A stretch of 64,000 nucleotides of DNA from Mytilus galloprovincialis (taxonomy: Eukaryota; Mollusca; Bivalvia; Mytilida; Mytilidae), in the NCBI RefSeq assembly GCF_965363235.1, contig NC_134839.1:79819410-79883409 (forward strand), written 5' to 3'. The notes beneath the pieces were generated by a model. It searched no databases and was not told the DNA's origin. It saw only the letters and a program-made list of their open reading frames with translations. Within the stretch, counting starts at the first letter, position 1. Every line of letters starts with the position of its first letter. This document shows positions 1 through 64,000 of the stretch, one piece after another. A program made the position numbers and the translations under genes.

Positions 1-197
1 TATGCTCGACAGCAAATGACAAAAGAGATCAACGACAATAAACTTGTGTAAACCGTGAGTAGATATGTTTGATTTATTTCACGTAAAAGCACACACAAGC
101 CATAAAGTTTTTAAATCCGTACGGAAAAATCTTTTGTCTGAAATCGGTTGTGACATTTTGTAAACTGGAGGTAACAAATCATCTACTTTTAGCAAAC

Positions 198-285
198 GTA
201 CATGATTTCTGTGTCATTTGGTCTCTTGTGGAGAGTTGTATCATTGGCAATTATACCTCACCTTCTGCTGATTATCCCTAGGACT
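198..285 (-). repeat. R2 dispersed repeat, short fragment
   Basis: Contains the R2 hallmark (reverse complement of GATGTGGTATGATTGCCAAT followed by GAGACAACT), here diverged. The same motif recurs at about ten places in the window. No coding capacity was seen. Confidence 0.6.
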
Positions 286-630
286 TCGCACACCTGAACA
301 ATCGACTACATATTTGTGGAATTAGTTCAATATTAGATATCTTCTGATACCGTTTTTGTTTGAACTAAGGTTATTTTTTTAGTTTGAAAGTTTATTCAAA
401 CCTTGATTATCAGAATGTGAAGTGGAAATACCTTCAATAATTCTATGGATAGTTGGTTTTTATTCATATTAAAGTGTATTACCTTCGAAAAGATCAATAC
501 TGCTGAAAATAAGGATTTGTACGAAGTTTCAACTTTTTCAATATGTAGCCACTCCGGAACAAGATACGTACTAAAATATTTTGTTGAATACATGCCTTTT
601 GTTTTTGTTGAAAGACTATGCTGATCCGAC

Positions 631-1409
631 CGGCGCGGGACGTTTCCACTTTTTCATAGGACATTTTCGCTTTTTATTTTGGACACTTGCGCTTCAAATC
701 ATAAGACATTTGCGCTTTTTAAAGATGGACATTTGCGCTTTTTACAAATGACATTTGCGCTTTTGCAATATTTGATTTTATGACTGTCCTCCCCTTTTAT
801 ACGGGCTTGGGACCGGCTTGTTTTACCTTCAAGAATTAAAGTCATATTGTTCTTTATGATTAAAAATCGTTTCATATACTGTATATAGCACATTTCATAC
901 AACAATCATATATGTTTTAAAGTTTATATACAGATAAAAGTATACATTATAAAGTCTTAAAAACAAGTAAAGTCATTACAGGTCAGTTTAGCTTCATAAC
1001 TGAAGCCTAAAAGGAGTGAACATTAAGTTTTATCATTCTGGACTGAAGTGCGTGTTCGTCAATGTAACGAATCTTAGTGTAATTCACCCACTGTTGTTCA
1101 AGGATACTTTTCAAAAAGATAAAAAAAAATATAACAGGATGAGTCGAGTAGAACTTTTCATAATAGTGGGCATGGAAGGATTCTTGAGCATTTGTCGTAC
1201 TAATGACAAATAAAAGTTAAATTTATTAACGTAATGCTAATGATTACTCCGCATTGAAATTACAGGTAGAAGACGATAGGAATTAAAAGCGCAAATGTCC
1301 TGTCAAATTAGTACAGGTGAATCAAAATTTAAAGCGCAAATGTCCATAGTATTTGAAGCGCAAATGTCCTATCGTTTTACAGGTAAAAAAGCGCAAATGT
1401 CCCGTGCCG
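631..1409 (+). mobile_element. Non-autonomous TIR element with arrayed end motif (R5), copy 1
   Basis: The left end carries six variants of GGACATTTGCGCTT in direct array. The right end carries four in the opposite orientation. The outermost bases are near-perfect terminal inverted repeats: CGGCGCGGGAC at 631 and its counterpart GTCCCGTGCCG ending at 1409. The interior is AT-rich and shows no transposase. A second copy in the opposite orientation lies at 58895-59702 and matches through both ends and the interior, which confirms a mobile unit of about 780-810 bp. No convincing target duplication is visible around this copy. The superfamily is unknown. The layout resembles foldback elements or elements with subterminal transposase-binding arrays. 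Confidence 0.8.
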
Positions 1410-1607
1410 ACAACCTAATTAATTGTATCAGATGCATAACTATTTTTCATAGAACAAACATTCTATTGAATTGACAATTATTGTAAACGGGGGAAGAGAG
1501 CAAACGCAGACAATTATTGTACTTGAGAGGGAAGATAATTAAATTCATACACCAATCAAAGCATTCATTTATATGTCATATTGTGTGATCATTCTTAATG
1601 TACATTT

Positions 1608-1849
1608 TTAAATATCTCCATTGGACGATGGGGTGGCTGTAAAATCGACACCAAAGCTTTCATTTGAATACTCCACATTCAAAAACGAACCATTCCTACT
1701 TGTTTCAGATTGAGTAATGTTTCCTATAGATGGATGATAACCAATAATCATACAAGCTTGGCTGTATGTCGGCGGAATTGTTTTTATTGATAGTAGAGAA
1801 TAAGTTGGTGGTGGACCATTGTGTACGCTTAGTGCGCTTCCTCTTCTAT
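1608..1849 (-). CDS. Membrane protein copy A, last coding exon: cytoplasmic tail with two PPxY motifs
   Basis: Terminal exon of a minus-strand gene. The acceptor is a T-rich tract ending TTAATAG, and the exon enters with two bases that complete the codon left by the transmembrane exon at 3306-3449 (T plus AT gives Tyr). It encodes 79 residues and then a stop. PPPTYS and, 12 residues later, IPPTYS are consensus PPxY ligands for WW domains such as those of NEDD4-family ubiquitin ligases. That is family knowledge; the partner here is not known. A paralogous exon at 26762-27135 keeps both motifs at the same spacing and also keeps a YHPS..GN block downstream. Copy A stops earlier than copy B. The 5' exons were not found, so the extracellular part is unknown. 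The intron to the previous exon is filled with R1, R2 and R3 repeats. Confidence 0.72.
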
Positions 1850-1954
1850 CTATTAAATAAAAAATCATACAAATAGTGATTATGTTGTCTAATGAGGAAA
1901 AGCATGTAAACCATACTTACTTTCATATTTGTTTTTCGTTCATTTTTTTACATA

Positions 1955-2145
1955 AATAAGGCCGTTAGTTTTCTCGTTTGAATTGTTTTACATTGTCTTA
2001 TCGTGGCCTTTTAGCTCACTATGCGGTATGGGCTTAGCTCATTGTTGAAGGCAGTACGGTGACCTATATTTGTTAATGTCTGTGTCATTTTGGTCTTTTG
2101 TGGATAGTTGTCTCATTGGCAATCATACCACATCTTCTTTTTTAT
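1955..2145 (-). repeat. R2 dispersed repeat
   Basis: Reads, in reverse, the R2 5' half: the GATGTGGTATGATTGCCAAT hallmark, then a GACCAAAATGACACAGACATT block, then CCGTACGG-CCTTCAACAATGAGC-like sequence. It lies in the intron of membrane protein copy A and abuts an R3 copy. Confidence 0.75.
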
Positions 2146-2154
2146 AATTAAGAA

Positions 2155-2637
2155 CACTGGCATGTCAGTTAACTGCTATAATCTGTTGTTATTTATGTAT
2201 TATTGTCATTTTGTTTATTTTCTTTTGTTGCATCTTCCGACAGCGGACTCGGAATTCTCTTGAAGTGAATTTTAATGTGCGTATTATTATGCGTTTAATT
2301 TTCTACATTGGCTAGAAGTATAGGGGAGGGTTGAGATCTCATATATTGTTTAATCCCGCCGTAATTTTGCGCCTGTCCCAAGTCAGGAGCCTCTGGCCTT
2401 TGTTAGTCTTGTATGATTTTTAATTTTAGTTTTTTGTGTATAATTCGGAGTTAAGTATGACGTCCATTATCACTGAACTAGTATACCTATTTTTAAGGGG
2501 CCAGTTGAAGGACGCCTCCGGGTGCGGGAGTTTCTCGCTACACTGAAGACCAATTGGTAGTCTTCGGTTGTTGTCTGCTCTATGGTCGGGTTGTTGTCGC
2601 TTTGACACATTCCCCATTTCCTTTCTCAATTTTATTA
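2155..2637 (-). repeat. R3 dispersed repeat
   Basis: Reverse-oriented copy of a repeat of roughly 480 bp that starts with AATGTGTCAAAG(A/C)GACAAC, then ACCCGACCATAGAG, and ends near GTTAACTGACATGCC. Matching copies lie at 18930-19560 and 49400-49800 on the plus strand. The open frames across it are repeat-derived. Confidence 0.75.
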
Positions 2638-2724
2638 ATGGACAATGTGAAAAAATGAATTAATAAATTCTTAAGTTTGTATTTTTTACCTATTATATGT
2701 CTGTTTGTTTGTCCCCACATTAGT

Positions 2725-2957
2725 GTCAATATAATTTCATTTAATGTGATTGCCATACAAGTGAGCAGTACAGCTAGCTAAAAAAAACAGGTTTAAGCCA
2801 CCGTATTCTACATAAAAAAATGCCTGTATCTATTCAGGAGTATGACAGTTGATATCCATTCGTTTGATGTGTTTGATCTTTTGATTTTGCCATTTACTTT
2901 AGGGCTTTCCATTTTGAATTTTTCTCGGGTTCTGGTATTTTTGTTATTTTACTTAAT
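2725..2957 (+). repeat. R1 dispersed repeat
   Basis: Copy of the most frequent repeat in the window. Order of hallmarks: CATACAAGTGAG, a TTTAGCTAGCTATAAA-like box, CCAGGTTTAATCC-like, ATGCCTGTACC-like, GAATATGACAGTT, CATTCGTTTGATGTGTTTGA, GACTTTCC, then GAGTTCAGTATTTTTGTGAT. This copy is moderately diverged. Confidence 0.75.
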
Positions 2958-3305
2958 GATAAAATACCCACACATTCTCAAACACGTTTTACTTCACATC
3001 TGATCATACTTATTCGTGTTAGTTTATGTTCACATGTATACATGACTAAGGAGCACTTCTCTATTTACATCTAGAGTTAATTAGTTTTAGACTTTATAAC
3101 TTTCTGGAGGTGATCATAATTATTTTCCTTTTCTGTTAAAAATAGCAAGTTATGATTGATATTTCAAAAACATCAAACAAATCCTATATCGGTGTGGCAT
3201 TTCTTCACTGTATTCACTACAACTACGCCTTTTAATTATTGTCAGAATGTTGGACTGTTCCTTATACAACATATTGTGTACGAAGACTAAATGTATCATA
3301 CTCAC

Positions 3306-3449
3306 ATTCAGAGCCTGTACGACAACCTCTCACACGTCGTTTGATGACACCATAAAGAACCCTTACGAGCATAATAGAAATAGCTACTCCAAAAACTCCA
3401 AAAACAGCATTGGTAATAAGGCCTTGTATATTTACTCCTTCATAATGTT
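3306..3449 (-). CDS. Membrane protein copy A, transmembrane exon
   Basis: Internal exon on the minus strand. The acceptor is TTCTCTTTTCTAG and the donor is GAAT|GTGAGT, with phase 1 at both ends (144 bp: 2 + 47 codons + 1). It encodes a short juxtamembrane stretch (HYEGVNIQG), a hydrophobic helix (about LITNAVFGVFGVAISIMLV) and a basic stop-transfer stretch (KRRVRGCR). This predicts a type I single-pass topology with the PPxY tail inside the cell. The phase-1/phase-1 layout matches the paralogous exon at 28582-28746. Upstream exons in the 3.5-9.4 kb interval could not be recognised. The protein family is not identified. Confidence 0.68.
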
Positions 3450-4049
3450 CTAGAAAAGAGAAAAGATTTGAATAACTCAATTACATAACAGTAATACACA
3501 CAAATCCATTCATATAAAATAAAAGAAAAGAACAGCAAACATCAATTAGACGGCCTCCATACAACACAAAAAGTCAAAAATAAACATCTCTATTGGTAAA
3601 ATGTATAAGAGTATAGCATAATTAACCATGCAGTTGCAGTGTAGAGTTTTAAATACGGTCAACATTGCCTTTCTTCATAATTATACTGTTACTCGTCAAA
3701 TCCTCATTTTAGTTTCAAATCGAATGTAAAATTGTGCTCCTTAGTATAATCTATTCAAATGTGAATGTCATTGAAATTGAACTTCAAATGAAAGATTTTG
3801 TAATGTTTTCGTTTGTAACATGCTTTCATTGTGAAATTATGTAATATACACGAGACAGAGTCAAAATAATTATACATTAGATTGTGGCCCCTTAACTGGA
3901 AGATGATAACTATCCAGGAGCGTCCAAATGACGGGGATTTATGCAACAATGTGTCACATAACAGTACGGCAGTTTAAACTCAAACCGTATAGTCAAGGTC
4001 TTTATCCTTCTGGTTGTTTTGCAACTTTTGAAAGCTGTAGTTATTCAGT

Positions 4050-4300
4050 ACTGATTTTCTCAAACTCGTATACCAATATAATGAAATTAGAGGCGACTTT
4101 GATAGAAGTGAGAGATTTAGCTTTATAAAACCAGGTTCAAACCCCCATTTTCTACATAAGAAATGCCTTTACCAAGTCAGGAATATGCCAGTTGTTATCC
4201 ATTTGCTTGAGCTTTTGATTTTGCCAATTAATTAAGGACTTTCCTTTGTAATTTTCCTCGGAGTTCAGTATTTTTGTGATTTTACTTTACACTATTAATG
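4050..4300 (+). repeat. R1 dispersed repeat
   Basis: Contains AAGTGAGAGATTTAGCT, TATAAAACCAGGTTCAA, CAAGTCAGGAATATG and the terminal GAGTTCAGTATTTTTGTGAT box in the order typical of R1. Confidence 0.75.
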
Positions 4301-6615
4301 ACACTTATGTCACTTTTGTCCGTTTTAGATTTGCTGTTTTACCTGAAGCTGTCACTGTTACGCCATTTGTTCTGTTTGTCATTATAGACCATTGTTCTAC
4401 TTTCTTGTAGATTACTGTTAGATAGTCCTGACTGATAACCCGTACAATGTAACACTATTTCTAAAAGTATAATTAGGAATGAAAGTAACACATAAATCTG
4501 AGAGTAGATATTTTGCATAGACTAATGAACTTTTCTTGAGAATAATATACTTTAATAATTTGAAAAACTCTAAGCAGAGCAGTTATTCTCGTGTAAATAC
4601 CACAACACTGGATATTAGGAGAATATTAAAACTATGGATGAACCAACGACAACCAACAATGCATCATAGCGTTGGTATTGGTCAAGTTATACTATCAACA
4701 CAAGACTCTGTTTTTTTAGTACCATTCAAATTCAATAATTGGCGTCAACAAAGAAAAAAACAAGGGAAATGTAACTATAATTGTAAATTTGGGGTAAAGA
4801 TTTAAATAATAAATTATAAAATGAGAGATACATTATAGTCAAATAAATACTTTCAAAAAGCCGTCTTATGCTTTCGATATAGATAGTACCATCAGCAAAA
4901 AAAATCAACCAGTATCGACGTGGTGGAAGTAATCTATTATAATTATTACATCTTATTATTTCTAAACATAAAGCATCTATATCAAGTTGTTACTAAACAC
5001 CTTGATTAAAATTCATTTGGCTCTTTTAATTCTCCATAATTTTTTGAAAAAAATAGATCTATGATAGTTGTTAATTTCTGTGTCATTTTGTCTCTTGTGG
5101 TAAGTTGTCTCATTGTCAATCACACCACATCTTTTTTTATACATGACCCTTTGACCAAAAATATAAAAATTTCAAAAAATGTATCACGCACTTTATTGGA
5201 AAAAAATTCTTGAATTTATAGCAGTTTGACAAACACTAACTTTGGATGTGAGAAGCTGAAAAGAAGGTGATAAAAATGTTCTGCTGATATTTACAGTGAA
5301 ATCTCCATGTAGACTAACTGTTGTGTTCCAGCTCGAATATACTGGTGCTAATTCACAACTTGGCAATTTCTATTTCAATTTTCATCTTTCTAATTTCGTG
5401 CTAAAGATTTCGACCTTGCGAGTAAAATGAATACCACGGAAATCCGCCTACCATAGAGGTAACAGCTATGCGTCATTTAATTTATTTATTTTATCCTTTC
5501 TTTTTTTTTTTCGCTCTTCATACAGGTATTATTATATTCTTTGGTGGGTGGGGCCGGCCGGAATGTCAAATGTTCTTATATTAAACGAAAAGTACACGCT
5601 AAAGATACACAAACTTATCTGTGATTTAAGCATTTGTGAACTACTGTTGCCTGGGTTTATTGGCATACATATATAACGCAAATCTCCTTTTATTTATATA
5701 CCTTAAACAATCGGCTTTACCCTGAATGTAAATAAAAAAGCCGTTAAGGTTTAGCTAAAAATAAGTTTATTTTCAACAACCATTTACTCTTTTAAAAAAT
5801 CTCTTCAGGTATGACATGTGTAGCATACATAAACTTTAAAAAACGTAAATAAAACTGTGCATCGAAAAAAAAACATGGCCGTTGGTAAGTTATACATTTT
5901 CGTTGTTTTGGGTTTGTTTGGAATAGCATTATTTTATATTAACACTTAAACAGTGATAAAACCATCATACAAATGAAAACATCTTTGCTCTGTAGTAGCT
6001 GTTTGCAAATTAGGGGGGAAAATAGCTATTTAAATTTCTTTTTCTATATAATGCATTCAATCATTCTAAAGCAGATTCACCAATAAGGGAGAAATAGTCT
6101 AGGCAATATATATATAATATTGGTTTAATAAGTTTTTGATTTTGACTTTTCAAAAGCGATCAAGGAAATTATCATCGGTCGTTCTTAAAATCTTTGACAA
6201 ATTATCACAGTGCACTAGTTCAAGATTATTTATCATGAATTGCACCATGTACAAATTAATCTTTATAAAGTGGCTCCACTCAACAGGTCAATGTTTATAA
6301 TAACACATGCACACGTAGGACATATGAGAAAAGTAAGCCTGAGTGACTTTAAGCGATTATAAATAAGTGACAAGTTCGCCAAAATATATGTAAGAGTTGG
6401 TATACAATAACATGTGCATGTTGTGGACAATGGGAGGCAATTCATTAATTTTACATCATTAATATCCTCAAAAAGAAATTTTATGAAAAATCTAACTCCA
6501 AATATTTTCATTACTAAATGTTCGTCATAATACGTTACTTTGTTTTAAATTACTCCAGCTATAGCTTTCTATGACAATGGATCTCGACCTTGTGCCCACG
6601 ATGGTATAGTTTTAT
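4301..6615. other. AT-rich interval without recognisable gene
   Basis: Only a short reverse R2 fragment (about 5075-5140) stands out. A minus-strand open frame at 5193-5369 has two N-glycosylation sequons and two cysteines, and lies where an upstream extracellular exon of membrane protein copy A would be expected. No donor of the required phase was found, so it is not annotated as coding. Confidence 0.5.
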
Positions 6616-6621
6616 TTAAGA

Positions 6622-6985
6622 ATTGAATGCTTCTTTTTGTAACTTCATTGGGGTGTAAAAGCGTTGACCGAAGTACATTTTGTATGAAGCGAGGAAGCGC
6701 TTCATTCTAAAAATGTGCGCATGGTCAACGCTTTTACAACCCTATGAAGTTACAAAAAGAAGCATTCAATACTTATAATTACATTTTATTTTAGCTTGGA
6801 TCATGAAAACAAAGTTTTAATTTAATTTACATATGCACTTTATTGTGGGACCTCGTGTCATCATGAATGATACATTTTATTGTATAATGCAATTGATTAA
6901 GGAATAACGTGAGATTGCAATATAGCCAATCAGAATAACGTATTATAAGGAAACATACATCAAATGTAATTATTACTGTATACAC
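6622..6985 (+). mobile_element. Hairpin-headed repeat (R6), copy 1
   Basis: Bases 6622-6770 form a long imperfect palindrome: ATTGAATGCTTCTTTTTGTA at the left pairs with its complement ending at 6770. The apex is at GAAGCG...GCGCTTC. The flank to about 6985 (TTTATTGTGGGACC, then GAATAACGTGA, then AGCCAATC) also matches the copy at 62764-63125, so the repeat unit is longer than the hairpin. No open frame is present. It is probably a non-autonomous hairpin element whose ends are not resolved. Confidence 0.65.
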
Positions 6986-7664
6986 TAACTCTTTAGTTGT
7001 AATTTTGTAGAAAGTATTTTTTTGTCTGAAAATAAACAATCATAACAGGATTCATTAACCATGAAAGTTAATAAATGGAAGAAAAAGTCTACTGACTAGA
7101 CTAAGTCTTCGATTTCTCTTTGAACTGTCTCAGTAGCAATTGCAACTCTTTTTTCCGAGTAAGTTGACTAAAAATGAGGTGGTGATTGGAAACTAGGGGG
7201 TTAAAGAAACAGAAGTCAATGAAAAACAGAAAACGCTATTTCCAAATGAAAGACAAGAAAAACAACAAATAGTAAAGCACACAGAAAATCAAAAATTGAA
7301 ATGCGTATTGTTGACATCAACCAAATTTGATTGATATTTCTCAAAATATTTCAATCGGATTTGAGCAGTGAAGATTTCATAACTATTATGAAATTGTAAC
7401 AGGCAATGTAAAGCACAAATAATATCTACTTATTGATGCCTGCATAAGTTATAATGTCAGTTTCAGGGGGTGTTTTTATACAAAGAATAATATCTCTTTT
7501 GACCGTTCATTTTTTTATGAAAAGCGTTGGATCTTATGATTTTAATCTGTCTTTAAAGTTAAAAATAAAAAATACTTATTTCATGGTAAGAGCAATTAAA
7601 TGTTAATTTCATGGTTAGAGCAGTTAAATGTGGCATACTTGTGCAATGAAGACCTATCGGTGAC

Positions 7665-7735
7665 CTTCTTCTGTTGTCTGTTCTATAGTCGGGTTGTTGT
7701 CTCTTTGACATATTCCCCATTTCCATTCTCAATGT
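7665..7735 (-). repeat. R3 dispersed repeat, terminal fragment
   Basis: Reverse copy of the R3 start only (GTCGGGTTGTTGTCTCTTTG followed by ACACATTCCCCATTTCC-like sequence). Confidence 0.6.
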
Positions 7736-7819
7736 TATTGTATAACTTGAACAGTGGGGCTTACATTGTTCACCTATGTACTCTGATTCTCTATCAAAAC
7801 TCCTTATGTTTTTCAGTTT

Positions 7820-8060
7820 GTAAGTCCATTTTTCCGTCTGTCCCGCTTCAGGTTAAAGTTTTTGGTCAAAGTAGTTTTTGATGACGTTGAAGTCAAATTA
7901 AACTGGGACCTAGTACACATGTTCCCTGTGATATGATCTTTCTAATTTTAATGCCAAATTAGAGTTTTTACCTCAATATCACGATCCACTGAACAAGATA
8001 GTGCGAGTTGGTCATCTGAGTACTATGGACACAATCATTCTTTTTTATTCCTAAAAATCC
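7820..8060 (+). repeat. R4 dispersed repeat
   Basis: Contains CCCGCTTCAGGTTAAAGTTT, GTACACATGTTCCCTGTGAT and ATGCCAAATTAGAGTTTTTA, matching the fuller copy at 27715-28070 but with almost none of its GTCC-rich minisatellite head. Confidence 0.7.
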
Positions 8061-8282
8061 TGATAGATACTTTCTTTTCGAAAACACTACACTTCTAATA
8101 TTTCTTCTATCATCTAATCATCTTCTGACAGAAAAAAAAAAACAGAATGTGGGTTAACGTCCATAGAACTTCTAAATAAAACCAAACGAGTATCTAAAAT
8201 GACCTAACGGTCTTCGGTGAAATGAACATATTTCGTTGCTTCTATAGGATAAGGCCTGGTAAGAAGTTTAAAAGATAAGGGG

Positions 8283-8965
8283 ATGTAGTATAATTGCCAA
8301 TGAGACAAATATCCTACACAGTGCAAATGATGTGGATGTAAGCAATTATAGGCAACCGTAAGGCCGTCAATAACAAGAAAAACACAAACTGTGTGGTCAC
8401 TATAAAAAGCCCCGACATGAAAAAGTGAAACAATTCAATTGAGAAAACTAACGGCATAAATCATAACAAAACAGTTTACGAAAAACAATTATGACAGACA
8501 TGAACCAACAACAACCAACGAATTATTGGGTCCTGACACTTGGGACAGGCACATACAGAGTGTGGCGGCGTTTAATATGTTGTGTGAGCGCTCAACCTTC
8601 CCCTTAACCTGGGAAAGTTGTTTCAGTACAACATAAGAACAAACTATAGAAATCAGTTCAAAAAGGCTATAAACTCATCAGATGGATACAAATAAAAATA
8701 CGTCTAACGTTAACACAAAGTGGACTTGTACTTGTACATCCCAAAAACAAGAAGACACTATAGGTACAGATCTGGGAGTACTCGCAGTTACTGGCAGCTA
8801 GTGCAAAGCCATGAACAACTAATAAAAACTCATGTATTTGAGACCAAAATCTCAATCAGTATTCATCCAACGTCCAATGGATTTAGTGAAAGGTGTTATA
8901 CGTGTTATAGACAGTCAGAAAAAAACATGACCTTGTGCAAACTATAATTATCGTTAGATTGTAGT
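8283..8965 (+). repeat. R2 dispersed repeat, long form
   Basis: Near-full R2: the start hallmark, a CCGTAAGGCCGTCAATAA block, a TGACACTTGGGACAGGCACA block, an AACTCATCAGATGGATACAA block, and the end at AACATGACCTTGTGCAA. The two overlapping open frames on opposite strands here are repeat-derived. Colinear long copies lie at 15215-15850 and 29340-29990. Confidence 0.75.
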
Positions 8966-9520
8966 ACATGTACCGTGTAAGTACATAATTTGTATCTGTA
9001 ATATTCAAAACTATACATACTCAACCAAAAGTGAACTAGTTCAATACATCGTTTTGACACTATATATGTCAATTTATTTATCAATGTATATAAATTCTCG
9101 CAGATTCTCTCACAATGTTTGAAACCGACAAAAAAACCACATGCTTATTACTTGTCTGGAATTGAAGATCATTAAAACATTGCCGCATGGAAATATTCAT
9201 GATGTATTAAATCGAGCTGCAAACAAATCGATTTCCTTTCATTAGTTATCCACTATATGTTCTTTAGACCTGAATGTAGCTTATTCTGCATTACGCATTA
9301 TTACGATGACAATATGCATCGTATCATGCAAAAGGTGTTTATGTTAAAAATAGAATCGTATAGTGTGTGTACTTTCCAATAGATAGTTAAAGCTCAAATT
9401 ACAAATCTTTTCTTAACTAAGATTTAAACAGTTCAACTTCAAGTGTCAGATAAAGATTTGTGTGAATACATAGCACACTTTACAATCAATATAGTGACCA
9501 CGGAGGCGAAAGTGACAACA

Positions 9521-9722
9521 ATGGACGATCTTGTACGACCCGACCTACAGAATTATTCTCCAGCGTCAAATCTGTCTTTAAATGAAGAAATTCGGAAAAG
9601 ATTAGCTGCAGGAGAAACCATATACCACTTTGCTTTCGGTCAGTCACCTTTTCCTGTCATTGAAACAGCTGTTGAGGCCCTAAAGGAGTATGCAGGAGAA
9701 AATGCTTATTTACCAGTTGCAG
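9521..9722 (+). CDS. Aminotransferase exon 1
   Basis: Starts ATGGACGATC (MDDLVRPDLQ). Open frame continues upstream without an ATG, so this is the likely start. Encodes residues 1-67 including the N-terminal FAFGQSPFP segment. The donor is GCAG|GTAAAC, phase 1. Confidence 0.88.
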
Positions 9723-12700
9723 GTAAACATAACACACTATTGTTATAACTTAATATATTATTTTTTTTTAAATTTTATTTCAAACACATATGAAAAAATA
9801 CTTTCATACATTAAGAGGCATCATTTTAGCCGGTATACCGGTATATATACATTACATAACGTGTCTGTTGTTTATTTAATAAGTATGTGAGCTTCTACTA
9901 TGATTGTATCTAGTGAACGAGTACTTCTGAACTTAATAGCCAACTTAGTTACCAATACATCCAGTTTATCAGGTTTGTATACCGTATACATATCAATTCA
10001 CCTATCTTTGTCTTTTATGCAAAAGTCAATAATTTTATCACGTTTAGGTTTATTACGTCCTTGTCGTTAATCGGGCACACATACTACATCAAACAAGGAC
10101 AGGTTAAAAATAATCAACTGGTATCCATAAGAAAGTAAAAACGTGTAGATAAATGAATATTTCTAACATATACTGTAATACCGAAATAAAAGGCTGTGTA
10201 TGTGGTTTGAAAAAATGATAAAATATAAATATCCTGTATTTACCAAAACATTTTGACTACAATAGACCACGCCAAATAAAAAAAACTGTACAATAGACCA
10301 CGCCAAATAAAAAAAAAATACTGTTCTGCTCCGAAAAATAGAGACGTAATAAGAAAGAATAGAAATAAAACAGGGTCCAGATTGTCCGCTGTGGTACAAA
10401 ACATATAACTATGGTTACAATAAAGTTCAAAACAGACCTCAAATGGGCACATAAATCCGTTATTCTTATGTTATTTTAATATAATAGTGAAATAGTCTAT
10501 ATTGTGGAAACATTACAACTTGAACATGACTGGCAGGTTTTATGATTTTTAATTTCAGGAACATTGGAACTACGTCAATCGATAGCAAAATTCCATAAAC
10601 ACTTCGAAGATTTAGATATCGACCCAGATAATATTATTGTAGCCCCTGGAAGTAAAGAACTAATATTTCTCCTGCTTCAAATATTTAACGGAGGTAGGAT
10701 AGTGATTAATTGCTGTTTATGTTCTTTTTCACGGGTTCAACCGAACATAAAGCATTTCTTTTCTATACAAGGCTTAATAACACAAAACACAAATATACTA
10801 TGGGATGTAGGTTTGCAGCATCCAGTCGAGACAAAAGGCGAAAGAGTGTATATTAGATGCTAAGGTATAAGAAACAGACTGTATTTCACCTATCCATCTT
10901 TAGAATTTCGGCTCGCCAACGGCCATTAACTTTGAAAAGCATATCTGAAACACCGTTGTTTGCGGTTGAGAAGCGCCTCCTCTTCGTAAACTATACAAAC
11001 TAAATTGTTTTTGTCTAACCCTATTGCACCTAAAGCTTCTCTGGCTATAGTATAAGATGAAGGCTTATATATTTTACTCAATACTAAGGTATCTTTTGGG
11101 GGCTGCAAAGAACAAAAATGTACTCCGAAGAATTAATCTTAAGATTGCTAATTAAATCACAATAATATTTTAAAAAAAAAAATTAACAGGATAAGTTGGT
11201 ATATCCGTATTTGCTATCATAACTATACTACCTTGTCTATAAATATCGGTCTTGCCATTGTGAACTATGATTTCAACGTGTGTTTTATGAAAATTGATAT
11301 CACTCATTATTATAAGCAAGAGTTCTTTGTATCTAAAAAATCAAGCATGCATAAGCCAATTATAACATACAAAGTAACCTACAATAGGACAGGTTAGAAT
11401 TATCATGATACAGGTTAAATAGGAAGTTAAATTCTTTCTTTTGTATGGTTTTCGCCTATCCTTCAAGTACAGAAAATCACGACCAGGTCCGTGATACAAG
11501 CAGCCAGGTCCGCATATTAAACACATTTACAATGTACAATCTACTGTTACAATACCAAAAAACAAAAATCGGCAAGGTCCACATAAAGAAATTTTTACTG
11601 AAAATTAATTAATTCATTTTAGCATCAAGTTTCAATACAAACATGGAAAGATATGCAATATCCTATCCTTCAAGGACAGAAAATCACGGCCAGGTCCGTG
11701 ATAAAAGCGGCAAGGTCCGCATATAAAACATATGTACACTGTACAATCTAAAGTTACAATATGAAAAAACAAAAAAGTGGCAAGGTACGCATAAAGAAGG
11801 TTTTACTCAAAATTCATTCATACATTTTAGCATCAAGTTTCAATACAAGACATGGAAAGATATGCAATGTCCTATCCTTCAAGGACAGAAAATCACGACC
11901 AGGTCCGTGATAAAAGCGGCAAGGTCCGCATATAAAACATAAGTATGTACACTGTACAATCTACAGTTACAATATAAAAAAAACAAAAAAGCAGCAAGGT
12001 CCTCACAAAGATATTTTTATTAAAAATTCATTCATTCATTTTAGCATCAAGTTTCAATACAAGACATGGAAAGGTATGCAAAATCCCATCCTTCAAGGAC
12101 AGAACATCACGGCCAGGTCCGTGATAAAAGCGGCCAGGTCCGCATATTAAACATATGTACACTGTACAATCTACAGTTACAATATCAAAAATCAAAAAGC
12201 GGCAAGGTCCGCAAAAAGAATTTTTTCTCGAAATTCATTCATTCACTTTAGCATCAAGTTTCAATACAAGCACATTTGAAATAAACCTATAATCGTTTAA
12301 AACCGAATTCTCAGCACATCCCCTGTTCAAAAAAAAAAATTAGAAGGGTTTACTCAACAAAGTCTTGCACTAAACCAACAAACTTGCCGGTGTCAACAAA
12401 CTCCAGTATCGGCCAGAAAACTGTCGATTTCAAGTAAGGGATACCCAATGTACCGTTAGCTTTACATAATTGAATATGTTTTACAGTGTAAGCTATTAAA
12501 GATACATGTGACAAGAGCAAATTATTATCGATTGACCAGTCAAACGTGAATGCATCAATTATAAAAATATACCTTTTGTTAAAGGATCAAAAAGCTTTGA
12601 ATTATACCTTGGGAGTTAAGCATTGTCACTATTAGCAAACCGATCTAAGCTAAAAGGTCCCAATATTTTATTAAAATAATGGAAAATTTTGTCCGACAAC

Positions 12701-15700
12701 GACCAATCGTCAAAATCAAATATTTTCCTATACTGATCCGCGGTAGTATTCAAAGTTCTTGGTATCCACTCAATTTTCAAACACATCAAATGTTTTGTAC
12801 AAACATAAAAAATCTCCATAGCTAGATTGGGCAAATCCAGTTTCATACTGCAAACTTCGAATATTTTATCTACGTTTTGGTAATCGGTGAGTAGTTTGAA
12901 ATTTATTTTAAAATGATCAGGAAAGCTTTCCAAGTCAAAATCACTGCCTTTAATTCTCGCCTTGAGATTTTAGTGAAGAATGCCAAAATTCTAACTCTTT
13001 AATAGACACAAGATCTAACTTAACTCTAAGAGTCCCATCGATCATTTACTAAATGGTGTGTCTTGTCAAAATTCTACATATATTACCTAATGCGGGTAAT
13101 AATGCAATGATTTTACCAATATCCGCTGCAAATTTCCTTGCAGTCGTATAACAAGGATTTATAAGTGTCACTTTTCTATGAAAACACAAGAAACTTTTGT
13201 GATTCAACATGCATATCTATATCATGTATATGAAGGTACCCCGATGATGTCTTGAATCAAACCTCGTATTTAAATTTAAATAACATTTCATATAGATGTA
13301 CGTGTCTGGGGTCAAGAATTAACACCGATAAAGGATTAACAACAAAAGGGGGAGTGCTAACTTCCTTAGCGACTCCCGTAAATACCAAAAATACAGAAGT
13401 AGGTGCATCGGTAATTTTCCAAAAAAAAAAAGCCAGATTCAAGTATATTCTATTCTATTCTATTCTATAGGTAAAACTAATTTTTTGAACTCGGCCATGC
13501 AATAAAAGTTTCTCTTTCCAAAATTGTAGGCTATTATACAATCGACCTTTTACATTATAAAGTTGTATTAACTCATTGTCATACTCATATGTGTCTAAAC
13601 ATAAATTAAAGTCAATCAAAGATAATACCTCATTTGGAACTGCTGGTGTTGTTAGACCGCTTATTTCTGGACAATTAGACGACCAATGTCCTGTGGAAAA
13701 CAACGAGAAAGCATCAGCTGTAGGGATGCTAGTAGGATTGTCATCTTCACTCCTATAATGACTTCTTGCAGGTGCACATTCAGGAGAACTTTGGACTTCC
13801 TCGTTAGAAAAAAGTCAAACAGACCTTAACAGCAATTGAATTAAACGTGTAGACTGATTGAATGCAAACCGTCGAATGATTTAATTCCCGCTTAGGTATG
13901 CACGGGTGAATCCACCCGTGCAAATTACTACGCATAACGGTATTCGTTAAGCCTTATAACGAAAAGAAATTTATTTATCATTAAGTAATGTTGTTCACCA
14001 TGTTTACGTAATGGAACCTCGTAACCTATTTTGCGTTAAAAGTAAAGAATGGTCTTTTTCTTACGGATTTTTTTCTCTCAAATGCATCTCTGTAAACTAA
14101 AGAGATTGGGTGACTGTCAACATGAAGCATGGCAATTTGTAAATATGCAGATCTTTTTCTTTTAAATAATTGATTACATTTGTAACATTGATAATTTATT
14201 CTCAACAAATGGAGTTAAAATGACAAGTTGTATCGAAACTAGAAATCGCGTTGAAGAATAAATTTGAATTCTTTTATTGTTTGTTATCGTTCAAACACCA
14301 AATGCAAGAACAATGGCAAACATAGTAACTTTTATGATTCTTCATTGTGCAAGACTGCGTAAGGAAGTATTTTAAAAACATTGTGTTACCAATATAAATG
14401 TGTTGTGGTCTGCTCTATGGTCGGGTTGTTGTCGCTTTGACACATCTCAATTTTAAATCTTAAATTCTTAATATTATGTCATTACAGAATGAATTTGTAG
14501 ATACCTAAAACATATAAAGAAATACAGAACTATCTCCACATTCATCATTATTAAATTTTATTGAAACCATAGAATTGTAAAATGATTTTATATTTATAGA
14601 CGTATTGATAATATCACCATCTTGGACAACATACCATCCTCAAGCAAAACTGTCTCACCATAAACCAATCATTGTGAACACAACACTAGACAAAGAATGG
14701 AAGATAACACCAGAGGATATCGAAAAGGTATCAATAGAGACTCGAATCTGTAGATAAATAGTTTAGTGTAGAATATGAAACAACATAGATTATTTTGATT
14801 TTTTCAAGGCCGACGAGTGATTTGATGTACCCTGTATAAACTATCACGTGAATATTTCGTGAAAATATTGATTTCCCTTCCTATGTTACATGATGATGAT
14901 ATCGTTGAAATATAATGCCAGAAAAAACTGATTAAAATACAGACCATTTGTCCTCGCATCGCTTTTTAAAAAACTGTTGATGAAATACTGCAAATAGTAA
15001 GAAGATTTCAAGTCTAAATATAAAAAAGACAATGTTAACATTACAGTAAAGACCACACAGATACGATATTGTAACTCTCGACTATGTTATTTAAAAAAAA
15101 TGTAAACTATGAAGTTTGCAGAGTGTTTTCAATATATAATATTCAAAAATCAAGTAACACTTTAGAGAATTGTCGAAATCTACCAAAAACACCGGTCGTT
15201 ATTTATATATATAAAAAAATGTGGTATGATTGCTAATGATACAAGAAGATATAAGAAGATGTGGTATGAGTCCCAATGAGACAACTCTCTATCCAATTCA
15301 CAATTTGTAAAGTGCACTATTATAGGTCAAATAACGGTCTTAAACAAGGATCCTTGGCTTACACCGACTAACAAGCTACTAAGTCCCCCAAAAATGACGT
15401 GTGTAAAACCATTCAAACTGTCCACAAGAGACCAAATGACATAGGAAATTAACAAATATTGTTTACCGTACGACCTTCAACAATGAGAAAAGCCGATACC
15501 GCATAGTCACTTCAAACAATTCAAACGAGAAAACTAACGGGCAATTTAATGTACAAAACAATGAATGAAAACCAAATATTTAACACAGCAACAAACGACA
15601 ACCACTGAATTACAGGCTCCAGACTTGGGACAGACACATACATACATAATGTGGCTGGGTTAAACATGTTGGCGGGATCCAAACCCTACCCTTAACCTGG

Positions 15701-18700
15701 GACAGTGGTGTAACAGTACAACATAGGAATGAAATATATAAATCAGTTGGAAAGGCCTACTCATCAGATGGATACAAATAGAGATACATATCATAAAAAC
15801 ATGTGGACGTGACTGGGTACTTGTACATCCCAACACTTTTAAAGCCAATACCTGTGACCGTCGTATGTCAACTGTAATATTCTCTATCATTTTTAGGTCG
15901 TTAGAGAGAATGAAATTCATAAAAACAGAATAATCATTATGAACAATCCAGATAATCCATGTAAGTCATCATCTAGGTAGATTACAGCTCTTTACTTTGA
16001 ACCTAACAACAATCATCTGGTTTAAATTACAAATGATTTTTATTTATGGTATCAGATCGACTATCAAACATATAAAACACTTTCATTTGAAGAAAATATC
16101 AATTCTTGCTACCAGAGAAGCATTTCTCATTGACGTTCGTCCTATATATCTTGTTCTATACATCACATCTTTAGTTTAGAAAACTCGTATATAAATGGTT
16201 GATAACCGCGAATATCATTGTCACATTATAAAAATCTATGCTTTCCTGTAAGATATTAAAAATACCTTCACACAAGAAACATACAAGTACAATTTAAAAG
16301 TCAACAAAATTGTACTTTTTTTTTTTTACAAAATCGCATGTGAAAAAATCGTATTGTAAACCATCGACGCATTCTGGTTACTAGAAATACACCAAATAAC
16401 GTAGGTTTGAATGGATAACTAGTGCGTGTGTGTTATAAATTCTGGTTTCAAGTCATAAGACGCTTCGTATTTTAGCAGGAACCAGTTATACAAGAGAGGA
16501 ACTTAAAAAATTAAGGTATGTTTGTTTGAAAAAAGAGAAAGAAGGAACTATTTTAATGGACCGATGTAACAAAATATCCTTTCTTTTGAAACATATGTTT
16601 TCTTTATTTTGATGCATATAAATCAAAAGATAGAAGGATAGTCATCTTCGCTAGCCAATGGTTACGATACACTCCTCTCCTCTCCACATGTTGGCTTAAA
16701 CTGTCAAGGATGGAGAAGAAGGGAGTTGATCGTAAGCCGTGGCTAGCGAAGATGACGGATAGTGGAGTCGTACAGATAGCTGTGATCTTTGTCTATTTTT
16801 ACAAAATTTTAAAAAGGAAAGTCCCTAATCAAATGGCAAAATCAAAGGCTCAAACACATCATATGAATGGATAACAACTGTCATATTCCTAAGTGGGTAC
16901 AGGCATTTTCTTTCCAGTATATTGAAAATAGTGGATTAAACCTAGTTTTAAAAATAGCTAAATCTCTCATTTGTACGACAGTCGCATCAAATTCCATTAT
17001 TTTGACAACGATTTGTGAACAAAACAAACAGACATAATAGGTACAAATGTCAAAAATGGGGATACAGCAGTCAATATTGTGTAATATTCTTAATCACTAT
17101 AAAAACAAAGAAAATTAATATTTAACAAAGAAGCACAAAGTTATATATACCAAGCATATTAGCTAAAATTTAAGACAAGAACAACAAAATTGTCTCTTTA
17201 CAGTTCGTATACGGTATGGATTTTGCTCATTATTGAAAGCTGTACAGTGACCTAAAGTTTCTAAGCTTCTAAGTCATTTGCTCTCTGGTGAAAAGTTATC
17301 TCATTGGTAATTATACCACATATTCTCATTTAATAATGTCACAGATTTTGTTAACATTTTGCATTTAACTTTGTCTCGTCGAATTATAAATAAAACAAAA
17401 ATATTTCCATAATACACGAAAGCCTCACTCGCACTATCATTTTCCATGTTCAGGTGACGGTAAAAACTCTATTTGGCATTGAACTTAGAAATATCCTAAG
17501 ACCTTTCATTGGGAACATGCATGTGTACTTAGTATCAAGTTGATTGGACTTTAACTTCATTAATAACTGCCTTGACCAAAACTGTTAACCGGAAGCGGGA
17601 CAGACGGACGAACAAACAGACAGACGGACGAACGAACGGAATAACGCACAGACCAGAAAAAATAATGCCACTATCTGGGGAACAATAAAAGAGATATTTT
17701 CAGTTATAACTCAACGAGCTAAAACTTGTATACCAAACTTTACTAACATATGTGACAGAACCCATTCACTAGCTGTTCCTTGACATTATAGAAAGGCAGT
17801 AGTCGCTGGTTGTGATGGTTTAGTTTCAGTAACACAAGTCTTGTGCATTTATCCGTACAAGGGTACAAATAACAACACTTTAAAAGCACTTCTGAATGTT
17901 CTGACATTTCGATACTTAAATTTTTAAGCAGTTGACTGACGGGCCGATGAATTCGTTAAGTTTCAGTACAAACTGTTTTTTTTTTTTTTGTTCAATTGTT
18001 ACTCTAAACTTTTATGTTTCAAGATTTTTCACGAGAAAACTCGCATCATAATTTACATGATGTTATTTAAAAGTACGTAAAAGTGGTATGGTTGCAAATG
18101 ATATAACTATACAGTATAGTCCAAAATGATGTAGATGTTATCAAGTATAAAGTCAAAAACTGCTTTTAAATAAATCTTAGACTGATGATATGAGAATCAC
18201 ATATTTGACTATGACAAGTAAAATTTAAGCTCTTCGATAATTATTTTGACACATGTATCTTTTGCATTTATTACAGCGATTGTTTTCGTCTACACAACAT
18301 ACTTGTGTTGAGTGATGAGATTTACGGTCGACTTCATTATGATCAAGATCACTCTTCCATTTTAAAGGTAGGAATTGACTGATGTGTCTAATGTGCTGTT
18401 AAATAATCTTATAAAGTTGACATTTATATGTCACAGTACCCTGTCGGCAGGTGCATTATTATTTTCAAAAGATCTACCTCATATACTGGTGCATAATTAT
18501 TTTCAAAAGATCTACCTCATATACTTCTATATTCTGTTTTTGATTCACTGGAATGTACGTTTTACGACTGTGCTAATGTCGTTCTTTTGCACATAACCGT
18601 TATGTATTTCCAATTGAATTAAACAACAACAACAAAACAAATACATAATCTTGTGTAAACATTGACTAATGCTTATTTTTTCAGTATTATCCCGAGGGTA

Positions 18701-21700
18701 CAATATTAAGTACTGGTTTATCCAAATGGGCCAGTGCTGGAGGATGGCGTGTAAGTTGACCAGTATATAAAAGTATGTATTCAAATCACGGATAAACCAG
18801 ACTGAGTATATAAAAGTTTGTATTCAAATCACGGATTACGATATGTTTGTCAGGATGGTCTGTCAAAATTTGCGGAAAACAAGGAATACACGCAATGTTT
18901 TTATTCATACCATTAATCAAAATGAAATAAAATTGAGAATGGAAATGGGGAATGTGTCAAAGAGACAACAACCCGACCATAGAGAAGACAACAGCAGAAG
19001 GTCACCAAAAGGTCTTCAATGCAGCGAGAAATTCCCGCACCCGGAGGCGTCCTTCAGCTGGCCCCTAACCCAATATATAATTTTTATACTAGTTCAGTGA
19101 TAATGAACGCCATACTAAACTCCAAATTGTACACAAAAACTAAAATTAAAAATCATACAAGACTAACAAAGGTCAGAGGCTCCTGACTTGGGACAGGCGC
19201 AAAAATGCGGCGGAGTTAAACATGTTTATGAGATCTCAACTCTCCCCTATACCTTTAGCTAATGCAGAAAAGTAAACGCATAACAATACGCACATTAAAA
19301 TTCAGTTTCAAGAGAAGTCCGAGTCTGATGTCAGAAGATGTAACCAAAGAAAATAAACAAAAATGACAATTATACACAAATAACAACAGACTACTGTTGA
19401 AGGACGTACGGTGACCTATAGTTGTTAATGTCTGTGTCATTTTGGTCTTTTGTGGATAGTTGTCTCATTGTCAATCATACCACATCTTCTTTTTTATTTT
19501 AGCAGTTAACTGACATGCCAGCTAGATGAAATTCATTTGTTGATTTGTAAATAAATAAAGTTTATATACATTGTACATACCTGTTTGTAATGTTAATATA
19601 GGTTGACAGCTTGACCTATTTTCTTTATACATTTACTTGTAAGGTTACGTTTTGATTCGCTGAATACAGACAATAAAATATAGTTTCTGTTCCGATGGCA
19701 CAGTGGGACTGCAGCAATTATGTTTCACAGAAGTGATTGAAAATGCTGTTCTTCATAATTTTTATTCAGTACGGCATGGATTCCAAGTTACAATGTGTTT
19801 ATAATTAAAGATATACCCAAGGAATACTATTATAATAGAATGTATGTCTTTTGTAGGTTGGTTATCACGTTTTCCCTACGGAACTTTCATCCTTAAAGAA
19901 AGCTGTACGTAGTGCTGCCAGTCATACCTACAGCTGCTGTCCGGCTCCAATGCAGTATGCTATTACAAAGGTATTATTTATATTTTTCGTAAATAATTAA
20001 AGTCAATTTAGTTAGCTTAATATGTTCGTAAAACTAGCATATGAATTTAACTGTTTTATACTGAATAATTCACAACGAAAATAAGTTTGACTTGAGTTTA
20101 CATTTAAAATGTGTACAGGAAAACCTTGGAGGAATTCGGTTATTCTTGTAATGTACTCTAGTCATACAACCCCCTCAACGCATCTACGTATTTTTACAAT
20201 GTAAGTCATTGGGATCCAAATGTTTACATTTGTTAGTTCTTTTCAAACGTTAATACGAGTATATCGACCATTAATTAATCTGCAACATGAGACTCAAAGA
20301 GAAATCTAGTACATTTGAAGAATATTTTTTATATTATATTTTATAGTACAACGAAGGTTCTTTTATTTATTTTAAATTTTAGATGTTTCAAGATCTTAAT
20401 GCAGTAGACAGTTACACTAAGCATTGTTCTAGGATTATGATGACAGTAGGGAACTATTGTCAAAGGTAATTAAAGCATTACATAGTAAGCTAATTTTGAC
20501 ACGGAATTCCATCGAAGCAAATCGTACAAGAAAATCAAAGTTATACTACAATAAAATATCAAGATTTTAAAAATATATTGAAAACAGAAATCTGATGCAT
20601 CATTTTTCATCTTAATGGTCATACGTAAAGACAAAGGTAACTACAGTATTGACCATGCCTTTACACGCGTTGGTAATTGACTCGTTGGTAGGGTGTTTGA
20701 ATTTTAAGATTACACTATGACGGCAGACAAACAAAACTTAAACGAAATTTAGAAACAAAACTGGTCATGAATTGAAAATTATGAATCGTAAACAGTCCAT
20801 ATTTTATAGGTATCATTTGAAATGATGATTTGCTACATGTTGAAACTCCATAGCGGTAAACCAAATCACGATATCACCTGTGAAACGGTAAAAGGAATGA
20901 CATTCATTATACTACTACATGTACGAGCCCTCAGTTGAATAATTTAGTACATTTATAGCAATGAGTTTTTCTACCTTACCACACACCACATTATCTATCA
21001 AAAAGTTAAATAATAAAAATACCGAACACCAAGAAAAATTCACAACCGAAAGTATTTTGTCAAATGGCAATATTAAAGCTCAAACACATCAAACTAATGG
21101 AAAACAAATGAAAAACAAATGCCATATTTTGACTTGGTACAGGGATTTCCTTATGTAAAAAATGATGGATTAAACTTAAATTTCATAGCTAGCTAAACCT
21201 CTCACTTGCACGACAGTCGAATATATTTTCATCATATTGGCAACAGTGTGTGAGCAAAATTAAGGAAGGATTTGACATATCCAAACTTTCCGAAAAAGCA
21301 CTGTTTAAATACAAATTCTTCAAAATGACCTGATGGTTAAAATTAAGGTAACAGATACGAAGAATATATATACATTCAAGTAAATGCATTGATATCCTAA
21401 ATATATGTTACGGTGGAATGTCTTGCCTATGACGTTATGTCTCGCTACTATTATATATGCTTCGATACATCTTATATATATGATCGTCCGATTAAAAAAA
21501 TAACATCGATTTTCGTATCAATTATAGACCATTAGCCATCGAAAGTGTGATAAAGATTGCCTGTGTGATTTTGAAAGAAATTCCTACCTTTCATTAACCT
21601 TGCACTGTTATTTAGTATAAGCCTATTTGAAGCTCTAACTTGGTATATAAGTCAAAAAGCAACATCAGCCAAACGAAATATCTATGTTATGATATCAAAA

Positions 21701-24700
21701 TGTCCTTAAGCTGGGGTCACACATTCACGTTTTTTACTGCCGTCCTTGACAGGACCATTCCCGATTAAAATTTGTCAAAACTCTGATCAAGATCCTGTGA
21801 ATCGTGGTTGGAAATTCTAACTTTAATCAAAATTTGTAAAACAAATAATTTAATCACGATAACAATCATATATTGTTCAGGAGGTGTCGATATTCAAACG
21901 TTTCAAAGCGAATTTATCCCGATAATCCCATTTTCAATCCGCTTCTAATCCCATTTGTATCTTTCGCCTGGTAAAATCCGACCGAGTCTGTCACGACTGC
22001 GTCCCGATTCTACCGAATGTAATCCGACAGAGATCAGACAGTGACCAGACAGTGAACCGACGCTCACGGAAGTTAACTGTCGGCATACTCGGGATGATCA
22101 GGTACTGTCGGCACGTAATCCTATCACGGTCCGCTCTATCGCATTACAAACGGCTTTGTCTGGTCTCAGTCGTATTGTATTCTGTAATTGTCGGGACTCG
22201 GACGTGGGTATCATTGACGAATTTCGTATTAATAACGGGACTGTTCCGGAACGGTTTTGGCAAAAACGGTTCGCAATCGACAAGATCTGGATGCTATCTG
22301 GACTCAATCGGCAGAAAATCAGCAATGCAAAATTTCTCCATATCTTTCCCGTTCCATAGGACACCGTCCAGAATACACACAACATTGTTAGGATTTTGAT
22401 CCGATACAGCAGAATCTGTCACGACATAGGCACGATTGTAATCCGACTAGACAAAATCGGCTGAGTTTCCTCGAATGTTACGGAACGCACCTAATTGTCG
22501 GGGTGCTTCGCCGAACTATTCGGACCCTTCTCGACCCGTAGGAATCTGTTATGAATTTAAACGACTGCGTTCAGACAATGATAGGACATTCCAGATAATT
22601 GAGGATAGTTATCCGACAAGATCTGGATGCTATCTGGACTCAATCGGCAGAAAATCAGCAATGCAAAATTTCTCCAGATCATTCCCGTTCCATGGGACAC
22701 CGTTCAGAATACACAGAACATTGTTAGGATTTTTATCCGATACAGCAGAATCTGTCACGACATAGGCACGATTGTAATCCAACTAGACAAAATCGGCTGA
22801 GTTTCCTCGAATGTTACGGGACACACCTAATTGTCGGGGTGTTTCACCGAACTATTCGGACCCTTCCCGACCTGTCGGAATCTGTTATGAATTTACACGA
22901 CTGCGTTCAGACAATGATAGGACATTCCAGATAATTGAGGATAGTTATCCGACTTTTTCTTTTTTTGTGTCGTATCGCTGTCTGATCTTAAACGGGAGCA
23001 ATAATCGGCAATGTGTGAACCCCGCATTAACAAAGGGTGTCCGAAATCAGGTGACCCACAGTTGTAGTAATTAATCATATCATGTTTTTGAAAGTTTTCG
23101 TTGGTCGAAGTCAGTTATAGATAAAACCATAATAAATTTCAGGGTTAAATTTTTGTACGTCAGCTTAAAAGATTAAAACTGTCTTTGATTATTTTTGGAG
23201 ATTACCTCACAAAGCTAGGATCGACCAAATTTCAAAAGCTTTGAAAATGCTTGGCTTCTGGGTTTTTGACTGTTAACAGTTTGTTTAATTGTATTCTGGT
23301 TGATTTTATAGCATCTATTCAAAATACTAATTTTTAAGGGAATTAACATCTGTTGGCGTGAGATGTGTTGTACCTAAAAGCGGATACTACATATTCCCTG
23401 ATTTTGAAATTATGAGAACTATGTTGAACAAACGTGGAATTACGACATGTGAACAGATGTGTAAAGCTATGACAGCCGAATGTTCCGTTGTGGTAAGTCC
23501 ATTTTATAATCTAAACATAGGGGCAGGGGAGGTCTAACAAAACAACTTATTGTAAGTAAATTCATCGCCTGTCCTCATGATATCGCTTAATACAATCGCA
23601 ATGATCATACATGTTTAACTTTTGACCAACAAGCCGTGTTCTGAAATGAATTGATATATTAAGTATTAAATACTGACGAAACTTTTTTGTTTAAAGAGGA
23701 AGAAATACCGAAATTCATTCAAAAACGTTAGCCAAATAAACACGGAAAACATGATGCACAAGGATAGAAGAACGAATAGTCAAACACAGAATTGTTAACG
23801 TTCTCGTATTCTCATATACTGTAAGGGGTGCTTTCGGGTTAGTTCTTGTACCCCTAATGGTAACTTTAGTATTACTCAAATCATGTAATTTTGCCATTTG
23901 TCTTCACATAATATTATGTTTTTATCATGTCTTTCTATGATTTAGGCTGAAAACAAGTATTCTAAGCAAATTATCTGTTTTAAAATCATTATCAAAATTT
24001 AACAATACTTGTTTAAACGTTTACCTAGGTAATGGCTGGTGGTCCTGCTTTTCTGAGACCGGTGGAAGAGCTGACGACAAGACTTTGCTATGTACCATTT
24101 GATGGAAAAGGAGCGTTACAGGCTAGTAGAAAATTAGGTCTGGACAAACCACTTCCGGAAACATTTGTGAAGGATTATTGCACACCTGTTTATGATGGAA
24201 TACAAGTAAGGATACACATTGTTGCATCCTGTTGAATGCAGTACTTATCTCTTTTAATTGTTTAGATTTACAATGCCAAAAAGAATATTTACGATATTAT
24301 TTCTGACATTGAAATTAGAGGATTTTCATTTTACTTCAAATGTCATTCTTTACCTCATAAAAGCAAACATTTATTATAACAGAGCTACAAATTGGCAATT
24401 ATTGAAAACAAAATTCAAACATGGGTTGCATTATTTTCATAAAAAAAAAGCACCGACTGTCATGACAGTTTTGTGTTTCTGAGGAACAGTCTTTCTTTCC
24501 AGGGAAAACATAGTGAGTACATGATGAAGGTACTTTTACATGGTAGTATGCTGTTGTATTAAGTCACTTCGTACAAATGTTTATAGATCCCCTCTAATAT
24601 AAATTGAAAACTTTTTAAACTGACGACTTTACTTTAAAAAATTAATGAGTATGTTGGTTTACATTAACCAGACTTTTTAAATGGCTATTGGTTTTTTCCA

Positions 24701-24856
24701 TATGTTTTGTACATTTAATACGAACTTGCATCTTTGATGAATGTTTCGATATCCATAAAGACGCATGCTATTTACTTTGTAATATTTTTTTCTTTGTAGG
24801 CTTTGAAGACCTGGGTTATGAAACATTCCGAACAATATGTAAACAGTATACAATGA
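9521..24856 (+). CDS. PLP-dependent class I/II aminotransferase, 12 coding exons, 436 residues
   Basis: Coding exons: 9521-9722, 10559-10693, 14600-14727, 15897-15960, 16476-16515, 18277-18367, 18685-18750, 19857-19970, 20383-20465, 23339-23492, 24029-24205 and 24800-24856. They sum to 1311 bases and every phase matches. The predicted enzyme transfers an amino group via pyridoxal phosphate and is probably cytosolic, since no targeting peptide is seen. Residues matching aspartate aminotransferase landmarks are: GSK (98-100), aromatic Trp121 in SPSW, NNPDNPSG (171-178), Asp203 and Tyr206 in SDEIYG, catalytic Lys234 in STGLSKW, Arg242 in GGWR, GYYIFPDF, and substrate-carboxylate Arg377. The length suits the family. 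The style (NNPxNPxG, SDEIY, LSKxxxxxGWR) is closer to bacterial-type than to cytosolic or mitochondrial animal aspartate aminotransferase; the substrate is not fixed by sequence alone. The start is the only in-frame ATG before the first splice. Introns carry many repeats. A non-coding 5' exon is possible. Confidence 0.93.
10559..10693 (+). CDS. Aminotransferase exon 2
   Basis: Acceptor TTTTTAATTTCAG, donor GGAG|GTAGGA. Encodes residues 68-112, including the cofactor-phosphate region IIVAPGSKELIF. Enters and leaves with one base of the split codon on the 5' side. Confidence 0.88.
10926..11102 (-). CDS. Unidentified exon-like open frame inside aminotransferase intron 2
   Basis: Minus-strand frame of 58 codons plus stop, directly preceded by a good acceptor (TGTTCTTTGCAG). 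It reads PPKDTLVLSK... with a central GLDKNNLVCIVYEEEALLN stretch and an ordinary amino-acid composition. I do not recognise the family. It could be a captured or decayed 3' exon of another gene, or part of an old element. No upstream exon was found. Confidence 0.3.
   Translation of the reverse strand, partial: PPKDTLVLSKIYKPSSYTIAREALGAIGLDKNNLVCIVYEEEALLNRKQRCFRYAFQS
11400..12280 (+). repeat. Tandem repeat, about four units of about 210 bp
   Basis: Unit starts (TATCCTTCAAG or variant) fall at about 11457, 11664, 11873 and 12087, giving spacings of 207, 209 and 214. Each unit has a small hairpin (ATCACGG, loop CCAGGT, CCGTGAT, with one substitution in some units), a GCAAGGTCCGCATA block and a TTTAGCATCAAGTTTCAATA block. 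It lies in intron 2 of the aminotransferase. The small open frames on it are repeat shadows. Confidence 0.85.
12600..13800 (-). mobile_element. DIRS-like retroelement fossil, broken
   Basis: On the minus strand, in order, there is a zinc-knuckle-like piece (GHWSSNCP, near 13.65-13.70 kb), reverse-transcriptase-like remnants near 13.0-13.2 kb, and an RNase H-like piece (12616-12933) with the IEWIPRTLN...ADQ and GPFSLDRFANS signatures that I associate with tyrosine-recombinase (DIRS) elements. It is clearly old and broken in several places. The outer limits are uncertain and no recombinase part was recognised. It lies in intron 2 of the aminotransferase. Confidence 0.6.
13446..13468 (+). repeat. 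TATTC microsatellite
   Basis: About four to five tandem TATTC units. Confidence 0.8.
14403..14452 (-). repeat. R3 terminal fragment
   Basis: Contains GTCTGCTCTATGGTCGGGTT and GTTGTCGCTTTGACACAT, the reverse complement of the R3 start. Confidence 0.6.
14600..14727 (+). CDS. Aminotransferase exon 3
   Basis: Acceptor TATATTTATAG, donor GAAAAG|GTATCA, leaving in phase 0. Encodes residues 114-155: VLIISPSWTTYHPQA, with Trp121 in the place of the aromatic residue that stacks on the cofactor ring, and ending ITPEDIEK. Confidence 0.88.
15215..15850 (+). repeat. R2 dispersed repeat, long form
   Basis: Full-length-like R2 in aminotransferase intron 3, ending about 45 bp before the next exon. Includes GACAACTCTCTATCC, CCGTACGACCTTCAACAATG, GACTTGGGACAGACACATAC and TACTCATCAGATGGATACAA blocks in order. 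Confidence 0.75.
15897..15960 (+). CDS. Aminotransferase exon 4
   Basis: Acceptor TCTATCATTTTTAG, donor CCAT|GTAAGT. Enters in phase 0 and leaves with one base. Encodes residues 156-176 ending IIIMNNPDNP; Asn175 matches the cofactor-O3-binding Asn. Only 64 bases long; the motif and phase identify it. Confidence 0.88.
16476..16515 (+). CDS. Aminotransferase exon 5 (40 bases)
   Basis: Acceptor CGTATTTTAG, donor TTAAG|GTATGT. Encodes GTSYTREELKKL (residues 178-189) and completes the NPxG motif across the splice (Ser177). Very short but phase-consistent on both sides. Confidence 0.83.
16642..16756 (+). mobile_element. Small TIR element (MITE) in aminotransferase intron 5
   Basis: Terminal inverted repeats begin TCATCTTCGCTAGCCA and extend about 50 bp with a few mismatches. 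GGATAG flanks both sides (16636-16641 and 16757-16762), a likely 6-bp target duplication. Length 115 bp, no coding capacity. Confidence 0.7.
16795..17065 (-). repeat. R1 dispersed repeat
   Basis: Reverse R1 with AAAGTCCCTAATCAAATGGC, CAAACACATCATATGAATGG and CTCTCATTTGTACGACAGTC blocks. Confidence 0.75.
17160..17335 (-). repeat. R2 fragment
   Basis: Reverse R2 5' half, with GTACGGTATGGATTTTGCTC-like, GTACAGTGACCTAAAG and CTCATTGGTAATTATACCAC blocks. Confidence 0.6.
17405..17690 (-). repeat. R4 dispersed repeat
   Basis: Reverse R4: CACTCGCACTATCATTTTCC at the left and a GGACAGACGGACGAAC minisatellite head at the right, before a TGCCACTATC block. Confidence 0.7.
18277..18367 (+). CDS. Aminotransferase exon 6
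   Basis: Acceptor CATTTATTACAG, donor AAAG|GTAGGA. Encodes residues 191-220 and completes split Ser190. Carries LVLSDEIYGRLHYD; Asp203 pairs with the cofactor pyridine nitrogen and Tyr206 with its O3 by family homology. Confidence 0.9.
18685..18750 (+). CDS. Aminotransferase exon 7 (Schiff-base lysine)
   Basis: Acceptor TTATTTTTTCAG, donor CGT|GTAAGT. Encodes 22 residues (221-242) including STGLSKWASAGGWR, with catalytic Lys234 and Arg242. Confidence 0.92.
18930..19560 (+). repeat. R3 dispersed repeat with internal R2 piece
   Basis: Full R3 from GGAATGTGTCAAAGAGACAA through GACTTGGGACAGGCGCAAAA and CGCATAACAATACGCACATT to GTTAACTGACATGCCAGCT. A reverse R2 piece lies at about 19392-19495, inside the R3 tail. 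It lies in aminotransferase intron 7. Confidence 0.75.
19857..19970 (+). CDS. Aminotransferase exon 8
   Basis: Acceptor TGTCTTTTGTAG, donor ACAAAG|GTATTA, phase 0 at both ends. Encodes residues 243-280, starting VGYHVFPTEL directly after the GGWR motif and ending CPAPMQYAITK. Confidence 0.9.
20383..20465 (+). CDS. Aminotransferase exon 9
   Basis: Acceptor TTTTAAATTTTAG, donor CAAAG|GTAATT. Encodes residues 281-307 (MFQDLNAVDSY...) and leaves two bases of the codon for Arg308. Confidence 0.87.
21050..21265 (-). repeat. R1 dispersed repeat
   Basis: Reverse R1 in aminotransferase intron 9: CTCAAACACATCAAACTAAT, TTGACTTGGTACAGGGATTT and ATAGCTAGCTAAACCTCTCA blocks. Confidence 0.75.
21710..23026 (+). 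mobile_element. TTAA-flanked non-autonomous TIR element (piggyBac-like)
   Basis: TTAA occurs at 21706-21709 and again at 23027-23030. Immediately inside are inverted ends GCTGGGGTCACACATT and, read in reverse from the right, TGCGGGGTTCACACATT. TTAA duplication is typical of piggyBac-type transposases, but no transposase is encoded. The interior is richer in C and G than its surroundings, with many TCGG motifs. It contains a direct duplication of about 336 bp: the segment starting CAAGATCTGGATGC at 22281 recurs at 22617. The open frames up to 115 codons on both strands are shadows of this repeat structure. It lies in aminotransferase intron 9. Confidence 0.75.
23339..23492 (+). CDS. Aminotransferase exon 10
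   Basis: Acceptor CTAATTTTTAAG, donor GTTGTG|GTAAGT. Completes Arg308 and encodes residues 309-359, including VVPKSGYYIFPDF, the small-domain motif of class I/II enzymes. Confidence 0.9.
24029..24205 (+). CDS. Aminotransferase exon 11
   Basis: Acceptor CGTTTACCTAG, donor ATACAA|GTAAGG, phase 0 at both ends. Encodes residues 360-418. MAGGPAFLRPVEELTTRL contains Arg377, which matches the arginine that binds the substrate alpha-carboxylate. Confidence 0.9.
24800..24856 (+). CDS. Aminotransferase exon 12 with stop codon
   Basis: Acceptor TTTTTTTCTTTGTAG. Encodes ALKTWVMKHSEQYVNSIQ and a TGA stop at 24854-24856. The other open frame here, reading GFEDLGYETF, is out of phase and not used. Confidence 0.88.
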   Translation, partial: ALKTWVMKHSEQYVNSIQ

Positions 24857-24886
24857 TCCATTACGTATTTCCTTTTAGTTATTCCG

Positions 24887-24892
24887 AATAAA
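24887..24892 (+). other. Polyadenylation signal of the aminotransferase gene
   Basis: AATAAA 30 bases after the stop codon. Another AATAAA lies about 90 bases further on. Confidence 0.6.
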
Positions 24893-25064
24893 CATTGTTT
24901 CTGCTTGAAGAAGGATTAATCATAACAATACCGAGATGTTTATATTTATACATTTGCTTTAGTTTACATTTAGAATTTATGTAATAAATATTCGACGTGT
25001 ATTATTTACACCCCTTACTTGTTGTCTCAATGGCAATTATGCGGTTCCTTCTTTCTGTTATACA

Positions 25065-25175
25065 TGATTTGACGAAAGATACCAGAGTAACAGTCAAACT
25101 CATAAATCGAAAATAAACTGACAGCGCCGTGGCTAAAAATGAAAAATGAAAAAAGACAAACAGACAAATAATAGT
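25065..25175 (+). repeat. R8 dispersed repeat, 5' fragment
   Basis: Begins GACGAAAGATACCAGAG, followed by CAGTCAAACTCATAAATCG and a GACAAACAGACAAA block. The longer copy is at 40330-40575. Confidence 0.7.
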
Positions 25176-25809
25176 AATTGATGTCTTTTAATCATTAAAG
25201 TCTCCTGCAAATCAATTTGAAATTCCAAAGAGAGTTTAATTTTGAAGGTGAATGGCAAAGCTTATACTCTTACTAACAAACTAAAACAAGAGGTCCCTCA
25301 GAGTTTTAACTCCTCCTATATTTATTTTAAATCCGAGTATAGTCAAAGTTGTGGTCAGACAATATCATAACACATTCATATCATGATTGTTCAAATTATT
25401 CAACTCATTTCTAATAAAGAGTCAAAACTGAATCCACAAATCAGATGCTGAAATGGCTTTGTTGTGTAGCAGCAGACAATGCATGAATGAGTTATACACA
25501 TTATGGTCGAATGATGTATACTAGTATAGATTCAAGAAAGAGGTTATTCTTTATTTTTTTATATTATCTTTGATCAGTATGTTTTTCATTATTGTATAAC
25601 AAATTTTATCATATTGGAACGTCTGGTTCGTACCAATTTTACAGAAACTACAAACAAGTAATATCAAAACAATTTATCTATATTTATTATATACTTAGTA
25701 GTAAATACAGATAAATTGTATGTGTAATACAATCATTGGCAAGCGTGCTGTATCAGCCACCCGTGATGATATCGATATCAGCACGGTTGCAAAAGCTTTA
25801 TCACACCTT

Positions 25810-25920
25810 TAATCTGTATGACGTCACGTCATCGATTGCAGTCACTGTTGCAAAGGCTTTCAAATCCCTATTCTGTATGACGTCATGTCAAACCTAAAAT
25901 CTGTATGACGTCATGTTACA
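25810..25920 (+). repeat. Three spaced copies of a TGACGTCA-containing block
   Basis: TCTGTATGACGTCA occurs three times, with the TGACGTCA core at 25819-25826, 25878-25885 and 25906-25913. TGACGTCA is the palindromic CREB/ATF consensus. The block also repeats GTTGCAAA(A/G)GCTTT. It looks like a decayed tandem repeat; no adjacent promoter is evident. Confidence 0.55.
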
Positions 25921-25966
25921 TAAAAAACATCTACTTCAGGAATATGTATATAATAAAGTGTATATG

Positions 25967-26088
25967 ATATGGCTTTTTCAATATCACACACCATATCAAC
26001 CCTCAACCAATATAATCCCTCGAGCAGAGCTCTTGGGATTATATTGGTGTCTCGGGTTGATACGGATGCGATATTGAAAAAGCCATAT
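25967..26088 (+). mobile_element. Fold-back palindrome
   Basis: Arms of about 55 bp: ATATGGCTTTTTCAATATC at the left pairs with GATATTGAAAAAGCCATAT at the right, and ACCAATATAATCCC near the centre pairs with GGGATTATATTGGT. The central loop holds GAGCAGAGCTC. No coding content. It is probably a small hairpin element. Confidence 0.7.
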
Positions 26089-26761
26089 GATATTCTCTAT
26101 TTATCTAACGTTGTGTGGTGAGAATATCATGTAATCCATACATGAATAAGTTTCAAATGTAGTTCAAAGCTTTAAAAGATCAATGCTCTGAATGATGCTC
26201 AGAACTAAGATTCAAAATAGTTGTACAATATACATCAAATTACAAAATATAATAGTTTTTACATAATGTAAACTATACATTCAGATATAAAATCACGAAT
26301 GAAAGTACCGTAGGTTTTGTTTATGCTACAGACAGTAAACAAACACAAGTAACATACATATATACGCTTTAAATTTTGATAAATAACATAAAATTGTATA
26401 AAAATGTATGCTGACTCAAAATACACAATAAACACTAAACAAATACTCTAAAAATACTCTCTTAAACATCTGCAAAAAATACACAATTTAACAACTCCAC
26501 GTCGTCAATGCTGCATGACCTATCATATAAATAATTAGGGCAAGAAATCTATGGCATGTGTTTCTATGGTGTTGGCTTAGGCTGGTTTAATATTGGATTA
26601 TATCCATGGAATTAATTATTCATTGTCGTTCTTTTGTTACGATTCTTTGATAACAAACCCCGTTCATAGTGCTTTTGCTATAAAGTAGCTATTCTATGCG
26701 AACTCATTTATATATCAAAAGTCTTTGCTTTCACCTATGTTGTCATTTGTGGCGGGTATTT

Positions 26762-27135
26762 TCAATCGTTTTCAATATGTGTGCGCGACTGTCTGTTGTC
26801 GCTATTATTGTCATTGGATACTTGTGTTTGGCATACATTATTACCAGTTTCGGAATTTGTGTTTGTAGGAGCATCAAACACATCGTCGATAGTCTCATTG
26901 TTATCATTTGAAGGTGAAACGGTAAAGTCAGTGTCAGCAATGTAACTCGAATACGCTTCGTTCACCGGTACATCATTTCCAGTCGATGTCGTCTGTTGTG
27001 ACACATTTCCTGTAGACGGGTGATAATGTGTTATTCTACAACCCTGGCTGTATGTTGGAGGCAGTGTGCGAATAGATATCTGTGAATAGTTTGGAGGCGG
27101 AGCATCTTGTAATGTACATCTGCTGCTGTTTCCCC
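26762..27135 (-). CDS. Membrane protein copy B, last coding exon: cytoplasmic tail with two PPxY motifs
   Basis: Terminal exon on the minus strand, acceptor ATATTCAAG, entering with two bases that complete the codon left by 28582-28746 (T plus GG gives Trp). It encodes 123 residues and a stop. PPPNYSQ and LPPTYSQ are spaced as in copy A (1608-1849), and YHPSTGN is shared. The rest of the tail is acidic and Asn/Asp/Thr-rich (DFTVSPSNDNNETIDDVFDAP and on) and longer than in copy A. The acceptor is pyrimidine-poor, so the exact 5' edge is less certain than the frame. It is probably a type I membrane protein tail recruiting WW-domain proteins; the function is not known. Confidence 0.68.
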
Positions 27136-27409
27136 CTTGAATATATCACAATAATTTATATACCAGTCTAAATTGAAAACAACGTTCAAACTCATGATTT
27201 CACAATAATTTACTAGTATCTGATATACAATAGTGGACACCACTATGCTATCTGTCGAGAATGCGGTGATTCGTTACATGGAAAGATTTAAATAAGGCAA
27301 GATCAGTCTTAATTTCATTCTAAGAAAGTATTGTATTTAGTCGTTTAAATTGCCTTTTAACTAGTTTACTGTCACTGTTATTTCTCTTATCACATCTTAT
27401 TTTATTTTG

Positions 27410-27720
27410 TTTGTTAGTTATATTTTTTGTCGATCGGATGAGTCCAGTCTTTTCAAATTGTGTATGTTTGTTTTGTTCAAGCATCGAAGACAATATAATG
27501 GAATGTGATACGACTGTCATACAAGTGAGAGGTTTAGCTAGCTATAAAACCAGGTTCAATCCACCATTTTCTACATTTGAAAATGCCTGTACCAAGTCAG
27601 GAATATGACAGTTCTTGTCCATTCGTTTTTGTTGCGTTTTGTTATTTTATTTTGCCATGTGATTATGGACTTTCCGAATTGATTTTCCTCTGAGTTCAGT
27701 ATTTTTGTGATTTTAATTTT
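27410..27720 (+). repeat. R1 dispersed repeat
   Basis: Well-preserved R1 with TGATACGACTGTCATACAAG, AGCTAGCTATAAAACCAGG and CTGAGTTCAGTATTTTTGTG. It lies in the intron of membrane protein copy B and abuts an R4 copy. Confidence 0.8.
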
Positions 27721-28070
27721 TATGCCCCACCTACGATAGTAGAGGGGCATTATGTTTTCTGGTCTATGCGTCCGTTCGTCTGTCCGTCCGTCCGTTCGTC
27801 TGTCCGTCCGTTCGTCTGTCCGTCCGTCCGTTCGTCCGTCCGTCTGTCCGTTCGTCCGTCTGTCCCGCTCCAGGTTAAAGTTTTTGGTCAAGGTAGTTTT
27901 TGATGAAGTTGAAGTCCAATCGACTTCAAACTTAGTACACATGTTCCCTATGATATGATCTTTCTAATTTTAATGCCAAATTAGAGTTTTTACACCAATT
28001 TCACAGTCCACTGAACATGGAAAATGATAGTGCGAGTGGGGCATTCGTGTACTGAGGACACATTCTTGTT
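27715..28070 (+). repeat. R4 dispersed repeat with GTCC-rich minisatellite head
   Basis: Starts TGCCCCACCTACGATAGTAG. A minisatellite of GTCCGTCCGTTCGTCT-type units runs about 27770-27865. Then follow CCGCTCCAGGTTAAAG, TACACATGTTCCCTATGAT and GATAGTGCGAGTGGG blocks. It is the fullest R4 here. The Arg/Thr-rich and Ser/Val-rich frames over the minisatellite are not genes. Confidence 0.8.
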
Positions 28071-28084
28071 TCAAAATGATTTTA

Positions 28085-28400
28085 CTGTTTGTTCTTATGT
28101 CGTTCTGTTTCACTTCTGTCGAAAATTAGGGGAGGATTGAGCACTCACAATTATATTTAAGCCTACATTTTCCGTTTGTGTCTGTCCCTTGTTAGGAACC
28201 TGTAATTCAATGGTTGTTGTATGTGTTGACTGATTATTTATTTTCCTTTTATAGTATTTAGCTTATTTTAGGCAGTTCGTTTTTCTTTTGAATTGTTTTT
28301 CATTTTGTCATGTCGTTGCATTTTATAGCTGAATGTATAGTGTGTATTATGCCGCACAGTGACATATTTCGTTGTTCTCAGATGTTAACTTTCCTTTTGT
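28085..28400 (-). repeat. R2 dispersed repeat, partial
   Basis: Reverse R2: a GGGGAGGATTGAGCACTCAC block, a CCTGTAATTCAATGGTTGTT block and a GTTCGTTTTTCTTTTGAATT block. Confidence 0.6.
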
Positions 28401-28581
28401 AAACGCAAAAATATGAAATTTTAGAAGAGACAATTAGAATTAAAACATTGGACTTCTTGATACATGTATGGAACACACCTATTCTGCTTTTAGCGTTCGT
28501 TTATTTTATGTTTTCTTCTATAAATATTTTTCATTGTAATATCAGCGTTTTCATAGAGAAAAGACACTTTAAAAGACTTAC

Positions 28582-28746
28582 AGAACGGCACACCTTCATT
28601 GTGTCGTCGTCGAAATCTATGGACAACGGATATGATCAGCCGAATAAATAAAATTAACACAGCTAATCCTGAAGCTCCCCAAAGGACAAAATTAATAGCT
28701 TCTTTTGATGCTGTATCGATCCCATAGGAACCTGGTGCTTTAGTAT
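28582..28746 (-). CDS. Membrane protein copy B, transmembrane exon
   Basis: Internal exon on the minus strand. The acceptor is ATTTTTTCAG and the donor is TTCT|GTAAGT, with phase 1 at both ends (165 bp: 2 + 54 codons + 1). It encodes a juxtamembrane stretch (TKAPGSYGIDTASKEAI), a hydrophobic helix (about NFVLWGASGLAVLILFIRL) and a basic stop-transfer segment (HRFRRRHNEG). The same layout and phases occur in copy A at 3306-3449, and the helix and basic segments align without gaps. Upstream exons would lie at higher coordinates and were not recognised. Confidence 0.7.
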
Positions 28747-29029
28747 CTGAAAAAATATTTCATAAATTCAATCATTTAAACTACAGAGTGAGCATTTCGC
28801 ATGACATGGGGTGATCCGCGGTTTTTTTATTTGGTTCATGTTGCCAAAACGTCACCAATGTCAGAGTAGAAAGTTGATGAACCAGGGGTATGTCAAAGAA
28901 CGTCTCGTCCTTTTTCTAAAAAAATGCATTTGAAGTTACCAAGACATTGTTGATAAATAATATTCCGTATCAACTTCACAAATAATACACGACGGTTTTA
29001 AAGTATATATAGATTCTGGGTACTTACGT

Positions 29030-29335
29030 TGTTTTTCATCTTTATGACGAGTAATAGTATTCTTTTATTTGTTTTTATGAATATTACTTTTTCTGTTTGG
29101 TCTGGTTTTTAGTGATATCCATTCGACGTGAATCTGTACTTCTACATTCCGTCATTGTTTTATTGTTCTATGATAATTTTTGTGTATATCTGTGTTTCAT
29201 TTTTGTTAATGTGCTTTGTCTTTATGAATTTTTGTTTCTCTTTAAAACATAATTATTTGTTCTTATAGTGATTAAGTTTATAACACAATGTTGACTGTTG
29301 TACACCTATATTTATCATTTTTTCCTATTGTATAA
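29030..29335 (+). repeat. R1 repeat, 5' extension only
   Basis: Matches the 5' part of the long R1 copies at 50580 and 51400: ATTCGACGTGAATCTGTACTT-like, TATAGTGATTAAGTTTATAAC-like and ACACAATGTTGACTG blocks. The body is missing because an R2 copy follows. Confidence 0.55.
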
Positions 29336-29339
29336 AAAA

Positions 29340-29990
29340 AGAAGATGTGGTATGATTGCCAATGAGACAACTGTCTACAAGAGACCAAAATGACACAGAC
29401 ATTAAGAACTATAGGTCACCGTACGGCCTTCAACAATGAGCAAAGCCAATACCGCATAGTCAGCTATAAGAGGCCCCGATGAGAAAATGTAAAACAATTC
29501 AAACGAGAAAACTAACGGCCTTATTTATATATATAAAAAAAGAACGAAAAACAAATATGTAACACATAAACGACAACCACTGAATTACAGGCTCCTGACT
29601 TGGGACAGGCACATACATAAATAATGTGGCGGGGTTAAACATGTTACCGGGATCCCAACCCTCCCCCTAACCTGGGACAGTGGTATAACAGTACAACATA
29701 AGGACGAACTATAAAAATCAGTTGAAAAGGCTTAACTCATCAGATGAACAAAAATACAAGTGGACGTGGCTTGGTACTTATACATCCCGACACAAAAAGA
29801 CACAAATAAAAGATCTGAGAGTACTCGCAGTTATCTAACAGCTAGTTCAAAGCCACTAACAACTAATAAAAAAAATCATGCATCTAAGACTAAACTATCA
29901 TCCCGTACACATCCAACATTCAATGGATTTAGGGTAAAGACGTCATAAACAGCCAGAGAAAAACATGACCTTGTGCAATGCCAAGTTACA
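29340..29990 (+). repeat. R2 dispersed repeat, long form, best preserved
   Basis: Complete order: GATGTGGTATGATTGCCAAT, GAGACCAAAATGACACAGAC, CCGTACGGCCTTCAACAATG, CTCCTGACTTGGGACAGGCA, GGTATAACAGTACAACATAA, GAGAGTACTCGCAGTTA, ending at CATGACCTTGTGCAATGCC. Useful as the local reference for R2. Confidence 0.8.
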
Positions 29991-30099
29991 GGTATCGACA
30001 GATTGTAGATCCATGAATATGTATATGTATAAAACATACTAGTAATATTTAGTTAGCTTTTAATTTACTGATAAAAAAATCAATATTTATACCAATAAA

Positions 30100-30712
30100 A
30101 ACAATATTCAATGATCTTATTACAGTGTTGAATAGGTAACCTTTTAGAATAAGTTTATTTAAAGAAGCGACGAGTTTACATGGATCATTTCTAAATTTCC
30201 GGACACGGTTATCAACATTTCCGTAAAAATGAGGATGTGCTATCCCGTTTGAAATAAGCTTTCAACAGGTACAACCAAACTTCAAAACCAAATCTTTATA
30301 TCTATGGAAAAATTTAGTAAAGGTTTTAAGTAATTTATGGTAACGATATCCCTGGTTTAATAATTTACCAGTAATACATAGATTGCGTTCGTCAAAATCA
30401 AAAACGTCACAACAGACACGGGCATAGCGAACGAGCTGTGAAATATAAACACCGTAAGATGGTGCCAAAGGAACATCACCATCTAAAAATGGTAAATTAA
30501 CAATAGGGAACGAAATATCGTCTCTTTTGTCGTAAATTTTAGTGTGGAGTTTCCCGTTTAAAACCCGAAATATCTAAATCCAGGAAAGGACAGTTAGTAT
30601 CGAATAAATTTGATTTATTCAGAGTAAATTCTTTGGAGAAAATTTCAGCAGTATATTTAGAAAATTCTTGATTATTTAACGAAAAAATATCATCAAGATA
30701 ACGGTAAATTTG
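30100..30712 (-). mobile_element. Retroelement reverse-transcriptase fossil, fragment
   Basis: Minus-strand pieces carry the catalytic YLDDI signature, a CPFLDLDI block and a DERNLCITG...NQGYRYHKL block, paralogous to the larger fossil at 35330-37480. It is broken. The right end is cut by an R1 repeat. The family is probably Penelope-clade or a related reverse transcriptase, not certain. Confidence 0.65.
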
Positions 30713-30960
30713 TGTCTGTTTGTTTTGTTCGCACATTGTTGTCAATATCATGGAGAATTTGATACGACTGTCATACAAGTGGGAGGTTTAGCTAGCTATA
30801 AAACCAGGTTTAATTCATTACTCTCTTCATATTCTCTCAAGAATATGACAGTTCTTAACCATTCATTTGATGTGTTTGAGCTTTTCATTTTGCCTTTTGA
30901 TTAGAGACTTTCTTTTTTTTTTATTTTCCTCGGAGTTTTATTGTTGTGATTTTACTTTTT
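30712..30960 (+). repeat. R1 dispersed repeat
   Basis: Begins at GTCTGTTTGTTTTGTTCGCA exactly where the reverse-transcriptase fossil stops, so it was probably inserted into it. The body has ATACGACTGTCATACAAGTG and TAGCTAGCTATAAAACCAGG. Confidence 0.75.
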
Positions 30961-33349
30961 GTGGTTAGTTTTATGGTTATTGTTATAAAAATTTGTTTGT
31001 TTGTCCCTTTTGGACATTATTTGTCTCACTCGAGTTATTGATATTGTTTTCTCAGTCATTCCATTTCAACCGTTATTAATTGCGAGAATATCCTTTAGTG
31101 ATGGCTCTCCATCTGGTTCGCATCATCGACAGTGCTTTTGTTGTTTTCGAATTGCAACCTTATATTGAATTATATATTTACTTTTTATCTCAATATAGAG
31201 GTATTTCATACAATCTGATAATTTAATTAAATACTCGTCGGCAAATACACAAGTTAATGCATGCTGTTATGAATATTAAAGGCGAGTCTCCTGTGTGCAT
31301 TATCTTGATACTTTAAAAATAGCAACACAAACACAAACGTTAAGGTAAAAGTAGTTGAAGTATTATCTAAATGTCCATAATGTGATTTGGATGTGTTTCA
31401 AATCAATTTTAATAAATTAATTTGGGTAAAAGGAATCCGTTTATTTCCGTGATATATCAATGGACTTTTATAAAATTGTATAATAATGCTGCACAAAACA
31501 AATTAATTTAAATCTATGTCATATTATAAAAGGATAACAAAAATAGTGAGGATAAAGACCTTTGGAAAAAAGTAATTCTCGTGTACAATATAAATAAAGC
31601 CAACAGTCATTGTAGAAATTTAATTCAATAGCTAGGTTTCGTTTGTAATCGGCCAGAATTTTACCCTGAACACCTTGATACGTACTTGGTAGTGTTGCGC
31701 GCGCAGTAGTCGTTTGAGCAGTTGTGTTTTCTAATGACATGATCTTTCAGCTCAGGAGGCACCATTTTGTCTGAAACTTGACCCACTTATACCATTTTTA
31801 GGATATCTGTTAAAGAAGAAAGAGACATACATTAAAAAATATAGAGTCTTTCAAACGTTTTTTGTTTTGTTTAAAAATTACTAGACCTTCAAACACTGAA
31901 AAGCATGGTAAGCATATAATCGCATTACTTATTATTTTTCATTCAGATTAACAGTTATTAGTATATTAATGGGTTTTTTTGACATACAATTATACAAATA
32001 GACAATTTTCCACGCACTTATTTTTTAAAGCGTACATATAAAAGGGAAAAATACATAAAAAAAAAAAAAAAATTGGGAATAATTGTTTCAAAATTTGATT
32101 AAGAATATAATATTGAAACAATATACAAGCTCATATCACAATCACAGCTTTAATCATTAGTGTATCGACATAGAATAACGTAAATGGCAGTGATATCGAC
32201 ATATAAAGAGAATATGTAAACAAGAATTGGTTAAAGATAGGCAGTTTTTGATAACTTAGTATTTAGATATTCAGCTACAAATATACAAGACCATTTGATA
32301 TTGAAAAGACAAATAAATTAAGTATAAATTAATTGAGGTTTCAAAATCTTTGGTTGTACCAATTATTTCTCCAAACCGTTGTTTGGTAATTTGTATATGG
32401 TAACAATATACTGGAAATGGAAAAAGGTATTTAGTAACATTTGGGTCATGGAAGTTAGGTGTTGCAGGAGTGTTGTTAGACCTGTTTATGCGCATAAGAC
32501 AACTATTTCTTACGTATTATTCTATGTATAATGAAACAATTTCAAAAACTTTAACCACATGTTATTTATATAAAATTTGATCTCAACTCCAATTAAATCC
32601 AACCTCTTCAAACATTTAAATTTAATATTACATCGCATATTAGAAAAGCAACTTACCCGGAAGTTCAATAAACGAATGTATTTTTCCTCTTGCTGACGTA
32701 CGCTATTGATTCACTTCAAATATCATTAATTGTTATAAAACTATTAAACATGACACAGAATTACGTAATTTTATGAGTGAAATACAATAACTTTTTTACT
32801 CTTAACAATGTTTCGCTTTACTATAAGAAATTCTCTAATTTACCAAGCAATGTATATTTAGCAATTATTTGTTGAACTTAACACCGGAAATGACGTTTTG
32901 TTTCGATAATTTTCCACCTCGAATTGAAAAATTGTGTTTTATGGTATTCACAACTTCGCAATCAAGGAAAGTATCGTCTTTCTTAAATATGTAAAGTTAT
33001 ATTTTGATGAAAGTTTACAAGTATTTTGAATAAATACAAATAAATGGAGAACACAAATATCAGAGGAAACAGTATAAACTACCAATGGAGCAAGAATAGG
33101 TGCGAATGAAGACAGTAAGAGTCTCCTAGTATACATGCAATACTCGCAATGCAAAGTCAAAATATCAAAATCGTGAACAGAAACAATAAGCAAAATTAAA
33201 AAATAAGGCTACTAATCAGGTTTCTAAAGATCTAATGCCTCGAAAGCATCGAATGGATTTATGTATATCTTTATACGAGCTTTATTTACATGGTGATGTG
33301 TCTCCTGAGCAAAACAAAACAAACTGCAACAACAAAGTCTCCAGGACAC
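30961..33349. other. AT-rich interval without confident gene
   Basis: A minus-strand frame at 31519-31740 starts MSLENTTAQTTTARATLPST and a shorter one at 32271-32495 reads TPNFHDPNVTKYLFPF. Neither has clear splice signals or a recognisable domain, so they are left unannotated. Nothing else was seen. Confidence 0.5.
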
Positions 33350-34486
33350 TATGTGGGTCATTTTCAAAAAATGTCGAATTTTCAGTACACTCATGCTAAT
33401 TTTTTTTTATTTCTAATGGAAATTTCAGTTGTAATGGTTTAAATGAAAGCTTGTCGGATTTGTGATTCAGAACATTAATAATAAACACACCTTACATCTA
33501 TTTTGATAAGATTAAACTTCATTTAAGGCCGATTTTGGGGGTATTTGTGTGTGTACCGTGTCAGAAAAACCCATTTCAAATGATTTTTTTTCCGATTTTC
33601 TGATCGCCATGATATCTGAAATAGGGACTTTTTAAGAAAGTTAATTATTACTCTAACGAAAAATCGTAGCTTCTTTATCATTGTATGTAACATATTATCT
33701 ACAAACTAAATTCAATCAGCGTACGGGAGGTTCATGTCCATCCTGTTACCGCTACTTAAATCAGCCGTTAAATTATTATCCCTATGAATATTGAATCAGT
33801 CAGCGTTGATTTCAAAAGTGCAAAGTAAATTAAAATTTAAAAATCTTCCCAATTAAGCATTTGCAGGTGCAATACTGATATCGGTAACAGGATAGACAAA
33901 AAGGTAACAGGATAGACTTTTATATAGTGATATATCAGAAACGTACATTCCTGTTACCAATGAAATAAAGAGAAAAGTAAACTAACTTATGAGGGATTTA
34001 CTTGATGTTGGGTTTATTTAAAAGGGCGAAGAAAAAAAAATGCCAAACAATATAAATTGCTATCTTAGACTTGCATTACTGGTGGTAATCTTTACAACCT
34101 TTGAAACCAATTTTAAGAGGCATTTTTCAGTACAACCTGGAAAATTGGAAAACAATCTATTATTTTACAGAATGAATATATATAGAAGTTTATTTTTCTT
34201 GAAAACCATCTAATTGGCTACGTAAAACAAGCTTAAAATTTTATCTAAACCTTTTCTAAATAACCCAAAGTTTCTTTAGAAAATGGTAACAGGATACACA
34301 AAATATTGTACCACCGATCAAAAAATGTTTCAAGATTCTTGTATGACATCATTAAGATTGCATCTTTTAATATGTTGTTCTTAAAGTACCGTTTGTTTTG
34401 ATTTACCTATGTAGAGGGTTGTTTGAATAAGTAACTTGAAATATTTTTTTTTTCTATTTCAAAATTTTTTGAAAATGATCCATATC
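33350..34486 (+). mobile_element. TIR element with internal GGTAACAGGATA motifs
   Basis: The left end reads TATGTGGGTCATTTTCAAAA and the right end, in reverse, TATGGATCATTTTCAAAAAA, an imperfect inverted pair about 1.1 kb apart. The interior holds five copies of a GGTAACAGGAT motif in both orientations (33739-33750, 33883-33894, 33903-33914, 33946-33958 and 34284-34296). No transposase frame. The target duplication is not clear, so the exact ends are uncertain. Confidence 0.5.
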
Positions 34487-35139
34487 AATAGCACTACAAA
34501 TATTACCACCTCGGACGAATTGACCAATATTATCGGTCTGTATAAGAAAATTTTAATCATCCTTTTATAATAAACGTGGTTGTCAAATTGTGCTTGTTAT
34601 TAGGTGCTAATTACAGCACCAGCAAATAGAATATTTAAATCTAGTTTTCTAAATGTTTTGGATCAATATAAAACACATAATTAACAAAAAATACTTTTCT
34701 TTTCTATTCTTTTATTCAGAGATTTAATTGCAATCAATTTCTTGTAATCATTTGTACAAATTTTTAAAACTTGATTATTATAGGTCACGGGTGTCATTCG
34801 GTTTAACGAGAGAAATGATCGTGAAAGAATATCTAACGGCGGTCAAGTATTGAGAGACGATCGTGATAGCTCTGGTAACGGATCGTGAAAGACATTTAAT
34901 GTAAATTTTAGTTCAGAATCTTTGAAAAAATCGCCTAATTTTCAAAACGCGGAACAAATCCGAACAAAAAAAAATATGTCTGTCAAAATGGTTTAACTCC
35001 CTCAATAAAACTGTGAAATAAAATAAAGAAGATATGCAGTACTTAATGAAAAAACACAAAAGGAGCAATGCCTGTCTAAGAAATTAATTACAAATAACAC
35101 GCTTTTTATACCTATAATGGTCATGTTTCAGTTTATCAT

Positions 35140-35290
35140 GTAAACGCATAACAATACGCACATTAAAATTCAGTTCAAGAGAAGTCCGAGTCTGATGTCA
35201 GAAGATGTAACCAAAGAAAATAAACAAAATGACAATAATACATAAATAACATCAGACTACTATCAGTTAACTGACATGCCAGCTCCGGAC
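35140..35290 (+). repeat. R3 repeat, 3' part
   Basis: Matches the R3 tail: CGCATAACAATACGCACATT, AGTCCGAGTCTGATGTCAGA and CAGTTAACTGACATGCCAGC. Confidence 0.7.
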
Positions 35291-35799
35291 CTCAATTAAA
35301 CTGATTGAAAAATTATGTCTTCATCATATGAATATCAGGCACAATCCTCCCCGTGAGGGGTTTAGTATCATACCATCATAACATATATGAGAAGAACATA
35401 ACCCGTGTCATGCCAACAACTGGTTTATTAAGAATAAAATGTGTTTAGTTCCGATGCAAAGACCCTATAAGTGAATCAATATTAACGCCAAAATATGCAA
35501 TCTTTAATGATCTGACAACAGTATCGTAACTATATCCCTTCTTAATAAGTCTATTTAAAGGTTTTGTTAGTTTCTGAGGTGAATACTGACATTTTTGTGC
35601 TTTATAAAGAATATTTCCATAAAATATTGGATGTGAAATACCTGAACGTATAAGAAGTCTGCATGTTGAGCTATATTTACAAATGATGTCCTGATACCGA
35701 TGATAAAATTTAGTAAATGTTTTGACTAGTTTGTGATATCGAAAACCCTGGTGTAATAATTTTTCAGTAATACATAAATTTCTCTCGTTAATATTTATC

Positions 35800-35945
35800 A
35801 AAGGTTCCAGGATTATAATTTAGTACGCCAGACGCGCGTTTCGTCTACATAAGACTCATCAGTGACGCTCGTATCAAAATATTTATAAAGCCAAACAAGT
35901 ACAAAGTTGAAGAGCATTGGGAATCCCAATCTACAACATTGTTAC
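35800..35945 (-). mobile_element. Hammerhead-bearing short repeat (R7, retrozyme-like) inserted in the fossil
   Basis: About 145 bp separating two parts of the reverse-transcriptase fossil that are adjacent in the related fragment at 30.4 kb. It contains the hammerhead motif 35825-35868, a TTCCAGGATTATAATTTAG-like 3' side and a CAAACAAGTACAAAGTTGAA-like 5' side. A second copy of the family lies near 42880-42975 in opposite orientation. Edges are approximate. Confidence 0.6.
35825..35868 (-). ncRNA. Type I hammerhead ribozyme, intact core
   Basis: Reading the minus strand from 35868: stem I strand GCGUCA; core CUGAUGA; stem II GUCU, loop UAUGU, AGAC; core GAAA; short stem III CGCGCGU ending in the cleavage triplet GUC; stem I partner UGGCGU, six pairs including two wobbles. 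Every conserved core position of the family is present. Predicted cleavage follows the C at 35831. Such minimal stem-III hammerheads are known from metazoan retrozymes and Penelope-like elements, where they act as dimers. Activity is inferred. Confidence 0.82.
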
Positions 35946-38849
35946 ATACACGAGCGAATCGTACAAGTTGAGATATATAAACTCCGCAAGATGGTGACAA
36001 GGGAACGTCACCATCTAAAAATGGATAATTAACGATAGGAAATGAGAAATCATCTCTTTTATCATAAATTTTAGTATTAAGCTTTCCGTTTATGATATAT
36101 ATATATCAAGATCGAGGAAAGGGCAGTGGTCATTGTTAGTATTAGCTTTATTTAAAGTAAGTTCAACAGGATAAATTTCTTTAGTATACATACTGAAGTC
36201 GTCATTATTGAGAGCTAAAATATCATCCAAATATCTAAAAGTATTATTAAATTTGTGTATCAGATGTTGTTTCGATGGGTCTTTGCTGATTTTTGTCATA
36301 AATTGTAACTCATAGCAATACAAAAACAGGTCCGCAATAAGTGGTGCACAGTTAGTCCCCATTGGAATTCCGATAACCTGACGATATACGGAATCTCCAA
36401 AGCGAACAAAAATGTTATCTTGTAAAAATTCAAGAGCAGATATAGTATCAAAGCATGTCCAATTGACATAGTTTTTTTTTGATTATTGCTACTAAAAAAT
36501 GACCTAAAAGAGTTTGAACATATATATTCACATTCTGACTTTTTAAATGCACATTTAATTAGGTGTGTGAATTTTTTCTTAATGAGAATGTCAGGCAATG
36601 TGGTATATAGGGTAGAAAAATCAAAACTTTGAACAGATTCAAAATCACCAATATAAGCATGCAATTTATCAAGTACTTCCAACGAGTTTTTGACACTCCA
36701 AAAGTAATTAATTCCACTATTTTCGAAGGTTTTATTTGAACAATTTATTATCAGGTTTTTGATTGTACCAAGTGTACTAGTAAGAAGAATAGATAATTTA
36801 GTAGTGGAACAATGGCTTGAAGACGAAATAAATCTATATTTGTAAGGTGTTTTGTGTAGTTTCGGAAGCCAATACATAGTTGGGACTTTCATTGTTTTTG
36901 GTTCTGCTTGCAAAGCGGTAGCTAAAAGTTTATGTTTGTTACAGATGTCGTTTTCTGAAAATGGAGTCAGTTGGAATGTTGGTTAATTGGTGATTTCTTT
37001 TTGTAGAACCTCAATGTAAAAGTTACGTCAAACAATAATAATAGTATTAGCAGCTTTGTCGGCCGGGACAAAAACAAATTCCTTGGCTAGTTCTTTTAGT
37101 TTATGTTTGATACGAGTAATAGGTTTATTGTGGTTATTTTTAAGAGTAAAATGTTCTTTAAAATGTTGAATACGTATATCAACAATGTTTATTACTGAAT
37201 TTAAAAGTCCAAAGATTTTTTGTCAGCTTTTTCCCGTTTTATCCATTTCAAACAGTAAGTACGGAGTGAGTCGTGGATGATATCACGACACTCATTCCAA
37301 TTAATAGTTGAAGGGGGACGATATTTAGGTCCTTTACTGAGGAATGATTTCAACTCTCGGTCTTGAACGAGAATATAGAATACCAGATCGCAAATGCTGT
37401 AATGTCTCGTCTTCTTTACATATGATAGTATATTTGTTGAACTTCTATAATATCAAGGGGTTTCCTAGAAGTGTCAAATGCGCTTAAGATTGTCAATGTT
37501 TCATAAAAAGAGTTCAGGATTAGATGAACCATGCCATACAGATCTCTACAAATATCCCGTACACCAAATAAATGTGTTCCGATCCTTACAGTGCCTTAGA
37601 AACTAACAAATTAAAAGTTATGCTTGGCCAATTAATTCGGAACATAAGGTCAAAAGTATATGAACCCTGACCGACAGTCAGACATAGACATCTTACTATC
37701 ATTCAATATATCAAATACAATTGACGTCATCATGGTCATATATGAAACATGCAGACAGACATGTACATCATACACGCATTACCTTGGTGCTATAGCATAC
37801 AGGTATATATCCAAAAGGCTAAACAAAATAAAACAAACATTGCCGAATGATGCATGATAATGAGTTCGATGTTATTTAAAACCTTGTAGAAGTAAAAAAA
37901 ATCTACACCTTACAATCATAACAACAGATAGTTATCCTTTTTTAATTTTCCTTGGAGTTCAGTATTTTTGTAATTTTACTTATCCTAAAGCTTAATGAAT
38001 CCGCGATACGGACCTGACACCACAACAATGAATCTTCATCCATAAAATCAGGTAAATTCGGGGTCAGGTGAATCCTGTCTGACAGACATGTAGTTTATAA
38101 AATGTGGGTATCCTATAACTCGTGATAGGTAAGTACTTCACATGACAATAAAAAGCTTCATTCTACAATCATCCAACTATTTTACATTTCATTTCTGAAA
38201 ATATTAATACTTTGAAATGCTTAAACCTATTGAGGATGTTGTCCTATCTAGCTTTTCTCAATACCAATAACAAATATTAATTATCATTTAATTGAAGAAT
38301 AATTTGAACGTTTTCGCAGCATCGGATCTTTTACGATACTTTTCACGATCTTCAAAAATGCGGTACGTTATCTTTCACGATCCGAAAAATCAATTTTTGT
38401 GTAAATAGTTCTTAATTTGCCAAGTTTCAGATTATGTTGATACAAAATAACTATGAGAACTATTTGAGTAATTCAAATAGAATGTCCTTATTCGGATAAA
38501 AGTAGTTTTTCTAGTCGAATTTGTGAAAAAATCATGTTTGTTCACATTTTTTATGTCATTGAAATGTCGAGAAGCAATCTGCCTTTTGTTGTTTTGTAAT
38601 AACTATGTACTTTTAAAACTGGATATTCTCACATACTGATCATAATGTTGAACCATTTTGATAGACAGTTTTATTTTGTCATTAATTTGTCTGTGTAATT
38701 AATTAAATTATAATATTTATTGACCTTTCATATGTCTTCTCGATTAAATGTCTTTCACGATCCGTTACCAGAACTTTCACGACTTGACCGCCGTTAGATA
38801 TTCCTTCACGATCGTTTCTCTCGTTAAACCGAATGACACCCATGTAGGT

Positions 38850-39890
38850 GTACCGGGCGTCTGTGATTGACAATAGCATTTGTGAACTTGAACTTGTATA
38901 ATATGTGGAAATATGGACAATAGAGTAATAATTTTCAAAGTGATCCCATAATTAGAGGAAATAACAAGGTTATTAAAAAGTAATACATCAAAGTTTTCAA
39001 TAACTTTTAAACTCTTTCGTAATAAAAGTTTTATGAATGAAAGAAATTTGATGCTACTTGTACATGTAATGACGTTGAGGCTAAATAAATACGAATTTAG
39101 AAAAACAATCAAATTGGCAAACGGGGGTAGAACGAACTATAAAGGAAGATAAAAAATCATATTGGAAGCCGAACTTTAGTCTGATGCTTTCCTGTACTGC
39201 ATTTAGACTATATCTACATTTACACCATATCTCCATTGTGTCATCATTTGTTTACATGTTTACCTGAACATGACAAACAAATAAAAAACCGAGATGTGTA
39301 TAACAGTACACATTGTAATGTGCATACATCATACTGTAATAATAACACAAATAAACATATATGTGTTTTAAGAACATATTAATCAATGTAAAGCTAGTAA
39401 CAGCGACGACAACTAATATGAACTTCCAGTACACACTCCTATAAATACATAAAGTAAAATATATATAAATAGGTCACTACATTATTTAATCAACAAAACA
39501 GAAATTTACCTTGATTGAAAGTTAGTTCGGTCAATACATAGTTTGTAGCGCTATTAGCTATCCATCCACCTTATCGGTTACTTAAAGGGTGGACACAAAT
39601 GAATGACCAATACAAAACTAATGACGCACACTTAATAGTTCAAAATAAAAAGGGTGACGTACCCTTTGTATCCGTGTCAGATTATGTATGTTCGACGTTC
39701 TAATTCCTATCATTTGCCTCTTCAGGTAAACTGTATGTTTTAGGCCTTTATAATAAAGGTATACAATATTTTGTTTACGAATATATTGCTTACTATGTCA
39801 ACACTACTAATTACACACAGAATGTATTATGAAGAAATTAAGTTAACAGATATTTTTAATTTACATTAGTACAGTATTTGGCATATAAAT
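38850..39890. other. AT-rich interval without recognisable gene
   Basis: The minus-strand open frame at 38777-39112 runs into the TIR of the neighbouring element and is a shadow. A hydrophobic minus-strand frame at 39252-39434 has no ATG at its start and no clear splice context. Nothing else stands out. Confidence 0.45.
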
Positions 39891-39987
39891 ATGAAGAAAA
39901 TGTGGCTGTTCTTTTTTTCTATCTTGTTCTTATTTATATGTACCTTATTTCCGTTTTTGCTAGCCTATTTCTTTCTTAAATGGGATG
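39891..39987 (+). CDS. Possible first coding exon with signal peptide or anchor
   Basis: ATG followed by 32 codons: MKKMWLFFFSILF, then a long hydrophobic run ending LAYFFLKWD, then a donor GATG|GTGAGA in phase 1. This is what a signal-peptide exon looks like, but AT-rich DNA gives such frames by chance. No downstream exon was found: the best-placed acceptor (41651) leads into an open frame that resembles decayed R8 repeat. Confidence 0.22.
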
Positions 39988-40329
39988 GTGAGAGGTACAT
40001 AATTATATTGCATTAAGTTTTCAAACTATGACAAACTACTGGATCGCCTATACAACATACAACATGTACAACGGAATGATACTTTTTGGACAGATGAGGA
40101 CATGGTAAGAAACATTGTCACTTATGTGCAATGTAATGAAACATTTTTTATTTTATTTTTATTTGTCATAATGAAGCTATATTAGAGTCATGAATTGGCA
40201 TTTCAGATGCAAACTTTACAGTGAATGAAATACTTTTTCTCATATATAAAGTATAATTACACTTAGTAGGATTGTCTATAAGAAGATATTTTGTTGTTCT
40301 AAATTCAAGCCTGATAAAAAAAAACTCAC

Positions 40330-40575
40330 ACATAAAGGAGCGAAAGATACCAGAGGGACATTCGAACTCATGGCTAAAAAAGAAAACAGACCAACAGACA
40401 AACCCTGAAACACAAAATAGAAAAACAAAGATAAAGCAACACGAACCCCAATCAAACACTGGGCGTGATCTCATGTGCTCCAGAAGGGTAAGCAGATCCT
40501 GCTCAATATGTGGCATCCCTCGTGTTGCTTATGATAGTACATACCCGGTTACAAGTCTCATTCGGTAGGTTGCAT
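40330..40575 (+). repeat. R8 dispersed repeat
   Basis: GCGAAAGATACCAGAGGGAC, then GACCAACAGACAAACCCTGA, CACGAACCCCAATCAAACAC, GTGATCTCATGTGCTCCAGA, GGTAAGCAGATCCTGCTC and CTCATTCGGTAGGT. The overlapping 98- and 116-codon open frames are repeat shadows. Confidence 0.75.
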
Positions 40576-42164
40576 TCCATATAGCAGTACAAAAGAACTA
40601 AAATATGCATAAGTTTTCTTATCAAATACTGACATGGATTTACAAGTTTATTTTCAAACATATGTTGTAGATGTTTTTTTCATTTGAAAACATTTGAGGC
40701 TAAAGTTCAAGTCACAACCGGTGTAATTTTGCTGTAGGTTGAATTATTTTTAGAATTCAGTAATGACAAGATAAAGCCCCGGGGGCCCAAACAGCATCAC
40801 TTTTGAATGTGAATCACATTTTATGAACTGCGTGTTAACGGAATAAGATGTTTAAAAATCACTTGAGGTTTCAAAATATACCAACATTTCACTTACTAAA
40901 GAGGAAATTCTGAATACATGTAGGTTTGTTCTGTCTTTCTTTGGGAATTCGGCTTTCTTAACTTTATTGTATATCTAGTAACATAAGCCCCTTTTAACAA
41001 AAGTTATATCACTCGGTCTTCCAAATGATTCCTTATAATTATCGGCAATCAAAAACGTGATTCGCGGTTATTGTGAAACTATCCGTTAGCGCACACAACA
41101 TCGGGGTATCTTTCCACTGACAAAAGTAATTGACACATTTTCTACCTGCTGACCTCTTCTTATTTTCAGATTAAACAGAGTTCCTTAAGACACTTGTCAA
41201 AATACAAGAAGATTAAAGAAGCCAGATGAATTATTTTCACATTAAAAAAAAACGTTCATATCTATGAAGCAACAGTCCAACAGCGAAACATGAATGAATT
41301 ATATGTAACTGTATAATTTTAATGAATAACTTCATCTGTCGCAAACTGGTTCACATAGCTTATTATTGATTAATGAAATTGAATTAATTCTTAGTTTTCA
41401 AAAAGTGTGAGAACATAACTTGACAGACAGGAGGTTCTTCGACTGAAAATAGATGAATTCTATCAACTAAAAAAGTATAACGAAATATTCAACTTTTAGG
41501 TTAAAGCTATCCAAGCGGTTTAGCTTTCATTTAAAACTATGTTTCATAGAATATTCTCTCGTCATTATTGACTTTGCGCTTGTTTTTTTCTCTTTGATCG
41601 GTCGTTATCTCCTCGACATAGTCCATTCTAAATAGTAGTTATATTTTCAGATATGTTCTTTAACCCTGACCAAGTGCATGGTTTTACTTTAAATACATTT
41701 GGTGTGGAAAGAAGAGATGTTGAGTTTACCTCCCTTTGTACGTTCAACTTTTTAATGACAAAAGAAATGATTTGTACAACTTTACATATCTATGCAGCAA
41801 CTTTCAAGCAGCTCCTGCACATTGAGTATACATCTCCTGAGTACCCGAGATCATCACTAGTTTTGTTTGAAAGGCGTTTTGTTATTCCTGCGGATCCTAT
41901 GTTAGTTTTAAGTGTTGTTCGTTGTGCTTTTGTGATGTTACAATATGTATGTGACACCGCTACCAGTATTGTCCATTCTTTATCATGAAAAATGTTTTTC
42001 ATTTAAACAAAACTTTGGTCGGTCAAGTTTAAAGGGTTATGAACGTTGGCGGTCTACGGTTGTATCTAGGGTAAGATAAGATTGAAGTACTAATTAAAAC
42101 TTAATCTATTGATATACTAGTAACTCATCACCATGTTTTATTAGAATAGCAATACGGATCTACT
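40576..42164. other. Interval with one unexplained open frame
   Basis: A 111-codon plus-strand frame (41653-41988) follows a good acceptor-like tract ending TTTTCAG. The stretch around 41830-41870 resembles reversed R8 (GAGTACCCGAGATCATCACT against GAGCACCTGAGATCACCCCT), so the frame is probably repeat-derived. No other gene signal was seen. Confidence 0.45.
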
Positions 42165-42350
42165 TACCCTTTCGGAGGTTCATAAATCACTCCAAGTTTT
42201 TATTGGGTTTGTGCTAATTAGTATATAGTTTTCTATGTTGTAATCTGTAGACTGCTGTTTGTTTGTTGTTGCTTTTTTGTTTTTGACACGGCATTGTTAC
42301 TATATTTATCGACTTATTGGGATTGAATTTCCCTCTTGGTATTTTCAGTC
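42165..42350 (-). repeat. R8 dispersed repeat
   Basis: Reverse R8: AAATCACTCCAAGTTTTTAT, GTTTTCTATGTTGTAATCTG, GACACGGCATTGTTACTATA and CCCTCTTGGTATTTTCAG blocks. Confidence 0.6.
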
Positions 42351-42764
42351 TTGTATTTCTATTCTCCTTTAGATATAATATAATTATTGCTAGATCAAAC
42401 CGTTAACTTATACCTCAATATCATCTAGTTGCTCTAGCTTCAATAATCATGTACGAGTGCCACAACGTATCATCACGTTTGCGGGAAACATTGATAAATT
42501 ATATTTGCCATTATCTCTAACGAATGACTGCGGCAAAATGGTTCACATATAACTTACATGCATATAATTTCATACAAGTAATTTTATTTAATTTGTTTTA
42601 TGAGCATCTTCGACTAAAAATATGTGACTTCTATCAAATTCATACATATTAACGAAATATTCAAAATGTAGGTTTAAACTATGCATGGATGTTCGTTTTC
42701 AATTATGATTATATTTAGGTATGTTGACAAGCTGTTATCTTTCATTTTTATTTATGTGTCTTGT

Positions 42765-42875
42765 ATATATGCCTTTTTTCTTTTTCTTAAGATTATAACA
42801 TAATGTTGACTACTGAACCCTTATTTTGCCATTTTTACCTTTTATGTCTGTTCGTTTTGTTCACACATTGTATTT
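42765..42875 (+). repeat. R1 repeat, 5' part
   Basis: Has ATAACATAATGTTGACTACT and TTATGTCTGTTCGTTTTGTT, then switches directly into the hammerhead-bearing repeat. Confidence 0.55.
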
Positions 42876-42903
42876 GTTTGGCTTTATAGCTATTTTGATC
42901 TGA

Positions 42904-42947
42904 GCGTTACTGTTGAGTCTTGTGTAGACAAAACGCGTGTCTGGCGT
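42904..42947 (+). ncRNA. Hammerhead ribozyme relic, decayed core
   Basis: Colinear with the ribozyme at 35825-35868: stem I GCGUUA and UGGCGU, stem II GUCU-UGUGU-AGAC, stem III CGCGUGUC. The core reads CUGUUGA instead of CUGAUGA, and the second core segment is AAAA instead of GAAA. Both altered positions are invariant in active hammerheads, so this copy is predicted inactive. The flank AAACTATAATCCTGGTACC matches the other R7 copy in reverse. Confidence 0.7.
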
Positions 42948-43049
42948 ATTAAACTATAATCCTGGTACCTCTGATAACCATTGTTGTTATTATAATGGAT
43001 TTTATTTATGCGACTATCTTATAGTTGAAAGGCCTGGTGAAAGGTAGGT

Positions 43050-43190
43050 CTCCCCCATTTTCCGTCATGGCAGTTGTTTTTCATTCGTTTGATGTGTTTG
43101 AGCTTATGATTTTTTCATTTGATAAAGGACTTTCAGATTTGAATATCCTTGGAGTTTGATATTTTGTTGTTTTACTTCTTTCTAGTACAT
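43050..43190 (+). repeat. R1 repeat, 3' part
   Basis: CATTCGTTTGATGTGTTTGA and GGACTTTCAGATTTGAAT blocks, diverged terminal GGAGTTTGATATTTTGTTGT. Confidence 0.6.
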
Positions 43191-43927
43191 GGTCATAGGT
43201 TAAAAAGAAGTAATTACAGATGTCTGGCGCCACCTATAGTTTACACCCATGATACCAGGTAGAAGTATTAAAATGTATTTTTGCTGGCTTCGTAATTAGA
43301 AAACAAATTGAAATAGTGAAAAATGACTATTGGCCTTTGGTTCAAAAGCGAGAAATTTGATTGAAACCCTCTGCGACGAGAAACATTGTCTGTGCTAAAT
43401 TTAGAAAATTTTCTTTATTCATACTATTTCGAATACTCTGGAACCGTTGAGCATCCTTAAAAATGCCATCTCTCTATCAAAAAAGCTTCGGCATCATATG
43501 TGTTTTGCCGTTTTATTCACACCCATAGGTGTCGTTTATTTAGAATTAGAAAGCTCTTTTATAGTGAAAACGGAGGAACCAAAAAGATTACCATTATCGC
43601 CTATGTTAAAATAAGGTCGTTAAAAACTTCCATTTGTTGTGTTAAAATAATTACTGTATCCATGTTATTGTAACCTTTACATTTACATTTGAGGTGTAAA
43701 ATAACCTCACGTATAGACTATATAGTAATGCAGTACTAACATCACATTATTGATTACTAGAGTTACAGAGACGAATTTATATACGTTTTTCCAAACTTGT
43801 TTCCGAACTTGATGTAACATTGTAATACTTTATTCTTGTAATTTTTTATTAATAAGTACTGTTTAAACTAAATTAGGGTATATTTTACTTTAGGTTCAGT
43901 ATACTATGTTGAGCAATCCTTGAATTA

Positions 43928-44103
43928 GGGGACGACCATTTGAAATTCTAGGGGGGGGAGGGGGGAGGATGATTTTGAAAATAAATAACTCAGCCTTGAT
44001 AATCACAAAAATAAATGGTTTGTTCTGTGGTAGTTTTAAAATAAATTACCTGACTTGCAATGTATTGAAAATAATTAACTCAGCATGTCTAATGGTCGTC
44101 CCC
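43928..44103 (+). mobile_element. 176-bp TIR element with TTA target duplication (PIF/Harbinger-like MITE)
   Basis: Inverted ends GGGGACGACCATT at the left and AATGGTCGTCCCC at the right are perfect. TTA flanks both sides (43925-43927 and 44104-44106). A three-base TWA duplication and G-rich ends suit PIF/Harbinger. The interior is AT-rich with two AATAACTCAGC-like segments and no coding capacity. Confidence 0.65.
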
Positions 44104-44188
44104 TTAATGTTGAGTACCAACTCAGGTGTAAGCTACTTTTTTTGTAGAACTTGTATTGAAAGTTTATCGGTTTAATTATTCTATATAT

Positions 44189-45957
44189 GTATATATATAT
44201 AACAAGTCAAAAAGGGTACAACATCACCATTAAATAACTATAAAATAAACAAATATTAGATATTTCGGATAACAAAATATCCTTCTTCATTTTAAATAGC
44301 ACGATGTCAAATGAATCATATCAATATATTCAAACTGAGAAACTTTTTCTAAATCTTGAAATTTATACAATTTAAGCGAACACCGCAGACGGTGGTACAA
44401 TTTTAAAATTTCCAAACACAGCGCAAAGATTACAAAGATATGCCAAATGAAAAAAATTATTTTCGATGTGAACTGGCACAACTCTAAATTTCCAAGTTGT
44501 GACAGTTTAAATGTTATAACTGCATTGAGGGCAGTCCTCAAACAAAAAATTCAAACATGTCCTAACCGATCCAAGTTTGTATAATGTTTCAAACTTGACA
44601 ACGGTAGGGCAATTGCAACAGAAACTACATATTTAAGCCTCCCAAACGAGTATCAGTCTAATAATGATTAGAACAATAAGTTTATCTAATGAGGTAAAAT
44701 AATTGAACGTGGCTACGTACTTATACATCCATCCCGAATGAATGGAGCCTTGTAATTTAAACTGGTATTTTAAAAAGAATTTCGAACTGTAAAGCCACTA
44801 CTAAAGCCGGAGTTACTGGAAACAAGTGATGACAGGAAAATGAGGGACTAATTCTATGTTTTTTCATTGATGCCCTCTGGGGAAACTGTCCGTAACTTTC
44901 TGATCCAAAATCTTTCCCGAGCGACTCTGTCGACCTTCGACAAACCCTCGTTGTGGTCTATGATTGTGATGGTAAGGTTTTTGAGATCAGCTTGTGTGTG
45001 CCCAGGTGATCTCAAATGACGACTTACGGGTAGATCGGGCTTGCAAGTGTAGTCACTTCGATGACCATTCATGCGTTTGTTGAATGGCTGCTCTGTCTCG
45101 CCAACATACTGCATGCCACATCGACACTGAAGGAGGTATACAACATTCTGGGTTTTGCAAGTTACATTGCAAAATATAGTGTACACAGACCCAGTCGAGT
45201 GGCAAGTAAATGTTTGAGTATTTAGTATTTGTTGACAAGTCAGACAACGTCTGTTACCAAATGACTTGCACCATCCTGCAATTGAACAGCTTTTATTTGA
45301 GGAGACGCCAGCTCCAACAAATAAGTCTTTCAGACTTGCTGGTCTCCGAAAAGCTAAGACAGGAGGATTGTAAAAGATCTTGGATAATTTAGGGTGTTTG
45401 GCAATAGTTTGCCGATTAGCACGGATCAAACGTGAAAGGTTAGAAAAGGCTGGATTGTATGTTAGAACAAATGGGACTATTTTGCTGCGCCTCTTCCGTT
45501 TGTACTGTAAGAGGTCATTGCGGCTGTTATTGTTAGCGCGCAAACCCCTTATCTATGTCCAATTTCTTATTTAATTGAATGGTGGGCGTTGTTTGCATGT
45601 CTGATGAAATCATCCAATTTTTGTTAGGATTCAATCTATTTCATGTCAACATCATTAATGAAACGGAACCAAGACAAAGGTTTGGATAAAGATGCTGCAA
45701 TAAGTTGTTTTTCTAATTTGCCCATGAAAATATTCCGTTTGTACTGTAAGAGGTAATTGCGGCTGTTATTGTTAGCGCGCGTAAACCCCTTATCTATGTC
45801 CAATTTCTTATAACCTCGTTTTGTCAAAATTCTGCGAAGTTCCTGTAACCGTTTCGTGACAGCCTCCTCAGAGGAGCAAATCCGCTTGACTCTGAGAACT
45901 TGACTGTACGGGATACTTTTTGTACAGTGTTTGGGTGACAGCTTTGGGGATATCAAC
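44189..45957 (-). mobile_element. Inverted, rearranged partial copy of the Penelope-like element
   Basis: Three blocks in reverse orientation match the neighbouring element but out of order: 44189-45570 matches 47541-48907 (end of coding region plus 3' flank), 45571-45735 matches 47120-47282 (palm region), and 45736-45957 matches 47402-47620. The frame at 44854-45543 covers the linker and GIY-YIG endonuclease region (VVYLLQCRCGMQYVGETEQP) and is open for 229 codons. The order suggests template switching or foldback during insertion, a feature known for Penelope-like elements, where partial inverted copies often flank the 5' side. Confidence 0.82.
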
Positions 45958-46121
45958 CATATCGAATCTCATAAGCTCCACGTCAAACAGATTAACAAAT
46001 TTAAACGTGATGGTGTTCAAATTAACCCCCTTTAATCAGACCCTCTAAAAAATCAAATAAAAAGCCTCGAAATCGTAGATTTCAAAGAAAAATTCGAGTT
46101 CCGACCAATCCCAACAACACG

Positions 46122-46763
46122 GTGGTCAATTTATCCTCAGTCTCTTTATCTGAGGACGTCTTGTCTAAGGGTTTGAATTTTTGCCCTACTCCCAATAACG
46201 TAGATAATATGAAACTGGGAGATGACCTTGATAACTTTGCCAGAACCCTCAGAATCAAAGAATATTTTCCGTATTTTAAAAAGAAGAGTTCATGGATTCC
46301 AAAACCTAGTAAATCTGCTACACTGGAAGATGTTATCAACAAAATCAAATCGGATGTTGTTCATCTAGCTAGCAACAAGTACTCGTCATTTTATAACACC
46401 TCTCCTGACGAGAAAAAAGCCATACAATCGCTGAGAAACCGAGATGATATTGTGATAAAACCAGCAGACAAGGGCAGTGCCGTTGTGATAATGGACAGAG
46501 CTAACTACATCGCGGAAGCAGTGCGTCAGCTCTCTGATGAGAGATTTTATAAGAAACTAGACTATGATCCTACATCCGCGTTTACCTCCAAAATTATCAC
46601 TGCGTTACAAACCATGTACAATGACGGTCACATAGATGAGGATACAATTGGTCATTTAAAACCAGAGAATGCCAAGCCTGGTCGATTGTATCTTCTTCCC
46701 AAAATACACAAGTTTAACAACCCTGGTAGACCCATTGTATCCGCAAACGGCCATCCGACTTAG
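46122..46763 (+). CDS. Penelope-like element: N-terminal and fingers region
   Basis: Open part of 213 codons. DIVIKPADKGSAVVIMDRAN and RLYLLPKIHKFNNPGRPIVS are characteristic of the Penelope reverse-transcriptase N-terminus. Part of a broken element, not a host gene. Confidence 0.8.
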   Translation: MVNLSSVSLSEDVLSKGLNFCPTPNNVDNMKLGDDLDNFARTLRIKEYFPYFKKKSSWIPKPSKSATLEDVINKIKSDVVHLASNKYSSFYNTSPDEKKAIQSLRNRDDIVIKPADKGSAVVIMDRANYIAEAVRQLSDERFYKKLDYDPTSAFTSKIITALQTMYNDGHIDEDTIGHLKPENAKPGRLYLLPKIHKFNNPGRPIVSANGHPT

Positions 46764-46853
46764 AAAATCTCGGAATTCGTCGATTTTCATTTAAGATCTC
46801 ATGTAGAAAGTCTTCCTTCCCACATTCAAGACACTACAGATTATCTTCGTAAA

Positions 46854-47993
46854 ATGGAATCTATGAACCCTCTTCCTCCGGAAACCCTCCTTGTGACTTT
46901 AGATATTACCTCATTGTATACCAACATACCTCATGATGACGGCATACAATCTTGTAGGGAAATATGGGACTTTCGCAACATTTTAGAACCACCTACTGAA
47001 TGTTTAGTCCAGCTGCTTTCTCTGGTCCTGAAATGCAACAATTTCACCTTTAATGGTGATCAGTACCTTCAAATAAACGGGACAGCGATGGGGACGAAAA
47101 TGGCACCGTCTTACGCCAATATTTCCATGGGCAAATTAGAAAAACAAATTATTGCAGCATCTTTATCCAAACCTTTATCTTGGTTCCGTTTCATTGATGA
47201 TGTTGACATGAAATGGATTGAATCCCAACAAAAACTGGATGATTTCATCAGACATGCAAACAACGCCCACCATTCAATTAAATTTACGTATGAAATTTCC
47301 GACTCTAAAATATCTTTCTTAGACACAACCACATCTATAAAGGACGGTGTCATATCAACACACCTCTACTGTAAACCCACAGATAAATATCAGTACCTTT
47401 CTCCCCAAAGCTGTCACCCCAAACACTGTACAAAAAGTATCCCGTACAGTCAAACTTTCAGAGTAAAGCGGATTTGCTCCTCTGAGGAGGCTGTCACGAA
47501 ACGGTTACAAGAACTTCGCGGATTTTTGACAAAACGAGGTTATAAGAAATTGGACATAGATAAGGGGTTTGCGCGCGCTAACAATAACAGCCGCAATGAC
47601 CTCTTACAGTACAAACGGAAGAGGCGCAGCAACATAGTCCCATTTGTTCTAACATACAATCCAGCCTTTACTAACCTTTCACGTTTGATCCGTGCCAATT
47701 GGCAAACTATTGCCAAACACCCTAAATTATCCAAGATCTTTCCCAATCCTCCTGTCTTAGCTTCTCGAAGACCAGCAAGTCTGAAAGACTTATTTGTTAG
47801 AGCTGACGTCTCTTCAAATAAAAGCTGTTCAATTGCAGGATGGTGCAAGTCATGTGGTAACAGACGTTGTCTGACTTGTCAACAAATACTAAATACTCAA
47901 ACATTTACTTGCCACTCGACTAGGTCTGTGTACACTATATTTTGCAATGTAACTTGCAAAACCAAAAATGTTGTATACCTCCTTCAGTGTTGA
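46854..47993 (+). CDS. Penelope-like element: reverse-transcriptase palm, thumb and linker
   Basis: Open part of 379 codons. [11 protein letters not shown] carries the first catalytic Asp, [13 protein letters not shown] is motif B, and [12 protein letters not shown] carries the catalytic Asp pair. The downstream [13 protein letters not shown] cysteine-rich linker leads into the start of the GIY-YIG domain (NVVYLLQC). Part of a broken element. Confidence 0.85.
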
Positions 47994-47999
47994 TGTGGC

Positions 48000-48260
48000 A
48001 TGCAGTATGTTGGCGAGACAGAGCAGCCATTCAACAAACGCATGAATGGTCATCGAAGTGACTACACTTGCAAGCCCGACCTACCCGTAAGTCGTCATTT
48101 GGGATCACCTGGGCACACACAAGCTGATCTCAAAAACCTTACCATCACAATCATAGACCACAACGAGGATTTGTCGAAGGTCGACAGAGTCGCTCGGGAA
48201 AAATTTTGGATAAGAAAGTTACGGACAGTTTCCCCAGAGGGCATCATTGAAAAAACATAG
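48000..48260 (+). CDS. Penelope-like element: GIY-YIG endonuclease part
   Basis: MQYVGETEQPFNKRMNGHRS, SRHLGSPGHTQADL, and the catalytic-type Glu/Arg helix EKFWIRKLRTVSPEGI. Matches the endonuclease in the inverted copy at 44854-45120. Part of a broken element. Confidence 0.82.
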   Translation: MQYVGETEQPFNKRMNGHRSDYTCKPDLPVSRHLGSPGHTQADLKNLTITIIDHNEDLSKVDRVAREKFWIRKLRTVSPEGIIEKT

Positions 48261-49399
48261 AATTAGTCCCTCATTTTCCTGTCATCACTTGTTTCCAGTA
48301 ATTCCGGCTTTAGTACTGGCTTTCCAGTTCGAAATTGTTTTTAAAATACCAGTTTAAATTACAGGGCTCCATTCATTCGGGATGGATGTATAAGTACGTA
48401 GCCACGTTCAATTATTTTACCTCATTAGATAAACTTATTTTTCTAATCATTATTAGACTGCTACTCGTTTGGGAGGCTTAAATATGTAGTTTCTGTTGCA
48501 ATTGCCCTACCGTTGTGAAGTTTGAAATATTATACAAACTTGCATCGGTTAGGACATGTTTGATTTTTTTGTTTGAGGACTGCCCTCAATGCAGTTATAA
48601 CATCTAAACTGTCACAACCTTTGGAAATTTAGAGTTGTGCCAGTTCACATCGAAAATAACATATCTTTGTAACCTTTGCGCTGTGTTTGGAAATTTTCAA
48701 ATTGTATCAGCGTCTGTGGTGTTCGCTTAAATTGTATAAATTTCAAGATTTAGAAAAAGTTTCTCAGTTTGAATATATTGACATGATTCATTTGACATCG
48801 TGCTATTAATGAAGAAGGATATCTGTTATCCGAAATATCTAATATTTGTTTATTTCATAGTTATTTAATGGTGATGTTGTACCCTTTTTGACTTGTTATA
48901 TATATAATATTTTGTAGTGTACAGAATCATATTACATGATCCATCGCCCTGTAAGATTGATCGTTGACTATTTATTTAGTCATTTTTTATATATATATTA
49001 CAAATCCGGTAAGGATCTTTGTCTGGACCTTGGCGCTTGGAGAAAACTTTCAAATGATAGTGAGGGCCATGTTTTATTACGTTTCTCGTGAATTACATTT
49101 GATGTTTGGCTCACACAACTTTTTGAATGGCAGTGGGACCAATATATGCAAAATTGAAAACTACTTCATGAATGCATTATTTAAAAAAAAAAACCAGAAT
49201 ATACAGAAAAAACAATTAGAAGCGATATGAAGAAGAAAAACTGACAATAACTCTGTATAAACCCTGTATCAAGAATAACCCAAGCCTCTTAATACCAAAT
49301 AATTGTGAAATTAATGCATGTTTTACTGGGAAAATGCTACATACCAATTGAGCGTTTGCAATTGGATTCAGATTGGCCTTTTACAAATAAAATTGAAAT

Positions 49400-49800
49400 A
49401 CGGATTGTGTCAAAGACACAACAACCCGACCTTAGAGCGGAAAACAGCCAAAGGCCACCAATGGGTCTTCATTACAGCGAGAAAAACCCGCACCGGAGTC
49501 GTGCTTCATCTAGCCCCTAAAACAAAAATGTGCACTACTTCAGTGATAATGGACATCATACTTAACTCCACAATATGTAAAAGAAACTAAAATAAAAAAT
49601 CATACAAAACTAACAAATGCCAGAGGCTCCTGACTTGCGACAGGCGCAAAAATGCAGCGGTGTTAATCATGTTTTATGAAATCTCAACCCTCTACCTATA
49701 CCTCTAGCCAATGTAGAAATAAAATCAACAATACGCACAGTAAAACTCCGAGTCCGATGTCAAAATAGATAACAAAAGACTATGATACATAAATAAACAA
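49400..49800 (+). repeat. R3 dispersed repeat
   Basis: Diverged R3: GTGTCAAAGACACAACAACC, AACAGCCAAAGGCCACCAAT, CCAGAGGCTCCTGACTTGCG, CAATACGCACAGTAAAACTC. The overlapping 71- and 90-codon frames are repeat shadows. Confidence 0.75.
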
Positions 49801-50579
49801 AGGAATACTGGCAGTAACATCTCTATTATCCAAAATATCATGATTTGTCCGTTACTTAAAGAAGATATTTGTATCTTCGTTCGCTATTCTTTCTTATGAA
49901 CTTGTTCTTTTAGATTTATCTGAAAGTTCGGAAAAGTTTAGAATACAAGTTAAACGGGTAGATACGTCACATGTTCTTATTCTTTTTCGTGAGAAACGGG
50001 TATAGAATGATGTAGATTGGATGTACTCTATACGATCATTGAAATGTTTTAATATGCAAATCTGATTTACATCGCCATTTAAGTTGACAGATTAACAATA
50101 TCTCTGAAGCCCGATTTTGATTGTTGTTATAAAAAATAAATAATGATTTTGAAAGAGATTTCAACAAATATACCGAAAACTAAATTAAAATATGTTGTTG
50201 TGATTTTACTTATTTAATTATGTATCAAATACAGTATCTTTTTACATCTATTTGAATTATAAAGGGATATATAGAACAGAACTATGATTGTATTCAGAGT
50301 TCTGTTCATTGATAAGTGTTTTGCATATTTTGAGATTCCAAATAAATTATCAATATCCAGTTCCTTTATGAATGTTTGGATATGGATTATGCACCAATGC
50401 TTTACCAAAACGATATTTTGCCACAGGTTGTAATTGAACAAGGATGAAATGCTCATTTTCACGTCGAAAATAAATAAAAAAATACATACAAAAATTAATT
50501 ACTTAGAAATGTAAAGGACACAAATCTAGATTGAGATTTATGTAGTGATTTTCTGAATTATTGTGCATGCATTTATGAT

Positions 50580-51275
50580 GTGACTCTGTACCTATATATC
50601 TTGTCATACTTTGAATGACAAAATTATTTTATTCATTAATAGTACTTTTACTGTTAACCCACTTTTTTGCGATATACATTTGACGTGACTCTGTACTTAT
50701 GTATCCCGTCATACTTTGAACCACACTATTATTTTATTTATTATTACTTTATACTGTTTAGTCAGTTTTTGTTATATCTATTTTGCGTGACTGTATTTAT
50801 GCATCCCGTCATACTGTGCGAATTTCAAACGCGCAATTATACACTAGTACTAAACCCTCCCTCCTTGATGGGTGCATTTTACATAGACAAGTAAAATCGT
50901 ATAATATAATCAAAATGAGGATGTTAATTTGATGTGTGCTTCTTCGTTACATTTGTTGTTTTTATAGTGATTAAGATGATAACACAATGTTGACTACCCC
51001 TATTTTTAACTATTGTGTCTGTTTGTTTTGTTCACGCATCGATGACAATATAATGGAATGTGATACGACTGTCATACAAGTGAGAGATTTAGCTAGCTAT
51101 AAAACCAGGTTCAATCCACCATTTTCTACATCTGAAAATGCCTGTACCAAGTCAGGAATATGACAGTTCTTGTGCGTTCGTTTTTGATGCGTTTTGTTAT
51201 TTGATTTTGCCATGTGATTATGGACTTTCCGAATTGATTTTCCTCTGAGTTCAGTATTTTTGTGATTTTACTTTT
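50580..51275 (+). repeat. R1 repeat with long 5' extension
   Basis: The 5' side has several diverged copies of a GACGTGACTCTGTACTTATG / TATCCCGTCATACT block (about 50580, 50685 and 50790), then TATAGTGATTAAGATGATAA, then the R1 body with CGACTGTCATACAAGTGAGA and the terminal CTGAGTTCAGTATTTTTGTG. Confidence 0.7.
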
Positions 51276-51399
51276 TAGCTTCTAAAACTCGCGACATGGG
51301 ACAACATACATTTCAAACTTTAATGTTTTCTTTCAAGACCTGCTTAAGTCTTATGGAAAAATAATCAAAAGGATCAGCTGTTTTCTTCACAAATAATAC

Positions 51400-51955
51400 A
51401 AGACGGTTTTGAAATAAAGATTATATGTACAATTTTTATAGCGTGTTTTTTTATTTGTCTTTTAAAGTTATTACTTTTACTGTTCAGTCTTTTTTTGATT
51501 ATACCCATTTGACGTGGCTCGGTACTTGTATATTCTGTCATAATGCTATTATGCAATGGTAAATTTGTAAATTCGTGCCTTTCGTTTTTGCTTATGTACT
51601 TTGTCTGTGTGCTTTTGTTTTTCTTTGTTGACATATGTGTTTGTTTTAAAGTGATTCAGTTTAGAAGACAATGTTGACTGCTGTACCTTTATTTTTAACA
51701 TGTTTACCTATTATGTCTGTTTGCTTTGTTTACACATCGTTGTCAATATAATCGAATTTCATGCGACTGTCATACAAGTGAGGGGTTAGGCAATCAAACC
51801 AGGTTTAATCCGCAATGTACTCATAAATAATAAGAAAATGCATGTAAAGAGTCAAGACAGGTCTTATCCATTCGTTTGATTTGTTTAAGCTTGTGATTTT
51901 GCCATTTTACTAGGGACTTTCGGTTTTAAATTTTCCTCGTAGTAAGGTATTCTTG
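51400..51955 (+). repeat. R1 repeat with 5' extension
   Basis: Same order as the copy just upstream, from CAAGACGGTTTTGAAATAAA through GACGTGGCTCGGTACTTGTA and TGCGACTGTCATACAAGTGA to ATTTTCCTCGTAGTAAGGTA. Confidence 0.7.
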
Positions 51956-52734
51956 TCTCATTCTAGAAGATGACAGAAGAAAAGTATTGTTTTTAATCCA
52001 AGAGATATGTCCATTATTCGATGAACCCTTTTGGATTATCTACAGAATATTCTTATCAATACATATGTTTTACTTTAATTTGAATATTTACTGCTAACAT
52101 ATTCTTATATTTTAAAATATGCATACGATATAAGTACCATTAAATTAAGTTGTGTAAAGATTGACAAATCATTATCGACAATCTGATGAATTTTACTACC
52201 TTGCCACCAACAGTGATTAATGTCTACATATTTTGTACATAAAATTATATTAAAAATAATACTGTTAAGATTCATAAGAAAAAAATGAGGATAGTTAAAA
52301 ATCATTTAAAAAAAATTATCAATCAGAATATAAATAACATTCACACGTATATGTTGTCGAAGGTGGTCCTCACAATTTCGATGAACGTAACAACAATTTG
52401 TAACTACAAGCGATTATAATATTTTACGCTTCTCGATGATTCACAAGGACAAATAATTTTCTTTGTGACTTTATAATCAACGTTACATATTGTTCGGGGT
52501 GATATTCATCATAGCCTTATATAGTTTACTTTTGCTTATTTGCAGTGTCCTTTTAGACTCTGGTTGGTACTTTTCTCATTGACACATCTCCCTTTTTTAT
52601 ATTATATTATTGTTTTTTTGGATTTGAATAGGTTGGTGGTGAAGTGAGTTAACTACACGGTTGTTTGAAGTCAAACATGCTTCTTCAATTGTAAAAGCAA
52701 AGTTAATAATTTTAACTAACGATCTTACAAGTAT

Positions 52735-52890
52735 CATTGCAGAGCACACTTACCTGTACCAAGTCAGGAACATGACAGTTTTTGTCCATTCGTTTTTTAT
52801 GTGTTTTGTCATTTGGTTTTGTAATGTGATTAGGGACTGTTTGATTTTCCTCCGAGTTCAGTCTTTTTGTGATTTTACTTTTTTTATATA
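52735..52890 (+). repeat. R1 repeat, 3' part
   Basis: CTGTACCAAGTCAGGAACAT, then GATTAGGGACTGTTTGATTT and TCCGAGTTCAGTCTTTTTGT. Confidence 0.65.
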
Positions 52891-53249
52891 ATGCTGATGT
52901 TTTGATAACTTTTACTATCATGCCGATCACACTTATTTGTTAAGAACTATCACTATACTGAGGTTCCAACACATATATACTATCAATATAATGAGGTGTC
53001 ATATTAGACAGAAAAAAAAATATTTACCAATAAATTTCGTTTTAACAACGTACATTTATATTATATCTTTAATATAGGAAATCAACACTCGTATATTTGT
53101 TCTAATATCCTTGATAACCGTGGACAACACAATAATAATAGATTCAAGGGTTCATATTCTGATAAAACGATTTTGTCGAAATAAACATGTTTCTAATTTC
53201 CTTGGTTCTGTGACTTCGAACGCTAATTTGAAATAAAATGTAATTTCAT

Positions 53250-53275
53250 TTATATATATATATATATATATATAT
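53250..53275 (+). repeat. TA dinucleotide microsatellite
   Basis: About 13 uninterrupted TA units. Confidence 0.9.
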
Positions 53276-53279
53276 TATC

Positions 53280-54080
53280 ATTTAGATCATGATGTCTATT
53301 TTATCAATACAAGATATGATTATATTGTCATTTATTTATTTGATAAGTTTCAAGGTTATTAGCTGTCATAGTTGATTTATATGCTTCAATTATGATAAAT
53401 TCCAAATTATGAAGAAAACCAACGGTTAACATCCTAATACAAGGTTGTTCCTAGACGCCTCTGTCTACACTTTGTGCTTCATTTGTTAACGGTTACCCTT
53501 TCTATCTATTGATGGGGTATTGATGTTGAAGTAAATAATCATTTAAATGGCTCTTGATTAATTTTCAAAACTGAAGATCCAACTCGACGACGCAGAATCT
53601 GATATTTGTGATGTTTAATCCTTTTGAATAGAAAAAGAGGGATCATATATTGAATAATTCGAAACACCAAATCCCTACAATCATGTATTTTACGAACATA
53701 ATGCAAAGTAATCTTTTATTCTTCTTCCTGTTCTTCTATGGTGCCTTACACACCATTGTATGTTAAAGGAGATTCTTAAGCTGTTGACCCCTAAATCATG
53801 TTTGTTAAAACTTTATTTGCAAAAGTAGCAAACGGGATTGAACACAAGTTATAACATCATTCGTGACGTCTTCTCCCTATACAGATATAGACATAAAAAA
53901 TATTTGATAATGACGACAACACAACAGGAATGTCCAAATGATCTTTTAGACTCATATATACATAATGTACACAGCCATGTATCACCATCATTGCTGGTGA
54001 TCCGATGAATAAATCTGTTGTAGAGTTGTCACTGACTCAGACGTACTTAATACTTAAGACTCAAGATTCGTGTATATATT
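53280..54080. other. AT-rich interval without recognisable gene
   Basis: No open frame, repeat family or splice-bounded exon stands out. Confidence 0.5.
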
Positions 54081-54490
54081 TGTTTTACATGTACACGCAT
54101 AAAAAGTGCGGTTTTTATCCAACGCAATCATAGGTTTGAACGTAGTTTTCAATTTAGACTCGTATATACAAAATTGCGGTTTTTATCCAACGCAATCATA
54201 GGTTTGAACGTAGTTTTCAAATTAGACTCGTATATATGTACGAGCCTAATTTGAAAACTACGTTCAAACCTATGATTGCGTTGGATAAAAACGTAGTTTT
54301 CAATTTAGACTCGTATATATGTACGAGTCTAAATTGAAAACTACGTTCAAACCTATGATTGCGTTGGATAAAAACGTAGTTTTCAATTTAGACTCGTATA
54401 TATGTACGAGTCTAAATTGAAAACTACGTTCAAACCTATGATTGCGTTGGATAAAAACCGCAATTTTTATACGTGTGCATGTAAAACAAA
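54081..54490 (+). repeat. Large palindrome built from alternating units (R9)
   Basis: A unit of about 55 bp (core TAGGTTTGAACGTAGTTTTC then AATTTAGACTCGTATATA) appears twice forward, then three times in reverse, with two partial forward units between the reverse ones. The outer flanks also pair: TGTTTTACATGTACACGCAT at the left against GTGCATGTAAAACA at the right. A further lone reverse unit lies at about 54957-55010. The cysteine-containing frame over this region is a shadow. Confidence 0.85.
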
Positions 54491-54629
54491 TTTCGTTGTA
54501 GAACGCTCTAAAAACAGCACAAACAACATTTTCCAAAAGACCAAAAAAGTGAAAAAGTATATTTAAACAAAACGCATTTGACTAACAGATCGAACAACTG
54601 ATGTTCTTTAACCCTGCTGACTGCCATTG
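54483..54629 (+). repeat. 147-bp direct repeat, copy 1
   Basis: From AAAACAAATTTCGTTGTAGA to CCTGCTGACTGCCATTG. Recurs with a few substitutions at 55032-55178. Each copy is preceded by a reverse R9 unit, so the duplicated segment is about 220 bp with different sequence (54630-54956) between copies. Confidence 0.85.
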
Positions 54630-54765
54630 TCGATTGCCAAATAAAATTGATCACAAGATGTAACAAAATGGATCTTAATATAAATTTAATACTAAACAGA
54701 AGAAAACAATTTCAACTTGTGGCCACGATGTTATGCCACAAACATAAGGTGTTAATATTTTTTGT

Positions 54766-54809
54766 ACACCAGATCCGGATTTCGACAATAAATGTCTCTT
54801 CAGTGACGT
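54766..54809 (-). ncRNA. Type I hammerhead ribozyme, intact core
   Basis: Reading the minus strand from 54809: stem I strand ACGUCA; core CUGAAGA (position 7 is free in the family, so this is a legal core); stem II GACA, loop UUUAU, UGUC; core GAAA; stem III UCCGGAU ending in the cleavage triplet AUC; stem I partner UGGUGU. Predicted cleavage follows the C at 54772. It differs from the 35.8-kb ribozyme in stems II and III, so it belongs to a separate subfamily. Activity is inferred. Confidence 0.82.
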
Positions 54810-55031
54810 TAGGGATCGAAACGGTATTTGGAAGGTCATATAAAATGTACCCTCATTTTTAGATAGACTCTTGAATTTTAAGAGTCAATATAGGATGAAC
54901 GGATCATATAAACCGGAGGGAAAATATGATACAAGCCCAAACGAAAAAATATAATTGAGTCTAAATTGAAAACTACGTTCATCCTATGATTGCGTTGGAT
55001 AAAAACTGCAATTTTTATTGCATATGCATGT

Positions 55032-55178
55032 AAAACAAATTTCGTTGTAGAAGGGTCTAAATACAGCACAAACAACATTTTTCAAAAGACTAAAAAAGTG
55101 AAGAAGTTTATTTAAACAAAACGTATTTGACTAACAGGTCGAACAACTGATGTTCTTTAACCCTGCTGACTGCCATTG
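55032..55178 (+). repeat. 147-bp direct repeat, copy 2
   Basis: Counterpart of 54483-54629, same length and end point (TGCCATTG). Confidence 0.85.
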
Positions 55179-55229
55179 GGGATATATAATAAGCATTAAA
55201 TGTTTGATATGAACTGATTGATATTTCAG

Positions 55230-55580
55230 TCTTTGATTCATGAACTTTTATATGTTATTTTTTACTTTGAACAAGGTACCAGTAACTGTGAGTACTCTCA
55301 GATCTATAGTATGTGTCTTGTGTGTCGTGATGAATGGGTGTATAAATACCCTGCAACATCCGATATGTGTTTTTGTCAAGCTCTTTCAACTGATTTTTAT
55401 AGTTTGTTCTTATGCTGAACTATAACACCCTTTGTGACATTTTAGGTGAGGGTTTTGTTGCCTTCAAACAAACATACTTAACCCCACCACATTCTTTATG
55501 TGCCTGTACCAAGTCAGGAGCCATTTTTGTCAGTTGGTTCATATCTTTGATATTTGTTTTTCGTAAATTGTTTTGTTTTA
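55230..55580 (-). repeat. R2 dispersed repeat, 3' half
   Basis: Reverse R2: TAACTGTGAGTACTCTCAGA, CAACTGATTTTTATAGTTTG and GCCTGTACCAAGTCAGGAGC-like blocks. Confidence 0.65.
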
Positions 55581-55830
55581 AATAAACCGTTTGTTTTCAC
55601 TATTCAATTATAATTCAATATATTTGTTTGTAGTGGTCTTTAATTATCCGACTAAATGGTTTTTTTTTTCCTATTTCAAGATCAAACGGTTGCCTATAGC
55701 TGTTAACGGTACATATATTCAATTTGCACAATCTTGGATAGTTGTCTCATGGACATTCCTATCATACATCCTTATTTTAATATAAACAGAAGAAGAAAAT
55801 TACAATTAAATATGAAATAATATAAGACAA

Positions 55831-55857
55831 GACTGGACTGGACTGGACTGGACTGGA
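55831..55857 (+). repeat. GACTG microsatellite
   Basis: Five to six tandem GACTG units. Confidence 0.9.
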
Positions 55858-57194
55858 GTAATGTGTTTGGAAGTAGAAAGTCATAAAATGATTCTGTAGT
55901 TTCGGTAACAAAAAAATATCTGCTGAGTGTTTCAGTAACTGTTGTTGTAGCCACAATTTTAAGGTTGTTGTATTTTTTGTTGTTTTTTTGTTTTTGTTTT
56001 TTTGTTTATAGCGCGACATCGCTGACTACGATTATAAGTAAAATTTACTTGCATTAGTTACACGATTGTTGCAGCTAGTTTAGCAGGAACTTAGTAACAC
56101 TCGGCAAACCTGAGTTCATACTTGTTTGTGGTTTGGTTCGTGTTAGTTAACATTTTTCCGTTGTGTGTGGTTTTTCAATTGTTGAAAAAATCCAAATACA
56201 TAATGTATAAAGTAAAATCACAAAAATACTAAACTTCGAGGAAAATTGAATCGGACTCACCCTAAGGTACAGAACCACTACAAAATTTTTACAACCTCTG
56301 CGCACACAAAATAGTAACTAGGAATAGGGCACCACAGATCACATCAAGAAATTAATTAAATTGGTCATGTGGAAAATTATGGACGAACAGTATAATTCAA
56401 TTTGATGAACAGAAGCACAATATCAAAACGTACTCGTAATAGAAAAAAAAGACGTTATTTCGAAAGTAAAAATAAAGGTTAACACCAAAAAGGATCATAC
56501 AAAGATTCAGAAAAAAATTACCAGCGTTGTTTTTTTAATGTTTGTCCTTGATAAAAATTGACAACAAAGCAAATAATTTAGAAAAGGTTCAATATACTGA
56601 TGATATATCTTCTGTCTTGATAAACATGTTTTTAATTTTCTCGGTTCTGTGAATCTGAATGATAAATAGTAGATTAAATTTCATTTTTCATCATTAAATA
56701 TTATCATTTTCAAATCGTGAAATATTACCACGAAATAAAAATGTGATTGAACTGTCATTCATTTAATTGACGAGCATTATATATTACAGATTTCAGATGT
56801 TAAGATTAAAAGCAAACTAATTTAATAACTTTATCAAACTGTCTAAATCGATTCAAGGTCTTTATTAAAGATTGCGGTTTCATAGTTTCTTTTAGTAGCA
56901 ACAAATATTAAGGAAAACTGACCTGTAACAAATATGCGTTTTTCTCACGATGTTTCATTGCGGATGAAAACTGAATATACATCTGTCTTTCTTAAAATTA
57001 TTATTCAATCTTATAAACATCACATGTGAAACATTTCTTATTGATATCAAAAAAGTTAAATAGTTATCTCGATTCATCCAAATGTTGACCTATTGTTATA
57101 CGTGTATATAGTCCTATATAAATAAACCCGCCTGCGTGTGCGGCATTGTCTCGATGCGGTTGAAGTCCCATGGGTGGCCTTGTGCTATTTTCTA
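55858..57194. other. AT-rich interval without recognisable gene
   Basis: A reverse R1 terminal fragment at about 56210-56255 (AAAATCACAAAAATACTAAA) is the only identifiable feature. Confidence 0.45.
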
Positions 57195-57245
57195 CTACTT
57201 GGTCATGTGGTTGTCTCTTTGACACATTCCACTTTTCTCTTTTCT
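57195..57245 (-). repeat. R3 terminal fragment
   Basis: GGTTGTCTCTTTGACACATT next to CCACTTTTCTCTTTTC, the reverse of the R3 start. Confidence 0.55.
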
Positions 57246-57251
57246 ATCCTA

Positions 57252-57421
57252 TTCTAAATACAGTGGTCGTATAAACACTGTTCTAAATACGATGGTCGTA
57301 TAAACACTGTTCTAAATACAGTAGTCGTATAAACACTGTTCTAAATACAGTGGTCGATATAAACACTGTTCTAAATACAGTGGTCGTATAAACACTGTTT
57401 CAATACAGCAGAAGTACAAAC
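57252..57421 (+). repeat. 29-bp minisatellite
   Basis: Unit TTCTAAATACAGTGGTCGTA then TAAACACTG, five near-perfect copies followed by one or two decayed ones ending at ACAAACACTTTTTAATACG. Confidence 0.85.
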
Positions 57422-57958
57422 ACTTTTTAATACGTCAACGGCGGTAGTAGAACACATGCTGTACCCTAAAAGTGATGACAAGGCCTGAATCTACAATGAA
57501 TATTTGAAACTAATTATTTAACCAACAGTCGATCAATAAAATTTAAAAAATGTTCGTCTGTTGTGTTTGGCATATACGAGATGAAATTTCTACATGGATG
57601 CCCAATAAAAAGCATAGAATTAGGTCGTTGTTCTTGTTTACAGAAAATTCTTAATTCATAATACATGAAGATTGCTAAAATAAGACAGCATGAACTCAAT
57701 TGCAATAAAATACACAAATGTGAGGTAGATTGTTAACAGAAAATATAGGTGGATATCTTCAAAGCTTAATAAACAGAAAAGTATAGTAGTTTATTCAGTA
57801 AACAATAAGCAATGTGGTTTCTTAAAATTTAGTATTTAAAATAAGGAAAAATGAATTTCATTTTCTTTGTCTGTGAGATACAATATTAAATATGAAGCGA
57901 GCACATGTTAATAAATATTGAAAAAAGTAAGGCACACTTTTGAAAACTATGTACATTT

Positions 57959-58237
57959 TCATAATGGCATTAACATTAACTTTGTCATAGACATCGATGT
58001 CTTGTCGATTTGTTTAAATTGTATTTTCACAATATTTGTGCTGAATGTTGTTTTGACACTCGCTGTTGTTCTGGGGGAAACGGTACTATTTATTCTGCCA
58101 TAGGCCACAATGCTAACATTTTCTAAATTTACCAGTTTTTCTAATAAAAACCTGGATAAAACAGTTATGTGTGGTGTTAGTACTTTATTACTGTATTCTA
58201 AGAATTGAAGCCAAATAGTATCATGACCAATTTCCAA
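57959..58237 (-). CDS. Unidentified open frame, partly repeated at 60.9 kb
   Basis: Minus-strand frame of 92 codons without a true ATG, with a helical-looking stretch (DTIWLQFLEYSNKVLTP, then LEKLVNLENVSIVAYGRI). The part around VNLENVSIVA recurs at 60.90-60.99 kb in the same orientation with several changes. No splice signals frame it. It may be a decayed exon that was duplicated or part of a dispersed repeat. Family not recognised. Confidence 0.2.
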   Translation of the reverse strand: MEIGHDTIWLQFLEYSNKVLTPHITVLSRFLLEKLVNLENVSIVAYGRINSTVSPRTTASVKTTFSTNIVKIQFKQIDKTSMSMTKLMLMPL

Positions 58238-58894
58238 CGGAGCTTGTTTTTGTTATCCATGCCCACCGTCATTTTGCACCAAATTTATGAAACTTTGGAA
58301 GCCTTTTCGAATAATTTTCTAGAAAATATTTCAATAGGTTTTAAAATTTATATTGTAAATTTACACACTGCAGTTATTCATAGATAAATAAAAAAATATA
58401 TTGTACCCTTACATCCAATCACAGTGCTCCTAAGTTGACTTCCTTCACCTGTCTTGGGTACACAAAAAGCAAACCTAATGCTGGGAAAATATAATACTAC
58501 CGTTTTCCCTATACTGTGACACAAAGCTATAAAGAATTCTTATGACACCACCAATGCAATACTGGGTTATTGTGGAAACCTTGACTATAATTAATACTTG
58601 TATGTCTCCATTACTTAAAGAAACCTGGATAATTTTATGTCTTCACCCCTACATGCTGATTTACCGCTTTCTCTACTTCTTTCAGATAAGGCTTAACAAA
58701 CAACCTGTATCCAACTATATCTTATCTTATTTAAAAAGAATAATAAACATTTCCATTTAAACAGATAAAGATGACAGTTCCATTCAATTTGTATACATTT
58801 TATCCAAAATTTACAACAGAAGCACAAATTCAAGATTTGTCATACTAATCTCCATTCCATGCTTTAGTATATGCCATAGTGTGGTTCAAAATTT

Positions 58895-59702
58895 CGGGCA
58901 CAGGACGTTTGCGCTATTTTACCTGTAAAACGATAGGACATTTGCGCTTCAAATACTATGGACATTTGCGCTTTTAATTTTGTTACACCTGTATTAAATT
59001 GACCGGACATTTGCGCTTTTTACCTATAGTCGTCTACTTGATTTTTTAATGAGAAGTAATCATTACGTAAATTTAAGTAATATTTCTCTTTAGTACGACA
59101 AATGGTCCAGAATCCTTTCGTGCTTCTTCTTGACTCATCCTGCTATATATATATATTTTTTTTATTATCTTTTTGAAGAGTATCATTTAACAACAGTCTG
59201 TGAATTACATTAAGGTTCGTTATATTCATGAATATACACCCCTGTCAAGAATTGAGAAAGAAAAACTTGATTATTTATTTGAAAATGTGGTCGAAATACC
59301 ATTCAGAACAATAGATAACAATAACTAAATTTGTTCACTTCTTGGGCTTCAGGTATCAACAAAAACTGACCTGAGTTGACTGTACGTGTTTTTATGTCTT
59401 TAGAATGTTTACTTTAGCTCAGTGTATATAAACTTTTCAGCACATATCAATGTGATATGAAATGTGCTATGAAATGATTTTAAACTTTAAACCATAAATA
59501 AAAATATGTCTTTAACTCTGCCAGGTCAAACATGCGGGTCCCAAGTCCGGATAAAAGAGAAGGATAGTCATAAAAACAAAATGTTGCAAAAGCGCAAATG
59601 TCCATTTTTAAAAAGCGCAAATGTCCTATGACTTAAAGCGCAAGTGTCCAAAAAAAAAATAAGCGCAAATGTCCTATCAAAAAGTGCAAACGTTCTGCGC
59701 CG
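58895..59702 (-). mobile_element. Non-autonomous TIR element with arrayed end motif (R5), copy 2
   Basis: Opposite orientation to the copy at 631-1409. The left end has four GGACATTTGCGCTT-type motifs and the right end five in reverse. Ends read CGGGCACAGGAC and, in reverse, CGGCGCAGAAC. AAAATTT flanks both sides (58888-58894 and 59703-59709), a candidate 7-bp target duplication. The interior matches copy 1 in reverse (for example TTAGTACGACAAATGGTCC, GACTCATCCTGCTATA, GGGTCCCAAGTCCGGATAAA). Confidence 0.82.
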
Positions 59703-59709
59703 AAAATTT

Positions 59710-60545
59710 CAGAGCTGGTTATAAAATCCATTATTCTGTCTTGAGATGATAAAAACAAGGATATTAGATACTTAAAACATTAAATCTGCAAAATACTCAG
59801 CTGTAAAGTTGTCTTTGTTGCCTGTATTAATCTATGAAAAAGCTGTATTATGTCCCTTGTGAGTATTAAATTCCAACAAAAGTCCTTTCAAACAGTACAA
59901 AATGACAAATTATATATGCCTGATATAATAAAAGATAGAAACTACAAAATGAAGCACTATTGGAATATTTGCTACATGAATTGCCAACAATGTGAGCAAT
60001 TCTTTACACAGGAGAGTATAAATTCTGTCTAAATTTAGCCTCAAGTGGGCCCCTTTTTTCTTAGATGAACAATTCTAGCAGTGAAAATGCTTCTAGTATG
60101 ACCAAATACTGCCTTACTATATAAACATTACAAACTTAACAAGACAATATCCAATTTTGATAGATTGTGTCAAGGGAAATACCCAATTGATACATTTGGG
60201 GAATTACACAGCAAAAAAAGCAAATACTTCAGTTAAAAATATTTGTCGCGACTTGAATTCTGGGTTTTCCAATTGAATGAATCATTGCGAATGGTGAAAA
60301 CAAACACAAAAGAACAATAGTTTAGTGCAGTTTATGCAATATAGTTAATATTATTGACACCCTAGAATAAAGTTTTATATCAGTACCCATCAATTTGACT
60401 TATTATGATGACTCAGCACTTTTCTCAACACAATACTGTTCTTAGATAAAAAGTTCTATTCTTTGTGATAAAAATCAAATGTTCTTATCAAAATGCTTCA
60501 AAATAATATAATATGACTGAAGTCTGATTGATTTTGACTTCCCTT
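59710..60545. other. AT-rich interval without recognisable gene
   Basis: A 60-codon plus-strand frame at 59850-60032 has ordinary composition but no start context, splice sites or recognisable motif. Confidence 0.45.
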
Positions 60546-60579
60546 GCTACCTTGAGTATAGGGAAAACGGTACTATTTA

Positions 60580-60900
60580 GAATGAAATTCAGAACAGTGT
60601 GGCTGTGGCCATTGATTGACACATTAAATTCATCCATTGACTGGGACAATTTAGGTGAACGTTTGTATGTAACGACCACTGCTCACTATGTACTTTTTAA
60701 AGACACTTAAACTATGGTGTCATCAAAGGTTCTCAACACCTTAATAAAGTAATTCAAAAAATTGATCAGAAATAACACGATGTTTTGATTTATATCAATT
60801 ATATAAATCAAAACACAAAGGTTATTCCTGATTATTTTTTCGAATTATTTTATAATTGTGTCAATCAATGGCCACAGCCACACTGTTTTGAATTTCATTC
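60580..60900 (+). mobile_element. 321-bp TA-flanked TIR element (Tc1/mariner-like MITE)
   Basis: Inverted ends of about 43 bp start GAATGAAATTCA, continue AACAGTGTGGCTGTGGCC and end ATTGATTGACAC. TA flanks both sides (60578-60579 and 60901-60902). A related locus at 58076-58170 has the same flanking sequence joined without the insert (ACGGTACTATTTATTCTGCC), giving the empty site and a single TA at 58091-58092. A second small palindrome, GATTTATATCAATTATATAAATC, lies inside. No transposase. Confidence 0.78.
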
Positions 60901-61009
60901 TATTCTGCCATTGGCGACAATACTAACATTTTCTAAATTTACCAGTTTTTCTAATGAAAACCTGGATGAAACAGTTATGTGTCTTTTCGTGTATTTGGTC
61001 ATGAACTGT

Positions 61010-61300
61010 TCAAAGCTTTTCAAATTAAAATATGTTGTTACTGATGACAAAATTTAGGTCAAGTTCAATAATGGCGATTTTCACTTTTTCTGTTCAGGAG
61101 TTATGGTTCTTGAAAGATTGAAAAGTTGTGTTTCCAGTCATGTTTTTGCATTTATTCATATACCATTCAGCCAAAGTTTTTCGGATTTTAATATGTTGTT
61201 ACTGATGACAAAATGGAGGTCAATTTGATATTGACGATTTTCACTTTCACCGTTCATCAGTTATGACTCTTGTGATATTAAAAAATGCCAGGACACAAAT
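61010..61300 (+). repeat. Diverged tandem duplication, about 170-bp unit
   Basis: AATATGTTGTTACTGATGAC, AAAATTTAGGTCAA and GATTTTCACTTTTTCTGTTC in the first unit recur from about 61193 as AATATGTTGTTACTGATGAC, AAAATGGAGGTCAA and GATTTTCACTTTCACCGTTC. Confidence 0.7.
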
Positions 61301-61882
61301 AAATGTTAATAAATCCGATTTGTTGTCGATCTGACAGCCTCTTGTTTACAGCATAGTCAATTTTCAAACCAAATGCCTATTTTCAAAGGATTGGCACCGT
61401 GATCTGCGCACATAATAAGGTCGATGAGTAGTGTCAAAAACATATACGTCTAAACACTATATAATGAGAAACACAAATTTATGATGTACGTAAAAAAGAT
61501 TATTTTTTAAAATGCATCATCAATAGTGTTTCAATAATATATTTTTTTTCCTATTATGTAGTTTGTTTCATTCATGACGAACGTTCGCTGTCCGCCTAGA
61601 TATTAGACTGTTTACACATGCAGGTTAGCTGAATGTTTGACTTGCAGAAATTACTAATAATAATGAGTTAAAGCATAGGGGTACTTATTCACATTATCTT
61701 AATCAACATCTCAAAAATTAATCGACCACAATATTCTTAACCAGGATCAAAGTATCATACGATTGATCAAAGAAAAATACCAACTTATAGGGTGGGTAAA
61801 GTTTAATTATTAGTTTACTTTCTTTTGTAAAAAACGATAGCCAATCATAAAAAAGAAGGTTTAACTTCAATTTAAGAAATTA

Positions 61883-61890
61883 TATAAAAG
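61883..61890 (+). promoter_or_regulatory. TATA box of the Gly-Lys secreted protein gene
   Basis: TATAAAAG 51 bases before the end of the presumed 5' untranslated region, which predicts transcription start near 61912 and a leader of about 30 bases before the ATG at 61941. Confidence 0.65.
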
Positions 61891-61940
61891 GGCTACAATG
61901 CGACAGTTTCTATATCTTGCAGCCTCTACTGAGAATTAAA

Positions 61941-62013
61941 ATGTTGATTATCTACGTTGCATGTGTTTTACATATGCTAACTGCGGTATTGTCAACACCG
62001 TACCGTCACAAAT
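61941..62013 (+). CDS. Gly-Lys protein exon 1 (signal peptide)
   Basis: ATG in an AAAATG context, 24 codons plus one base, donor AAAT|GTAAGT. No other ATG lies between the TATA box and this one in frame. Confidence 0.8.
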
Positions 62014-63809
62014 GTAAGTTAAAAATAATTATAAAGGTTGATTACTCTACTTTTTGATGTACTTTTGTCTTTTTTTTTTTTTTTTGTTTGGTTTATTTGT
62101 TTTTTTTTTTTTTTTTTTTTAGATATATGTAATTCATTTAAATAATAATAAAAAAAAAATACGAAGTATTTTGTGCCTAATATTTAATTTTTACGGTATA
62201 TTGACGTGTAAACATTTCTTTTTTAGCAACAGAATTGATTGAAAACGAACTAAAAAAGTTTGACAATTTCCATGGCAGACAGATTAGAACTGTGAGTGGA
62301 TTGGTTTTAGAAGTTTCCTCTCATTTATTGGAATTTTGAGTTTTCATTTTTTTAAAATCGAAATATGTCAGTTATGTCATCAATTAAAAATATAATTACT
62401 AAAAGTTTCAAAACAAAAATACTTACGAATCGAATGAAGTAAATTAGTTTAATAGTGTTAACAACAAGTTAATGAATCATGAAATACTTTGATCATGTTG
62501 ATGATTATTTACCATTGATAGTTCCGTTTCTTACCCGAAAAGTTACTTATTAAGTTTGAAAATGATTATTATAGATTATCCAGAAAACAAAACTTTCATG
62601 AAAATATCTTTTGCTTTCTGTCGTTACTTTCAGATATAGGCAGTAGTGCTTTTCAGGTTTCCATTCCCTCCAATTGTTTATGTTTAACACCTTCATTGAG
62701 CATACTCTTTCCTTTATTTTCTCAATCAACCCGGCGTATGTACAGATGATATGCATTTTAAGAATTGAATGCTTCTTTTTGTAACTTCATTGAGATGTAA
62801 AAGCGTTGACCGAAGTACATTTTGTATGAAGCGCGAAAGCGCTTCATTCTAAAAATGTGCGCACGGGCAACGCTTTTACAACCCTATGAAGTTACAAAAA
62901 GAAGCATGCAATACTTATATTTTAGCTATGATCATGAAAACACGATTTTTTTTTTTTGATTTTTTATTTAATTCACCTGTGCTCTTTATTGTGGGACCAC
63001 GTGTTATCATGAATGATGAGTTTTATTGAGTGATACAATTGCTTAAGGAATAACACGTGATGTGCAGTTAGCCAATCGGAATAAAATATTATAATGAAAC
63101 ATACATCTATGATCTAATGTAATTATAGAGCAATACAAAATAGAATAAGAAATCTGCCGTATTACTAGAACAAGTTAAGCTGATAACAAACAACTTATCA
63201 AACATCGTGACTTCGCTGATTATTTTTCTCCATTTTTTCTTCTCATAGTCGTGACACGGGATTTACGTAATTACAACTCAAGCACGGGGCAGTATGATAA
63301 AAATAAAAATATAAAAATTTAAAGACGTGGTATGATTGCCAACGAGACAACTCTCCACAAGAGACCAAACTGATGCTTGTTCACATCACTTTAACCCCAT
63401 GTATTTGAAATACACATGGCAATAGTATTACTAGTTGTCCCTTTTGTAATACAAGGTTAGTCTCAGTAACAGTCATCTTCTAAGTTTTATGTAATTTTTA
63501 TGCTTTTTTTAACAGAATGAGGAGAACAATGACATACTTTTAAACAACGCACAAGATCGACTATCAAGCTACGGTGTGCGACGAAAATTGAACAAGCATG
63601 GCCTCAACGAGATGAATGACCTACAAAGAAACCTTCAAGAAGGCACGCAAACAGACAGTAAAAAGCTTGGGATCGTTGAAAGACATGGGGGACATGGAAA
63701 AGGAAAAGGGAAGGGAAAGGGAAAAGGAAAAGGAAAAGGCAAAGGAAAAGGAAAGGGAAAGGGAAAGAAAAAAGGTCTTGGAAAAGGACATTTTTTTGAC
63801 AATCAGGAG
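61941..63809 (+). CDS. Secreted Gly-Lys-repeat protein, three exons seen, continues beyond the window
   Basis: Coding exons 61941-62013, 62227-62291 and 63516-63809, phases consistent; the last ends at a donor GAG|GTAATC, so at least one more exon lies outside. Residues 1-20 (MLIIYVACVLHMLTAVLSTP) form a signal peptide. Residues 26-46 are a charged helix-like stretch (ELIENELKKFDNF). Residues 47-101 are polar with a dibasic RRK at 68-70, a possible processing site. Then H-GG-H leads into twelve Gly-Lys dipeptides (107-130), KKKGLGKGH and FFDNQE at 144. The repeat uses GGA/GGG/GGC and AAA/AAG codons mixed, so it is not a pure microsatellite. A TATA box lies upstream. I do not recognise the family. 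Its secreted, lysine- and glycine-rich nature would suit a shell-matrix, byssal or antimicrobial precursor; this is inference. Confidence 0.8.
62227..62291 (+). CDS. Gly-Lys protein exon 2
   Basis: Acceptor TTTCTTTTTTAG, donor AACT|GTGAGT. Completes Ser25 and encodes residues 26-46, ending GRQIRT in phase 0. Confidence 0.78.
62764..63125 (+). mobile_element. Hairpin-headed repeat (R6), copy 2
   Basis: Bases 62764-62912 form the same palindrome as 6622-6770 with a better-paired apex (GAAGCGCGAAAGCGCTTC). The flank through TTTATTGTGGGACC, GAATAACACGTGA and AGCCAATCGG also matches. It lies in intron 2 of the Gly-Lys protein gene. Confidence 0.7.
63320..63372 (+). repeat. R2 5' fragment
   Basis: GACGTGGTATGATTGCCAAC followed by GAGACAACTCTCCACAAGAG. 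It lies in the same intron as the R6 copy. Confidence 0.7.
63516..63809 (+). CDS. Gly-Lys protein exon 3
   Basis: Acceptor GCTTTTTTTAACAG, 98 codons in phase 0, donor GAG|GTAATC. Carries the RRK site and the Gly-Lys block at 63694-63770. An overlapping Lys/Glu/Arg-rich frame is the shifted reading of the same repeat. Confidence 0.82.
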
Positions 63810-64000
63810 GTAATCTTTAACATTAAGTATGTAATATGAAACATTTTATTGGTAATATTTCATCATAATAATTTTAGTAAATAAAAGTTTTATGATCTAC
63901 AAATAATTGAAGCCACATTTGCTTTAATACACCTTAACGCTATTTAGTCCAATACGGGGAAAAATCAGTCACTTGCACAATCTTCTGTTTGGGTCAAGTC

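Follow-up and report, generated by a model that had tools for sequence, protein, structure and literature searches.

The 64-kb stretch of Mytilus galloprovincialis DNA that was analysed (hereafter, the window) carries a complete type I hammerhead ribozyme on its minus strand, at 35825-35868 (HHR1). In our best reading, to which we give a probability of about 0.78, HHR1 lies in a solo, 5′-truncated copy of a short non-autonomous metazoan non-LTR retrozyme, probably of the mussel type, inside the reverse-transcriptase gene of a now-decayed Penelope-like element (PLE). The label "mussel type" follows the published account of these retrozymes and the known repeats of mussels. The insert belongs to an already known kind, and its ribozyme type is known from mussels and other animals.

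HHR1 was matched over the full length of the Rfam Hammerhead_1 model (RF00163, model positions 1-45) with a score of 33.0 bits. The corresponding E-values were 1.8e-6 when 501 bases were searched and 2.4e-4 for the whole 64-kb window. At the gathering threshold of 34 bits, the search of the whole window returned 0 matches. We also scanned the 64 kb with a structural descriptor composed after both hammerhead motifs had already been seen (CUGANGA, stem II, GAA, an A-U-closed stem III, an NUH site and a stem I of at least 4 bp). Exactly two loci were retained, 35825-35868 and 54766-54809 (HHR2), both on the minus strand, as compared to one locus in total in 200 first-order Markov sequences having the window's dinucleotide make-up (mean 0.005). 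A generic hammerhead consensus pattern gave 45 matches in the window, with shuffled sequences averaging 16.9 (sd 11.0, maximum 44), but these are mostly overlapping rows from few loci and are no evidence when taken alone. In our view, the window-wide E-value and the Markov control outweigh the one-bit Rfam shortfall, and the observation is therefore sound. The name type I hammerhead is applied on the basis of structure and of this significance, not of the Rfam cut-off.

The conserved core (CUGANGA, GAA and NUH) and the three helices, with the opening in stem I, are all present in HHR1. Stem I consists of 6 bp, G-U pairs included (GCGUCA/UGGCGU). Stem II, made of 4 bp closed by a 5-nt loop, is preceded by CUGAUGA and followed by GAA. 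Stem III has 2 bp and a 4-nt loop, the cleavage triplet is GUC, and the cut is predicted between 35831 and 35830. The sequence-only reading had placed an intact hammerhead here, with its core segments and three helices, a very short stem III and the same cut position, and in all these respects the Rfam match and the descriptor scan agree with it. A covariance score below threshold, which it had named as refuting, is nominally what was obtained, the full-length match staying one bit under the gathering score; in our view this is outweighed. Overall, HHR1 is a genuine, structurally complete type I hammerhead, which might cleave itself.

The active hammerhead form of HHR1 is not favoured by the folding predictions. 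With a 53-nt RNA, the hammerhead was not the predicted minimum-energy fold, and 175 of 200 shuffled sequences folded at least as well (z = +1.09). The minimum-energy folds of 44-nt and 134-nt RNAs likewise differed from the hammerhead. Stem I pairs had predicted probabilities of 0.27-0.36 in the 44-mer; in the 134-mer, the value was 0.00 for the pairs of stem I and of stem III alike. The 3′ part of HHR1 (AGACGAAACGCGCGUCU, 35830-35846, minus strand) can pair as a competing hairpin that sequesters the cleavage triplet. Both arms of this hairpin are changed in the second copy of the insert described below (A for G and U for C), and both changes resemble CpG transitions. For mussel retrozymes, the available portion of PMC7229834 gives slow ribozyme cleavage, at about 0.1 per min, and predicts that retrozyme circles let the ribozyme fold freely, some mussel circles being exceptions.

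HHR1 is carried by an insert of about 134 nt (copy 1, 35795-35928, minus strand). Host homology detected by blastn ends at 35944 and resumes at 35794, and a codon comparison with a related copy near 30 kb sets the edges of the insert at 35928 and 35795. The left junction can be placed only to within about 15 bases (about 35928 to 35943), and with this uncertain edge the target duplication is at most 2 bp (AT). Blast of 35300-36500 detected no flanking direct repeats. The insert interrupts, in the same orientation, a degenerate and probably Penelope-like reverse-transcriptase ORF (35445-36982, minus strand), recognised from its translations and broken across frames by stops and frameshifts. The match of this ORF to Pfam RVT_1 (E = 0.0094) remained under the cut-off. 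A related reverse-transcriptase fragment at 30078-30700 (minus strand) aligns with the host ORF by blastn (71.7% over 290 bases, 78.2% over 101 and 71.3% over 87) and has an empty site. It reads uninterrupted RVCCDVFDFDERNLCIT where the host ORF reads RVCNNVVD, then the insert, then INERNLCIT. The host ORF is probably the reverse transcriptase of a now-decayed PLE. Because it is split over frames by stops, no consequence of HHR1 for this ORF is expected.

Selenoprotein-type PLEs have a precedent in the Naiad elements of clams. The host reverse transcriptase presumably resembles that of Naiad-type PLEs; selenoprotein Naiads are reportedly described in clams, and Naiads are said to be without canonical hammerheads. 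A SECIS_1 match is present at 35325-35389 on the minus strand (33.8 bits for a gathering score of 35; E = 0.0068 window-wide and 2.3e-5 locally). This SECIS-like hairpin, which lies 55 bases beyond the stop codon of the Penelope-like reverse-transcriptase ORF, suggests a selenoprotein-type PLE. Searches of the PDB with two reverse-transcriptase fragments gave no meaningful match. When seven fragments were compared to Pfam, RVT_1 was above the cut-off in 46764-47990 only. Two broken copies of a PLE-like element lie head-to-head at 44854-47993, a region that includes this RVT_1 match. A GIY-YIG-like C-terminal stretch (CGMQYVGET...) was recognised in these copies by eye and by motif search, and Pfam returned no family for the fragment 44857-45552.

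A second copy of the insert (copy 2, 107 nt, 42872-42978, plus strand) was found by blastn (86% over 118 bases), by nhmmer (E = 4e-41) and by alignment. An exact 6-bp target-site duplication, CATTGT, is found at 42866-42871 on its left and at 42979-42984 on its right. The 12 bases that adjoin copy 2 on its left agree with the host repeat and, to a lesser degree, resemble the element. The host of copy 2 is a dispersed repeat unrelated to the reverse-transcriptase ORF that hosts copy 1. Five copies of this repeat were compared, right-flank matches near 2.8, 4.2, 21.0, 27.6 and 52.8 kb being left out. Four of them align through the junction free of insert (51655-51965, 50971-51280 and 30690-30965 on the plus strand, 16805-17093 on the minus strand), and the fifth, at 29.3 kb, is unaligned there. 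The hammerhead of copy 2 (42904-42947, plus strand) is mutated. CTGTTGA replaces CTGANGA and ACAAAA replaces ACGAAA, the A of CUGA being changed to U and the G before AAA to A. Both mutated sites are essential positions of the hammerhead. No third full copy was found by nhmmer in the 64 kb, just a partial match at HHR2, and a sub-threshold match to the insert profile lies at 33252-33307 (E = 0.076).

HHR2 (54766-54809, minus strand) has the helix lengths of HHR1, with CUGAAGA as core and AUC as cleavage triplet. Besides the descriptor scan, it was matched, in part, by the nhmmer profile built from the two insert copies (E = 1.1e-4); it was absent from the Rfam searches of the whole window and from one of 301 bases in which E-values up to 10 were admitted. 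HHR2 sits within a 327-bp stretch flanked by 222-bp direct repeats (54408-54629 and 54957-55178, 92.8% identical), and a palindromic 68/83-bp array adjoins these repeats (region 54102-55178). Its setting may be either an incomplete tandem unit of 549 bp or a foldback element present in two adjacent copies. HHR1 and HHR2 were considered as partner ribozymes and rejected as such, the two being 18.9 kb apart on the same strand and different in sequence.

Neither a complete unit of 350-390 bp nor a tandem copy was detected in the window, whose hammerheads are all solo. Since tandem hammerhead-bounded units of about 170-400 bp are missing from it, we call the insert a solo fragment of its class and not a working retrozyme. 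The class itself, that of animal retrozymes, was correctly named by the sequence-only reading: a type I hammerhead lies within a short mobile repeat devoid of LTRs, of which two inserts with empty sites were found. The short dispersed repeat that it described is also borne out, except that the repeat is not free-standing at HHR1, where it interrupts a decayed reverse-transcriptase ORF. Its mention of paired copies releasing circles finds no counterpart in the window, HHR2 being no partner and the only other copy of the repeat being on the opposite strand with a mutated core. In the absence of a same-strand partner hammerhead of the family in the window, the HHR1 locus should release no circle.

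Other readings of HHR1 were weighed against these data. The hammerhead might be native to the surrounding PLE, as in PLE pseudo-LTRs. HHR1 is indeed surrounded by PLE-like sequence in the same orientation, and minimal type I hammerheads have been published from PLEs, according to the accessible text of PMC7761336. We nevertheless consider a PLE-borne motif, also mentioned in the earlier reading, as very unlikely, because HHR1 interrupts the reverse-transcriptase ORF, the sole related copy does without it and copy 2, flanked by a target duplication, is found in an unrelated repeat. A pseudo-LTR position of HHR1 within the PLE was rejected on the empty site at 30 kb. A role for the host, for instance in transcript processing, could account for the intact core of HHR1 when that of copy 2 is mutated; however, HHR1 is located within a dead reverse-transcriptase ORF and an intact core fits a younger insertion, so that this explanation appears extremely improbable. 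Finally, the sub-threshold Rfam score, the predicted ground-state fold and a descriptor devised once the motif was known are what a chance resemblance to a hammerhead might produce. Against this stand two loci of identical geometry as compared to 0.005 per Markov window, the window-wide E-value and the membership of HHR1 in a repeat family, which leave to chance a practically negligible part.

Another possibility concerns the nature of the insert. The 134/107-nt sequence would then be a short SINE-like family, complete in itself and always ending at the same 3′ position, rather than a truncated 350-390-nt retrozyme. That the two copies span nearly equal stretches and have their 3′ end in common argues for this, and SINE-like hammerhead elements exist, as described in the part of PMC8490949 available. 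However, the 5′ ends as placed are 28 nt apart, the 64 kb contains no third full copy, and the published mussel hammerheads are mostly in 350-390-bp repeats, from the sections of PMC7229834 at hand. We therefore regard a complete SINE-like family as rather unlikely, and retain the 5′-truncated retrozyme copy.

The ends of the two inserts bear on the way in which they were integrated. Copy 1 ends at its 3′ side with TGATAA and copy 2 with TGATAAC, that is 36 and 37 nt downstream of the predicted cut. Whereas the 5′ end of copy 2, as placed, is 28 nt shorter than that of copy 1, the 3′ ends agree within 1 nt, a common end that rests on two copies. In both cases, the flanking sequence shows an ATT starting 1-2 nt after the 3′ end of the insert, a weak indication with n = 2 in AT-rich DNA. 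Because a linear transcript cleaved by its hammerhead would terminate in GUC, the RNA that was reverse transcribed was probably circular or uncut. Reverse transcription may have been initiated within this circular or uncut template, at one fixed position 36-37 nt past the cut, and an early stop of synthesis would have left a 5′-truncated insert. A Penelope-like enzyme would be the likeliest insertion machinery. At its present locus, HHR1 would at most nick a read-through transcript in cis at 35831/35830.

Such a mechanism can be compared to that of the purified Poseidon PLE of Anolis, as it appears in the available part of PMC11167929. With this enzyme, reverse transcription starts internally, downstream of the hammerhead cut; the start is located at 111-118 nt of the ORF, within an AC-rich stem-loop, and the cut at 26 nt. 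Unprocessed RNA was the dominant substrate, insertion was unaffected by hammerhead mutants, and the most cleaved site was an ATT motif. We tentatively propose, while holding it rather doubtful, that the integration of animal retrozymes relies on internal initiation of the Penelope type. Reverse transcription would begin at a fixed point about 36 nt downstream of the cut, with circular or uncut RNA as template, and insertion would take place at ATT; the ribozyme would then make the template and not the ends of the copies. Alternatively, a short source element might itself terminate at this common 3′ end. For the reverse transcriptase that moves animal retrozymes, the text available of PMC7761336 gives proposals only, PLEs and Terminons being put forward as the likely candidates. 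If the common 3′ end holds over thousands of genomic copies, the start point of reverse transcription would be named, and the PLE hypothesis would become directly testable using assemblies alone. The shared internal 3′ end is a modest, testable lead on the integration of animal retrozymes; nothing about the ribozyme is unusual within its class.

The genome of M. galloprovincialis contains about 5000 copies of type I hammerheads, which fall into two sequence families and usually lie within repeats of 350-390 bp, and circRNAs were seen on northern blots (PMC7229834, available part). As in these mussel retrozymes, a type I hammerhead occurs here in a short dispersed element, the comparison being by description only, and HHR1 and HHR2 may correspond to two ribozyme subfamilies in one genome. 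Unlike them, the present copies are solo, of 107 and about 134 nt, without paired hammerheads. The short stem III is shared with the minimal hammerheads of PLEs and Terminons (PMC7761336 and PMC11167929, as far as available), and copies ending at an internal start downstream of the cut, with ATT near the 3′ junction, recall PLEs (PMC11167929, same part). In contrast to PLE and Terminon hammerheads, the insert has no recognised PLE coding sequence or pseudo-LTR and lies in reverse-transcriptase coding sequence. The putative start also differs from that of the Anolis PLE, 36-37 nt past the cut here as compared to 85-92 nt there (PMC11167929, same part). The SMalpha SINE-like elements and W-elements of schistosomes, as described in the available text of PMC8490949, are similarly short and hammerhead-bearing, with a very short stem III; they belong to a different phylum and are likened by description only.

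Searches were also performed in viral and bacterial/archaeal collections. A strict hammerhead pattern gave 0 matches in viral contigs and 0 in bacterial/archaeal contigs, and patterns for HHR2 and for the element flanks gave 0 matches in viral contigs. These zeros say little, since the collections contain no animal genomes by design. With a looser hammerhead pattern, 21 matches were obtained in 19 viral contigs (IMG/VR) and 2 in bacterial records. The ACGCGCGTC stem III of the window is present in 0 of these 23 matches, which are therefore taken as other hammerheads with a common core. The 19 IMG/VR contigs and the two bacterial records show the hammerhead core CTGATGAGTCTT..AGACGAAACG. In two of the IMG/VR contigs the hammerhead is present twice, with spacings of 368 and 878 bases, and an ATG can be seen shortly after several of the viral and bacterial hammerheads.

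Other ribozyme-like motifs were observed in the window. A twister-P1-like motif at 59509-59568 on the plus strand scored 41.4 bits (window-wide E = 1.1e-5) and another at 783-842 on the minus strand scored 30.3 bits (window-wide E = 0.017), for a gathering score of 67.2. The two motifs belong to separate copies of a single dispersed element (59332-59702 and 1022-631, with 76% identity), and after each copy comes an array of repeats about 23 bp long.
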